From NCBI GenBank assembly GCA_025094145.1, contig JALLLS010000011.1, positions 62,001 through 126,000 on the forward strand: 64,000 bases of DNA. The letters are read 5' to 3'. The DNA comes from Spinellus fusiger (lineage: Eukaryota > Mucoromycota > Mucoromycetes > Mucorales > Phycomycetaceae). Positions 1-64,000 of the stretch are shown one piece after another. Made by a program: the position numbers and the translations under genes. The notes beneath the pieces were generated by a model. The model made no database searches, had not been told where the DNA came from, and saw nothing but the letters and a program-made list of their open reading frames with translations. Positions within the stretch are counted from its first letter, which is position 1, and every line of letters starts with the position of its first letter.

Positions 1-299
1 CAATGCCAGCACGAATGCAAAAAGTCATCAAGAACAAGGGTGGGAGTAACCATTACTAAAACTACATTTTTAATAGTATTTTAAATGTAATATAAAGAAT
101 AAATTACATATACGGATTCTATAGCCTTTCTTTAACATAACATCGGTCTTATTAAAGTATAAAATACGTTTTATTTCTTTTGATACAGGAAAAGCACTGT
201 ATTGATTATATGAAATATATCAGATTCTTTAGAATTGCCAATTATTTTGTCCCCCCACTGTATGTGCTTTAATAATATCATAATTGCTCAAAACTACAT

Positions 300-3200
300 G
301 ACCACACATCAAACCAGACCTACCACTTGGGCAGGCATTGAAATAGGAAGTGAGGAAGATCTTCAATAGGGTAGTTTTACAAGAAGAAGGAACTGCTTGA
401 GCAGGCAAAAACTAAGCGGTGGTAAAAGTGAGAGTTCAACTTGTGGATTGGACTATTTCCTAATCCCAAGAAGCTCACCACTGGACTAAGATCGTAAATG
501 TCTGATCTATGTTCATTGGACTCAACAGTCAAAGAGGGATCGGAGCAAGGCATCCATGGCCTTAATCATAGCAGTAGGAGAACTGAGGCCATTATTTAAG
601 AAGAAAGGGCATAAAGAAGGAAAGAAAAGTGGGATAAAATAGTCACCAACATTGCACAGAGACTGAAGAACATGTCTGATGTAGACAGTAGCAAAAGAGC
701 CACTGGCACAAGGTGAGAGTAGAGGTGCAAGCCAACGCTATCGCAGTGTTAATTGCTGTCTAAGAAGATCCAATATAACCAGTCTTTCTTTACCCTTGAG
801 TGCAGTGAAAATGAGTAACGAACAACAGGAGACATGCGGTGTTGAAGAAAAGAAGAGATAATCGACTAGAGTCAACGAAAGAAAAGCTTAGAAACAGTGA
901 TCACTCTGAGAACATGTCATGCCTTCGAAAGAACAAGAGTATTAGTAACAGTTGCTTTCCTAAGAACCGACAGCTGATGTTGTGAATGGATCTGACACTG
1001 CCGTACTGATAGTATCCAGCAGTCGAGTGCAGAAGACGTTTCTCTGTGCCAAAGATGTATACAGTGGAAACCCAAGATAAACCAATGGATGAGTAGAGTG
1101 TTTGTTATAACAACAGGCCATTCTATGCTGTTCAAGAGCAGGTCGCCAAGAAGGTAAAGAAGAACCAGAAATAGAAAAGGCTTGAATCTTCATAAAATTA
1201 ATTTTGGCATTAGATGTCTTACTGTACAATCCAAATGTATCTGCAGTCTATTCAAGTTGTGCTGATCTCGTAAAAAGATCAGGGCATCATCAGCATAGGC
1301 CAATAATTTGACAGGAGCAGGAATAGGCTTATAAGAGTGTGGGTTGGTATGAACAAGAGAGCAGCCATTAAACTGAGGATTGTTGAGGATACAGCGTAAT
1401 AATGGTTCAAAGGCCAAGTTGAATAGTACAGGGGATAGTGGATCAACCTGACACAAGCCTCTGTCTTGGGGTACTGGTAAGGATAAGAACCTATTGACAT
1501 TGCCATGTATCTTAGTTCCAAAGAAGAGCTGTAATAGAATTGACTAACTGTGGTGGAAAGCCAAACCAAAGAAGAACAGAAGATGGATACAGAGGGGTAG
1601 ACATAATCGTACGCCTTTTCCCGATCCATGATCACACCAATGCTAGAAGACCCACATCTCTAGGCATCCTCCCTCCAATGTTTTTTAGTTTTCAAAGCAG
1701 CAATCTCCACCATCTCTTGCTAGAACACAGCAATCTGTTTATCAACAAGAGGAAGAAGAGTAGTGAGATAAGAGGTGTAGCGATAGTTACGAAGAATACA
1801 GTTACGTTCGCGTTGAACCAATCTCAATTGCTGTTGGTGCCAAGCAGTTTGCTTGCGACCAAATTGTTGGGCTGTCTGTCTAACAGACTCCTTTACTCTT
1901 TTCCACTGACTTTGAGTATCTAAAGCACTAAGCTGAGAAAAAAATCTGACAAAACAGAGAAAAGTTTATGCTGAAAAGTAGGGTTTGCAGCCAAAGCTAG
2001 GCTAGCACGATAGATCCCTTTACCATAAAATGTAGGGCCAAAAGAAAAAACTGTAGTAAGAAGAGCATGATCTGTCCAAGCAGAAGAGATAAATTCCACA
2101 TTTGAAGAGTGCACACAAGGTGCCATGTCATTGGATGAGAACATATAATCAATGCAAGAACTAGAATTGGCTCGACGAAAAGTAGGTGAAGGAAGCATAT
2201 TTGGAGTCGTAAGACAGTTCAGAAAGTGTGATGCAAGTGTGCTAATCCAAGAAGAAGACACACCACGAACAGGAGACAGAAAGGAAGAAGAAGAATTGAA
2301 ATATCCAACAAGGACCAGACGTTTAAAACTGTCAGATTCTTGTGGATCAGACATTTGTTGTAGAAGAGATTGAAAAAAGCTCTTTCTGGGTCCAGATTGT
2401 GCTGGAGCATAGATGACAAGAAGATCAAATGGATCAAAGGAATGGTTAGAGTGAGAGACAGTGGCTTGTAGTGCACGACCATCCAAATCTAAAGAAGGAA
2501 CAGGAGAAAGTAATATTGAAGAATCCAAAGACACTAAGCCGCAGTGTTGAGACCACAGGCTAGATGTGGTTTGGAATTCAAGGTCAAGAGTAGGAACAAA
2601 GTTGGGAGAAGCATTTGTCTCTTGAAGAGCCACTAAATGAAGATCCTGCATTCGTAAAAAACGAACAAGACCTCGCCTAGAAGATGCATCAGAAGGCATG
2701 ACAAGACTTCGACAGTTTAGGCTGCCGATCCTAAGAAGGTTGTTAGACATATATGCCTAAATGACTTAGTGTCTTAATAGTGCGACCACTTCTGGTCTTT
2801 GTATATGTCAGTGGAGCATGCTTAGAGGCTTTCTTAACCCTTCTCTTAGTTTGGGTCTTGGCTGGCATCTTTGTCTTCTCTACAATAGTAAGAGACTTGT
2901 CTGTTCTAATTGGGGAAATTGTACTTAGTGTTGGTGGTATTAAGGCTTATGCCCTATCTACGGCATCAGCAAAGTGCTCCATGTTATCATCAGAGCCATC
3001 CTCTTCTTTTTCTCTTCTTCCTTTCCTTTATCCCGCTCTGTCTGGAGAGAGGTACTGATGGTGACAGGCGTGTTCTTACTAGGTTCAATAGGCTCTGTAG
3101 TGGGTGCTGACTGCACAGCCTTAGGGCGTTTGCGGCCCAAGTCATCTCTATTTCTAGGGCAACTGACTGCTGCATGTCCTTCTTCTTGACACCCATAACA

Positions 3201-3640
3201 CATCCGTTTAGGGCGAGTGGGGCACCGTTCTATTGACTAAAGAATGACCTCCACGATCGTCCGAGATCCTTCTTTGTGAGTGGCCATGGCCAAGCCTATA
3301 CCAATAGGAAAGGTCTTACGGGCCTCCCTGTAAAATTAAGAGGACATCACTTTGGTGTTGGTGACATTATATAAGATACAAGGCTTCTTACTGGAAGCCT
3401 GACACCAGACTCAGGGTAATGAGGCTGGAGCTTTTGAGGGATTGTCCACTGGTGGTATAAGAGGAATAGTCTTGTGCTATGCCGCTGCTGAGCACAAACG
3501 AAAAGGTGTTACTTTACGCTGTTATTTTCGTTCATGAAGGGTATTGTGTGGGCTATGTGCACCACTTAGTGAGTCCGAATTATTAGCGGGAAGAGCCATA
3601 TACGGGGAAGAGTCATGCAAGATCTTCAGATTATAGAAAA
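300..3640 (-). mobile_element. Decayed LINE (non-LTR retrotransposon), minus strand
   Basis: Read on the minus strand, element parts appear in canonical order. A CCHC zinc knuckle (CYGCQEEGHAAVSC, about 3150-3203) ends an ORF1 remnant. An AP-endonuclease domain follows at 2750-1920, starting LLRIGSLNCRSL with QETNAS after it. Reverse-transcriptase pieces lie between 1635 and 917: DREKAYDYVYPS, then DPLSPVLFNLAFEPLL, then the YADD box in AYADDALIF, then a palm/thumb tail containing YLGFPL. The RT pieces lie in different frames and contain stops, so the copy is dead. Outer limits are approximate; no poly(A) or target-site duplication was recognised. The order of domains is seen in the sequence; the LINE assignment follows from the APE plus YADD plus CCHC combination. 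Confidence 0.85.
1920..2750 (-). pseudogene. LINE ORF2 N-terminal part: AP-endonuclease domain (276-residue open stretch)
   Basis: This is the longest intact piece of the LINE. It carries the endonuclease/exonuclease/phosphatase fold signatures: GSLNCRSL near residue 8, QETNAS near 43, and an SSCIDYMFSSND segment near 200 that corresponds to the usual S-x-x-D-Y block. One expected motif is altered: the G-D-F-N block reads VGYFNSS, so the catalytic Asp of that motif is replaced by Tyr. In an active element this domain nicks target DNA to prime reverse transcription. The reading frame breaks before the RT domain. It is annotated as a pseudogene of the parent LINE. Confidence 0.8.
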
Positions 3641-4215
3641 GAAAGCAGTGTAGTGATAGGCACAAATACTTATCTGTTGGCTCGGAACATAATGAATGCT
3701 ACCAATTTCGAAATGAAATAGATAGAGACATATCACTAGCATATCTTAGAGAATATTGTGTATATACCATAGAATAGACTTCTCTAATAAACAATCATCT
3801 TTGTATTTTCTGAATCGTATTGTAGAGGCTAAACTTGCTCTAAATATTGAAACAGATAGTACTCTCTCTTATTTCTCTCTCTCTTCTTTTCATTATTACC
3901 ACTATCTCTTCTCCATTCCCTCTTATTTGTGTGATCTTTGTGTTAGTAGCGGCTCTCTCTTGAGTTCTACATGTCTCTTAGATCAACCACTGCCTTTCAT
4001 TATAATACACACCCAAAGATTTTTCTGGCCTTTAAGCGGTGATATCTCCTTCCTTTTACATTACAATAAAATAGTTCCCCTTTATGGACTGTGTTTTGAA
4101 ATTGTGATATAGCCTCGGCTATTGTATGGATAGTCGACGTTTTGCCATGCATGCACGGTGTTGGAGGTGCATGGGATAAAAGTAGTTTTAGATAACAACA
4201 CAAGGAAACAGTGTA
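3641..4215. other. Intergenic, AT-rich; contains one end of a dispersed 50-bp block
   Basis: No convincing gene is visible. Positions about 4009-4060 hold a block (CAAAGATTTTTCTGGC, then GGTGATATCTCC) that recurs with few mismatches at about 59654-59706. The remainder is simple AT-rich sequence with pyrimidine runs. Confidence 0.5.
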
Positions 4216-4996
4216 CAGCCACACCTAATTGAATTGAATACTTTTGAAAATAAATTTCAGGACGAAATATTTAGGATATGTTCAACATTAGATAAAACAC
4301 TCCACATTTGATATAGAAGCTTCAAACTTCCACACAATAAAGCTCAATATCTTTAATGATTGAAAACAAAATAATAATGTAGTTAATATTCTATATGGCC
4401 TCCTCTAGCATTCATGACAGTCTGGCATAGTCCCTAGTATGACCAGTTATCACATTTGCCCAACAAAGCCGTTTCTCTTTGTGTTTTACAGTGAAGTCTG
4501 GTTTGTGGTTTATATAGAAAGATCCAGATCCTAACTGATTGCAGTAACTGATAACGGTGTTTCTACATACACACACCTGAATCTTCAACATTTCCAATTT
4601 CAACTGATTCTATGAGGCAAATGGGTCCTCTCTAATCACCTTATCCAGGTGTCTGAGGTCCCTTCTCATTCACTTTTTTATGTTCTTCGTGACTCTCCAA
4701 ATGCAATGGTGACCCACATTCTTTGATGTTTCCGATACTATTTTGAACTGTGGGTTTTATTACAGCTACACTCACAATGATAATCAACTTTAATCCAGTG
4801 TTCAACAGGTAATAAATGCCCCCATAGCCTGTTATTTTCTGTTTTATCTTATTCTCCATGAGTGTGAGTTTCTGAATATCTATCTGACATGCTATGTTGG
4901 TTTAACACTATTTAGAAAGAATAAGAGTTTTATGCAAAATAAAGTTATTATTTTATTAAAATTTAGGCAAGTATTAAATTCAATTGGGTGTGGCTG
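4216..4996 (-). mobile_element. Tc1/mariner deletion derivative (781 bp), TA-flanked
   Basis: The element is bounded by matching terminal inverted repeats: it starts CAGCCACACCTAATTGAATT and ends with the complement of CAGCCACACCCAATTGAATT. It sits between TA dinucleotides at 4214-4215 and 4997-4998, the hallmark target duplication of Tc1/mariner. The minus strand holds scattered transposase remnants in several frames (for example LLHLESHEEHKKVNEK near 4700 and CNQLGSGSFYINHKPDF near 4500). The C-terminal catalytic part is missing, so this copy can only be moved in trans. A sister copy starts at 52143. Confidence 0.85.
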
Positions 4997-5572
4997 TATT
5001 AGCTTAATGTCCAAGAGACCAAGGAAATGGACCAATAAACATAAGAACAAGCGACCACTCCCCGACAGAGCACAACCCAAGAACCAGTATCTTATTTACA
5101 TAGCAAAAAGACATTTTCAAAGACATAATCCAATCAGAAATATAGTGTGATCTTATTCTTTGTGTATTTCTTTTTATATCCCAAAAATCTTTAGGTGTGT
5201 AGTTTACAGATGACACTGAGTGTGCCTTTTGAGAGTGATATTTCTGCCTATAGAAACCACTCAAGTGAGGTGTTATTTATGTTAGAAAGAGGAAGGATAG
5301 TCAAGCAGTTCAATGCTCACAATACCAGCACAAATCAAGAGAATACCACACAAAGTACAATGTAATTTTGTAATAAACACTTTTCTATTATACAAAACAT
5401 TCTTCTCTCTACTGATAGTAGGTTTTTAAGTCTATATCTCACATAGTTGTGGTGTTATATCAGTATGAATGTGAGCAATGCAAGTTAAAATATCATCTAG
5501 GGTTTAAACTATCTGTCATCTTTCTGGATTCTCAGTGTAGATCAAATGTCATTTTTAGAGCCCACATTGGGT
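4997..5572 (-). mobile_element. Tc1/mariner 3' remnant and flanking AT-rich DNA
   Basis: On the minus strand, 5175-5215 encodes TPKDFWDIKRNT, a transposase C-terminal tail. The same tail recurs at about 46246-46275 and 61555-61595 (minus) and about 27259-27290 (plus). The adjoining non-coding stretch (5110-5160) is also related to the flanks of those copies. Boundaries are not clear. The rest of the interval up to the BMS1 stop holds nothing recognised. Confidence 0.5.
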
Positions 5573-8500
5573 TTATTTCTTCTTTGAGAACTTGGAAGAC
5601 TTGCTTGCAGCCACTTCTCGTTTTGACTCTTTCCTGAAGTAATCCTTGCGTCTTTCCTTCTCCTTCTCTGCTGTCTTCTCTTCCACCTTGGCCTTCTTTT
5701 TATCATTGGCCTCTCTTCTCTCAGTATCTTTCAGTTTACGCTTACGGCTTTTATCGTTCCGCAGTGTGTTGAGTTGCTGCATGAGTGTGTAAATCTTCTT
5801 TTCTTCGGGTTCAAGGATAACAGCACGTTTAGCTGCATAAGATTTGCGAGATTGAGGTGATGCTTGTTTAGGTTTAGATGCAAAGGGAAGTTCAGCTTGG
5901 AGGGCTTTTGGTATTTTGAGAGTGTTGAAGCGACGTTCTTTACGCTCAATGGGCTAGAAAGAAGAGAGTCTCAATGCATGTCCATTGTCTTTTATGCTCT
6001 AATGTCTTTTTCTTACCTTGTAAACAGAGTCTACATTTTGAGGTGCACGCAGCTGTTGCTCACGTCTTACTTGGCCTGTAAGACGCATACCTTGCCATTC
6101 TCGCTTGGTAGACAGAAGAAGAGAAGTGACAGGATTATAGAATTTACGGGGTTTGATGGGGTACCATGCTCTTAAGAATACAATATCTATTACATAGTGG
6201 ATGAGTTATTCATGTCTTTCAGCAGTAGACTCTCCTTACCACTCATAAGAACTCTGTCCTCAAATGTTGCACGGAAGTGGCCTTCTGGTCTTGGTAGTGC
6301 CTTCTTCACTTGACCACGAATACCAGACACAGTTCGAATAGTAGCTCCTTCAAACTTGGCTACTTCAAGAGAAGAGGTAAACATATCCTTAATGAAGGAA
6401 GTGTTCTTAAATATTTTGTAGGGTGAGCCTGTCAATTTAAGCTTCTTAACAATCTCTGATGCCTGTGCAATGTCCACAACAACACCTGTTGCACATATTC
6501 GGAAAGAAGACTTGTACATTAGTAGTGTGTATTGTATCTACACTTACTGTTTTATTATCTGCCACAGACTGGACTGCACAGAAACCGGTGTTGGGAATGT
6601 GTACAGGGCCTAGTGTAATACGATAAATACATGGCTATGCTAGTGTGTACTTACCATAGAATGTTGCAAGACAATGCATATGTTCAGGAGTATACTTTAA
6701 CATACGATTACGAGTACCATCATTAAGAGAGTAAATCGGAATACTCTGGAAACGTCTCCAACCCATTGAGAAAATAATAGGGTCGTTGGTCTTGAGGATC
6801 TTTCTGTGCCATCTATGACGCTTAAGACGGACCTGCACTAGGCCGAATTGATCCTCAGATGTTAACAAACCACCCACAAGTACAGGGTAAGTAGGATCAA
6901 AGTTCTCGATGAATTCACATGGCATTGCCTTGATCAGTAAACGCACATAGCAGCCAGGTCGATATCCTTCTACCAAAGCACGGGTGGTGGCATCATCTTC
7001 CTCAAATTCAGCACGGTTCATCGTCAACTGCTTCTCAATTTCAGCCTTGCGTGTTTCATAAAAGTTCAATTTGGAGCCTTCTCCCTCTTCTTCCTCAAAC
7101 TCTTCTGTGAATTTCTTCTTGAGCTGCTCTTTACGGGCAGCAATTCTCTCACGCTCTGCTTCTACAGGATCTTTTTCTGTCTCCACCTTTTCTCCACTCT
7201 CCAAATCCTCAAAGTCACCAAACACTTCCTCTTCCTCTTCTAGCTTTTCTTCTTCATCATCATCATCCTTGAGTTCGCCAGTAATGAAACGATGGCGGAT
7301 AGAATCAAGAATATCTTCTTCATCCCATTTCTCCAGTTCATCTGTCTGGGGTTGAGTACGTGCACTATCAATGATCTCAGTTGCTTTGGAAGTGTCGTGC
7401 TTCAGTGTAAAGAATTCATCCTTGTCTTTGGTGTCTTCTTCATCAGATGCTTCCTCATCCTCATTGTCTTTGTAGTTTCCAGAAGCAATGGCTTCAGGCG
7501 ATAGATCAGGTGTGTTATAAATCAATGACATGAGATTAACACGACGATGATTGCGGAATAATTCACTGGCCTTTTCCTTAAGATTGGTCTTCCAGCGTAC
7601 TTCTCCTGTCATGGATTCCGAGTCACTTGAGATGTGCTTACGACCATCAACATTGATCATGTCTTGCTCTTCGTCATCATCACCAAAATCACTATCACTA
7701 TCTGCAAACTGGACATTTTCTTTATCGTCTTTGTCTTCCTTGTCTTCCTTTTCTCCCTTTTGACGGATATTGCGAGTATCAAATTTAGAGAGTGCATTTC
7801 CACGTCTAGCACGGTTGGGGTTGTCGTCTTCCTCTTCATCGTCTTCCTCGTCTTCATCGTCTTCATCGTCTTCATCGTCTTCATCGTCTTCCTCGTCTTC
7901 ATCGTCTTCATCGAATTCAGGGTCAGGAGATCCAAACACCGCCTTTCGTCTTGTTCTGCCTTGATCATCTTGCTCTACACTTTCTGTCACCTCATCTTCT
8001 TTCAGATCGCCTGCTCTTACAGGAGTAGATCCAGAAAATATCCGCAGCTCAGAGTATGCCAGCTGATCAGCAAATGTATCAGGTGCATCCTGAAGATCCA
8101 GCACCATCTTCTCTCCTTGTCCAAAGGGTAGCTCCTCCTCCTCCTCTTCTTCCTGATCCTCTCCCTCTTCTTTATTAGCTGTCACACGAGCGGATTTCTT
8201 AGTGAAATGTCCAGGCACATTGATATAAACAGCATCCTTGTCGTACATGACACCACCCACATCTGACATGGGTGCATAGATCAGCTTGTGCTTCTCATCC
8301 AGCCGTTTGCGTTCCTTGTCAGGCAGGGGGCAGGGATCAGGTAACACCGACACATCTGCTAGAACATGATCTCCTGCACCTGGGATATGAACACGCATAT
8401 TTGACTTGAGATGAGTCCCCCGCAGATAGCCATACAGTGTTACTGTTCGATCACACCGAGGCTGTCGATGGATGAGTTCTGGATCTGTCAAGTCCTCTAC

Positions 8501-9504
8501 ACGGTCTGCCACCACGTAAGGATGTGTGTTGCGCCATAACAATGGACGGAACTTCATTACAGAAATAAAGCGTGACAGATTCTGGATCTCCATGTTGGGA
8601 TACTTGCCATTGATGATGCCTGACAAGTAGAATAGCTTTGCACCTTCATAGATCTCAGTCCAGAAACGGTGTTTAAGCTTCTTTTTTGTGACTCGCAATG
8701 TCTTGTTGTTTCTGAACTTGTCGAGATAAGTAAGGACGCCCATGACTTTGGGGAATCCGTGAGATTGAAGGATGTTAAGGAATTCAAATGTTTCCTGGAG
8801 TGTGAGTGTGAGCAAGTTTCTTTTCTCTTTCTCTTTTTCTTTTTGTTTACCATTTCAAATCCAAAACTGGCATCAATTGTAAGAAGAACAAGATCTGCAA
8901 TCTTTGCAACATCAATCATGGAGTTCATATCATTTGCACACTCTATAAAGGTCAAGCGTCTCTTTTTGCCTACATGACAGGTGAGTGGCCTTGTTGTACG
9001 ATAAGATGAAAATGTTACCTACCGCTTACAACTGTAATAGGGCCTTTGATGTCGTTGATATTATGCTTTGTATAGCGTTTGACGAGGGAACGAATTAAGG
9101 TTGACTTTCCACTCTACACATGCATTGGTTAGTCCTGAACTGGTGCTGGTGTGATGTGGGCTTACATTAGGAGGTCCTACTACAGCAATAACGACAGGAG
9201 GTGTTTCTATGGGTGAGCGATCCACCATGGGCACATGGAGTCTTTTTTGGTCATTGTCATTATTACGTCTTGCTGTTTTTTCTGCTCTGCCTGCACTTTG
9301 GAATGAAAAAGCCTGTCACATGAGGGTTAAGTGAGGAAGTGAGGAAGTGGGGTTTGGTGGGTTTGGTTTGTTTGTTTGGTTTGTTTGTTTGTTTTCTACC
9401 TTTGGGTTGCTTGACTTTTTTGAGTTTTGGAATTTGTTATTCGCCTTTTCGACCTTTTTTCCTCCCTTTTTCTTGTGGTGAGCTTTTTGAGTTTTGTCTT
9501 CCAT
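5573..9504 (-). CDS. BMS1: Ribosome biogenesis GTPase BMS1 (9 exons, 1161 aa)
   Basis: BMS1 is the nucleolar GTPase of the small-subunit processome, needed with Rcl1 for early 18S rRNA cleavages. Exons on the minus strand: 9504-9400, 9312-9166, 9113-9023, 8969-8851, 8794-6655, 6609-6548, 6510-6240, 6186-6017, 5953-5573; the sum is 3486 nt in one frame. Exon 2 gives [17 protein letters not shown] and AVVGPPN, and exon 3 completes the P-loop [23 protein letters not shown] and [20 protein letters not shown] follow, as in the family. The middle carries long acidic runs (Asp/Glu repeats near 7850-7915). The C-terminal half has the RibBMS1/Tsr1 domain with [11 protein letters not shown] and [12 protein letters not shown], then a Lys-rich tail. 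Its length is close to yeast Bms1. A long open frame at 6635-8815 begins inside an intron and is not the true start. Splice junctions were chosen by eye and not checked against transcripts. Confidence 0.93.
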
Positions 9505-10247
9505 AGCTAAAGAGGGTGCTAGAGTGACTTGTATTGTGTAAAAAATAATGGGAAAATTATCCCGGCAAGTGTGACTCTTTATTTCGTATCAAAAGCCACT
9601 GAAAATGGACAAGAAAAGAAATGCATTGTAGGCAGTTGATTTGACAGCAGGGATGGGAAAGGACCCTCAACAGAAGAAAGACTGCTGATTGGCTCATTGC
9701 TATTGACGGGACATTAGAGAGCATCTGTGCTATTTACAGTGACGAGACAAGGGGAGACAAGGGAGAAGAGGGAGAAGAGAGTACAGAGAGATCCAGAACC
9801 TATTTAGCAGCACTGTGCTTATAGAAAGATGTACTTGTCTTATAGAGAGATGCACTTGTCTTATAGAGAGATGCACTTATCACTGTGCTTATAGAGAGAT
9901 GCACTTATCACTGTGCCTGCATGTCGGTGGATCTCTGTACTCTCTGACTTACAAACACTGTCACAAACCCTGTCACAAACACTCTCACAAACACTCTCAC
10001 ATGGAAGGAGGGAGGGAGGGAGCAAGAGCGTTATTGGAAATCAAGGGGAGGGAGAAAGGGAAAAGGAGGGGCGGAGACAGGAGGGACTGGGAAAGCATCG
10101 AGGCACATGGCTTATCATTTTCACATGTCTTTTTGTTTTTCCCCACCTTTTTAACACCGTCCCCTCTTGTCTGCTTGACTATTTATAATTTCTTCTTTCT
10201 TCTTTTCTCTTTGTTCTTTTGCTTACCTCATCTCATCTTCTGTTGAT
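9505..10247. other. Divergent BMS1/PEX22 intergenic region with tandem repeats
   Basis: About 740 bp separates two divergently transcribed genes, so both promoters must lie here. It contains an imperfect tandem array at about 9826-9916 (unit roughly 20-31 bp, core TTATAGAGAGATGCACTT) and a second short array of CACAAACACTCT-like units at about 9948-10000. A purine-rich tract (GGAGGGAGGGAG) follows at about 10005-10080. The pyrimidine-rich stretch before 10248 is typical upstream of start codons here. Confidence 0.6.
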
Positions 10248-11242
10248 ATGCCTACACACAGCCGTATTACCTCCTACCCTGCATGGCTGCTGCGTTTAGT
10301 AGGGGGCACTTCATTTATTGCTCTGCTTAGTATAGCGATATACTTCTACAAACAGCTCCATTCCAGCCCACGCCGATATCTGCCCAAGAGCCCACCCACC
10401 GATAAAAAGCTACAGAGAACAAGCAGCAGTCTAAGCGATGCATCAAAACAGCAGGTAACCCATAGCAACACCCAGCAAGCTAGTCACATCAACAATGAAA
10501 TTAACTCACACTGCGTTCTTCTCTTGACTGTCCATAGTCTCCTACAGAACCTGCCTCTTCTCCCCCTCCCTCTCCTTCTCCCTCTCTCACTAGCTGGGGA
10601 ACACGCTTACTGGGCAATGTCCGCTCAGTAGCCAGTGTAGGAAGAAAGAAGAAAAGAATTACCCTCTCGCTCAAGAATGTAAGAAGAGACAAAAGGAACT
10701 GCCTTGGCTTGCCCACACCATGTATTAAGCCCAATGTGTTGATTGTATAGACTATTCTGTGGAATCCTTCTTCTGATGTGAATGCCCCCAACCATGCCTT
10801 TCATGAGAATGCTGCTATTCTTCTCCTAAAACTGGCTCAAGCACATGAAGTGTATTTGATCATTCATATTCATTCAGATGAAGAGCGTCACCAGATACAG
10901 CAACTGTTGGAGAATGCTGGTCTAGTGAGCCCACACCATATTGACAAGCGCAGAATTCTATTCTGCTCTACTGAACAGGGCAAAATCCATCTCATCAGAC
11001 ACATTGAGCCAAATGTACACATTGAAGGTGGATGGGAGTTGGATGATGGTGAGGACATTGTAAGAAAAGTACGACCCTTTGTGAATAAGCTCATTTGGGT
11101 CATGACAAGGCGTCGTCGTACTTCCTTCAACCAAGCAAAACTAAAGGAGTCTGATGAAGGAGTCATGGGCCACAATGTAGAATTAACAGACCAACTGTCA
11201 GACACTACTTTGGCACGTGAAGCAGGCATTTCATTTGACTGA
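10248..11242 (+). CDS. PEX22: Peroxin 22-like protein (3 exons, 279 aa)
   Basis: Pex22 anchors the ubiquitin-conjugating enzyme Pex4 on the cytosolic face of the peroxisome, for recycling of the import receptor Pex5. Exons: 10248-10454, 10538-10678, 10751-11242, all phase 0. Residues about 14-34 form one membrane segment (GGTSFIALLSIAIYFY), fitting an N-terminally anchored protein. A Ser/Pro-rich linker follows. The globular domain has the family pattern: KNTILWNPSS, HENAAILLLKLAQAHEVYLI, a RRILFCSTEQGKIHLIRHI block, then an acidic-to-basic tail. Pex22 is poorly conserved in sequence, so the call rests on the single anchor plus the Rossmann-like domain with this motif order. No other candidate family fits as well. 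Confidence 0.75.
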
Positions 11243-11524
11243 ACAAGCCAAGTCCATTGTGCTTTGCCTCTAGTGTATAACATCCCGCTGGACTCCTGTT
11301 AGCTCCATTGATTACTTCTGACATCATCTCTTGTTTCATTCTTCTCATCCATGTCAATTTTATTCTATTGGCTCCTTTTTATTTTTTATTTTTTATAGTA
11401 CAAACTTCGTCAATACCTACACTTTACTATTCCTTAGTTATTTGAAAGTACTCTTTCGTCAGCAGATGCCCATCTGTTAGTGTTAATAATAAACTCTATA
11501 CATACATACCTTCCTACCAACCTA

Positions 11525-11526
11525 CC

Positions 11527-11571
<45 letters not shown>

Positions 11572-11585
11572 GTCTGTCTGTCTGC
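11525..11585. repeat. CTGT tetranucleotide microsatellite
   Basis: A run of CTGT units interrupted once by CTAT, in the 3' region of the PEX22-like gene. Confidence 0.95.
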
Positions 11586-11879
11586 CTAGTTACCTACCTG
11601 CTTAGTTACTCACACAGTAACAAAGTATATATTTTAATATGTAGCTATAGAGATAAGGAAAACGAGGCACCATTGTCCTGCGTTACAAGTGAATCCACAT
11701 ATAGAAATAATAAGAATGAATACCAGCAAATAAAGTTAAAAACATTTGCAAACACAACCACGATTCTCTATGTTAGGAAATCCACAAGGAATGGATCCGA
11801 TCGGTAGATCTATTAGAGATAAGTGATGGTGATAATAATAAGTCACTCGTAATAACTTGTATTGAATAATAGCTCATAG

Positions 11880-11962
11880 CTCATAACTAATAACTCATAA
11901 CTCATAACTCATAACTCATAACTCATAACTCATAACTCATAACTCATAACTCATAACTCATA
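11880..11962. repeat. ATAACTC heptamer tandem array
   Basis: About eleven near-perfect copies of the 7-bp unit ATAACTC preceded by a few degenerate ones. It is an ordinary minisatellite by appearance and does not match the TTAGGG-type telomere unit. Confidence 0.95.
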
Positions 11963-13087
11963 GTAAATAATATCCTTTCCTCTCTCTACTGTTAGTGGAA
12001 TGTTGCGTAATGTGTGCCTCAGTCATCAAGCCATACTCACACAACATATGAGTGCTGCTAGGGCGTCTTATGGACTCGGATAAAATATAAGAATAAACAC
12101 ACGATTACAAATACAAACACAAGTACAAGTACAGAGATGTAAGTATTAAGGCATAAGGTTATATCATCATGGAACTATAAAAAAGTATATCTTTTAATAG
12201 AACACTTGTCAAAGGTCTTCTTATTGTTCTTTGGATGACCGCATAACACAGTAACAAGAATAGATCTTTGTTTACTGTTGAAACCCATCTTAGCGACTAG
12301 CTTCACTGTAAAATATTCCAACTCAAGTACCACTGGATTTTATTCTTATTATTACTATTCTTATTATTACTATTCTTATTATTACTATGGATATGGATAT
12401 ACTTTTATATATTCCTATAGATACGTTTTATTTCTATTGGTTTTTATTATCTAATGACAGTGGTGGTGATAGACTATTAATAATAACACCGTCATTAGCA
12501 ACAATACCACCACTAACAACAATACCACCACTAATAATATCACATTCAAAAATAGAATTTATATTAATAAAACACAATTCATTTCTCATACAACAGGCCA
12601 CTCATTTATTTTTATTTTGGTAAGGAAGAAATCTCCACTTTTTTTTCTTTCTTCTTTCTACCCAGCTTGGTGTTTCCATCTATTTCCGTTTCAAGTAAGT
12701 ATGCCGTCACAATGCTGTACAAGAGACACAAGCCTACTGAATGCTGTCTCTGATTTCCTCTGATCTGTTCTGATTTCCTCCTCTTCCTATGCATAGCAAA
12801 GGCTTGGCTTGGCTTAGAGAAGTACTTGAACTTGAGCATGAGCTTGATATGTTTCATTTTGTTAACACTCCGGCACTTTATACTGTAGCGTTAGACACGG
12901 GATAGCGCGCCTTAAATAGCAGTAGATGATAGACTAAACCATCGTATTAGGCAAGAAGTGAGTGGTAATAGAGAGATATAAAACAAGATGAAAATAACAA
13001 CAGACTTATCTTTACTCTTCTTTCTCTGCTTTTATATATCTTTTTCTCTCTTTTACTCTTTTTATAACTCTTTTGCTCTTTTGCTCT

Positions 13088-14728
13088 ATGCACCTCTCTA
13101 CTTCTATAGTACTTCTTCTGGGGGTAGTTGCCTTGGCGGAGGCTTCTTCTACCATGGAAGAGACTCCATCTGTGCTACGAATGCCGCTCATCCGTAGTCC
13201 ACGCACCACCGACATATTAACATCAGAAAGGCGCAAAAGAAGCATGTTGAGCAAAAGAGACCCACTACAATCCACTCTATACAACGACGATGGATCTCAA
13301 TACTTGGTTCAGATCGGTGTAGGGTCTCCTGCACAGACATTTACAGTGACCCTCGACACTGGCAGGTAAATGAATTTATATATTGATACATTGATACCTG
13401 CAAATGCGGGGGGCATCGGCTTAAAGGGCTGGTACCATTCAATAAAGTGTGCTATTATAGTATAAACTCCGGTGACTAACCGACACATCTATTCTTACAG
13501 TGCTGATCTTTGGGTTCCCTCTACTCAATGTCCTGCCCAGGTGTGTCCCTACACTCGCTTCGATAGCACAACCTCCTCCACCTTCACTCCCACCAACCAA
13601 TCCTTCTCCATCACTTATGGCATTGGCAATGTCAATGGTACCTATGCTACGGATACCATCCATTTAGCAGGTGGAGCCGTCTCCAACCAGCAATTTGGTC
13701 TAGCCTCTACTTCTCAGAATATCCTCACTAACCCTACAACGGTCGGTTCTAATGGAGGGGGAAGTGCTCCTCCTAAAGACAGTGGACCCAATGCAGTCGT
13801 GGGCAATGGCATTCTCGGGATGGGATTCCCCCAGCTTACGACAGCTGCCAACAGTGGAGGAAACCCTTATTATCCAGTCATCTTCAACATGGTGGATCAG
13901 AAGATTATCAGCAACCCCATCTTCTCCATCTACATGAACAGAGCAGATGCGAGTGGATGGGCAGGCGAAATCATTCTTGGTGGAGTGGATAGCAGTAAAT
14001 ACAGTGGAGACATTGTCTATCTTCCAGTAGCCTTTCTTGCACCTTCTAGTTCCTCTGGTTCTTCTTCTTCTTCTAATCAAATTCTGAACAATTACAAGGG
14101 CTACTATTACTGGATGGTGTTTGGCCAAGGTCTTTCTGTCACCAACAATGGTGTCACTACCAACTTCAATTTGCCTTCTGTTGGAGCCTTTATTATTGAC
14201 ACCGGCACCACCCTCACCTACTTGCCTCAGAACATGGCCAACTCGATTGTGAATGCTGTGGCCGGCAGCAATGGATTCAAGCTGGACACATCCTCCTCCA
14301 CCTACCTAGTAGACTGTAATGCTGTACAATCCAAGGCTACTATCCAACTCCGCATGTCACCCAGTAGCAAAGGCACTTCTAGTCCAGTCATACTCTCAGT
14401 TCCCGCCTCCAACCTTATTATTCCTTTGGATGCTGCTACTGCAGACAAGGCCTCTGTCTGTATCTTTGGCATTGCACCAGCAAACTCGGGTGGAGTCAGT
14501 CTATCCTCCCAAATGTACTTGATTGGTGACTCTGTGCTTAGAAGTGCTTACTTGGCATTCGATATGGGAGGAAAGCGCATTGGATTTGCTGCTGCCAATG
14601 GTGTGGGTGGCAGTGTCACTACGAATGGAACTATTCCACAATCTCAAAACAATGCCAATGGCATGTCTCCCTCTCTCTCCTTCCCTGCACTAGTGATATT
14701 TATATTTGCAGCAATAACGTACTTGTAA
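13088..14728 (+). CDS. Secreted GPI-type aspartyl protease, pepsin/yapsin family (2 exons, 501 aa)
   Basis: An A1-family aspartic endopeptidase, probably at the cell surface. Exons: 13088-13365 and 13501-14728; the intron splits the first active-site codon run, DTG at the end of exon 1 and SADLW in exon 2. Residues 1-20 are a signal peptide (MHLSTSIVLLLGVVALAEA). A propeptide with dibasic sites (ERRKRS, SKRD) follows, as in zymogens processed by kexin. The first catalytic Asp is in LDTGSADLWV, the flap Tyr in ITYGIGNVNG, the second catalytic Asp in IIDTGTTLTYLP. Two Cys pairs are visible. The C-terminus ends in a hydrophobic tail (LSFPALVIFIFAAITYL) after an Asn/Gly/Ser segment, the layout of a GPI-anchor signal, hence yapsin-like rather than a free secreted pepsin. 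An upstream TTG in the same frame was rejected in favour of the ATG that starts the signal peptide. Confidence 0.92.
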
Positions 14729-15462
14729 TTCTGTTCTTTTTCCTGTACTATAGCTTTTCCAGCCGTCTTTTTTTATTATTTTATTCTTCTTTTTCCTTGT
14801 ATACATAAAAATGTAGGGTGTTTACTGTAAATGATCTTATTGTAAATCCATTCACTGTTTTATTTGTTCTTTGCTTCTTCTTTGCTTGTTCTTTCTATTC
14901 AACAAAAGAACATGTACGTCATTCCATCTCAAGAATAGGGTTTCTTTGGATTGATAAAGAGTTAAATAAACCTTAGTTCATGGGTTAAGCTTTTATTGTG
15001 CGATGTTGTTTTAGTCTCGTTTTTTAATTACTATATTATTTTCTTCTTCTTCTACTAAACACACCCTCCACTTGTCTAGTTTAGCACTCCTTGATAAGTG
15101 AGACAGGTTTAATAATGAAGTATGTACTCTTCATACTATAGAGATGGATCTGATGGATCTGATCACCTGTAGTAATTTGTGAATGTTTCTTTTTAAACCA
15201 GCATCAATACAAGTATATTTCAAGGCAATGTCGTTGATAATACTATCATTTCTACTGATCATCACACACATCAAATATCTCATTTAAATGTCAGTGCAAT
15301 TGAGCTGATATTGATATTAGTCATCCCAATTGGTACCAATGTTCACCGTCAATAGCAAACAGTAATTCTCTGTACGAATGCAAACAATTGAAAATACACA
15401 AAATAAAATTCTCCATTTATTCATACCAATTTCAGTCTTTCTTCTTGTTATTTCTTGATAGC
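14729..15462. other. Intergenic AT-rich DNA
   Basis: 3' region of the protease gene and promoter of the dehydrogenase. Pyrimidine-rich runs and a short AATAAA-like motif near 14965 are present; no ORF or repeat of note. Confidence 0.5.
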
Positions 15463-16666
15463 ATGAACATCGAGACATTGTTTAGTGTGAGTGGTAAGGT
15501 TGTTCTTGTTACAGGAGGATCCCGTGGCATTGGTGAGATGATTGCCACTGTAAGTACAAAAATAGTGGACAAAGTCAATAAGCCTAAGCTATTTTTATCA
15601 CTCTTATCAAGGGATATGTCCAAGGAGGTGCCAAGGTGTATATCAGCAGTCGCTCTGTCAAGGCATGCGAAGAGGTATGTGATTCTGTTTGCTACGGACA
15701 ATCCGCTTTATAGATAGATAGATAGATAGATAGACAGATCAGGGAAGGTATCTTAGGGCTTCTCTCTATTGAAGGTATCAGCCAAACTGAGTGCAATGGG
15801 TCCTGGCCAATGTATTTCTCTTCCTGCAGACCTCCAAAACATGGAAGATGTTACATCTCTTGTTGCTGAATTAATCAAGCGAGAGAAACGTAAGTAGAAC
15901 ACCAAGCCAACTGTTCATCATGTTAATGTCATGACGACACAACCAGATCTTGATGTACTTGTCAACAATGCCGGGGCCACTTGGGGTGAATCCATTGATA
16001 CGTACCCCGACAGCGCCTTCCAGAAGATAATGAACCTTAATGTCACTCGTATCTTTAGTTTGACTCAGGCGTAAGTTATCATCTTTTCTTTTTTTCTTTT
16101 TCTTTCTTTTGAAATGAAAAAGGCAAGTCATTCACTCACAACTCTTCCTATAAAGATGTTTGTCTTTATTGAAATCCAATGCAACGGCTGAGAATCCATC
16201 TCGTGTCATTAACATTGGATCCATCAATGGTGAAGCTGTAAGTCCACCAGAGGAAAACACGTTCTCACCCACTATAGATTCCTGGATTAGAGACCTATGC
16301 CTATAGTTCCTCCAAGGCCGCTGTTCATCATTTGACCCGTCATTTGGCAGCAAGATTAGGCAGAGAACATATCTTAGTAAATGCCATTGCACCTGGTTCC
16401 TTCCCTTCAAAGATGATGGCTGCCACAATCAAGTCACATGGCAATGAGATTAAATCCGGTCTGCCTATTAGTCGTTTTGGCACACCCGAGGATATTGCTG
16501 GTAAGGAGAGAATAAAAAGTCGTTGCAATAGGAACTCATGAAAATACAATGGGTGGTGGTGTGGCTAGGTACATGTATCTATCTCTCTTCTCGAGCAGGC
16601 CAATACAACACTGGATCCACCATTGTTGTAGATGGCGGTTCTCTGGTGTCTAGATCCAAGATGTAG
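15463..16666 (+). CDS. Short-chain dehydrogenase/reductase (7 exons, 253 aa)
   Basis: A classical NAD(P)(H)-dependent SDR. Exons: 15463-15549, 15612-15674, 15775-15889, 15947-16070, 16156-16237, 16278-16500, 16599-16666; the sum is 762 nt in frame. The cofactor-binding glycine motif is TGGSRGIG (residues about 17-24). The NNAG motif lies in DVLVNNAGATWG, the catalytic Ser in VINIGSINGEA, and the YxxxK in YAYSSSKAAVHHLTRHLA. The C-terminal part has NAIAPGSFPSKM and the end TIVVDGG, as in 3-oxoacyl-ACP reductase/rhamnolipid-RhlG-like SDRs. The product is soluble with no targeting signal obvious. Substrate cannot be read from sequence. Six introns in a 760-nt coding region is dense compared with intronless FOL1 nearby. 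Confidence 0.9.
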
Positions 16667-17041
16667 AGACAGCCCATGATGCTGTTATAATAAGTGAATA
16701 AGTGAATAAATATATATTTATATATATGTATATATATAAAAAAACACATACCTCATAGGTCATCGTCTAGTCTGTTCAAGGACAGGTTGGAATAAGCTAC
16801 TTATCGCTTCAGCTATATCCTGTCCACAGTGTCCCTCCTATATTCGTTGGAACACTCAGACCAGCCAGAGCTTCATGAATTCCAGAGGTACAGGCATGAT
16901 ATTATTGAAAATTAGGAAGCCTCTTGCACTCAACATGCTGATGAGATGGAAAGACTTGGCAATGTTTCAGAAGAGATTGCTCTAGTATTTTTTAGATCGT
17001 CTATCATGACAAGTAGAAAAGGTATAAAAGCTAGCTATTCA
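16667..17041. other. Short intergenic region between convergent genes
   Basis: AT-rich; contains a TATATA/AAATA simple stretch near 16700-16745. No gene seen. Confidence 0.5.
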
Positions 17042-17395
17042 TTAGACATCAAAAGCTTTGCAAAATATACTTCTTACATTACCAAACACACCTTTTGTTT
17101 CTAAATTTTGAACATCTTCAATAGTATTAGAAAAAGATGTTTTTATAATAACAAGGTTGGCCCTAGTATCGACGTAATGAATGGTTTGCTTGCTGATGTC
17201 TTCAATAAACAAGTCGAAATATGAAATGTTATAGCAATCACAGTCTATCTCTTTAATGCCTCCTGCGTCTCTTAAACACCCATAGGATGACCCTACTACC
17301 CAATGCGTGAATAGCAACCATAAAACAATAGAAAATAAAGAGTCGTTTGGACATGATAAATACAAAAGACAACCCCATAAGTTTAAGAAAATCAT
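17042..17395 (-). CDS. Hypothetical small protein, possibly membrane or secreted (117 aa open frame)
   Basis: The frame begins 12 nt beyond the stop of the threonyl-tRNA synthetase, on the same strand. The first about 40 residues are hydrophobic (SIVLWLLFTHWVVGSSYG), then a polar domain rich in Ile/Asp/Asn with four Cys (CLRDAGGIKEIDCDCYN). An alternative spliced version is possible: an ATG at about 17354 reads MSKRLFIFYCFMVAIHALG, a better signal-peptide-like start, with a GTAGTA donor joining into the same polar domain. I do not recognise the family. It could be a small lineage-specific secreted protein or simply the synthetase 3' UTR. Confidence 0.3.
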   Translation of the reverse strand: MIFLNLWGCLLYLSCPNDSLFSIVLWLLFTHWVVGSSYGCLRDAGGIKEIDCDCYNISYFDLFIEDISKQTIHYVDTRANLVIIKTSFSNTIEDVQNLETKGVFGNVRSIFCKAFDV

Positions 17396-17406
17396 CTGAT
17401 GCTTTC

Positions 17407-19107
17407 TTATTCGTATTGCTCAGTAAGAGTATTAAACATTGTTCGTACTTGTTCTACACTCATAGCACCCAGCACCTTTCCTTCACGCGTACGCACATTC
17501 ACAGTGGCTGAATCCATTTCCTGTTGGCCCACCACCAAGATAAAGTTGTATCTCTCCAATTGAGCTTGTCGAATCAATTTACCAAATCGATCACGCGAAG
17601 AACCCTTTGCATCCACATAATATCGCTCTTGTGAGCCGTCTTTATCTACAGAAAGAGCAGCAGCCACTGACTTTGCATAGTCTGCAAATGGTGCGGCCAC
17701 AGGAATCACTGCACATTGGCGGGGACTAAGCCAGAGTGGCCATTTGCCCTGGGTATGTTCAATAAGAATGGCCATCATGCGCTCAATAGAACCAAGAATA
17801 GCACGATGTACAATCACAGGTGTCTGTGTCTGATCGTTCTCATCGACATAGTTGAGTTGGAAGCGTTGGGGAAGCTGGAAATCGAGTTGGATGGTGGCTG
17901 TCTGATGAGACTTCCCGCTAGAATCTTTCACCATAATATCAATCTTTGGACCATAGAAAGCACCATCGCCTGGCTTTATTGACCATGGGCGTTGAGTTGC
18001 CTCAAGGGCTTGCTTTAATGCATTCTCTGCATTGTCCCATTCTGCGATACTGCCAATGAAATTGGAATCAGGGCGTGTGGATAGAGTCAGATCATAGTGA
18101 GGGAACTTGAAGGCATTGTACACACGATCCACAAAGGATAAGCAAGAGGTGATTTCGGAACCAATCTGTTGCTCAGTACAAAAAATGTGGGCATCGTCTT
18201 GGTGGAATCGACGGACTCTTGTAAGACCACTCAGAGCACCTGAAGCTTCATTTCTAGACTTTAGAGTAAGACTTCTCCCTTTGTATTTATTTATTCTGTA
18301 GAGGTGGATCTCTATTTCCCTATCTACACATTTGAAACGAAGAAAAAAGAAAAAGAAAAAGGCTAGAAACTCATTTACCTATGAAGAGGACTAAAATCAG
18401 CCAAACGAATAGGAAGATCCCTATAAGACTTTGGTGTGCTGTCGAATACAAGGCAGTGACCAGGACAGTTCATAGGCTTCAAACCATACAAACCCTCCTC
18501 AGTTTCTTCGCTTGTTTCTTCTGCTTTTGTTGCATGATGACAGCCTTCCGATGGTTCTCTACCACTCTTGACCATGAACATATCCTCCATGTAATTTTGC
18601 CAATGACCACTCTTTTCCCATAAATCCTTCTTATAAATCAACGGTGTCATCACTTCCTCATAGCCATAGTTGACATATTCCTTTCTAAGAAAATTCTGTA
18701 GCTTGTGAACAATTCTTGTGCCGTGAGGAAGCATAAATATCGATCCAGGACTGTAGTGGTGAGTCATAAACAACGACTGTGCCTTTCCAATAGCGCGGTG
18801 GTCTAATTCATTGGTCTTGGAGATATCTTCCTTGTTGGTTTACTGACTGATTTGTGTTTCTACTGAAAAAACCAAAAAGAAAAAAAAAAGAAAAAAAACC
18901 TACCCTGCTGAACCTGGGGTGCTGGTGTGTTGGTTGCTTCTTTTTGGAGAGAGGGGAGGCTATGCAAATGTCTTGTCTGTAGAATAGACCGAGAATTCAC
19001 ACCTAAGAGTCATCAGAAACACTCTCTATTCTATCTTTTTCTATTTTACCCTGGATAAAACGACGGACAGGTGTTCTCCATAACTTTAAAGTGTGTTGTG
19101 CCAACAT
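17407..19107 (-). CDS. MST1: Threonyl-tRNA synthetase, mitochondrial type (4 exons, 483 aa)
   Basis: Charges tRNA-Thr in mitochondria. Exons: 19107-19050, 19002-18904, 18826-18379, 18253-17407. The N-terminus MLAQHTLKLWRTPVRRFIQ is a basic amphipathic leader. The TGS and editing domains of cytosolic ThrRS are absent, so the length matches yeast Mst1-like enzymes. Catalytic core: DHRAIGKAQSLFM, motif 1 region YGYEEVMTP, the zinc-ligand segment GLKPMNCPGH, motif 2 RVRRFHQDDAHIFC, and motif 3 HRAILGSIERMMAI. The C-terminal 110 residues are the anticodon-binding domain (LWLSPRQCAVIPVA, YNFILVVGQQE). The exon 3 acceptor is the weakest junction: an in-frame stop upstream forces an AAG acceptor at 18827 without a strong pyrimidine tract. 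Cytosolic ThrRS is not in this window. Confidence 0.9.
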
Positions 19108-21047
19108 AGTGTGTTGGTAGTGCACAAAACTTAAGACAAAGGAGAACAAGAAAGAAAAGAGAAAATGGTCACTTATAAACAGTCACGACTGGGATAAATG
19201 TCAGCGCACTCATTGGAATAGAGACAATGATCTGTAGTGATTCTTTTCTGGTAGAGTGAACAGATCTTTTGTTTATAAAGTGCTATGAGTGCTTTGTCTT
19301 TCATTAAGATTATCTTATTTCTGATAAAAATAATAATAAAAGATTGACATTTAAATATTAATATGAAATGAAAATACTATCGTTATCACTCGAATGATGA
19401 GACAATAGAGTGATTAAAAGACAGTTGTGTCTTTTCTCCTTATGATTCTTTACGTACCAAAAGCTATGGTTTGATCGTTTAGATATTAATATGTAATGAG
19501 CCTATTTTTAAAGATTCTGAAGCTATTAGACAGAATGACTGACATGCCATAAAAAGATTTACCAACTTGAATTATGAGAAGAGCAATCTTGGGCTTTTCT
19601 CTCTGATGAGTTGGTACTATTATTTATCGATTCATTTCTCAAACATCTACACCTTTGATAATAATACTATAAATACAAATCAAATGATTGTAAACTGTAT
19701 TATACCTGTGTCTATAACATTTCATTCAGCTTCTTTTTTTTTTAAAATAAATAAATAAAAAGAGAGAGAGTAGACGTTTCTCAGTCAAGGATCCTAAAGA
19801 TTATTTTTCCTTCCAATTGTCAGATAAATTCATAGTACACTTTCTATGGCTGAAATATCAGCTGTAGATTAGATAGCCATTATCTATTTTCTCGGCATAT
19901 TGAAATAAAAAGAACAATAATAAAACACATAACATAGTGTCTGGCTCTATAGTCTATTGTGAATCCTCCCAAAAGAAAAAGAAAAAGAAAAATAGTATTA
20001 TATATAAATATAATATTCTGTAAAACAGGCAATTCTCAAACTGATTAACTTATCAAAATGTTTCTTATATATCATTTCCAGAAACACTTTGTACTTTTTC
20101 AGAGAATAGATTCCACAGTCTATTTAGAGGATCTTTAGGATTTTTACTGATCTTTAGATCATGAACTACAAACTTATTTAAATAAAGAGCCTCTACAAAA
20201 GAATGTACAGCTGTTCATTCAGAACTTACGAGACTTTACAATCTTTATTTATTTTATGCATATGATTTTCTCTCTCTGGAAAATACAAAGTGTTTCTGGA
20301 AATAATATACAACCACTAATTAAGAAATATTTATGTGGATATTCTAGAAATGAAAAATAATAATAATAAATATGTTGTGTAAACTAGACTTGGTGATCAC
20401 TGGCTTGGTCTGTGGCACCAAGACGATTAGATAACGTATACTATTGCCCTGACCCCTGATGTGTAGAAAAAATAGGCTTTAAAATCCTCTTTTATATATG
20501 TATTGAATAAACATTAGGGGTTTTCCTACAGTATGTTCAGGAATTGAATTGAAGAAACATAGTCGCTCTGGCTCCATTATTAGATTTGTAGAAGAAAACT
20601 CCCTTTCAAGTATAGTATTATTGTGTTATTTTTGTATGTGTACCCGTCCCTGTCAAGGGCAGTATGGATGATCTAGACTCGTTATCGAGACACTCAGGAA
20701 GTCGGTATGTTACCTATTTGTACTAGTTCTTTCATTTATCTCTTTGTCGTGTCCAACTGTGCCATTAGCCCCTCGCCTTGCCCAGTATTACAGTTGAAAG
20801 ACGGAATTGCCTTTCTAGGAAATGTAGATCCGATGCTCTATTTTATTTAGTACAATGGATGAATGAAAACATTATATTTTTCCTTTGTAAGCATGGTGGA
20901 TAACTTGCATAAATATATGAACATACAAATGTATGAATATTTACTGATAATAGCTGTACTATGAATGGTATGACTATGCAATGAATATAAGCAAAATAAA
21001 GAGAAAATAAACTTTCTATATACTTTTGCTTAAAAACTAATAAATTA
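19108..21047. other. Gene-poor AT-rich region
   Basis: Mostly low-complexity A/T DNA with poly(A)/poly(T) tracts. The only gene-like signal is at 20664-20860: MDDLDSLSRHSGSR followed by a 53-nt GT..AG intron and PSPCPVLQLKDGIAFL, about 50 codons in all, with no family recognised. Nothing else is supported. Confidence 0.5.
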
Positions 21048-21824
21048 CACTATTTTCGGAAAGTATTCGCACAGCCTCAGATGAAAATTGCACACCTTTT
21101 TTTTTCTTTCACTTTTTACACAGTTTATATTTTACTTTTTGCACAATTTCATAAATATTTTTTGAACACTATTCGAAGTATTATTTCTATAACAATGAGA
21201 TTACAAATTTACTATGATGGACAGGGAAACGCTATTGAAAAAATTGAGCAATGAACCTATCTTGATGGATATAGATAAAGAATGTTTCCCCTTTCAAAAT
21301 ATCATAGATTACAGTACCTACTTGGACTTAAAACCACCTTAGAAGCCTCAGTCAAAACCCAAGGCCACCAAAGAAGCTATAACTTCATAACAGAAAAGTG
21401 TGACTTATCATTTAAGAAAGCACACTTTCATTAAGAGAATTAGTAGACTTATTGTAAGTCATAGCTATGGATATTTATTTCCTCCACCATACTTTCTTGA
21501 GCTTAATCCCATCGAGCAATTTTGGTCTGTTGTGAAGAGTAAGCTTAAAATAGAAAAGATATTGGAAAGTAAGACATTAGACATGAGGGTCACTGAAGCA
21601 TGTATCAATGTTCTCATCAGTGATTTCAAGGGATTTTATTACTACTCTTTGAAATATAAAACATGTTTAAGTAAAAATACCCTTTAATAAATTTCGCACA
21701 CTTTGTGCAAATTTTTTTTATGAAATTGTGCAAAAAGTAAAATATAAACTGTGTAAAAAGTGAAAGAAAAAAAAAGTTGTGCAATTTTCATCTGAGGCTG
21801 TGCGAATACTTTCCGAAAATAGTG
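21048..21824 (+). mobile_element. Tc1/mariner-like element with long TIRs, internally deleted (777 bp)
   Basis: Left end CACTATTTTCGGAAAGTATT and right end its complement; the inverted repeats extend over about 120 bp each (21048-21170 and 21708-21824). A TA lies just before the left end (21046-21047); the right flank reads AA, so the target duplication is decayed. Between the arms, the plus strand at 21400-21687 encodes a transposase C-terminal piece with the diagnostic LELNPIEQFWSVVKSKL motif (third catalytic acidic region of DDE_3). The N-terminal and first catalytic parts are missing, so the copy is non-autonomous. Its terminal sequence resembles that of the 101-bp MITE at 56201. Confidence 0.88.
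21400..21687 (+). pseudogene. Transposase fragment (DDE_3 C-terminal part)
   Basis: A 95-codon open stretch inside the 777-bp element. YFLELNPIEQFWSVVKSK is the end of the DDE superfamily catalytic domain. Only this third of the usual about 340 residues remains. Confidence 0.8.
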
Positions 21825-22338
21825 AACACTAATAATTTGATTAGCACATGGCATATTTGACTTTGAACAGAAGCTAAATATGTCTGACAAAGAGAAACTT
21901 AAATCAGACATGTATAGCCTTTGGTTTGGTTTTGAATCTATAAAGGTATTAAATCTTATTTCTTTAGTTTTTTTTTTAATATTTCTTATTGTACTCAAGT
22001 GCCTCATCACAATATAGATATTTATGATGATGTAAACAGACAGTGGGATTGTCAGAAGAAATGGAGCTGCCCTAAAGTGTATGATATAGAGCACTTGCCA
22101 AACTTGAATTCGGTTCATGTATTCATAAAAAGAAGCAATGGATGTTATGACTAGCCAACTTCCATGGAGTGTGGGTATATTGTGAATGTAAATAATGAAA
22201 AGAGAATAAAATAAAACAAATAGAGAATAGCCTGCTGCTAATCGACTGAAGAGTTACACGACTGAGTCCAGCAAGAAAGATAGATGTACTAGATGTATTC
22301 AGGATAGTCGATAAACCAATAGCAATAGTTGTAGCCAT
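21684..22338 (-). pseudogene. Possible decayed multi-pass membrane protein
   Basis: Two overlapping minus-strand frames give hydrophobic segments: LSTILNTSSTSIFLAGLSRV from an ATG at 22338, then APFLLTIPLSVYIIINIYIV after a frame change near 22140. A basic loop (TIRNIKKKTKEIRF) and a Ser/Phe-rich tail follow. The pattern resembles transmembrane helices with loops, but no family is recognised and the frames do not join cleanly by a normal intron. It could be chance AT-rich hydrophobic coding. Confidence 0.2.
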
Positions 22339-24261
22339 TGACTTTTTTTAGAGACCTGAGATGGGCCTATAAGTAAGATGCATTATATCTTATAGTCTGA
22401 GGTGTGAACTTGGGTGATAAAGCTGAAATGTGATGGATAGAAATATTCTTAATGCTTTGAATAAGAAATACACTTTATGGCCTATTGTCTATTGGTACTA
22501 CTATGGATATAAACTATAGCAACTTTATAGTTTTAATAATGTTCAAAGTATTTTTGCAGTGCTTTTTGTGATATTCACTTATTGAGTCTGATCACTACCC
22601 CATGAAGGCGTTAGATATATTTAAAGATATAAATATACACCCATCTACACACATGAAAAGAAATCAATTAAAAACATTAAAGAAAATAATGAATACAAAT
22701 GAAAGAAGACTTGCAAGTTTAAATATTACAGTTATTCTTGCTGATCATTTTAATATACAACTATAGAAATTCAAGTTTTATTTGCTAATCACCAATAGTG
22801 TTGTTAAATAGACTTTTCATTTATTTTGTTTATATTTTATCCAAATCTTAAATAAAGGGACTGAGGATGACAGGACTTTATCCCAAAATTTAGACTACTT
22901 TTATTTAGTGAATAATTCAATTCTTTATATATTTCTCAATTACCATAGTTACACTATCGACCTTCCGTCTAGTAGCAGTAAGAGTACAAACGCTTGTTTG
23001 TACTTAGTTATGCTTCCTGTAGTTGAATCTACGCACAAGCCTCAGCCTACTTATTAGTAATATGCAGTTGATCCATGCTCCTTTTATTAGATAGGCCTTT
23101 GTGTTGACCTTGGATACAACACTCTATATTTTGTTTATGTTTATCTGTTTTGTTTTATTTTCGATCAGAAACAAAGGTAGTTTTATGACTTGGCTGCTTT
23201 TTCAGAACTATATTTGTCAGTCATATACGAAGTGTGTTTAAAATCTCTTAATGTGTAGCCATAGAAACTTTTTATTTCTATTTTCTACTTTATTTCCGTT
23301 TCGATATGATAAACAAACATCTGTGGTTTCTATATATTTATATGATTATATGACGCCTACCTTATGTAAATAGGGTTCATCTATTTATTTAGCATGTTTT
23401 AATCAGGTAAAATCCTGTCATTGAAACATTGACAATAGAATCAAGAGAGAAGTCAAAGTCAATATTATAAAATTTGTTACTAGAGCAACACAGTGTTTCA
23501 AATATCTGAGTCTTTTATTGGTGTTGGTTTCTACTGTTACAAATGAGGAGATATCTTGTCGCTTTGGACGCAATAGAGAGAAAAGTATTGCCCGTGCATT
23601 CTCTTGTAGAATGCTATTGAGTTGTTTTTCTTGTATTAGTAATACTTCGGTGACAGATACATATTACGAGTCTTCAAACGCATAGAATGATGTTTTGTGA
23701 AATACAACAACTATTTAATACAAACCTATTGTTATTGGTTTTTGGACAATATAAATGAATATTATTATTATTATTATTATTATTCCGTGTATATAATAAA
23801 TGCCCTTTATAGATTCCACCAGAGAATGTTAAGATATTTCTAAAAAACAAAAAAACAAAAAACAAAAAACAAAACAAAATTAAGACCAAGCTTATCTTGC
23901 TACGCTCTAATCACAATAGACAGTAGAGTTGACTAAGGTAGCTGCCACTCTCTCTCTCTCTTAGTGTCACTTTTTAATGAACAGTCTAACAGGAGATCTA
24001 CTTTTTGATCCACCCTATTGCAACTCTTCCAGTCCAATGAAAAGACTTTAAATCTTCTTTTCTGTCCACAGTCACGATCAGATCTCCTCCAGAAAATCAC
24101 CATCTCTGTTTTGATAAAGTCTGTGTTTAAATTTTATTACACCTAAAGCTAAATAGAAAAGCTCGTTTCATTCATCCACTGTTTGAGGCTCTTCCTTCCT
24201 TTCTTTTCCTTCTCCTTTTCTGTCTTATTTTATTACTCAAGAAACACTTGGTATAGTCACA
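22339..24261. other. Intergenic AT-rich region upstream of FOL1
   Basis: No gene is supported. An ATT trinucleotide run lies at about 23759-23783 and an AAAAAC-type run at about 23840-23880. The last 200 bp are pyrimidine-rich and probably hold the FOL1 promoter. Confidence 0.55.
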
Positions 24262-26529
24262 ATGAGTGGAGATAGCAGACAAGAGCCACAGCTTGACACT
24301 ATTTTCATCAAAAATCTCGTGTTAAAGAGTATCACCGGCGTTGATTCTTGGCAAAGACTCAAATCCCAGCCTGTAGTGATCAGTGTATGGTTTTCTACTG
24401 ATGCTACTGCAGCGGGTAATTCCGATATTGTTTCTAATACCATTCACTACGGGCATGTCACCAAGGCCGTCACCAAACTCACAGAAACAACTTCATTTGA
24501 GTCTATATCAGCACTAGGCCATGCTATTCTAAGATTGTGTTGTGTTCACTTTGGTGCTGTTAAGACTACTGTCAGAATTGAGCAGCCGAGAGCACTTTTA
24601 CACGCAGCTGCTTCCGGAGTTCTCCTTAGCAGAGCCAAGGTAGATTTCGAAGGATCTGAGGAGCAGACCTTGGGAAACGTGTCTGGATTAGGAAGAGAAG
24701 ACCAGTTGTTTGTTACAGATCTTCGTCTCTCTACCATTGTTGGTGTGAATCCATGGGAACGTGAAGATAAGCAGGTGGTGGTCATCAACCTGGTTATTTA
24801 CACTTCCCCCCTTGCAGTGGAGACTACCGAAAAAAATAAATCCCACCATTTGCGCACAATTGTCCGTGTCTTGACCCGTCACAGTGAATCCTCAAGCTAC
24901 AAAACAGTAGAGGCCTTTGCTATAGCGATTGCTCGTCTTGCTTTGGATAAGTGCAAGGTTCGAAAGATCCGTGTCTGTATTGAAAAACCGAGTGCTGTTG
25001 CATTTGCTCAGGCAACAGGCATTGATATTACACGTGATGCTTTATGGTTGACACGTATCTTGGAAGAAGAAGCAAAGAGCGGTCTTCATTTTGCTCATCA
25101 TTCTGTTCAAGACAACTGGACTCGAGAAATCCCTGTTCACTTGGAGCACACAGTGTATCTTTCCATTGGCTCCAATACAGGAGACCGTAGAGAGAATATA
25201 CAAGAGGCATTGGGCATGTTGGAAAAAGAAGAAGAATGTTACATTGTCGAGACCAGCTTTCTATATGAGACACCCCCCATGTATGTCGTTCATCAACCTG
25301 CCTTTTTGAATGCTGCATGCAAAATCATGACATGTCTTGATCCCTACACTCTGTTGAAGAAGTTAAAGAGCATTGAAGCTGCCTTGGGAAGAAGCAATGA
25401 GGGCATTCGCAATGGCCCTCGTCCTATTGATCTAGACATCTTGTTCTACAATGACCTCTTGTTAGAGACAGAAACATTAAAAATTCCTCATATTTCCATT
25501 GAAGAACGTGAGTTTGTACTCTGGCCCTTGTGTGATATTGCAAGAGACATGGAGCACCCCAAGCTCTACAGAACATGCGGTCAATTGCTTTCTCAACTGA
25601 TCAAGGCCACGGCTGACTCCAAGACAGGTCCTCTCGAGATCAACAAAGTAATTCCTATGGAAAAGAGTCAAATATGGTTATGGAAAGATAAGACTTATAT
25701 TATGGGTATCCTCAACACAACGCCTGACAGCTTCTCAGATGGTGGTCGGTTTGTGGAGGTAGATACAGCAGTTGCTTTGGCTGAGAGCATGCAAGAACAG
25801 GGAGCCGATATCATTGATATTGGGGGTATGTCGACTCGTCCTGGTGCAGATGAGACCTTCTCAGAAGAAGAAGAGATCCGTCGTGTAGTACCTGTCATTA
25901 AACGCCTAAGAGAAAAGGGATTCACTTTGCCTATTTCTATTGACACTTACAGAGCATCGGTTGCTGAGGCTGCCATCTCAGCAGGAGCCACTCTTATTAA
26001 CGATGTCACTGGAGGTTCTCGGGACCCTAGAATGCTCAGTGTTATGGCCAAATCTAAAGTCCCTGTGTGTTTGATGCATATGCGCGGTGATGCAACCACA
26101 ATGATGTCCAAGGAAAATACAACGTATGAAGATGATGATGTTGTAGAAGATGTGTCTCGTCAGCTTTACTATACAGTGCAGCGTGCTTTGGCAGCTGGCG
26201 TGTATCGCTGGAATATTATTGTGGATCCTGGACTTGGGTTCTCAAAAACATCTCAACAGAGCTTTGAAATTCTGCGTCGGTTATCTGAGATGGTGTCAAA
26301 TCAGGATTCTCTTTTGAACGGATTTCCCTCACTGATGGGTCCTAGTCGTAAGAAGTTCATTGGCAGTGCAACAGGAATTGAAGTAGCAGATCAACGTTCG
26401 TTTGGTACAGCAGGTGCAGTGGCAGCAAGTGTAGCAGGAGGTGCCAATATCATACGTGTACATGATGTACGACCAATGTGGGAAGTGATCCAAGTGTGTG
26501 ATTCTGTTTGGAAACCTACTACAAAGTGA
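24262..26529 (+). CDS. FOL1: Trifunctional folate synthesis enzyme: DHNA aldolase / HPPK / dihydropteroate synthase (755 aa, no introns)
   Basis: Catalyses three successive steps of folate synthesis: dihydroneopterin aldolase, 6-hydroxymethyl-dihydropterin pyrophosphokinase, and dihydropteroate synthase, the target of sulfonamides. Residues about 10-265 hold two tandem FolB-like domains (KNLVLKSITGVDSWQRL; then LSTIVGVNPWEREDKQ). HPPK is about 290-450: VYLSIGSNTGDRRENI, ETPPMYVVHQPAFLNA and GPRPIDLDILFYN. DHPS fills about 475-750: MGILNTTPDSFSDGG, IDIGGMSTRPGA, LINDVTGG, DPGLGFSKTSQQSFEIL, the PSRKKFIG loop, and the terminal ANIIRVHDV. The architecture equals fungal Fol1. It is intronless although nearby genes are intron-rich. 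A hydrophobic N-terminal targeting signal is not evident. Confidence 0.97.
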   Translation: MSGDSRQEPQLDTIFIKNLVLKSITGVDSWQRLKSQPVVISVWFSTDATAAGNSDIVSNTIHYGHVTKAVTKLTETTSFESISALGHAILRLCCVHFGAVKTTVRIEQPRALLHAAASGVLLSRAKVDFEGSEEQTLGNVSGLGREDQLFVTDLRLSTIVGVNPWEREDKQVVVINLVIYTSPLAVETTEKNKSHHLRTIVRVLTRHSESSSYKTVEAFAIAIARLALDKCKVRKIRVCIEKPSAVAFAQATGIDITRDALWLTRILEEEAKSGLHFAHHSVQDNWTREIPVHLEHTVYLSIGSNTGDRRENIQEALGMLEKEEECYIVETSFLYETPPMYVVHQPAFLNAACKIMTCLDPYTLLKKLKSIEAALGRSNEGIRNGPRPIDLDILFYNDLLLETETLKIPHISIEEREFVLWPLCDIARDMEHPKLYRTCGQLLSQLIKATADSKTGPLEINKVIPMEKSQIWLWKDKTYIMGILNTTPDSFSDGGRFVEVDTAVALAESMQEQGADIIDIGGMSTRPGADETFSEEEEIRRVVPVIKRLREKGFTLPISIDTYRASVAEAAISAGATLINDVTGGSRDPRMLSVMAKSKVPVCLMHMRGDATTMMSKENTTYEDDDVVEDVSRQLYYTVQRALAAGVYRWNIIVDPGLGFSKTSQQSFEILRRLSEMVSNQDSLLNGFPSLMGPSRKKFIGSATGIEVADQRSFGTAGAVAASVAGGANIIRVHDVRPMWEVIQVCDSVWKPTTK

Positions 26530-26759
26530 TTATCACAAGCAATTGCATAGATTTCAATTCTGAGTTGTCTTTATCTTTATTCCATTTTTTATTATAACTA
26601 TAGTTTTCTTAACTCTAGCTATAGACATCAAATATTTAATATATGAAGAAAAGAGTATTTGTACATAATAATAATACTTTGTTTACAAGTTGCTTAGTCA
26701 TCACTATATCCATCCCTGGATAAAGTGTTGTAATGTTAGGTCTTAACATAAAAACAGCA
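26530..26759. other. FOL1 3' flank
   Basis: AT-rich, non-coding; likely holds the FOL1 polyadenylation site. Nothing else seen. Confidence 0.4.
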
Positions 26760-27440
26760 AGCATTCTTAGTAAAGTCAGCAAGACATTGTGGAGCATTTC
26801 AAGGAGACGAGGAAGTTTGGAGGTAGTGAAATGATTGAATGGGGCTGTTTTAGTGAGGAAGGTGCTGGGAGATGGATCGTAGTAGAGGGTAGAATACTAT
26901 GACAAGTACATTAATGTCTTGGGAGAAGTCTACTCTCATAAACTCGAGTAATTCTCTCTCTCCTGAACCCTAGAGCTAGTTAGATCCTACAGAAGACCAA
27001 TGCTAGACCCTATACGAGTAAAACAGTTCAATTGGAGAGTAGTGAATGGTATAGTAATGACTCTTTAATGGCCCTCACAATACCGATCTCAATCCAATGG
27101 AGCATCTGTGGGCCCACCTCAAGAAGGTAATTAGGAAGTACAATAGGGTGTATATCAACAAACAGAGATTGAAGGCCGCCACTGATGATGGAGTGGGGTA
27201 AATTATCAAAGGCAATAGACACCCTCATTACCAGCATAAGGCGATGACAGGCACTGATAAATGCCAAAGATTTTTGGGATATATAAGGAAATACCCTGAG
27301 AATAAAATCGCAATGTTCTTATGATTGGCTAATGTGTTTAAAGATGCCTTTTTCGCTGTCTAAATGAACTATTTCAAACTCTACTTGCCTATTCTTAGCA
27401 ATCACTATTGACTACAATTAAACGATATAAAGTTGAATAT
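26760..27440 (+). mobile_element. Decayed Tc1/mariner transposase copy
   Basis: Plus-strand translation, with frame changes and stops, gives GGSEMIEWGCFSEEGAGRW (the GGxxMxWG block of Tc1 DDE domains, about 26815). Later come HNTDLNPMEHLWAHLKKVI (the third catalytic region, about 27075) and QRFLGYIRKYPEN (tail, about 27260). The 3' non-coding segment at 27325-27400 is homologous, in inverse orientation, to the end of the 590-bp repeat at 61480. No clean TIRs were found. Confidence 0.75.
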
Positions 27441-27927
27441 AAAAGGAAAAATCGAAGCCATGATTAAAATCCAGTCACTGAATTTATTGTTTAAAATGTG
27501 CTATCCATAAGCCCACAGTATTTGTAACATAACAATGTTTAAAGTGTATTTATTATATAACACACTGAATTAACTCTAATAATTATTGTCCATAAAATAG
27601 AACTAAACTAACTTATATTAATAAAAGTATAGTTATTCACTGAGTCAATATTCATCATCACCTCAATCATCTCACTGTAACTGGTATTAACAATAGTATT
27701 TAGTGGGAACAGGATATTGTTCATAATGGTGGACTTTAGGCTCAAGGCAAATAGAGAGTGAATTGTTTGACTTGTGAATTTTACGAGTGAAGGCTAAATT
27801 GTGTATACTTCATCAAAATGAAAATATTTTTTATTCTTTGGTCTATTCTTATCTTGTTATTTCTCACAGAAACTGTCGTGTTCCGACTTCAATCCAAAGA
27901 CTCTCCATGAATAGGTCAACATGAGTA
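27441..27927. other. AT-rich spacer between two Tc1 remnants
   Basis: No gene or repeat recognised. Confidence 0.4.
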
Positions 27928-29287
27928 CAGTCCAATGTAATAAGTGACTAGACAAAAGATTGATTTCTATTTTTTATTCTTCAAAAATAAGATAGAGGTC
28001 TTTTCTTTTCTTTTATAACTTATTCAAAAAATGACCTTAAGCAATAAAAATCAGCCGAGTCTTAACCAAGAATATGAAGATAGTCTCACTAAAAGAAGAG
28101 AGCATAATATTTTTTTATTAGAGGTCAAATCATAGGACAATGGAAAAGACATGCTACTTATGAAGAGATTGCTGACGATCTCGATATCCCAAAAGGCACA
28201 GATTGTCCAATTGTATAAAAACAAAGGCATAATTCAACTCAGAATGCATACAGGAAGACCTGAAAAGGTGTCATCTACTTCAAAACTGGCTATCGTTTTG
28301 TCTATTTGCAGAAACACCATGCAAACAATTGTATATCATTTGAAAAATATCAATAATGCAGGTGTGGATATTTGCTGTAGTACATTTCTAAAATGCATGA
28401 ATGAACTCAGGGTTTTTTTCATGCTCACTATTAATAAAACCTGGTATGACACTTACTCACAAGCAGAGAAAATTGGAATAGTGTAAAAACATGGCTGATT
28501 GGCCAGTGGAGAGATAGACTAATGTTATTTAGTCTGATAAGTCCCGTCTTACAGTTGTGGGCAATGATTAAAAGACTAGAGCGATCAGGAAGAAAGGTGA
28601 AAGGTATGAGGAGCGTCATACGCAAAAAACATACAATTATGGCAAGGGTTCAGTCATGGTTTGGGGTTGCTTTTAGCGTGGAGGTGTAGGACCTCTTGTA
28701 CTCTTGAAAGTATCAGTTAATCAAGACAAGTATGTCAATGTACTTGCTAAATACCTTCTTCCCTGGTTCCAAAAATTGTAAGAAAACCTCATTGAGACCA
28801 TTCTCTTTCAAGAAGACAGTGCTCCTTGCCACACAGGAACATATAGTAGATGGTACAAACAAGAGAGGTATATGATTAAATGGTTTGATTATTGACCTGC
28901 ACAAAGTTCAGATCTTAACCCAATTCAACATGTTTGATCTTCTTTTCAAGATAAGCTCAAGCCACGTCGAACAAGCATAACTAATGCAAACTAGATTGAA
29001 CGATGCTTGTGTAGTAAATAGCAGAAGATCCCAAATAAATTTCTGGAAAATTTAGTGGATAGTATGCCAAGGAGGTGCTCCGTTGTGATAAAGAATAAAG
29101 GCTTTACTACACAGTACTGAGCAATATATTTATAATGAGGATGTAGACAGTCATCTAAAGAACAACTGTTCCAAATATTGTATTATTCTATGAACCTTTT
29201 ATTATAAACATCTTAGACTGATAGATATGCCTTTATTTTTCAAAAAAAAAATTGATTTTTTGTTTAGTCACTTATTACATAGGACTG
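27928..29287 (+). mobile_element. Full-length but dead Tc1 element (1360 bp) with TIRs and TA duplications
   Basis: Left end CAGTCCAATGTAATAAGTGA matches the complement of the right end (CAGTCCTATGTAATAAGTGA). TA duplications are at 27926-27927 and 29288-29289. Inside, the plus strand encodes a complete Tc1 transposase order in broken frames: HTGRPEKVSST and YHLKNINNAG (DNA-binding half), SDKSRL near 28540 (first catalytic Asp block), YGKGSVMVWGCF near 28640, FQEDSAPCHTG near 28805 (second Asp block), and SSDLNPIQHV near 28910 (third block). At least six stops or shifts are present, so the transposase is inactive while the ends are still well preserved. Confidence 0.92.
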
Positions 29288-30151
29288 TACACTCCTTGAA
29301 CTACAGGCTTCATTAACAGGTTTAGCTTATCAATAGGTTTAGTTTATCAAGAAGTCTGGTCTGCCGGTCATGTTTATAGTATTTCTTGTATCTATAAGAT
29401 AGTTTTTGCTTTAAGTGATGGACAAATATTTAAAAGTTTATATAAAAATAATTTGTGAAAATAGTGTGCATAGTTATTCATTGGTATAAGAAGTCTCTCG
29501 TCTGAATTTACACTATAACCAACTTCGTAATAAAACTTCTTTTATGTATTTTAAACACTATTCTATGTATCTATTGAAGGGTTTATGCTTATATATAATG
29601 GATTCATGGAGTTATAACACTATTAAGATAAAGTATGAATCTAAAAGGAAATCTACATTTAGAATATAAGGGGACTTTTTTTTGTCACCTTACAATTAGT
29701 CTTGAAATACATAGAGTTCAGTTATTGTTAAATACATTTTTTCAAGTAGTTAAACATGTATCTTTTTGAGTTTTTAAATAGCTAATATTCCTATCTTTTC
29801 CCCCAATGAAGCAAATAAATAAATAAAACAATGCCTGTTTGTTCAAGAAAGAATAGTATGTTCTTGAAAACACCCTTGATTATTATCCTATGTTTTGATT
29901 CTATGCTTCTTTCAACATGTAAGTGTTCATTTCTGATACTGTATGAGACATAAATTGATTTTATACTTGTACACTGCATACCTAGTGAGTTTCTACATTT
30001 GATAAAAATAGTATATCTCTAACAGGAGACTCAGAAAAAGAGAGAAAAGAGGAGGCCTATTAAGAATAATAAAAAAGTATATAGAAAAAGTTCACGCTAT
30101 CTCTTGTTTTTGTGTATGTTTGCTGGCAGGCTTTTTTCTTTCTTTCACACT
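29288..30151. other. AT-rich intergenic region
   Basis: No gene supported; a short repeated GTTTAGYTTATCAA motif occurs twice near 29320-29350. It includes the 3' region of OXA1. Confidence 0.5.
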
Positions 30152-31609
30152 CTAGAAACGACGCTTTGCTAATCTTCGTGCCGTAGCTGCTGCCTGCTGT
30201 CGCTCACGTAGCAAGCGATCCTTTTCTGATTTGGCATGCATTACTTGCTGCTCTTTGAAATTCTCAAAGAATCCCTTTGTGTCTTTCTGAAGTTCTGCTG
30301 GAGGCTTAATCAGCTTGGGAATATTGAGTGCATTTCTGATAGTTTGGTTTTTAAGGCCAATAATTTGGAAAATAGAAAAGGCATTGGAAGTAACCCAGTA
30401 CACAAAGACAGCCTAAACAGCCAAAGAATCACTTAGACACAGCATGCCCTTTGTTGTAGAGTACTAAATAGTTTCCTACTTACACTTGGCATCCATGCAG
30501 TAAAGGGAATCATCACCACTGTTAAACCACGGAAAAGGTTCTTCATTCCTTTGCTTTGAGGATTGGAAGCACCTGCTTCACTGCCAGCCTCCAACACTGC
30601 CATCACACCAGCAGCACTCACCACAGGAAGAATGTAATAAGGATCTTTATCTGACAAATCAGTAAACCATAACAGACCACCATCCTGCATGCCAGGCACA
30701 GGCATTTCTGCCATTGCTCTCAAAGCCATGAAAAAAGAGATCATAATAGGCATTTGCACAATAGGAAGTGCAAGTGATTTCATAGGATGACACTCGTTTG
30801 TTTTGAAGAGAGTCTGTATTTCCTGGGTGTATCTTCCAATGGCTACAGCATCGCCCCCAGCCTGAGAAGCCTTGAGATTGGCCATAATACGAGTGACATC
30901 GGGATTGATGTTCATGAGTCTGGCGTTGTTACGCTGAATTTTGATCATAAGAGGCAACAAGGCAATACGAACCACTACTGTGGCTATAGCAATAGATCCC
31001 CACCAAGGAACACCACTGTAAACATTAATGGCTTCTAACATGGCCTCCAAACCACCCACAGGAGTGAAATTGCACAATCCCATGGCCTTAAAATCGCCAA
31101 TCTGAGCAACTGATCCGAGAACACTATCTGTAGAGAGCTGTGCCACTTCTCCCAACAGTTCCTGTGAGTGCTCCTTGGCTTGGTCTGTCATCAGAGTATC
31201 TCCTGTCACTGTAGGATGTGTTTCTCCACTATTCTCCATGTTATCTGTTGTATAGTGGCGAGTGTTCAAGTGGTGCAAAAGAGTGACTCCACCAATACGT
31301 GCGCTGTTGGTGTGTGCTGTCTTTGCTGAAGAACTCAACAGCTGAACTCGCTTGGATCCATTCAATAGACCTGTGGACCCTGTGGAGAACTAATACAGCT
31401 ACTGTGAGTGGTGTAATTTTATTTACTAAGAGAGAAAAAGAAAAGAAAAGAAAATAAGCTTCCTTACCAGTCGTCCTGTTGCAGTGTTGGTATAGATACT
31501 AGGCAAAGCACTATAGCACCCAATGATAAACACTTGGATTTGGGCCTTTCTAAGCTATTCTTCCGAGTTACCTTTTAAGTACCAGGCGTCTGGAGGCACC
31601 AACTATCAT
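30152..31609 (-). CDS. OXA1: Mitochondrial inner-membrane insertase Oxa1 (4 exons, 415 aa)
   Basis: Inserts mitochondrially made and some imported proteins into the inner membrane (YidC/Oxa1/Alb3 family). Exons: 31609-31572, 31510-31468, 31389-30484, 30412-30152. The assembled N-terminus MIVGASRRLVLK, then SALPSIYTNTATGRL, is a typical matrix-targeting leader. The insertase core begins near GGLEAMLEAINVYSGVPWWG, with helices at IAIATVVVRIALLPLMI, SLALPIVQMPIMISFFMAL, YYILPVVSAAGVMAVL, and across the last junction in WMPS + AVFVYWVTSNAFSIFQ. A conserved positive residue sits in the first core helix (VVRIALLP). The basic C-terminal tail (ARRLAKRRF) fits ribosome binding. The length is close to yeast Oxa1. 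Exons 1 and 2 are short and were found by splice signals; they restore a proper leader. Confidence 0.93.
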
Positions 31610-32457
31610 ACTTTGAAGGCTGAAAGAGAATTAAGAGAAAAGACTGACATTTGCCTGTCGATTGGTTTTCTTAATGACTAAGCCACCTTTCCCCCACGCT
31701 CTTGGAGAATAGTCACAGGAGGGAAAAGAAGCCCTGAAAAAAAGCCAGAAAGCAAAAACAGTAAAAGAACAGGGGCTACTTTTTTCTTGGGCTATTTTGG
31801 AGTGGAGTTTAAGTGTATTTCTTTAGCAGAAAAGAGAGAGAGAGAAGATAACAATAGTAATAACAATAGTAATAATAATAATAGTAATAATAATAATAGT
31901 AATAATAACAATAGTAATAATAATAATAGTAATAATAACAATAGTAATAATAATAATAGTAATAATAATAGTAATAATAATAGTAATAATAACAATAGTA
32001 ATAATAATAATAGTAATAACAATAGTAATAACATCAATAATAACATTAATAACATTAATAACAATAACAATAACAATAACAGCAATAACAATAGTAATAA
32101 CAATAGTAATAACAATAGTAATAACAATAGTAATAACAATAGTAATAACAATAGTAATAACAATAAGATAAGACCTCTTTTTTCTCTCTGGTGTAATTTA
32201 AGTTTTGTTTATTGTTTATTAAAGAGACCACTGTAGAATCACTGGCTAACTTCCGATAGGGTGTGCATTGATGTTATTCCACTTTTACTCGAATAATAAA
32301 TAGTAATAAATAGAGTTCATTCTCAATATACACTGTATTGGATTCAACACAGACTCTTCTGTAGACTCTACAACGACTCTTGTTCTACTGCTTATGATTA
32401 TGCTTCTGTCTTTTTATCATTATCATTGGACAGATAAGTATCTGAGTGTGAAATACT
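31610..32457. other. OXA1 upstream region with a long trinucleotide array
   Basis: Contains the array at 31849-32165 described separately. No coding function is supported: the long poly-Asn/Ser and poly-Leu open frames here are translations of the repeat. Confidence 0.7.
31849..32165. repeat. Trinucleotide array (AAT/AGT/AAC), about 315 bp
   Basis: About 105 consecutive triplets of AAT, AGT and AAC (plus a few ATC/ATT), open in frame on both strands. Higher-order periodicity is visible, with AATAGTAAT-like 9-bp and 12-bp patterns, and a homogeneous AACAATAGT block at the 3' side. It lies about 240 bp upstream of the OXA1 start. Confidence 0.97.
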
Positions 32458-32833
32458 TTATGCACTGAAAGCACCCACCTCTGGACTTGTCTCCCCTCCC
32501 ATCCGTCGCTGTTTAGATTCCATAGGAAGAATGCCACAGACTGTCATATTCTTGGCCATGAAATACAATAGGACTCGCTGTGATATTCTCTCCACAGCCA
32601 AAAGAGTGGTTTCATGTGGAACAAACAGACGATTCAATAGACCATTATTATCTACAGTGGAGAGTATAAAAGGAGTAAATTATACTTGTCTATTTTGTAA
32701 AGAATAAATGCCTTAACACATCTACAAGTTCAAGCGGATCCTCATTCTCCTGCTAATTGTACACATTCATCTCTTTGGCTATAATATAACATAGGTCTGC
32801 ATAAATCTCAACCCCAAAAGTCCTCAAGTACAT
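32458..32833 (-). CDS. Unassigned small gene candidate or gene remnant
   Basis: The minus strand at 32651-32458 reads a clean exon-like frame after a TACTCTCCACTGTAG acceptor: NNGLLNRLFVPHETTLLAVE, then ISQRVLLYFMAKNMTV, then a basic end and a stop. Upstream, from an ATG at 32833, another good stretch reads MYLRTFGVEIYADLCYIIAK, then ends at an in-frame TAG after EMNVYN. The same frame resumes as QENEDPLELVDVLRHLF. The pieces look like one soluble helical protein, but no GT..AG pair joins them in phase. Either an exon was missed, or the gene is broken. No family recognised. The amphipathic, non-repetitive composition argues against chance. Confidence 0.4.
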
Positions 32834-32989
32834 ATCACTCCTACCGCTACCACCGCTACAATGACTATTTACTACCACATTATTATTGAATGACAAGATA
32901 TCATGTTCCCTATACTTTTATTTTGCTACTAGTTGGTAACAAAAAGACGTCTATAGAAGTGATGATGTGCAGCAAAAGCAGCCATCATC

Positions 32990-33867
32990 TTATGCCTCCC
33001 AAGAAGAAGCAGCGGCAGGGGCAGACTCATCAGCCCAGTCAGTGGTGGTGCGGGAGGCGCTCCAGTCAGCAGTGGCGGCAATACCAGCAACACCCTCAGT
33101 CTCACCCTCGACAGTCCATTCAGGGTTGACATCAACAGCAACAGAGAACTCGGTGCTATCGAATTCACCAGCAAGAGTGGCCTGTTCCTTCTCAGCTTCT
33201 TCGGGATCACGGAAGAAGAACATATCAACCATCACATCCCAGGCGACACCGTAGTCAAGGGTACCACGGAGACGGAGGACAGCACGGGCCAAGAGGTAGT
33301 AGATCAAACCGATGGCGTGCTTACCCTTGTTGTTGGTGGGGATAACGACATCAACGTACTGGAGGAAAGCATCGGTGTCAGCAAGGGAGATAACGGGGAT
33401 GTTGACGTAGGAAGCTTCCTTGATGGCCTGGAAGTCAGTACGGGGATCAGTGCAGATCACCAAACGGGGCTCACGGAAAGAACGAGTGTTGTAATTGGTG
33501 AAGGTACCGGGGGTGAAACGACCGACAATGGCTTCAGCACCAATGTACTTGGCGAACTTGAGGGCAGCACGGTGACCGTAAGGACGAGCAGACACAACAA
33601 CAATGTCCTGGGGGTTCTCAATAGCAGCGATAACACGGGCAGCAAAAACCAACTTCTCCCATGTCTTGCCAATGTTGATAAGGTTGATACCTACAGAAGC
33701 AGTCAGAACAGTGACTTGTTTTTGTCTTGCTTACCATCAGCACGACGCTTGTAGACGTAGGGCACCATGCGGGTGTTGACGTTCTTGGCACCAATGTGGC
33801 ACTGGGCACTCAACAAGAGCTGGATATCTTCCTCGGTGGGGTTGAGAACAGCAGGGAGACGAGACAT
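32990..33867 (-). CDS. RPS0: 40S ribosomal protein uS2 (RPS0/SA) (2 exons, 277 aa)
   Basis: A small-subunit ribosomal protein on the 40S head/back junction. Exons: 33867-33735 and 33690-32990, joined at GGT in [18 protein letters not shown]. Family signatures: [51 protein letters not shown], and [19 protein letters not shown]. The eukaryote-specific C-terminal tail is acidic with repeated DW motifs ([18 protein letters not shown]). G/C-rich codon choice is stronger than in neighbouring genes, as expected for high expression. Confidence 0.97.
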
Positions 33868-34867
33868 GGCTATAAAAGGAGGGGGTCAAATATGAGTCAA
33901 CTATAGACTGGCGGTAGAAGTGGGAGTGGGAGAAGTGGGAGCTTCCACAGTGTCATCATCCAATCAGTGACTCATTCATCCAAGATGCCTTTTGTCCTTG
34001 AGGGATGAATAAAGACTGATGGCTGCTCAAGAATGGCTATCGATACATACTGAATGTGCAGGGAAAGAGAAGGCTTCTGCTAGACGCTACCCTGCCATTT
34101 TCTAGTTTGACGGACCCCAAAAAACACTACTTCTTGCTCTCTTGTTCCGGGCCGATACGCATGTGACAGGTTTTTCATTGCCCAAGGTCTATTGTCTGCT
34201 TATAGGTGAGTAGACATGTCTTTGTGGATCTGTGCACCATAGGCAAACAGAGAGTGGCTAAGAAAGTGCCATGTACAGTCCAACTCTTGGAAAGATGACA
34301 TCTCTTCCATGGCAAAATAAAAATAAAAATAAACACTTACTATTATTGTAATAGCAGTAATTACAACTACTATTTGTATTTGTATTTGTATTATTACAAC
34401 TATTACTATGATGATCATAATTGTTTTTCTACAGTCTTCTTGTCATGCTTCTATACACTGAGAATAGAGAATTCTCCTTTAGGAAAAAAACATTATCTGT
34501 TACCATGACACCATGGAAGATATGAGTTAGAAAATAAACTCTCTTCTCTCCTCCCCCCCCCTTTTTTTTTTGGCTACTCCCAATTATTTCTCTTCTTTTA
34601 TTTCGAGTGTCATGCCGACCCATTTCTTCATTCCAGAAACAAGATCCATCAAATGATATACATGTATTCTCAAGTAGTGACCTTCATTACCAGACACCAA
34701 TGTATTCTAAAGAGAATGCCCCCCACTTTTCCATTGCACCCATACCCCACCCCCCTCTTGTACACTGGTCACACAATTCATGTTGCTATGTTACTCTCTG
34801 GTTACCATGCCGACAGTAGATAGGTTGTTATTTGAATGCTTTTATTCATCAGCTGCAGTCATAAGAA
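33868..34867. other. Intergenic between uS2 and eL27
   Basis: Holds the uS2 promoter and the eL27 3' region. A C-run followed by a T-run is at about 34551-34571; AAAATAAAAAT/TTTGTATTTG simple repeats are near 34315-34400. No gene seen. Confidence 0.55.
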
Positions 34868-35498
34868 TTAGAATCTGAGCTTGCTGAAGAACCACTTGTT
34901 CTTGCCAGTCTGGTAACGCTCCTCAAACAACTTCTTAATGACCTTCTTGGAATCCTCACGCTGGGTGGGTTCCTTGAAGGAGTCAGCAGAGACAGTGCCC
35001 TTGATCTGCTCCAACTCGAGAGCGTAACGGGTGGGCAACATGTGGTTGTAGTTGACAATCTTAACGAAAGGCTTGACCTTGGAGCGCTTGGCCACCTTCT
35101 TCTTGCCCATAGCCTTGGTCACCTTCAAGGGAGAACGTTCAACACCAGCAACGACAGCATAGCCGTAGGGTCTGTCTTTGGTACCCTCGTCGTGGTCTAA
35201 TGATGATAATAAAAGTAAGTTGGCTGTGCTTGTCCAAATCATAAAGTGGGTGTTTCATGCATATCATGTCATATCATATCGACACTACTTTAACAGTGTA
35301 TAAAAAAATAAAATAAAAAGCTAAATTCATACTGCGGACAACGACGGCCTTCTTGCCGGCAAAGCGACCTTGCAAGATAACAACAACCTAAATTAAAGTG
35401 TGAATACACCATTCATGCATACATCCATCCATCCGCCTTATGGATCCATCCATCTGTCCCCTAATCATTACCTTTCCAGCTTTGATGAACTTGACCAT
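34868..35498 (-). CDS. RPL27: 60S ribosomal protein eL27 (3 exons, 136 aa)
   Basis: A large-subunit ribosomal protein. Exons: 35498-35472, 35387-35333, 35196-34868, giving exactly the 136 residues usual for the family. The N-terminus [20 protein letters not shown] holds the KOW motif. [40 protein letters not shown] and the conserved end [11 protein letters not shown] follow. The first exon encodes only nine residues, a common arrangement for fungal ribosomal protein genes. It is divergent from the SLX4-like gene, about 350 bp away. Confidence 0.96.
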
Positions 35499-35846
35499 GG
35501 TTATATTGGAGAAAAGAGGAGGAGTTTAGGTTGGCTTGGAGGGACATGGTCATCACTTCCCGCTCACTACTGCCTGTCTCTCATTAGCCAATCAAATCAC
35601 ACCATTCCAGGCCTGCTTCTCCACCCTCCCCACAATAGCAGTCAAGTCCCTAAAAAAGACAAAAGATGAAAGAAAAAAAAAAAAGACAAAAAATATAGGC
35701 AGTCAATGTAAGCAGTAAAAGTGAGTCAGTGAGTCAGTCATGACAACCCATGCCTTCTACAACACCAAGCCCAGTTTTAGCTGTGTCTTCCTACACTCAT
35801 CCCAACACCTTTCCTTTTGAATAAAGGCCCACCTCATATCCACACT

Positions 35847-36593
35847 ATGGAGCCTTATGACTGTCCAGTATGCATAAAAGACTTGAGTTGGATGCAAACA
35901 GCCGAGTCACGCCAACAACACGTCTTACAGTGTCTGGATGCTACCTTGCAAGAGACACTGCCACAAGAGACATCAGCCTTGGAAACATGCTTCTTCTGCC
36001 ATACATGCATCCTAGGCTTGGATACAACAAGCATAGAGAGACATATAAACCAATGCATGGATACTATAGCCACCCCACACCCAAAACCAAAGCCAAAACC
36101 AAAACCAAAAACACCCCAACGACAAAAGACCCTGTCCCTCAAAGCAGTATTGATAGAAGATGCCTCGGGTGACTTTAGTGATCAAGTCATATTCCAACGT
36201 GTCTTTACACCTACACAGCATGACAAGAACGACCCCTCCTTACACACTGCAATGGCTCTGTCGCGCTCTCTTACGGCAGAAGGAAAGAAGAAGCGGAAAC
36301 CAGAATACTACATTACATCCCACGTACTAGCAGTAGAAGAGTCACGTAAACTTGCCCAAGTGGCTCTCTCCCGACGCCTGTCTGACTCTTATGGCAATAG
36401 CATTAACAATAGCACCACCAGTCACCACCAAGTGAGGATCAACACCAAGCCATGGATTCTACCTCCGTCTATGCTTGAGGCAAAATACTCATCCATGAGA
36501 GAACACTCATGGCTATCCTTTTGGCAGCAGGCCTTGTATTCCAAGGATAAGAAGCGCAGTGTGGCTAAATACAGTGTTTCCACTCTCAATTGA
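35847..36593 (+). CDS. Small tandem C2HC zinc-finger protein, SLX4-like (248 aa)
   Basis: Two UBZ4-type zinc motifs in tandem: CPVCIKDLSWMQ..HVLQCLD (residues about 6-31) and CFFCHTCILGLD..HINQCMD (about 48-72), each C-x2-C plus H-x3-C. A lysine/proline linker (KPKPKPKPK) follows. Downstream, LHTAMALSRSL resembles the conserved 'ALALSxS' block of SLX4-type nuclease scaffolds. The C-terminal part is basic with WILPPSMLEAKYSSM and a final KYSVSTLN. SLX4 proteins are usually much larger and end in an SLX1-binding helix domain that I cannot confirm here, so this may be a short SLX4 or a separate ubiquitin-binding repair factor. An upstream in-frame TTG (35817) is not used; the ATG at 35847 starts just before the first finger. 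Single exon. Confidence 0.6.
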   Translation: MEPYDCPVCIKDLSWMQTAESRQQHVLQCLDATLQETLPQETSALETCFFCHTCILGLDTTSIERHINQCMDTIATPHPKPKPKPKPKTPQRQKTLSLKAVLIEDASGDFSDQVIFQRVFTPTQHDKNDPSLHTAMALSRSLTAEGKKKRKPEYYITSHVLAVEESRKLAQVALSRRLSDSYGNSINNSTTSHHQVRINTKPWILPPSMLEAKYSSMREHSWLSFWQQALYSKDKKRSVAKYSVSTLN

Positions 36594-37287
36594 TCATTCT
36601 ACTGAGAACGAGACGATAAAAAGAAGAAACAAAAGACAATTTCTAGACACAATGGAGTGTTTTATTGAGCAAATAAGATTTAATCAAAGGGTAGACCTTG
36701 TCCAGAAAGACTGCTACAGACTGATCTACCCAGTAAAGATGATATTATTATTATTATGTATTTCTATTTATTCAAATCATTGGGTGTGCCTGAAAGTAAT
36801 AAAGATAAAGAGTCTATTTATTTACTCTTAAAAGGTATACAACAGAATAAGCTTGGAGTTGTTGTTGTTATCAGTCTTTTTTCTTTCATTTCTGTTAATA
36901 AATCAGTAAACACATCATCACAATAAAAACAACGATGAAGAATAGATGGAAGCTTGAGTTTCCTGAGCCATTACATAAACTCATTGATGCTACACACACA
37001 CACACACATAAATATATATATAAACATAATAAAATACATAGCCCAATAGGAGAAAAAAGAAAATAATAAACTCATCCCTTGGACCCGTGGCTTACTGCGA
37101 GATATTAACAGAGACAGTGAAGAATTCCCATCAGAAACAAATAATACTGATAAGTTTTCCAACAATATCAATTTTTTTTAAGATTGTGCAACGTTCAATT
37201 GCAAATCGTCTAATTTTAAGTAAAAATCCTACAACTCGATTTTCCCTTTGTTGTTTATTCATTTCTCTCAATCCAGCACTAATAAGC
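36594..37287. other. Intergenic between SLX4-like and DIS3L2 genes
   Basis: AT-rich with a CA dinucleotide run at about 36992-37009. No further gene seen. Confidence 0.55.
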
Positions 37288-40200
37288 ATGGAAAAGCGCA
37301 CTACTGAAGAGAGCCACGACAAGAGTGTTTGGACTACAGACAGTCAGACATCTCTTCACCACCCACTGACTGAGAAGGAGAAGGAGAATGTGGCTTTCTC
37401 CCGTCACACTGCACAGAAAAGGTAAGAAAGAAAAACACCTACAGAAATATACACATGTATGCATCTATCGATACACAACTCACCTCAACCTCAAAAAAAA
37501 AAAAAAACCGCCTTTTATATATATATAAATATTTATATAGTCTTGCTACCCATGGTCAAGGGGCGATAGACAGCCAACAGACTTCTGTACCTTTAGAGAC
37601 ATTCATTCCTTTCCTAGGCAATCCCCCTTTTCTTTTATCCCAGCACTCTAAAGGTCCTCATATTTCCATTGATGATGTCTGTCCCAACATCTGCTTCAAG
37701 GCGCTTCCTGTGACAGTGCCTGGTCCTGTAGTACCCAAATCACCTAAAAAAATGGATAGAGTAGAATCTGTTACTGTTTCTTCAAGTATTGAAACGCAAG
37801 GACCTCCTCCAACTCTCTCCTTGGGAAGAACCAAGAACACAATAGTATCCAAACCACTTGAAGTAGATCAAGCCTATGGCCCACCCTACATTCATCCTGA
37901 TGACTATCTTATTGGACCCCATTCAGCCATATATCAGCCATTTCTTAGTCTAGAACAGGCAAACAAGGAGATAGAAGCAAAGACACTTGTGCATGGTCCA
38001 TTGCGGATCAGACACACACGACACATGGAGGGCTATGTGACCTGTGATGCATTGAACGACGATGTTATCATTCATAATTTGATAGATAGAAATAGGGGAT
38101 TGGAGGGAGATATAGTGGCAGTAAGACTCAAATCATTAAGGAAAAAAGGAAAAAAGCCTACCAAGAGAAAAGGGGTGTTCAAGAAAGTGTCCATTCTACA
38201 CTATGATACCATGGAGGATCAATTGAAAAAACAAGACAATGATGATGATAATGATGATGATAATAATGATAATAATGATAATGATAATAATGATAATGAT
38301 GGTAATGATGGTAATGATGGTAATGATGACAAGGAAAACACCCACAAGTACTATGGTGAGGTGGTGGCTATTCTACAACGTCTTGGCACCACACTGCATA
38401 CAGGGTAACCCTTTGACCTGAGAATTGACCTTAGCACTCATCTATTAGCACTCTTTCTGTGCAGATGCCCGTGCATGCATACTTACAAAAGCAAGAAAGG
38501 GTGCAAACCACCAATGAAGTGGATAGAAAGACAGAGAGAGAAGAAAGAGAACGACGGAATCAGAACGCAGAACGTATATGGTTCAGACCCTCAGATGTTC
38601 GTGTCCCACTTACGAGTGTGTCAATTGACAATGCTCCGTTGGATATTCTTTGGAATGAAGAACATTATCAAACACATATTAGCACTGTAGGTTCAATGAT
38701 GGAAGAAGAGAGGACTCATCCTCCTAGATACACATCCAACAATGGCCTATCAGCTCCAAATTCCCATTGGGTGTTGTTATAGACAGCAAGGGATGCATTG
38801 GAGACCTCAATACAGAGATGGAAGCTATTCTTATTGATAGTGATGTAAAGGAAAGACCGTGGAGTTCTGATGTCCTCGAATCTCTTCCTTCTCCTGAATG
38901 GACTATTCCCAGTTCAGAGATCAGCCAACGAAGAGATCAACGACAAGCCTGTGTGTTTACAATTGATCCTGTCTCTGCTAAAGGTAGGTGCTTCTCATAG
39001 AAGATCCCACTCACTCACACCCTCACTAGATCTGGATGATGCCCTTCATATCCAACAACTAGGGGAGGATATGTATGAAGTGGGTGTTCATATTGCAGAT
39101 GTTTCTTATTTTGTGAAGGAGAACACACCACTGGACACAGGTGCTAGGAAGCGGGGAACAAGTACTTACCTAGCAAACAGCACACTTCCTATGCTTCCTC
39201 CTGTATTATCGGAGGAACTATGCAGTCTGAGCCCTGACAAAGACAGGTAAATATGTTCAGAGTCCAATGAATCAGTGTCTTTATTTTTTCTTTATTTTAG
39301 ATTGGCTGTGTCTGTTATCTGGACAATGGACAAGTACGGACACATCCAGAGTACATGGCTTGGACGTAGTATTATTCGGTAACCCACTTTCTCCACTCCT
39401 TTGCCTGCTCATTACTTGTTTAGATCTTGTACAAAACTAAGCTATGAGTATGTACAGAGTGTCATTGATGGTGATAGTTTACCTGATAGTACACAAGTCT
39501 TTGGTCATAGTCTTTCACGACTACAGACAGACTTGTTTGATCTGTTTAAACTATCACAAAGCATGCGAAAAAGAAGATACAACAACGGAGCTCTTTCTAT
39601 TCCTGCATCCAAACTTCACTTCACACTAAATGCTCAAGGAGAACCTGAAGAAGCCCACTTGTATACAACCAAGGAAGCAAACCATCTTGTAGAGGAGTTT
39701 ATGTTGCAGGCCAATATTAGTGTAGCAAAGGCCATCACTGATCATTTCCCTGGAGAAGCCTTTCTACGACGCCATGCTCCTCCCTTTGGACGCAAAATGA
39801 AGCACTTTATTCAAACTGCCCAAGCACTTGGCTATGAAATGGACGCCTCAAATGCAGGCACACTCCAATCTTCCTTTGAACAAATTGAAGATCCTCAGTC
39901 AAAACAGGTATTGGCAGTGTTGGCAGCAAGATCCATGCAACGTGCCACCTACTTTTCCTCTGGCACACTGGATCCCACGCATTACTCTCATTATGCACTG
40001 AATGAGACCGTCTATACCCACTTTACTTCTCCTATTCGAAGATATTCAGATATCATTGTTCATCGTCAGCTATTAGCCGCGCTCTCTCATGGCCCTGTGG
40101 TTTCCCAGAAAGAACTACAGATGATAGCTCAAATATGTAATCAGAAAAGACTGGGAGCTACCTATGCAGAAGAGAAAAGTACACATCTCTATCTTGCTCA

Positions 40201-40699
40201 CTTTCTTCATAATGCCAAAACAAAGCATAAGAGTAGGGTACAGACAGCATTAGTTATTTCTATTCTCAACAGTGCATATGAGGTGTATATTCCCATGCTG
40301 AATTTGGTGAGACGTATCTATATGGAATCCCTGCCTCTGGTGAAGTACCATCGTACGCCGACCTGTATTGATATGCATTGGAAGAGAGGCATTGTTCCTT
40401 CTAGTCTGGTTGAGAAGCGATTACAGACAGTGCAAAGAGACTCCACTCACGATTATTATGAATATACTGGAGATACCAGTGAAGAAGAAGATCATCCCAA
40501 AGATCCAACGTCTTCACAGGAGAAAAAGGCGTACCAAGATGGGGTTCTGTCGGATGATTCCGAGTCTATGAATGAACAGGAAAATGCACAATGCATACAG
40601 ACTGTCTCTGTGTTTTCAGAGATCATTGTGATGTTGGAAGTGAATATGACATGCTCTCCGCCTATCATTCATGTTTACCCAGTGAATCCATTCTTATGA
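37288..40699 (+). CDS. DIS3L2-type 3'-5' exoribonuclease (7 exons, 1020 aa)
   Basis: An RNase II/RNB exonuclease; the DIS3L2 branch degrades 3'-uridylated RNAs in the cytoplasm. Exons: 37288-37421, 37541-38404, 38449-38686, 38728-38983, 39030-39246, 39301-39378, 39424-40699; the sum is 3063 nt in frame. No PIN domain precedes the cold-shock domains, which separates it from DIS3/Rrp44. CSD1 contains HTRHMEGYVTCD and GLEGDIVAVRL. An Asp/Asn repeat insertion (38239-38331) sits between CSD1 and CSD2. CSD2 has RIWFRPSDVRVPLTSV. The RNB active-site string is FTIDPVSAKDLDDALH with all conserved Asp residues; EVGVHIADVSYFV, IIRSCTKLSYEYVQSVIDG and HFTSPIRRYSDIIVHRQL follow. A C-terminal S1-like segment ends it. 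The conserved Asp run distinguishes it from catalytically dead Ssd1. Exon 3-4 junction is the least certain. Confidence 0.92.
38239..38331. repeat. In-frame GATAAT/GGTAAT repeat in the DIS3L2 coding region
   Basis: Encodes an Asp/Asn-rich loop inserted between the two cold-shock domains. All units are multiples of three, so length change keeps the reading frame. Confidence 0.9.
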
Positions 40700-41194
40700 T
40701 TTAAGAAAGGGAATTTTATTGACATTGCAAGTCTCTCTATTGTTGTTGTTATTGTTATTGTTATTGTAATTGTTATTGTTATTGTTATTGTTATTGTTGT
40801 TGTTGTTATTGTTGTTGTTGTTGTTAGCCCTGCTATTAAAAAAAAATAATGTTGAATTATGATAATAGTGTGTGTTTATTTACCATTTACTATTTATCAT
40901 CTACAATGTATACTTGTGGATTCTTTTTGTTCTCTACAGAAAAGTCTATTCTTATGTAGCCACTTTTGTGTGCCTCCTGTATTAGCCGCTCGGTGGACTT
41001 TTATTAATACATTTCTATATCTTCATTGCTCCGTTGCATTTGAAAATTCCGAACACTGTACTATCCTCAGTCACCACAAAAAGTAATCACATGCTAAATG
41101 ATAATACATGTGAAAACATGGTAGAATAAAACACTCCTCCTACTGAATACGTGTCTTTTCTCACTTCTTCTTTTTCTTCTTTATTGACTAAATC
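40700..41194. other. Short intergenic region with TTATTG hexamer repeat
   Basis: Tandem TTATTG/TTGTTG units occupy about 40738-40826, directly after the DIS3L2 stop. The rest is AT-rich and pyrimidine-rich before the FOX2 start. Confidence 0.7.
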
Positions 41195-44100
41195 ATGTCT
41201 GATATTCGATTTGATAACAAAGTAGCTATCATTACTGGTGCAGGTGGAGGTAGTCTATCTAACCAAAAAGAAAAAAAGAAAAAAGAAATGTGAAAGAAAA
41301 TGAGAAAACCTATAGGAAAATCTCCTTGCTAAACCAAAAAACAAAAACAAAAAAAAACTCCATAGGTCTCGGCAAGGCCTATGCTCTCTTTTTCTCTTCC
41401 CGTGGTGCTAGTGTAGTGATCAATGATCTTGGTGTTTCTCGTTCGGGAGACACTGTGGGTGTACGTGCTGCTGATATAGTAGTAGAAGAAATCCGTAAAT
41501 CAGGAGGAACTGCCGTCGCTAATTATGACTCTGTGGAAGAAGGTGCAAAGATTGTGGAGACTGCACTCAAGGCCTTTGGACGTGTAGATATTGTCATTAA
41601 CAATGCTGGTATTCTCCGTGATAAGACATTTAGCCGCATGACAGATGCAGATTGGGATATCATTCAGGCTGTTCATTTAAAGGGCTCTTATGCAGTGACA
41701 AAGGCAGCCTGGCCTATTATGAAGAAACAGAAGTATGGTCGTATTATTATGACAGCTTCTGCTGCTGGTATCTATGGCAACTTTGGCCAGGCCAACTACA
41801 GTGCAGGTAAACATCTCTTTAGGGAGAGCAGGGTATACTTCATAGTGTGAGTCAAGACTCATCCTTTTCTTTTCTTCCTGCATAGCTAAATTGGCTCTGG
41901 CCGGGTTTAGCAATACATTGGCCATTGAAGGAGCCAAGGATAATATCCACTGCAACACAATTGCACCCATGGCTGCTTCTCGTATGACGGAAACTGTCAT
42001 GCCTCCTGAAATTCTTGCTTCTCTTAAGCCTGAGTTTGTGACTCCTGTTGTAGGCTACTTGTGCCATCACAACACCAAAGAGACAGGAGGTCTCTATGAA
42101 GCAGGCGGTGGGTTTGTCTCTAAATTAAGATGGGAGCGATCTGAGGGTGCAGTATTCAAGGCAGACAAGCACTTTACTCCAGCTGCAGTGGCTGCTAAAT
42201 GGGACGCAATCACTGATTTTGATCGTCCCAACTATCCTACGTGTATAAAGGACAGTGATGCTGTTGGTCTTTCCAAGCTGCAACAGACAACCCCCTCCAG
42301 TGGGGCTATCGATCCACTGGTATTTAATGGACAGGTGGCTGTTGTGACGGGTGCTGGTGCGGGTCTAGGAAGATGCCATGCCCTTTTATTAGCAAAACTA
42401 GGCGCCTGTGTTGGTAAGTCATTCTACACACAACAGACCCACTGATGCACATTGAGATCAGTGGTGAATGATCTTGGAGGCAGCAAAACAGGCCAAGGTG
42501 CCAGTAGTGCTGCTGCTGATACAGTGGTAGAAGAAATCCGTAAAGCAGGCGGCAAGGCAGTCGCCAACTATGACTCTGTAGAAGAAGGAGATAAAATAGT
42601 AGAAACTGCTCTCAAGGCCTTTGGACGCATTGATATTATCATCAACAATGCAGGCATCATTCGTGATAAGTCATTTGGTCGCATGTCAGAAGAGGATTGG
42701 GATTGTGTCAACAACGTCCATCTGCGTGGAGCTTACAAAGGTAAACTAGACAGGATGCAATGAAGAGTGTTCATATCTTTTACAGTAAGCAAGGCTGCAT
42801 GGCCCCACTTTATAAAGCAAGGCTATGGTCGTATTATCAACACTACTTCCATTGTGGGTGCATATGGCAACCATGGTCAATCCAACTACAGTGCAGCTAA
42901 GCTTGGCCTTGTGGGACTTACAAAGACCTTGGCTTTGGAAGGAGAACGCAAGAACATCCTTGTCAACGCCATTGCTCCCATGGCAAATACTCGCATGTCA
43001 GATGGTATCTTTACTCCCGAAGAAGCCAAAGTATTACAGCCTGAATATATTTCTCCTTTGGTGGCATTCCTTGCCCATAGCAGCAATGAAGAGACAGGCG
43101 GTTTGTTTGAAGTGGGCTCTGCTTGGATTGCCAAGTTACGCTGGCAGCGTACAGGTGGGGTTGGTTTTCCTGCCAATCGTACATTGGAGCCTGAACACGT
43201 CGCCAAAGCGTGGTCTCAGATCATTGATTTTGAGGATGGTCGCTCCACATCTCCTGAAACTACTCAGGATTCTTTCCAGGGATTCATGGAGAACTTTTCT
43301 AATGTTGAAGAAAAAGAAGAAGACAGTCTTTCTTTGGAGGAGGTGAAGAAGCAAACCTATGATATATCCTTCAAGTACACAGAGCGTGAGGCAATCTTAT
43401 ATGCATTGGGTCTTGGTTGCAGAAACACAGATCTGAAGTATGTCTATGAGAATCACGAAGATTTCTCAGTCCTACCAACATTTGGTGTTGTGCCTTCATT
43501 TGCTGGTATAAATGAAGTGCCATATGGAGATTTCCTTCCAAACTTTAGTCCTGTGAGTGAATGAGATAGTGATGGAAATAGAAGTGATACTGATGCATAA
43601 TTGTATTTTTTAGATGATGCTTCTTCATGGTGAACAGTTCTTATCCATTAAGAAAGTCATTCCTACAGATACTACTCTCCATTCCAAAGTACGTGTCTTG
43701 GAAGTGCTTGACAAGGGCAAAGGTGCCTCTGTTACTGTTGGTGTCACTTCTACCGATGATTCAGGGGAAGTAGTATTTGAGAATGAATTCACTCTGTTTA
43801 TTCGTGGCAGTGGTGGGTTTGGTGGCCCCAGCAAAGGTGTGGACCGAGGATCTGCCACAGCGGCCAATGTTCCTCCTCAGCGCAAGCCTGATAGCATTGT
43901 AAGAGAAAAGACAAATGAAAGTCAGGCTGCTTTGTACCGTTTGAGTGGTGATTACAATCCTCTTCACATTGATCCTTCCTTTTCTTCAGTGGTAAGTTAT
44001 TTTAAAATAAAAATAAAAACGCGTCTAAACATAGGAATTATAGGGTGGTTTTGATGTTCCTATTCTTCATGGATTGTGTACATTTGGCATTTCTGGAAAA

Positions 44101-44319
44101 CACGTTCTCAAGACATTCTGTAACGATGATCCCGCCCTGTTTGCTAGTATCAAGGCTCGCTTCTCCAAGCACGTCTTCCCAGGAGAGACACTTGAAACAC
44201 AGATGTGGAAGGAAGGTAACAAGGTGATCTTCCAGACACGCGTAGTCGAGCGAGATGTTATTGCTATTTCCAATGCTGCTGTTGAACTTAACACTGCTGT
44301 TCGTGAAAGCAAGCTATGA
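41195..44319 (+). CDS. FOX2: Peroxisomal multifunctional beta-oxidation enzyme, hydratase-dehydrogenase (7 exons, 907 aa)
   Basis: Carries out the second and third steps of peroxisomal fatty-acid beta-oxidation. Exons: 41195-41249, 41366-41806, 41886-42413, 42462-42740, 42786-43552, 43614-43991, 44044-44319; the sum is 2724 nt in frame. Domain 1 is an SDR 3-hydroxyacyl-CoA dehydrogenase ([36 protein letters not shown]). Domain 2 repeats it ([39 protein letters not shown]). Domain 3 is a MaoC-type 2-enoyl-CoA hydratase 2 with [12 protein letters not shown] and [15 protein letters not shown]. The protein ends in SKL, a canonical PTS1 signal. The length matches yeast Fox2. The two SDR halves share long identical nucleotide stretches (for example around VVEEIRK), so their duplication has been kept similar. 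Confidence 0.96.
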
Positions 44320-44953
44320 AACCACTCTTTCTCTTTTGTTTCTTTTGCATTTTTTCCCCCAATAAATGAATCTTAGTATCAACAACTTTACTGTTTGGGA
44401 AGAATATATTAGCTATAAATATATCTTTATTTCTATAGAATTATAAATAAATAAAACCATCTTATTATGCTGTGAGTGGGTCCGTCAGTCATATTGGTTG
44501 AATGCAACCACTGAGTTTCTCCAGATAATGGATTTCTGAGAATAACAAAATAACGAGCCTTTCATAGACGGAATGAAACTGTGTCATGACAGATAGGACT
44601 CTTCACCGTGGAAACATACTCTAATCACAAAGAAAATACAGGTACTCTTCTAATCTGCCTAATTTATCATATCCAGACCTTCAATTGTATAAGTTTCTTT
44701 TATATTTGGTGTAAACAGTATTTTATCTTCATCCTTAATATCGGTGTTTAATATTATTTCTTTTTGTAGAATACTGCAATAGCAGATTGTAGTGTGAATA
44801 AAATATAGTGTTTATTATATTACTATGGCTACTGTCCAAGTGTAATGATTATATCAATAGAGACTACACTCTAGACGCCATTGACAGCATAAAGGACTAG
44901 TTGGAACTGACCTGATATGAGTCTTTGCTTATTAATAACAGAAGAGTGTCTTG
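44320..44953. other. Intergenic AT-rich DNA downstream of FOX2
   Basis: An AATAAA at about 44361 is a likely FOX2 polyadenylation signal. Nothing else recognised. Confidence 0.5.
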
Positions 44954-45536
44954 TGGATTGCAATGAGCTCCAGCCTAAATAAAGATATGTTTTATCTTTC
45001 TATCTTAAGAATAGCCTTTGGTAGTGTCTACAACCTTAGCCTCCACTCATAAAATATACAAATCAAACAACTCACTCTTATCCTGTCTTGTGCCTAAAGA
45101 ATAACACTAGAAACAATACCCAGCTCCCATTGAACCCCACAGTTGAGATTAGTTTCAATAATGCTTTTATGGAAGACAGTTGATATTCAGTGAATGAATG
45201 GCTATACTGTTCTTAAGATAATCAATTCTGATTCTATTTTATGAACAATAACCTTTAGAATCAATTCCATAGTTTCTATCATCAATACACTTTCAACATT
45301 GTTATGCACCCCTGCTGTGGGCTTAAGGATAACACATCAGAAATAGCAATGACTGAGTTACAATAGTAGGGTGATTATGGCCGTACCTCTTCCTTTTATA
45401 GTTATTTTTATTGCATGTCTTCAAGGTCCATTGTTATTACTAAAATAGGTAATGTAATTTAAAGTGGTCTATTTAGACGGCGACAATGACATTTTCAAAC
45501 ACATTAGCCGATCATAGTTGTATTGATATTTAAAAA
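44954..45536. repeat. 590-bp dispersed repeat, copy 1
   Basis: About 98% identical, in the same orientation, to 60952-61540. It begins TGGATTGCAATGAGCTCCAG and ends near CACATTAGCCGATCATAG. It has no ORF. Its right end is homologous to the 3' non-coding part of Tc1 remnants elsewhere in the window (for example 27325-27400, inverted), so it is probably a Tc1-derived, non-coding piece. Confidence 0.9.
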
Positions 45537-46346
45537 TGGTACAGAACAATGAGTCAAAAAGACAATGGAATATTTGTTATTTAAATGCAAGTTAAATAAA
45601 GCAAGAGAAAGAAAGAAATAGATGATTTTTTTTTTAAAATAAAAAAAAAGTTAGTCTATTTTATGGTGTAATGTGTTATAGCCTACAAAAGCACTATGAT
45701 TAGTATAGTGATAACTGTACAGGATATCTTGAATATATATTAAAATTAAAAATTAGAATAAATAAAATAAATAAAAAGCATAGTAGCCTAACTAATTCCT
45801 CTGTACCAAAGGCCTGTGTTGGGTTGATTTGTATATCCAAGATATAAACAAAGGTTAGTTAATAGAATAGCATAATAGGTGTCCTTAACTTTCAGACCGT
45901 GCTATGGAACAGTGGGCTATTGACTTATTGCTCAATCGTGGTTTATTAGTTTGCTGGTTCTACTTTAGTGACATTGCCCAAACTACTGACTGCTGCTAAT
46001 AAACAGACATCTTCTGGGACATCCTGTGAATAATACTGAACTTGAGGAATACACTTTACTACTGGAATTGGCCTGTGATCTTAAGATTGTCTTGATCAAA
46101 CGTCTATTTAATAAACACCTTTAGTTAATTATACACTAAGAGAGAGGTCATTTATTTTCATTATCTATTGCATTTGCCGTAAATATAAGACAAGTCTTTA
46201 AAAGGAAAGTGCAATAAGCAATTGTGAAAATAGTGTCTATCTTATGTTCCAAACATCTTTAGGTGTGTAATTTCTATAGTAACCCAGTGGCTTAGCCCTG
46301 AGCATTATCAAAAACGTTCTGTCCAGTCACGGTTTAGCTCTTATCA
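45537..46346. other. AT-rich spacer with a Tc1 tail remnant
   Basis: Minus-strand 46246-46275 encodes a YTPKDVWNIR-like transposase tail, as at 5175. The rest is AT-rich; the last 100 bp precede the POL3 start. Confidence 0.45.
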
Positions 46347-49300
46347 ATGACTTGTAAACCCACCAAGCGAACAAAACATAAGATGGACTGTGACAATGAA
46401 AGCTTGGTAGAAGAAAAAGACAACATTAGAAAGAAACACAGGATCCAGGCCACTGCTGCTGATGAGACTTATGATACAGTAGACAATTCAGGTGCTTCAG
46501 TACAGGCTATGCAGGAGAGCAACGGTATATCTACTCTTTCTATTTGTGTCTGTTCCTGTTGTGTTCTCCCTGTGCTTATGCTTCTACTATGTTCTTATGA
46601 CCATCTAGCTACTGAAAATACGTGCAATGTATGGAAAAGACCTCCAGCACCTGTATTGGATTCAGAAAAAGATACATTGGGTACGCATAAACATCCAATG
46701 AGCCTATTTCTAACCCATAGACAGTGTTCCAACAAATTGAAGCAGACGATCTTGTTGATCACCAAACACACCATCCAATTATTAGATTCTTTGGTGTGAC
46801 TGAGGTAAGAGAACAGTGCTTGGTAGAATACTTATTTCTTGTAGGCTGGAAACAGTGTGTTATGTCGTATCAATGGCTTTATGCCTTACTTCTATTTTGA
46901 AGCTCCTACTCGTCTCCGAGATGAGATATTACTGGACGATTTGCTGGATAAGCTAAAGGTAGAGACAAAATAGCAGCCTAGAATAGCAGCAGCTGACATT
47001 TGGGTTGCGCTTAGGAAATAGCTGGGAAAACCTCCTCAATCCAGAAGCTAGAACTTGTGGATAAACACAGCATCTTTGGATACCATGGCCCAAAGTCGCG
47101 TCCCTTTGTCAAAGTCACCCTGCTCGATATGAAAGATCTCAACAAAATAAAACCCAAGCTGGAGAGTGGGATTACAGTTGGCGATGGAAGACTCACAGTG
47201 CGAGTGGATACCTTCTATGAGTCCAATCTGGCATATCTACTGCGCTTTATGATTGACTGCAAGGTAAACTCATTGTGAAGATATATATATATATATATAA
47301 GAATCTACAATACTAAAGTGTCTGTGTCTTCTAGGTGACAGGCTGTAACTGGATTGAACTACCTGCTGGAACCTACAAAATGTGCAGTATGGCATCACGT
47401 GCACAAATTGAAGTGGAAACAACGTAAGTGATAAAAGACAGAACAAGGTGATAACTTATTCTGTAGATATGACAAGTTCATTAGTCATGCCCCTGAAGGA
47501 GAATGGTCTAAAATGGCTCCTCTTCGTATTTTGAGTTTTGATATTGAGTGTGCGGGTAGAAAGGGTATCTTCCCAGAACCAGATAAAGACAGTGTCATTC
47601 AGATTGCGAATATAGTAAAAGTACAAGGTAATACGATAGAGAAAAGGAAACTGTATTGGAGATAACTAACCTCTCTATAGGAGAATCGGATCCTTTTATT
47701 CGCAATGTCTTTACACTCAAGGATTGCGCTCACATTGTGGGTGCTCATATAGTGAGTTATGAAGATGAAGCCGATATGTTACTGGCATGGAGCAAGTTCT
47801 TTACAGAGGTAAGTCATAGCCTTAACTCATCTGTGCATTAGTAGCTGATTTTATATTGTAGGTGGATCCCGATGTAGTTATAGGCTATAACACAACCAAC
47901 TTTGATTTCCCCTATCTTCTTGACAGAGCAAAGAGCCTGAACGTGGGGGACTTTCCCTATCTCGGCAGAATTCGTGGTAGGTCTATTCATAACAAACACA
48001 ATTGACTCAACTGTGGTATCTATAGGAAAATTAACAGAAGCCAAAACTACTACCTTTTCATCCAAGGCTTATGGTACTCGTGAAAGCAAGGCAATCAATT
48101 TGGAGGGTCGTCTTCAGCTGGACATGCTACAGGCCCTTCAAAGAGATTACAAATTGCGTTCTTACTCTTTGAACTCTGTCTGTACTGAATTCCTTGGTAA
48201 GATGAGTACACTGTTTGCTTTTATTAACATAGACTCTTATCATTAGAGGAACAAAAGGAGGATGTTCATTACTCTATCATTACTGGACTACAGAACGGAA
48301 CACCAGAGACACGACGTCGCCTAGCCATTTACTGCCTCAAAGATGCACTGCTGCCTATGCGTCTTATGGATAAGCTCATGACACTCTTCAACTATACAGA
48401 AATGGCCAGAGTTACTGGCGTACCTTTTAACTACATCATTCTCCGTGGTCAGCAAATCAAGGTTATTTCACAATTGTACAGACGTGCACTTGAGAAGGGA
48501 TTCTTGATTCCTGTCATTAAAACAGAAGGTACGGATACACTAGTAGTGAAACTCATACAACAAGGAAAAGACATCTGACCCTACTACAGTAACGGAGGAA
48601 CAGTATGAAGGTGCTACTGTCATTGAACCAGAAAGAGGATTTTACAAGGATCCTATTGCCACCCTTGATTTTAGCTCTCTTTATCCCTCCATCATCCAAG
48701 CCCACAACTTGTGCTATACAACTCTTGTGAGTAGAGAGGAATGCAAAGAACAAGGCTTGGTGGTAGATGTAGATTACATTCTTACACCCAACAATGGTAA
48801 GGAGAAATAAAATCCACACACAGGATTTATTGACATGTATTTCTTAGATATGTTTATTACACCCAAACTACGATCTGGTTTACTTCCTGAGATTCTGGCC
48901 GATCTTTTGACTGCTCGTAAGCGAGCCAAAGCTGACTTGAAGAAAGAAACAGATCCCTTCAAACGTGCTGTATTGGACAGTCGACAATTGGCTCTCAAGG
49001 TAAATTGTTAGCCAACAAGGAAGTGACCAGTAGTTAATCTTTAAATGCCCACTGCAGATGAGTGCCAACTCTGTTTATGGATTCACTGGTGCTACTATTG
49101 GAAAGCTACCCTGTGTACAAATCTCATCCAGTGTCACCTCCTATGGTCGTCAAATGATCAATGTTACAAAGGAGGTATGAACTATTAAGTCTTTTTGCGA
49201 TGATGTAGTTTGAGGAAACTGATGAATTCTTGTCTTATATAGTTTATAGAAGATAAATATTGCATTAAGAATGGATATGATCATGATGCTCGAGTTATTT

Positions 49301-50728
49301 ATGGCGATACAGATTCCGTCATGATCAACTTTGGTAGTGATAGTCTTGAAAAAACAATGGAGTTAGGTACGTTTTGTAGATTCTTATGTATATTGCTAAT
49401 GCGTTGATCTATAGGCAGAGATGCTGCAGTGGTAGTTACAAAAGAATTTAAAGATCCTATCAATCTGGAATTCGAGAAAGTGTATTATCCTTACCTACTT
49501 ATTAACAAGAAGCGTTATGCTGGTTTATACTGGACAAACACTGAAAAATATGACAAGCTGGATACAAAGGGCATTGAGGTACGTATATATACATAGATGC
49601 ATAGATGCATCTATAAGAGAAAAGATTGCAGAGTATCTTGCAGTTACTAAAAAGAAATATATAATGTCTTTAGACTGTACGCCGTGATAACTGTCGCTTA
49701 GTATCCAATGTTATTCAAAAGTGTCTTAACAAGCTGCTCATTGAAAAGGATGTTACAGGAGCACAAGAGTAGGTTTTTTCATGTCAAAAGTCAGTCTCAT
49801 AACTATGTTCATGACAGTTTTGTAAAGCATACCATTGCTGATTTGCTGCAAAACCGAATTGATTTGTCACAGCTCGTTATTACCAAAGCATTGAGTAAAA
49901 CAGAATATAAGAGCAAACAGGCACATGTAGAGCTTGCTGCACGTATGAAGAAGCGTGATGCTGGGTCTGCACCTAGTCTTGGAGATCGTGTTGCTTATGT
50001 TATTACAAAGGGAGCCAAAAAAGCAGCAGCCTACGAGCGTTCAGAGGACCCTCTCTATGTACTTGAGAATAACCTTCCTGTGGACACAAACTATTATCTT
50101 GAAAACCAGTTGGCAAATCCCTTGACAAGAATCTTTGAGCCTATCTTGGGTGTTAAACAAACTGAATTGCTATGTAAGCGATAATAATAATGGGTTTCAA
50201 AGAGAGTGTGGGGCGTCTGATATTATTTTACTAGTGAAAGGATCACACACTCGCTCAGTCAGTGTTGCAACACCAACCACTGGATTCATGATGAAGTTTG
50301 TTAAGAAATCTCCGACATGTATTGGTTGCAAGAAGGTTCTGATAAAAGAAGGTAAGTAATAAACACCTTACAACTACTACCTGCTTTGGATAATGTATCT
50401 CATGTAAACTATGCAGAGGTGAAACTAGCCGTATGCAAAGACTGTGAGTCAAAAAAGGGAGAACTCTATATGGATCAGGTAAATAATAATAAAGAATAGA
50501 GAATAATATAGAAAGCTTTACTAAACTCGATATTAGCTGGGTCCTTTAAATGATCTTGAAGTAAAGTACTCGCGGTTATGGACACAATGTCAACGCTGTC
50601 AGGGATCTACCTACAGAGAGGTTATCTGTACGAATAATGATTGCTCTATTTTCTATATGCGCACAAAAACAAAGAAGGATCTAGACAAGGCATCTGCACA
50701 AATTGAACGTTTTTCACATAGCTGGTAG
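46347..50728 (+). CDS. POL3: DNA polymerase delta catalytic subunit (21 exons, 1074 aa)
   Basis: Replicative lagging-strand B-family polymerase with proofreading. Exons: 46347-46524, 46609-46680, 46725-46804, 46845-46958, 47015-47263, 47335-47423, 47467-47627, 47681-47808, 47862-47976, 48026-48196, 48247-48528, 48590-48796, 48848-48999, 49058-49174, 49243-49366, 49415-49578, 49674-49768, 49818-50173, 50235-50351, 50417-50478, 50537-50728; the sum is 3225 nt in frame. The exonuclease has LSFDIECAG (Exo I) and [13 protein letters not shown] (Exo II). Polymerase motifs: [19 protein letters not shown] (A), [12 protein letters not shown] (B, with its Lys ending the previous exon), IYGDTDSVM (C), and KKRYAGLYW. 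Two C-terminal Cys clusters follow: CIGCKKVL with VCKDC (CysA, zinc) and CQRCQG with CTNNDC (CysB, Fe-S, binds the B subunit). The N-terminus is basic with TKRTKHK, a likely nuclear signal. The length is near yeast Pol3. Confidence 0.96.
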
Positions 50729-51106
50729 TTTTTATATGATCTTTTTTATCTTGATAAATAATGTATTTTAAAATGAATAAATAAAAGAAGTGTAGTTTTC
50801 ATCGCAAAGCCTCTTACTGGTTAGCATCGCTTATTTCGAATAATAATAATAATTATTATTATTATTTACTTGTCTTTTCTATACTGCTATCGTCTCTTGG
50901 ATAGTCATAAGGTGCAATGTGAAAATAGTAACAAACATCCCCCAAAAAAAGAAGAAAAAAGAAAGAAAAAAGAAAGAAAAAAGAAAAAAAAAGGATACTT
51001 TGGTATACTCCTACTAGACATTATAATGTCTTTTGCATTACAGAATCCAATAAGACACACTTCATTATTCTCTAGATAGTTTACCTGTATCATGGGTTTC
51101 TGTCAG
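50729..51106. other. POL3 3' flank, simple repeats
   Basis: Contains an AATAAT/ATTATT palindromic run (about 50838-50866) and an A-rich GAAAAAAG run (about 50942-50992). No gene. Confidence 0.55.
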
Positions 51107-51850
51107 TTAGTCAACCGAGGCTCCAATGATAATTAGGGAAGAGAAGGATGGGGATGAACCAGAAGGCTTGAACCTTTTACTGGTTCTAATTGTATCATTT
51201 TTGTTGTGCTTTCTTTTGTTATATCTACAAAAGTGCTCTGGGCGGGTACCATTTTCCCTTTGAGACATTAGAATATGTCCAAAGGTCAATGTAGCATCTA
51301 TATCACGATTCCAAAGCCTCAATGTCTTGTCTTTCATACAATTTTGGCTTGAACACCTATTTGAAGGGAGAAAAATAAGTATTTGTCTTTTGTTTCTGTT
51401 TGATGTAGCTTAAGCTAGCTCTTCAATAGATTCAATGTTGTCTCTATCAATAGGTGCTTTGCGACTACCACACGAGGAACGTTTCGATATAAAGTTTTGC
51501 TTGACTACCGACACTGACACACTATTGGTTTCTATTGTACTTTGACATCTCATTGACTCATCTATACCTTGATTTTTGAACACCTTTGATGTTAAATTGA
51601 CGACATGACCCCAAAGATCAAACTTTTCGCCCGTGTAGCTCTTGTTTTTTAAGGTGTGGTAGCTGAGTATCTTGGTGTCTATCGTAATGAGAAAAGGAAA
51701 GAAGTTTTTACAAAGTGAGAAACAACTAAAAGATTTGTTTCCATTTTCTTTGTATAGTTGGACCGGCTTAGCAAATATGTCTATGTGCTTGGTTGGATTG
51801 GCTTTAACATCATAATAGATAGAGTCACATACATACATACATACATACAT
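51107..51850 (-). pseudogene. Fanzor (eukaryotic TnpB-like RNA-guided nuclease) remnant, internally deleted
   Basis: Two minus-strand blocks resemble the two ends of Fanzor proteins. The N-terminal block (51850-51410) has FSLCKNFFPFLITIDT, a segment like the 'FPLxxxxxPxxIxIDT' entry of the family, a KVFKNQG piece, then STIETNSVSVSVVKQNF, where intact members usually read TDG. It ends in IESIEELA just where the RuvC-I aspartate region should begin. After a frame change and about 40 nt, the C-terminal block (about 51370-51107) reads CSSQNC, LWNRDIDATLTFGHILM and NGTRPEHFCR, corresponding to the second zinc-ribbon pair and the NRDxNA RuvC-III block. Everything between, including RuvC-I, RuvC-II and the first CxxC, is missing. 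The start merges into a CATA microsatellite. TnpB relatives use a guide RNA to cut DNA; this copy cannot. Family assignment is from recalled motif patterns, not a search. Confidence 0.7.
51831..51850. repeat. CATA tetranucleotide run
   Basis: Five CATA units at the 5' border of the Fanzor remnant, giving a spurious Met-Tyr-Val-Cys start when translated. Confidence 0.9.
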
Positions 51851-51899
51851 ATATTTATATATTTATATATAGCAAATCTATAACTGAGAAGATAGTAGG

Positions 51900-52085
51900 C
51901 TAGCAGGTCTTGTACTTAACTAATGGCCTTTTTGTTCAATAAATCTATGGGTGCATTGGGAACAGCGTTTGTCGAGATATCGAGTTTGATTTGTGTGCAT
52001 ATATCCAACACATTTAATGTGATCATATTTACAATGATTATATTTACAACAGTTTGTATATCTATTTTGAAGACGGTTCACTAAA
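51900..52085 (-). pseudogene. Cys-rich peptide remnant upstream of the Fanzor block
   Basis: The minus strand reads YTNCCKYNHCKYDHIKC, then RYLDKRCSQCTHRFIEQ and a stop. Six or more Cys and several His are spaced as in zinc-binding peptides. It lies on the same strand and just upstream of the Fanzor remnant, from which it is separated by stops and the CATA run, so it may be its N-terminal or an accessory piece. No family recognised. Confidence 0.35.
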
Positions 52086-52142
52086 AAAAGGTTATTGGGT
52101 ATATAATTAGGATGAACCTACTTGTTCAAGAAAGTGTGAATA

Positions 52143-52905
52143 CAGCCACACTCAATTGAATTGAATACCTTTGAATATAAATATCAGGACAAAACTGATA
52201 GGACATTTCCAACATTAAATGAAACACTTCACATTTGATCTATAAGCATTAAACTTAAGCTCAACAAAGCTTAGTATCTTTAATTATAGAAAATAGAATA
52301 ATAATACAGTTAATATTTTGTATAGCCTTTTTTGGCATCAATGACATCCTGGCATGTGTCCGTCATAGTCAGAACTAATTATTGGTTTACAGTGCGATCA
52401 ACAACGACTAATGGGCCAAATACATTAGCCTAACAACAGCTCCAAAACAACACACTATCGCCACAAGACTACATTATTGTGACAATAGGATTATAACTAT
52501 AACGTTCTCTGACTATTTTAATGACACAAGCATCTACATTGTTTCCTTTCATAATGTATGTTGACTCATCAGACTAAATGATACCTCTCTACTGGTCGTT
52601 TGTTCAGTTGACATGTTTTTTAGCCCAACAAAGCTGTTTCTCTTTATGTTTTGCAGTCAAGGCCAGAGTGTGATTTACATAGAAAGATCCATACCCTAAC
52701 TGATTGCAGTAGCTGATAAGGGTGTTTCTACATACATCCACCTCAAACTTCAATATTTATAATTTCAGTTGATGCTATAGGGCAAATAGACCCTTTCTAA
52801 TGACCCTTTTCAGGTGTCTAAGGGTCCCTCTCATTCACTTTTTTGTGTTTTCATGACTCTCCAAATGTAATAGTGATCCATACTCTTTGATGTTTCTAAT
52901 ATAAA
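52143..52905 (-). mobile_element. Tc1/mariner copy, sister of the 4216 element, 5' end lost
   Basis: It starts with CAGCCACACTCAATTGAATT after TA (52141-52142), almost identical to the terminus at 4216. Similarity continues through the body (for example the block around 52630-52740 against 4450-4560) and ends near 52905. Unlike the 4216 copy it retains 52380-52610, whose minus strand reads FSDESTYIMKGNNVDACVIK and PIVTIM, the first catalytic block of a Tc1 transposase. Multiple stops are present. The opposite terminal repeat is not found. Confidence 0.8.
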
Positions 52906-53127
52906 AAAAGTAATAGAGTAGTGAAATCTTGGTCTTATGTAAATGGTTTTTATTATTTGATATTATCTTTTTAGTCCATTCATTAAGTTTAAGATAGAGG
53001 AAGAAGACTATATTATCATCTCCCAATTAATGGTAACTAAAGGAATTTCTCAATAAATATTTTATTAAGTCAAATGCACGACTATAAACTAAGTACATGT
53101 GTGTGTGTGCATTGCTAATTCTGATAC

Positions 53128-54665
53128 TTAGTCTCGATCTCTGTGATTATCATGGAGCTATTTAGACATAAATAAAATAAAAACATGTTAGATTAGGTAA
53201 TCCCAAGAATTATTGATTTAATTTACCTCGAACATAGCAGAGGCAAATTCTGTTATAGGCTTATCAATCCATCGTGAAGTCTTTAGAGTGTTTTCAAACC
53301 ACCCCAAATGCCCACCATACTGTGTCGTAGCCAATATGACATAGGGATTAAGCTTAACTTCGTCATAGGGTATACTTTCAGGCAAGGAGATAGGGTCATC
53401 AAGCGCATTGATACATAATAATGGAATGCGAACTTTTTCGATAGACTGAAAACAACTAGCACTCCTATAATAGTTTGATACAGTCGTGTAACCTCGCATT
53501 TTACGAGTCAACTCCTGGTCATACTCTCGAATGAAGTTGGCACTCTTCACTTTGTCGTGATCGATATCTCTTCTTCTCTTTATTCCTTTGGATTGCCTGA
53601 AAGGTTAATTTCGAATTTAGAGAGGGTAGTGCTTACTTTTCATATATGGACTTTAAATTCTTTACAATCACAGCAGAATATACTTTACTTGACACTGTGT
53701 TTTCTTCTGATCTCAAAATTGTGCTGTGGCCAGTTGATAAATATTTATATAAAAAATGATTTAAAGCTTACATAAGTAGATCGAAAGGATTGGCTATGGA
53801 GATGGCAGCCTTAAGAGGAGTGTTCTCTTCTTCCTCACCTAAATACTAACAAAATGAGAAAGACTAACAAAGACCACGTACTTACTTTAACTAGGATATT
53901 TGAACCAGCCGAAAATCCTATACCTATCAAAGGTGTTCCTGGTGCCAATTTCTCTTCAATGTACTGAATGACCTCTTTTAAGTCATCTGTATCTGCACAA
54001 CTAGTAATTCTTGGTGTAGTAATTTCTACATCACCACATCCCCGTGAATTTAAGATTACACATCTGTAGTTGTAGGGCTCTTGATTTAACTAACATTAAC
54101 ATTAACACTAATATATTTATACATAGATATTTGCTTAGGATGAATAGATTATATTACCTTTGACACAACATCAATGATGTAAGATTCTTTGCTGTTTCCT
54201 GTCAGTCCATGTAAAAATATAATTGTTGGTGTATCATCATTTTCATGAGAAGTGGAGGGTGAACACCAGTCCAGTGCAATTTTTCCACCATCTGACAAAA
54301 TTATAAGCTCTCTAAATAATGTGAGTTTTTGTTTTGTTTTTGTTTAAATATAAACCTTACCTTTCGTATTGAACTTTGGAGATACATTCAGAAGCAAAAA
54401 GAGTGGAAAACCCTGTCTGTAAATGGCCATTAAATAGATAGGGTGTTGGATAAAAGACAGCTTTTGGTCCAATGAGTGATGGGCATTTCTTTCTAAGAAG
54501 GTCGACAAATCGAATTTTTCGAGCCTTCGAGCTTTTCAAAAGAATTTCTATTGGAGATGGATCGTAGTGTATCCTTACTCCACATACAAGTGAGAAAAGA
54601 TAAATGAAAACAGTAAGGATAATGAGTATCAGAATTAGGAAATAAATTAAATAAATCGACTCCAT
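53128..54665 (-). CDS. Alpha/beta hydrolase, ABHD1/3 (YMR210w/EHT1-EEB1) family (6 exons, 378 aa)
   Basis: A membrane-anchored esterase/lipase family member. Exons: 54665-54361, 54311-54158, 54089-53886, 53845-53772, 53596-53227, 53157-53128. If the last intron is not spliced, translation stops at 53218 with FEVN and 371 residues. Residues about 3-28 are one hydrophobic anchor (YLIYFLILILIILTVFIYLF). The family lead-in CPSLIGPKAVFYPTPYLFNG and HLQTGFSTLFAS is present. The oxyanion segment is IIFLHGLTGNSKESYI. The nucleophile is Ser in GIGFSAGSNILVKYLG. The acid is Asp in LCINALDDPISLP and the base His in GGHLGWFE, completing the triad. The family includes acyltransferases and esterases of medium-chain ester and phospholipid metabolism; substrate is not deducible. 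Confidence 0.9.
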
Positions 54666-55559
54666 TAAATACCAGCATGTTTGTTTCTCGATATTTATCT
54701 TTCTTTTATATTAATTTTGGTCCTAGATAATTTTGCCTGACATAATTATGAATATAATAAGGTGGTTGTGACATCGGCGCAATATTAGAAATATTAATGG
54801 ACTTGAGAAAATAATCATAAAACAGTTATACAACTGTAGGCTACCTTTTGGTCTTTTTCAGGATTAGACACGGATTACTGAGCTAAACTATAGATAGTAT
54901 TGCTGATTAATCTAATGCCTTTATCCCTAATATTATTATTTAAAGTAGACTAGACTTCATTTAGAAAATAGATAGCATACTTATGTATTAATCAATGTTC
55001 CTTGGAGATTTCTTCAATTTCTCCTGTTGATTATTTCAGTAGCTATGGCTCCAAAAGATGGACTTGATCAATAGCCTCTTTAAGGTGTGCATAATAATTC
55101 CTGCTCATTCCTAATCATGTAATATTCTCTCAGTCCATGGTTCTATTTAAAATTGATGTTCAGGAAGACTATTCAGAGAGAGATCTGCTACCATATATTA
55201 AGTAGGCAGTATATTATATAAGCTTCACCAACAATCCATTTTTGCATAAAGTTAACTATATTTAGATGAGGATTACACAGATAGTTGAGCGCACAGTGAT
55301 TGTCTGATCTTTAAGTACCACTCTTAATTCTTATCAGCTGGGTAAAAGCCTATTTTTTTTATATAGAGCTAATGTTACTCTTACACAAGTTTATTTGTTT
55401 AGAATGACAGTGCAAATAATACGTTTAGCCTTTGTTCTTAGAACAAAAAAATTAGATGATCATATCTATTAAAGTGATAGAAAGAAATATTGAGACCTTT
55501 AAAACACTGAAATTATTTATTTATTAGATATAAGCATTAACTCTTCTGTAACTACATAA
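54666..55559. other. Gene-poor AT-rich region
   Basis: No coding sequence, RNA gene or repeat recognised. Confidence 0.5.
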
Positions 55560-55810
55560 GAATAGTGTTTAAAATCCAAAAAATAAATAAAGTCGTTTTT
55601 TTTGTAGGTTACTTAGCAACAGCTCTCAGTCTTTGGCATCTATCACTGCCTGGCGTTTCCACTCTATGCTAGTAATTAAGTTGTCTGTCACTTCTTTCGA
55701 TACTTTATTCTATTATAGTATTGGGATTATCTCTAATTTTTGTTTAGTAGAATATATCCTTCTGACCTTTCTAATGACCTTTTAAGATAAGCCTATAAAG
55801 GCTTGATTGA
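55560..55810 (-). mobile_element. Tc1/mariner transposase C-terminal remnant
   Basis: The minus strand reads VTDNLITSIEWKRQAVIDAK followed by a stop, matching the usual Tc1 tail (SMPRRCQAVIDAKG type). No terminal repeats are visible; only the tail and 3' flank survive. Confidence 0.6.
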
Positions 55811-56200
55811 ATCGAAATCGAAATCGAGACATTGTAATGACTAGCAAATTGTAACCACTATACTATTTTCTACCTTCTAATCTCAAGTTGCTTTACTCGT
55901 AAGGGTCTTGCATTGTCTTCCTGTAGGCAGTAGCTGCCTACAGGGTCTTGGAGATATATATACTTAAGTTCAGGGTGGTGTTCATCTTTAGCACCTGATA
56001 CAGAATAGCTGAACGAGTTTCAATTCTAGTATATTTTCTATACATATCAGGAGCTCTAGACAGTAAGTCTACGGTATTAAATAAACAAATATTATAAAAA
56101 TAAACAAATATAGTATATGTTATTTCTTGGTACAATGAGAGCGCGGAATTTAATAAGCCCCAGTTCTTTCTTTCTATCACTCTACTATAGCATACCAATA
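55811..56200. other. AT-rich spacer with an unassigned open frame
   Basis: A minus-strand 86-codon open frame (55938-56198) has no recognisable domain and I do not support it as a gene. Its upstream end runs into the MITE border. Confidence 0.4.
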
Positions 56201-56301
56201 CACTATTTCCGAAAGGTAATGTCGTATTTGATTGTCACATCTACGCATAGACTGTATTATAATTTTTTTATGAAACGCGACACTAATATTCGGAAATAGT
56301 A
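56201..56301. mobile_element. 101-bp MITE with Tc1/mariner-type ends
   Basis: Left terminus CACTATTTCCGAAAGGTAAT and right terminus, read on the other strand, TACTATTTCCGAATATTAGT. The inverted similarity continues inward with GTCG and TTT blocks. TA duplications are at 56199-56200 and 56302-56303. It has no coding capacity. The ends resemble those of the 777-bp element at 21048 (CACTATTTTCGGAAAG). Confidence 0.85.
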
Positions 56302-59118
56302 TATATTTATCATCGATCAAGTCGTAACTAATGTATGTTAATGGTAACATCTAGGTGATTAAACAAATACCTTTTATGACTATAAAATGAATTGTAGGTA
56401 GTATTTACAGCCTTCATTTGCTTCTATCATCTCTATTGAAATAACATGCTACTTTAGTTTACTCGAATGTTTTTAGTTAATTTACATCCTAAACTCTATT
56501 ATTATATAATTGAAAAGGGAGAAGATAAACAAAGTAAAGGTGATTATCATTATGCTGAATCTTTTCTTAATCCTAGCTATAAGCTCAATTTGTGACTGAT
56601 GAAAGTTAAGCTGATGGCTTCTTACGCTTTATTACAATTATTGTGTCGGCCTAGTCAATAAAGAATACAAAAAAAAAGCTTTATTACAATTAAACATCTA
56701 TTCTTCCCATAAATACAAAGATATAAGCAACATTAGTAATAAGACTTATTAATATGAATACATGTATGATAATCTCGTTGTAAATGTGTCTATTATTATT
56801 TTTGTAATATTCAATGAATATGAATGCATTCTTATGTGTAAATAGTAATATAAAAAATAAAAAATAAAAGTTACAAACACAACCTATGAAAAGATATGAC
56901 TGACAAGAGAGTTCACCTATGGAAAATCATACTAAGGATTAAGGCTGAGGTTGTATTTATAATACCAAATGGGGTTGATCGCTAAATCATCTTTTATATT
57001 CACTATTGTATTTTTTTTTGTGATGAAGGCTGAGAAACCGTTGAAAATAAAAGTGCAAAGACATTTGGTCTCGGTCTAACTAGGTCTAGAATATTCTTCT
57101 TTATTTAACCCAAGGAAAGTTGTTTTAACCGACCATTAAAAAAAAAGCTCAAGTCCATCATAATCAACTTCCGGAAGGGAATAAGTGTAATAATTTGTTT
57201 CAGTTTGTTCAAAAAACACTTTAGGACTGAGAAGTTATTATTATGAGTATTAAAATATAACAATGCTGATGATTCAAGGCTTATGAGTTCATCAGTATTG
57301 TGTCTATTTATAATTGTCTTGGTAGCTGCTAAAGAATTGGTTATCAGACTTATTCTCTTCAAAGAGAATACAAGAGTATAGGTAGGTTAGAGTCAATAAA
57401 TACAAAAGCTAGGTTTTTGTTTCTATGAATACTCACTTGGTGTATACTATTTAAATATAGCCATCAAAAACAAGGTAAAATTCAATAAGCGTCTGTCTTA
57501 CTCTTTTCTCTCTCAAATCTTAGGCATTTGTTCGTTATTTCCATACTCTAATTTTCTCAGGTCATTGCTCTTTAAGTATTTTAGGTATATACTTTAGAAT
57601 CTCATTCAATAAAAAGAAATATTTTTTTATAATCAGCCAAGTAGCAGTCTTGTTATCAATAAGCCTAGTAAAGAGATATATATTTTTTCCTGCAACTTAG
57701 TAAAGTGATCATAAACAGATACTTCAGTTTTTTCAGTTGTAACCCTAAGGCTTTCATAGTTTGTATTCCCATGATCATCTATTAACGAGCCTATTAGCAA
57801 TACAATCAAACTTATAAGGTTTGGCCTACTTTATTGCAGGTAGAACAAGCATGAATATAGTGTCAGTGCTGAGTGTTTGAAACAAGACGGGTTTCTACTG
57901 ATATGCAGTACTATTAGAGTCTCTCTGGTATCATATGATTTCTTTATCTAAAGGAACTCTTAACCGAAAACAAAGTCTGTCACATCATTTAATTGAGCAC
58001 AACGTACCGTTAGACATAAAACAAAAAGTCAACAGACTATATCAAATCAATAGGAAAAGTAAAGAAACTCCTACGTACAAGAGTGGGATACAGCTCCCTT
58101 TCCTTAACAAGGTCATCCTCGACATGACGAGTATGAACGTGACTCTTAGATGATCATATTCACTATTCTTTCATCAATATATGTCATAATTATGTAGTCT
58201 AGTATATAAAGATAATAAAGCTTTGTTGAAGACGACATTCCAACCTAATGAGCAGCCCACCATCAACAAGCTCTATAAGACAGGTGCACAGACTTATGTG
58301 TTGAGCATTTTTAGTTGCTTTGTATCCATAGTAGATGTTATAGTGGGAATTTATTAGTTGGATATGTCGCAGAATGTTTTAGGGAATGTCGGGGACTATT
58401 CATCTAGACCAGGAAGAGGTCCTGGTTTACTATAGAGACATCTTGGATTTACGATGTGGTTAGATAACTGAGTCTAAAAAATAGAGTATGAAATAAAGAA
58501 AAATAAAAAAATAGAACTGTTTGTGCTTAGATGCTATTCGCACATTGGGCCTAATAGTTACCCTATGATAGTTTTGTATTAAATATAGAGTTAAGCTATA
58601 GTGGCATGAACATAGTGGCATGGAAGAAGGCAGAGACATATTTTTAAACTAACAATGTACAGTAATTTATAAACAAATGCACATTGAAGTGCATATGTCT
58701 TTGTAACTAGACTGATCAATTTGTCCAGATAATATCATTGAAATAATCATGAGAGAAATAAATGTTCAGTTAGACTCGATATAAACATTGAATAATTGTT
58801 TTAAAAAGTGTCATACCACAGATTGTTATACTTGGGGGACTGTAAGTGGTGGAGGGTTACAAAATATATCTAGACTCAAACCTATGGAGATTGAATTAGG
58901 AAAACCAATGTTTACAAACGTACAACATGAAGAAGAGTACACTGTTATGAAAAGAGAAAAATAGCAAAGTGTTGAGGTGAGATAAGTATATTGCTATAGT
59001 TAGAAGAGTACATTGCTATAGAAAGAAAAAGAAAAAGAAATGGATTATTCTTAAAAGAAAATAGTGTATCATTAATAATAATAATAAAAGTGGTGCCTTG
59101 TACTATTGCCATTCTTAG

Positions 59119-59530
59119 TGAGCAAGAAATGAGTAAGAAGGCTGCTCCAAGTAGCGGAGAGCCTGAGATAAAGCGTTATGTCTTCAACAGACCTAATACT
59201 CATAAAGTCGATCTATTAATGACAATATATAATACCAACGCGAGTTATAAATTTACTACTAACATCATGCTTTATGTTTAGATGTCTACCATCTCACATA
59301 TATTCTAATTATGTCCAACCTGCTTCACCAATCATTACTGTTATTTCTTTCTTTATTATAGGTATATTATTTTGGTATAGTTTCTTCCTTGATTATCTAA
59401 AAAAAAACAAGTTACATAAACTTATGGCCACAAGTATGTTTTTCTGTGACTTGGCACAAATGTACAATGTCGTCTTCTTAGCAACATATCAACAAGTCTC
59501 ATACTCATTGCCTTCTTTTACAGGGGCCTA
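59119..59530 (+). pseudogene. Possible decayed multi-pass membrane (receptor-like) protein
   Basis: From an ATG at 59119, MSKKAAPSSGEPEIKRYVFN leads to a polar N-terminus. After a break near 59280 the frame gives two hydrophobic helices: SPIITVISFFIIGILFWYSF and LMATSMFFCDLAQMYNVVFL, separated by the basic loop LKKNKLHK. Loop and helix spacing resemble helices 1-2 of a 7TM protein, then the frame stops. No family is certain. It may be a fragment left by nearby element insertions. Confidence 0.25.
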
Positions 59531-59653
59531 GACGTATATCATGCACTACTGTATTCCTTCTTCTACTGCATATGCTCTCCTCACTATTATACGACAGCAT
59601 AACAAATAATTTTTTGAATTTTTTGTCTCTTGCTTTCACCCTGAATATCCTAC

Positions 59654-59706
59654 ATACCCAAAGATTTTTCTGGCTTTTAGGCGGTGATATCTCCTTCCTT
59701 TTACAT
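59654..59706. repeat. 50-bp dispersed block, second copy
   Basis: Matches 4009-4060 with few mismatches (CCCAAAGATTTTTCTGGC, then GCGGTGATATCTCCTTCC). Confidence 0.8.
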
Positions 59707-59770
59707 CTAAAAATTACTTTTTATGGAATTCTAAATATTATTTCTTTTTGTATAATACTTCAATATCAAT

Positions 59771-60024
59771 TGTCGTCTTTGGGTTTTTAGGCCAAAGGTA
59801 TACGGAACAGTAGAACGTGTAGTTAAACTCTGTTGTTTATTGAATGGAATTTTTACGTCTTTTATACTTTTCTAATGGTATAGATTCAGGGGTTAACTAT
59901 CGAAATGCTATGAACTATCGACATCCTTTGATATTCGATAGAGTCTCCTTCTTAGTTTGGTAATAAATCAATCCTAATTCCCAAAAGAGTGATTCTTCCA
60001 ATTATGGGAAAAGTCTTTACGACA
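59771..60024 (-). mobile_element. Solo-LTR-like element A (254 bp), 4-bp CAAT duplications
   Basis: Begins TGTCGTC and ends ACGACA, flanked on both sides by CAAT (59767-59770 and 60025-60028). It is an inverted, roughly 80%-similar copy of element C. The TG..CA ends and a short direct duplication fit a solo LTR. In the orientation of element C it carries a TATAAAAG box followed by a polyadenylation-like stretch. Confidence 0.8.
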
Positions 60025-60062
60025 CAATAGAGTATATTGTTTATGAATAAAATTATTGATGG

Positions 60063-60337
60063 TGTCGGATAATCACTTTCCATAAATAGATATATCGATC
60101 ATCCCAGTCAATAAAAACACACTACCTAAATGGGACCACATAGTAGAAGAAGAGTGAGTTAGCAAGGTGTATATCTAAGGAATGATACTCTATCAAGAGG
60201 GGGCTTTCCATAGCTTTTATTAGTAGATAGTAGAAATTAGAAAAGTATAAAAGAATTACAGAGGAGTAAATAAATATCAGACTTTGTTTACTCTTTGAAC
60301 TGTCCAGAATTTCCTTTGGTTAAAGCCAAAGATGACA
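60063..60337 (+). mobile_element. Solo-LTR-like element B (275 bp), diverged
   Basis: Begins TGTCGG and ends GATGACA. Its 3' half parallels element C (AAAAGTATAAAAGA at about 60240, then CCTTTGGTTAAAGCCAAAGA). Flanks are ATGG and ATAG, one mismatch apart. It is the oldest-looking of the three. Confidence 0.6.
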
Positions 60338-60391
60338 ATAGAATTATTTATTATAATACTATAGCAAATAATATACTATTACTATAGCTAC

Positions 60392-60648
60392 TGTCGTGAA
60401 GACTTTTCGCCATATTTGGAAAGATCACTATTGTGAGAATTAGAACTCACTAATTGCCAAAACAAGAAGAGGACTCTATCGAACATCAAAGGATGTCGAT
60501 AGTTCACAGTATTTTCGAAAGTTAACCCCCGAATACATACCATTAGAAAAAGTATAAAAGACGTGGTTATTTTATTCAATAAACAACAGAGTTTAACTAC
60601 ACGTTCTACTGTTCGGTATACCTTTGGCTTAAAAACTCAAAGACGACA
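60392..60648 (+). mobile_element. Solo-LTR-like element C (257 bp), 4-bp CTAC duplications
   Basis: Begins TGTCGTGAAGAC and ends AAAGACGACA, with CTAC on both flanks (60388-60391 and 60649-60652). TATAAAAG lies at about 60552 and CAATAAAC about 20 nt later, the promoter and polyadenylation order of an LTR R region. No internal retrotransposon sequence remains nearby. Confidence 0.8.
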
Positions 60649-60951
60649 CTACTACTGTTCTAGACTTATTCCCTTATAAAAATAGAATCTACACCCTAAA
60701 AACCTAATGTTTTATTCTTGGTATATAGATAACTATGCTTGGGAATACACCCTAGACACTCTAAACAATATAGATGGAAGAAGACTACCTAGAGTTGGCT
60801 TGAAAAGAGTTTTTATTTATTAATAATACAATGAGTGCCTTAGTAATAATTAAAACAAAAGAGATAGTATGCTTACCTTGTACTTAATACTTGTTTTAAG
60901 AATAGTAAGCCATATTTTATCAATTAGAAAAAGAGTCAGTACTATGCCTTA
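60649..60951. other. AT-rich spacer
   Basis: Nothing recognised between the LTR cluster and the 590-bp repeat. Confidence 0.4.
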
Positions 60952-61540
60952 TGGATTGCAATGAGCTCCAGCCTAGATAAAGATATGTTTTATCTTTCTA
61001 TCTTAAGAATAGCCTTTGGTAGTGTCTACAACCTCAGCCTCCACTCATAAAATATACAAGTCAAACAACTCACTCTTATCCTGTCTTGTGCCTAAAAAAT
61101 AACACTAGAAACAATACCCAGCTCCCATTGAACCCCACAGTTGAGATTAGTTTCAATAATGCTTTTATGGAAGAGACAGTTGATATTCAGTGAATGAATG
61201 GCTATACTGTTCTTAAGATAATCAATTCTGATTCTATTTTATGAACAATAACCTTTAGAATCAATTCCATAGTTTCTATCATCAATACACTTTCAACATT
61301 GTTATGCACCCCTGCTGTGGGCTTAAGGATAACACATCAGAGAGAAATAGCAATGACTGAGTTACAATAGTAGGGTGATTATGGCCGCACCTCTTCCTTT
61401 TATAGTTATTTTTATTGCATGTCTTCAAGGTCCATTGTTATTACTAAAACAGGTAATGTAATTTAAAGTGGTCTATTTAGACGGCGACAATGACATTTTC
61501 AAACACATTAGCCGATCATAGTGATATTGCTATTTAATAG
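60952..61540. repeat. 590-bp dispersed repeat, copy 2
   Basis: Direct copy of 44954-45536. Differences noted by eye are about eight single-base changes, all transitions, plus a 2-nt and a 4-nt insertion of GA units. Just beyond, at 61555-61595, the minus strand carries a Tc1 tail remnant that copy 1 lacks at that place. Confidence 0.9.
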
Positions 61541-62373
61541 TCCGTTTGTTTCCTTTTATATCCCAAAAACCTTTAGGTATGTAGGCATATCGATAATAAT
61601 TCTGGCATTTTGATAATTGAAGCTCTTTTTCTTTATTGATTAGAGGTTAAAAATTTTATATAAAAAATCCATAAGGTTGTGGCCATATTGTTTACATAAA
61701 AATAGATAAATTATTTATTTTAAAGAAGAAAACAATCATTAACAAGACGACTGACTATCTTTATGAATTTGTGTATATTTACATTTTATTCAAATATCTA
61801 TTAGAAAATATACGTAAACATAATGTGAAGAAAGGCAATTGATTGATAATTAAACAGCACTGTATAAGCTATCTATTATAAAATTTAATATTTGATACAA
61901 AGGAAAATATAAAGCGCTATACACCTCATTTAAGTAGAGGAAAGGCCAGTAAATTGGGAAATCTGTGCCTTGACAAAAAAATGAAACGTTTAACTTCGAA
62001 GTTGATAGTCTATAAATACTAGAGTTCTATCTTCCTGTATAAAAAAAACTCTTTTTTATACAACTTATCAAATTTAATTTCACCAATACATTCAATTCAT
62101 ACTAATAATCAAATGATCGATTATAATGTTAGCTATCCAAGCAGCTTGAGAGGCTTAGCGATTTCTTTTGATTATATAACCGGAGTTACAAAAAAAAACT
62201 AAGCATATTTGCTGTTGGTCAATACAGTATCTAGCGTTTTTATCATAATCTTTTAGGTTGGCTTCTCACTAAGTTATTTTTTATTATTATTATATATCCT
62301 ATGAATTAATATCCACCTCAACTATTTAAAAAAGTTGATTGTGGTTTTATACACAACTGATTAGTGCAGTGAT
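61541..62373. other. AT-rich region with a Tc1 tail remnant
   Basis: 61555-61595 matches the Tc1 tail at 5175. The remainder is AT-rich without gene signals. Confidence 0.45.
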
Positions 62374-62387
62374 AATCATTGATACAG

Positions 62388-63231
62388 TTTAAAGTATTTT
62401 TATTTTTTGGGTGTGGTTTGCTATTCGCGCATTGGGCATATCAGCCACCCTATGAGAACTTTTGGAAAATAAATGAGAATAGACATAGAAACACCTCAAA
62501 TACATAAGTGAAAAAATGATGCAAAGAGAGAGGAGACGGAAAGAAGAGAAAATATAAAACCTCAAATGAGGGGGAAATGGCGAGAAATGAGAAATGATGG
62601 TAAAATGAGAATTATGAATAAACATCCAAAAGGCCATAAAGTCAGCAAGGAAACCAGGACACCAAAAAGATAACCGTCATCCTGTGGTGATTCGAAATCC
62701 AACGAGGGATACTTAGAGCAACTCGGACAATCCTGAGAATATATGTAGCAACTACACTAGCAGCTTCTGGCTTTGCTAAACGGGTTAAGAATGGATGGTA
62801 GAGGAGAGATCGGAGAAGTGAGGATACAGCGTCTGTTGCTGAAGGAATCTTTGTACTCTATGGAGACCTTGTGTTCCCGCTCAACACACCCATCAGCAGC
62901 CTCAATGAACAAGCTACCCGCTGATGGCTCTACCTTAAAGTCTCGAGTAGACGTGGCTCAATCAATGGCTTGCAGCAGTATTAACAAACTGGGCCAAAGA
63001 TCTCGCCATTTAACACAAGACTTAACCGTGCGCGGCAGAAGATTTAGACAATAGTCAATTGGGTGAACATCTTGTGGTGGTGCAGGAACTAGGAAGAACA
63101 AAAACATAGAGCGTTTATGGTCAACGAATGTGCATGTGAGGAAGTGGTCCCGATTGGCAGATGGGTGGCCACATTGGCAAGGAACTGAAGGTGTTGGTGG
63201 TAACCAAGCAATCCTCCATTTTAGTAGACGC
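62388..63231 (-). mobile_element. 5'-truncated LINE insertion (844 bp) with 14-bp target-site duplication
   Basis: Flanked by AATCATTGATACAG at 62374-62387 and again at 63232-63245. The minus strand encodes the C-terminal end of a LINE ORF2: the zinc motif CQCGHPSANRDHFLTC and then WRDLWPSLLILLQAID. A degraded tail and 3' region follow (with RVADMPNARIA) down to a T-rich end at about 62388-62407 on the plus strand. The endonuclease and RT are absent, as expected of an aborted reverse-transcription insertion. Confidence 0.88.
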
Positions 63232-63242
63232 AATCATTGATA

Positions 63243-64000
63243 CAGTAGAGGTCAATAAAACAAGGATGGTTTCAAATTCAGACCATAATTTTACCCTTGA
63301 AATTATTTTTATTAAACATTCTTCATTTATCGCTTTTCCACTCTAATGTCTACCTTATCTAACACCACAGAACAAACCAAAAAACCTCTTGGAAACAGAA
63401 AAAAAATATTGAAGACTTTACTCGTTGTCCCATCGCTCACAAGGCCACTGTCAATGGGACCAGCCAGTCTGCCATTTCTGCTAGGCTTGGAGTTTATCAA
63501 CAGTCTGTTTCCCATATCGTAAAGAGATAAAAGGAAACTGGATGCTTCAAGGCCAAGAAGAGCACTGGAAGCAAGCCCATTCTTAATGAGGGGGACGAGA
63601 TAGAAGTCAGTCGCGAAATGGCAAAGGATTCATTCCAGACAATAGATCAGCTTCGCAAGCAGATGACCACCCAAGTGTCCATAAACACTTTTAGAAAAAT
63701 GATGAAGAAGTTTGGCTTATTTTCTTGCAGAGTGGCTAATAAACCTTCCCTCACCAACAATCACAAGAAGTTGAGACTTGCTTGGGCTAAGGCCCACCTC
63801 TACTGGACTGAGGAAGACTGTAAGACAGTCAACTGGTACATGGACTCATTGGACCAGTTGATGAGGACCAACAACTACAACAGAGTGGTGCAAAGAAAGA
63901 AGGAGGGGCTGATCCCAAAGAATTTCAAGTCCACCATGAAGTTTAATGGCGGCAACGTGATGGTGTGGGGTTCTTTTTCTGGTGAAGGTGTTGAAAGGTT
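63243..64000 (+). mobile_element. Tc1 element, 5' part, continues beyond the window
   Basis: The probable terminus CAGTAGAGGTCAATAAAAC follows TA at 63241-63242. From about 63340 the plus strand encodes a Tc1 transposase with a frame change near 63415 and an in-frame stop at 63530. Recognisable parts are ATVNGTSQSAISARLGV (helix-turn-helix), KKLRLAWAKAHLYWTEEDCK, a decayed first catalytic block (NWYMDSLDQLM where VIWSDESKF is usual) and GGNVMVWGSFSGEGVE. The catalytic Asp block is altered and the copy is inactive. Confidence 0.88.

Follow-up and report, generated by a model that had tools for sequence, protein, structure and literature searches.

A degraded Fanzor1 element that very probably belongs to an internally deleted, non-autonomous class of copies in a Mucorales-type genome

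The window (the whole stretch of 64,000 nucleotides that we analysed; C13:62001-126000, from a genome of 38 Mb in 197 contigs) contains a degraded Fanzor1 element on the minus strand at 51012-52901. The element is a relic of a fungal transposon that formerly encoded Fanzor, an RNA-guided DNA cutter. A sequence-only reading of this DNA had marked a Fanzor fossil at 51107..52085, and the element is longer than that. Its right end is sharp: at 51012..51030 there is a palindrome, GACATTATAATGTC, followed by TAGTA (an exact match is listed at C13:113012-113030), and the homology of most copies to the window stops at 51011-51013 (for L010, L011, and L013, at 51002). Between this end and the Fanzor stop codon lies a 3' non-coding segment (51012..51106), the candidate place of an omega or fRNA scaffold. 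Next comes a C-terminal Fanzor piece (51107..51356, in frame 51107-51409) with the second cysteine pair of the zinc finger (CSSQNC), the RuvC-III NRD, and the tail; the same frame reads LWNRDIDATLTF and NGTRPEHF. This piece matches L042 at 95% and L043 at 77%, and the same segment closes the longer copies of the element. By junction alignment to those longer copies, 51357..51380 is a remnant of the 3' part of an intron, with an acceptor (..TTCAAATAG) that the longer copies also have. The deletion junction is at 51380..51381, give or take a few bases, and about 0.74 kb are gone there (L032 1954-2696, L032 being one of the longer copies).

Beyond the junction, still on the minus strand, is the middle Fanzor piece (51381..51835), which runs up to RuvC-I and in which TDG has become TNS; FFPFLITIDT and STIETNSVSVSVVKQNF are read in its frame, 51410-51862. 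A piece of the REC region (51916..52036) is in another frame (LNVLDICTQIKLDISTNAVPNAPIDLLNKKAIS). Its proper frame, 51916-52077, reads LNVLDICTQIKLDIST... and was compared with the frame of L032; the DNA homology of the window to the longer copies starts at about 52036. The 5' region of the element (52044..52139) matches the 5' regions of L045, L053, L055, and L057-L059. The "Cys-rich" peptide at 51900-52085, which had been proposed as a further piece of the protein, comes from translating Fanzor-coding DNA and this 5' region in a wrong frame. Finally, 52140..52901 is a nested and partly deleted Tc1/mariner-like relic. Because homology to the closest relatives, L010 and L011, stops at 52901, the window copy has lost its own left end.

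The copy had been thought to lie in an island of mobile elements, and we find no such island next to it. On one side, about 280 bp from the element, is the 3' part of a host DNA polymerase delta gene (49708-50728; zf-C4pol, E 1.3e-13; DNA_pol_B, E 6.9e-30). On the other side is a frame that ends near 53218; by eye it resembles an alpha/beta hydrolase, and it has no Pfam matches. Simple repeats rich in A/T and AAAG (50840-50995) adjoin the right end. Elsewhere in the window, 24262-26529 is one open frame of 755 codons with FolB, HPPK, and Pterin_bind (i.e., a folate-synthesis fusion gene).

Judging from its sequence, the window copy goes back to a Fanzor1 gene, a relative of Fanzor 1 of Parasitella parasitica. 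Among proteins with solved structures, the middle piece (block 1) matches Parasitella Fanzor 1 (PDB 9cf0, residues 737-870 of the fusion) with E 1.9e-31 and the Spizellomyces Fanzor 1, SpuFz1 (8gkh), with E 1.4e-7. The peptides that had been named on the minus strand are present where they were said to be, they go far beyond chance, and the description of a Fanzor fossil holds. The 663-residue frame of L032 matches the same two proteins with E 4.1e-159 and 7.1e-43. It also has 78 related proteins (7997 candidates scored), of which the best, from Pilaira anomala, is 49% identical; we take the named sources of these homologues to be Mucorales and other early-diverging fungi. On this ground the source of the window is probably a member of the Mucorales. 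The C-terminal piece (block 2) does less by itself. Its match to Parasitella Fanzor 1 (E 0.012) ranks under chance matches to WD40 proteins, which are due to the short string DKTLRLWNRD and in which no stretch passes alone, and BLASTP gave no match to the Pilaira protein (E 0.13), whose record stops before the last exon. The identity of block 2 is nevertheless secured, because the same segment closes the longer copies, whose L032 frame matches Parasitella Fanzor 1.

Plain profiles would have led us astray. Pfam has no matches on three pieces of the window, and NCBIfam has nothing on them except pyrC (E 0.072, on block 2), which is noise; on that basis alone the Fanzor claim would wrongly have been rejected. 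The sequence-only reading had proposed a search with Fanzor1, Fanzor2, and OrfB_Zn_ribbon profiles and would have given up the claim for want of a profile hit; in Pfam and NCBIfam the hit was indeed wanting, which is misleading. We take this as a warning: clear Fanzor1 fossils can escape the profiles of Pfam and NCBIfam. In the genome, PF07282 has at least 147 matches above the cut-off among the best 150 scored of 457 candidates. The best of these, L001-L008, are a second Fanzor-like family of short frames with CHTC..CQSCGIVWNRDVNASKNI. They differ from the family of the window copy: four proteins of the latter had no tblastn match on them at 1e-3, while all four matched the control L032.

The longer relatives show what the window copy has lost. 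The TDG motif, which is assigned to RuvC-I by alignment and which we take to have a catalytic role, is found in all 13 longer copies. Longer relatives align to the window as far as 51381, break off, and pick up again either at 51380 or no more than about 12 bp away. The deletion amounts to about 741 bp, from just past RuvC-I (L032 1954) into an apparent intron before the last exon (2696). In the longer copies, the frames imply this intron, with the acceptor ahead of the CSNQNC exon. The RuvC core went with this deletion, as did the CPEC half of the zinc finger, so the claim that the catalytic middle had been removed is correct. Also, the first ~190 codons of the relatives' frame are gone, and FFPFLITIDT, once read as the N-terminal entry, sits near residue 290 of L032's 663-residue frame. 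The window copy cannot produce a nuclease. The Fanzor1 motif, D-X(125,275)-[TS][TS]-X-X-[C4 zinc finger]-X(5,50)-RD, is given by Bao and Jurka 2013 (PMC3627910). In L032, the D of TDG is at 346 and TSSLCPEC is at 595, 248 residues apart, and CSNQNC and NRD are in the last exon. The window copy has TNS, has neither TSS nor CPEC, and keeps CSSQNC and NRD. Because its longer relatives fit the motif and it does not, it is a remnant rather than a working member.

The same deletion is found at many other places. The two protein blocks have 140 and at least 150 scored matches in the genome. A DNA query of 1,301 bases gave at least 64 matched segments from the best 40 scored of 771 candidates, so these counts are lower bounds. 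Of the 40 scored matches, 21 cross the deletion point uninterrupted, 18 break there, and 1 (C1:600053) covers the 3' side only. Sixteen of the broken matches restart after 725-762 bp; the others are a copy on C141, which restarts after 256 bp, and one on C110, which restarts after 685 bp and lacks part of the query. We call the copies with the deletion class A. In all 13 that we aligned (of the 21 crossing matches), the junction is the same, and these 13 loci have 11 distinct right flanks. Three of them (L010, L011, and L013) share a flank, so some of the copying was segmental.

The change from TDG to TNS, which had also been noticed from the sequence, is a feature of the window's subclade. 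All five copies of the subclade (the window and four of four others) have TNS, at three distinct right flanks, while six of the seven other class A copies have TDG (L014 has TNG). This argues that class A spread after it was inactivated. In a 25-row tree built from the 5' segment, the 12 class A rows require 2 label changes, as compared to 8.7 in shuffles; they form two groups, and a tree that holds them together as one clade is not rejected (p-AU 0.68). The tree of the 3' segment is more mixed (label changes: A, 4; B, 5; F, 8), so gene conversion between copies contributed. Two class A copies lie 7.7 kb apart on C137 (127369-129888 and 135070-137589; L020, L019, L128, and L129). L019 and L020 share 2,520 bp at 99.4% identity that stop exactly at the right end, and their right flanks differ. 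We do not count them as a recent transposition: the left boundary is not clean, and gene conversion is equally likely.

Three further deletion classes share their right end with class A. Class B removes about 828-2483 of L032 (L045, L048, L053, L055, L057-L060, L066, and L074), class C removes about 677-2899 (L067 and L070), and class D removes 554-2956 (L079). L079 is a whole element of just 1.13 kb, with both ends.

The left end, TTACTGAAAAATCACYTTTTAAGAAGGGYYAATC, is found at 68 places within 3 mismatches (0 for a reversed-pattern control). The right end, GAYATTATAATRTCTAGTR, has 406 matches within 2 mismatches (control, 31), which stand for fewer than 406 places, because fully palindromic ends match both strands and are counted twice. 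In the loci examined, the left side carries no inverted version of the right end, i.e., there is no terminal inverted repeat; "+" matches in that search are the palindrome itself or loci on the opposite strand. Target duplications are rare. L010 and L060 are complete at both ends and have, outside these, repeats of 10-11 bp (TAGAAATATA and TAGTTATGTAA, respectively), which were found by searching for a duplication. Among 20 end pairs chosen blind to repeats, 1 (on C137, 7 bp) exceeds the null, which has a maximum of 6 bp in 380 mismatched pairs. The left and right flanks are asymmetric. TATATAA is present within one mismatch in 21 of 27 distinct left flanks, and 35 of 55 distinct right flanks have ACT at offset 5-9 (in 2000 shuffles the mean was 5.3 and the highest count 14; a control stretch within the same flanks gave 7). 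Movement by a recombinase or by a single-strand mechanism is possible. At about 1532-1580 of L083, a right end and a left end meet with almost nothing between them, in tail-to-head order, as GATATTAT-TATATAATTACTG. This joint is perhaps a tandem, or perhaps one element was inserted in another's palindrome.

Given all this, we think it very probable that the window copy is an inert, decayed member of class A, and that class A is an internally deleted, non-autonomous form of a Fanzor1-bearing element in a Mucorales-type genome. As in other non-autonomous derivatives, class A copies have the ends of the longer copies, a shared internal deletion, and distinct sites; the window copy itself has the right end only. 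A single deletion of about 0.74 kb, from past RuvC-I into the apparent intron, removed the nuclease core, and class A is a MITE-like derivative that multiplied after the nuclease was lost, presumably in trans. A transposase or recombinase that is encoded elsewhere and that recognises both ends would have moved the deleted copies. Multiplication after the loss suggests that the Fanzor nuclease is not needed in cis for movement.

Our search for the mobilising enzyme among MULE, GCR1_C, integrase, and DUF3435 did not find it. Of the 27 MULE matches, not one lies 10 kb or less from any of the listed left ends. Tyrosine recombinase (YR) families are almost absent from the genome, with one degraded GCR1_C match and one sub-threshold integrase match, in a six-frame search that could miss divergent recombinases. 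DUF3435 has 0 matches in the genome, in a search with no positive control match. We noticed no tyrosine recombinase, which would be a Crypton trait, within the elements that we read. The element does not look like a MuDR-type element with 9-bp duplications and terminal inverted repeats either, as duplications are rare and an inverted end copy was not found.

The 3' segment raises an alternative. Its last ~120 nt have 88% mean column identity across 37 copies, and at least about 115 bp of the 3' end are kept in all four of the deletion classes that we read. The deleted copies might therefore be kept as "ghost" loci whose guide RNAs arm a Fanzor from elsewhere, with the 3' segment selected as RNA. 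According to Saito 2023 (PMC10432273), the published ghost Spu-1 loci retain the omegaRNA region. The terminal palindrome also covaries: in 37 aligned copies, 96.8% of cells are paired, and 14 are changed on both sides, as against 4.2 in shuffles (we named this pairing after the palindrome had been seen). On the other hand, a mobilisation end would give the same retention of the 3' end. The stability of the 120-nt fold is not above that of shuffles (z -0.55), in the consensus fold (-4.87 kcal/mol) a single pair out of 22 has changes on both sides, and Rfam has no match above threshold and one at chance level (E 0.9). The sequence-only reading had suggested looking for a structured RNA at the 3' end of intact copies. 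In the copies aligned here the 3' end is conserved and its palindrome covaries, but the rest of the fold is weak, and evidence for a structured RNA is confined to the terminal palindrome. A guide RNA from the 3' segment is possible. The retained segment could be a mobilisation end or a guide RNA for a trans-acting Fanzor, and a mobilisation end would be simpler. We consider selection as ghost loci to be unlikely, with a modest chance of being right. As a separate observation, the palindrome at the right end of L012 (1501-1520) is GATAGTACACTATC, in which pairing is kept by change on both sides relative to GATATTATAATATC.

A fuller scheme would combine both ideas: a recombinase or single-strand movement would act via a core of AGTA, about 6 bp, and TACT, to which the flank counts above relate, and the Fanzor-less derivatives would be guide-RNA loci that arm a Fanzor from elsewhere, with the host flank as the guide. 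We are doubtful of this combination and would give it a small chance.

Could the truncated protein itself be useful? Class A might encode a truncated, nuclease-dead Fanzor that is maintained as a repressor or dominant negative, a role that KP has for the P element and TldR for TnpB. In three class A copies (one on C114 and two on C137), a frame of 412 residues is open to and beyond RuvC-I. But several other class A copies have stops or frame changes, and the window's subclade has lost TDG. Also, singletons are spread evenly over codon positions 1/2/3 in 12 class A copies (45/45/51), and by this crude test neither class A nor the 13 longer copies (43/35/29) show recent coding constraint. A maintained repressor is therefore quite improbable.

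The longer copies are in poor condition as well. None of the 13 is unbroken across both exons (a reading of last exons that excludes L025, L026, L027, and L029, whose last exons were not located). In 10 of the 13, there are stops or frame changes within the first 612 residues. L032 and L038 have 612 residues open and damage at or in the last exon, while L039 is gapped internally and its last exon is damaged. It had been suggested that intact copies may exist elsewhere in this genome; relatives do exist in number, but none of these longer ones is free of breaks.

The Tc1/mariner-like relic next to the Fanzor sequence in the window, L010, L026, L080, and other copies could mean that a Tc1-like transposase just upstream moved the two as a composite. 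However, L078 and L079 contain both flanks of the relic without the relic itself, and a relic peptide has at least 150 matches in the genome (from the best 150 scored of 1,627 candidates), so we view the relic as a later passenger. It is internal to the element, whose ends, as read by eye, do not carry the relic's inverted repeat. Pfam support for the relic is weak (Tc3-type HTH, E 0.07-0.09), and a 30-bp inverted repeat (93%) in the copy of the relic on C127 supports it. An "insert" in the relic that we considered as a left end of the Fanzor element is transposase DNA that is absent from the window. We consider a Tc1 composite to be very improbable.

Similarly, the window's broken frames, absent first ~190 codons, and lost left end might be expected of a single Fanzor copy that decayed in place with a private deletion, but a junction shared by 13 of 13 copies at 11 distinct right flanks refutes this, and we give it almost no weight.

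If class A is indeed a non-autonomous derivative, then some hundreds of right-end matches and several deletion classes amount to a natural experiment on what Fanzor does for its transposon. These loci could be used to test for action in trans, for guide RNAs from the 3' end, and for the mobilising enzyme.

How does this family compare to known systems? We did not find the present element described in the open-licence papers on Fanzors and non-autonomous elements that we surveyed. The closest characterised protein is Parasitella parasitica Fanzor 1 (PDB 9cf0-9cf3), which is of the same Fanzor1 lineage and which, according to a 2024 study in Cell, cuts DNA with an ATN TAM (PMC11423790). Unlike it, the window copy has TNS in place of TDG, and it is missing the first ~190 codons of its relatives' frame, the RuvC core, and also the first cysteine pair of the zinc finger. 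From Mucor circinelloides, PMC3627910 describes MCi-2 (a Fanzor1 element with no inverted repeats, fuzzy 5' ends, 11-12-bp duplications, 11 copies, and a partial Crypton transposase) and MCi-4 (MuDR-like, with 9-bp duplications). MCi-2, MCi-4, and MCi-5 are Fanzor1 elements of a Mucorales fungus, and, as compared by description, one of them may be equal to the present element. The same text describes the Chlamydomonas elements CRe-1, -2, and -3 as Fanzor1 Helitron2 elements with internal deletions, 5' truncation, constant 3' ends, a 3' hairpin, and duplications in some copies. They share internal deletions and constant 3' ends with the present family. However, their ends are in common with known Helitrons, while here the CTAG-type 3' end and hairpin are only reminiscent of those.

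The ghost Spu-1 loci of Spizellomyces punctatus are likewise Fanzor-less derivatives that keep their ends: in Saito 2023 (PMC10432273), 134 loci without Fanzor are compared to 42 with full or partial genes, and both ends and the 3' segment are kept. Spu-1 carries inverted repeats of 30 nt, and its omegaRNA has been demonstrated; in the present family no such repeats were found, a guide RNA is a possibility, and there are several deletion classes. The present family adds another case to the Fanzor derivatives already known, and it stands out for its copy number and its recurring deletion classes.
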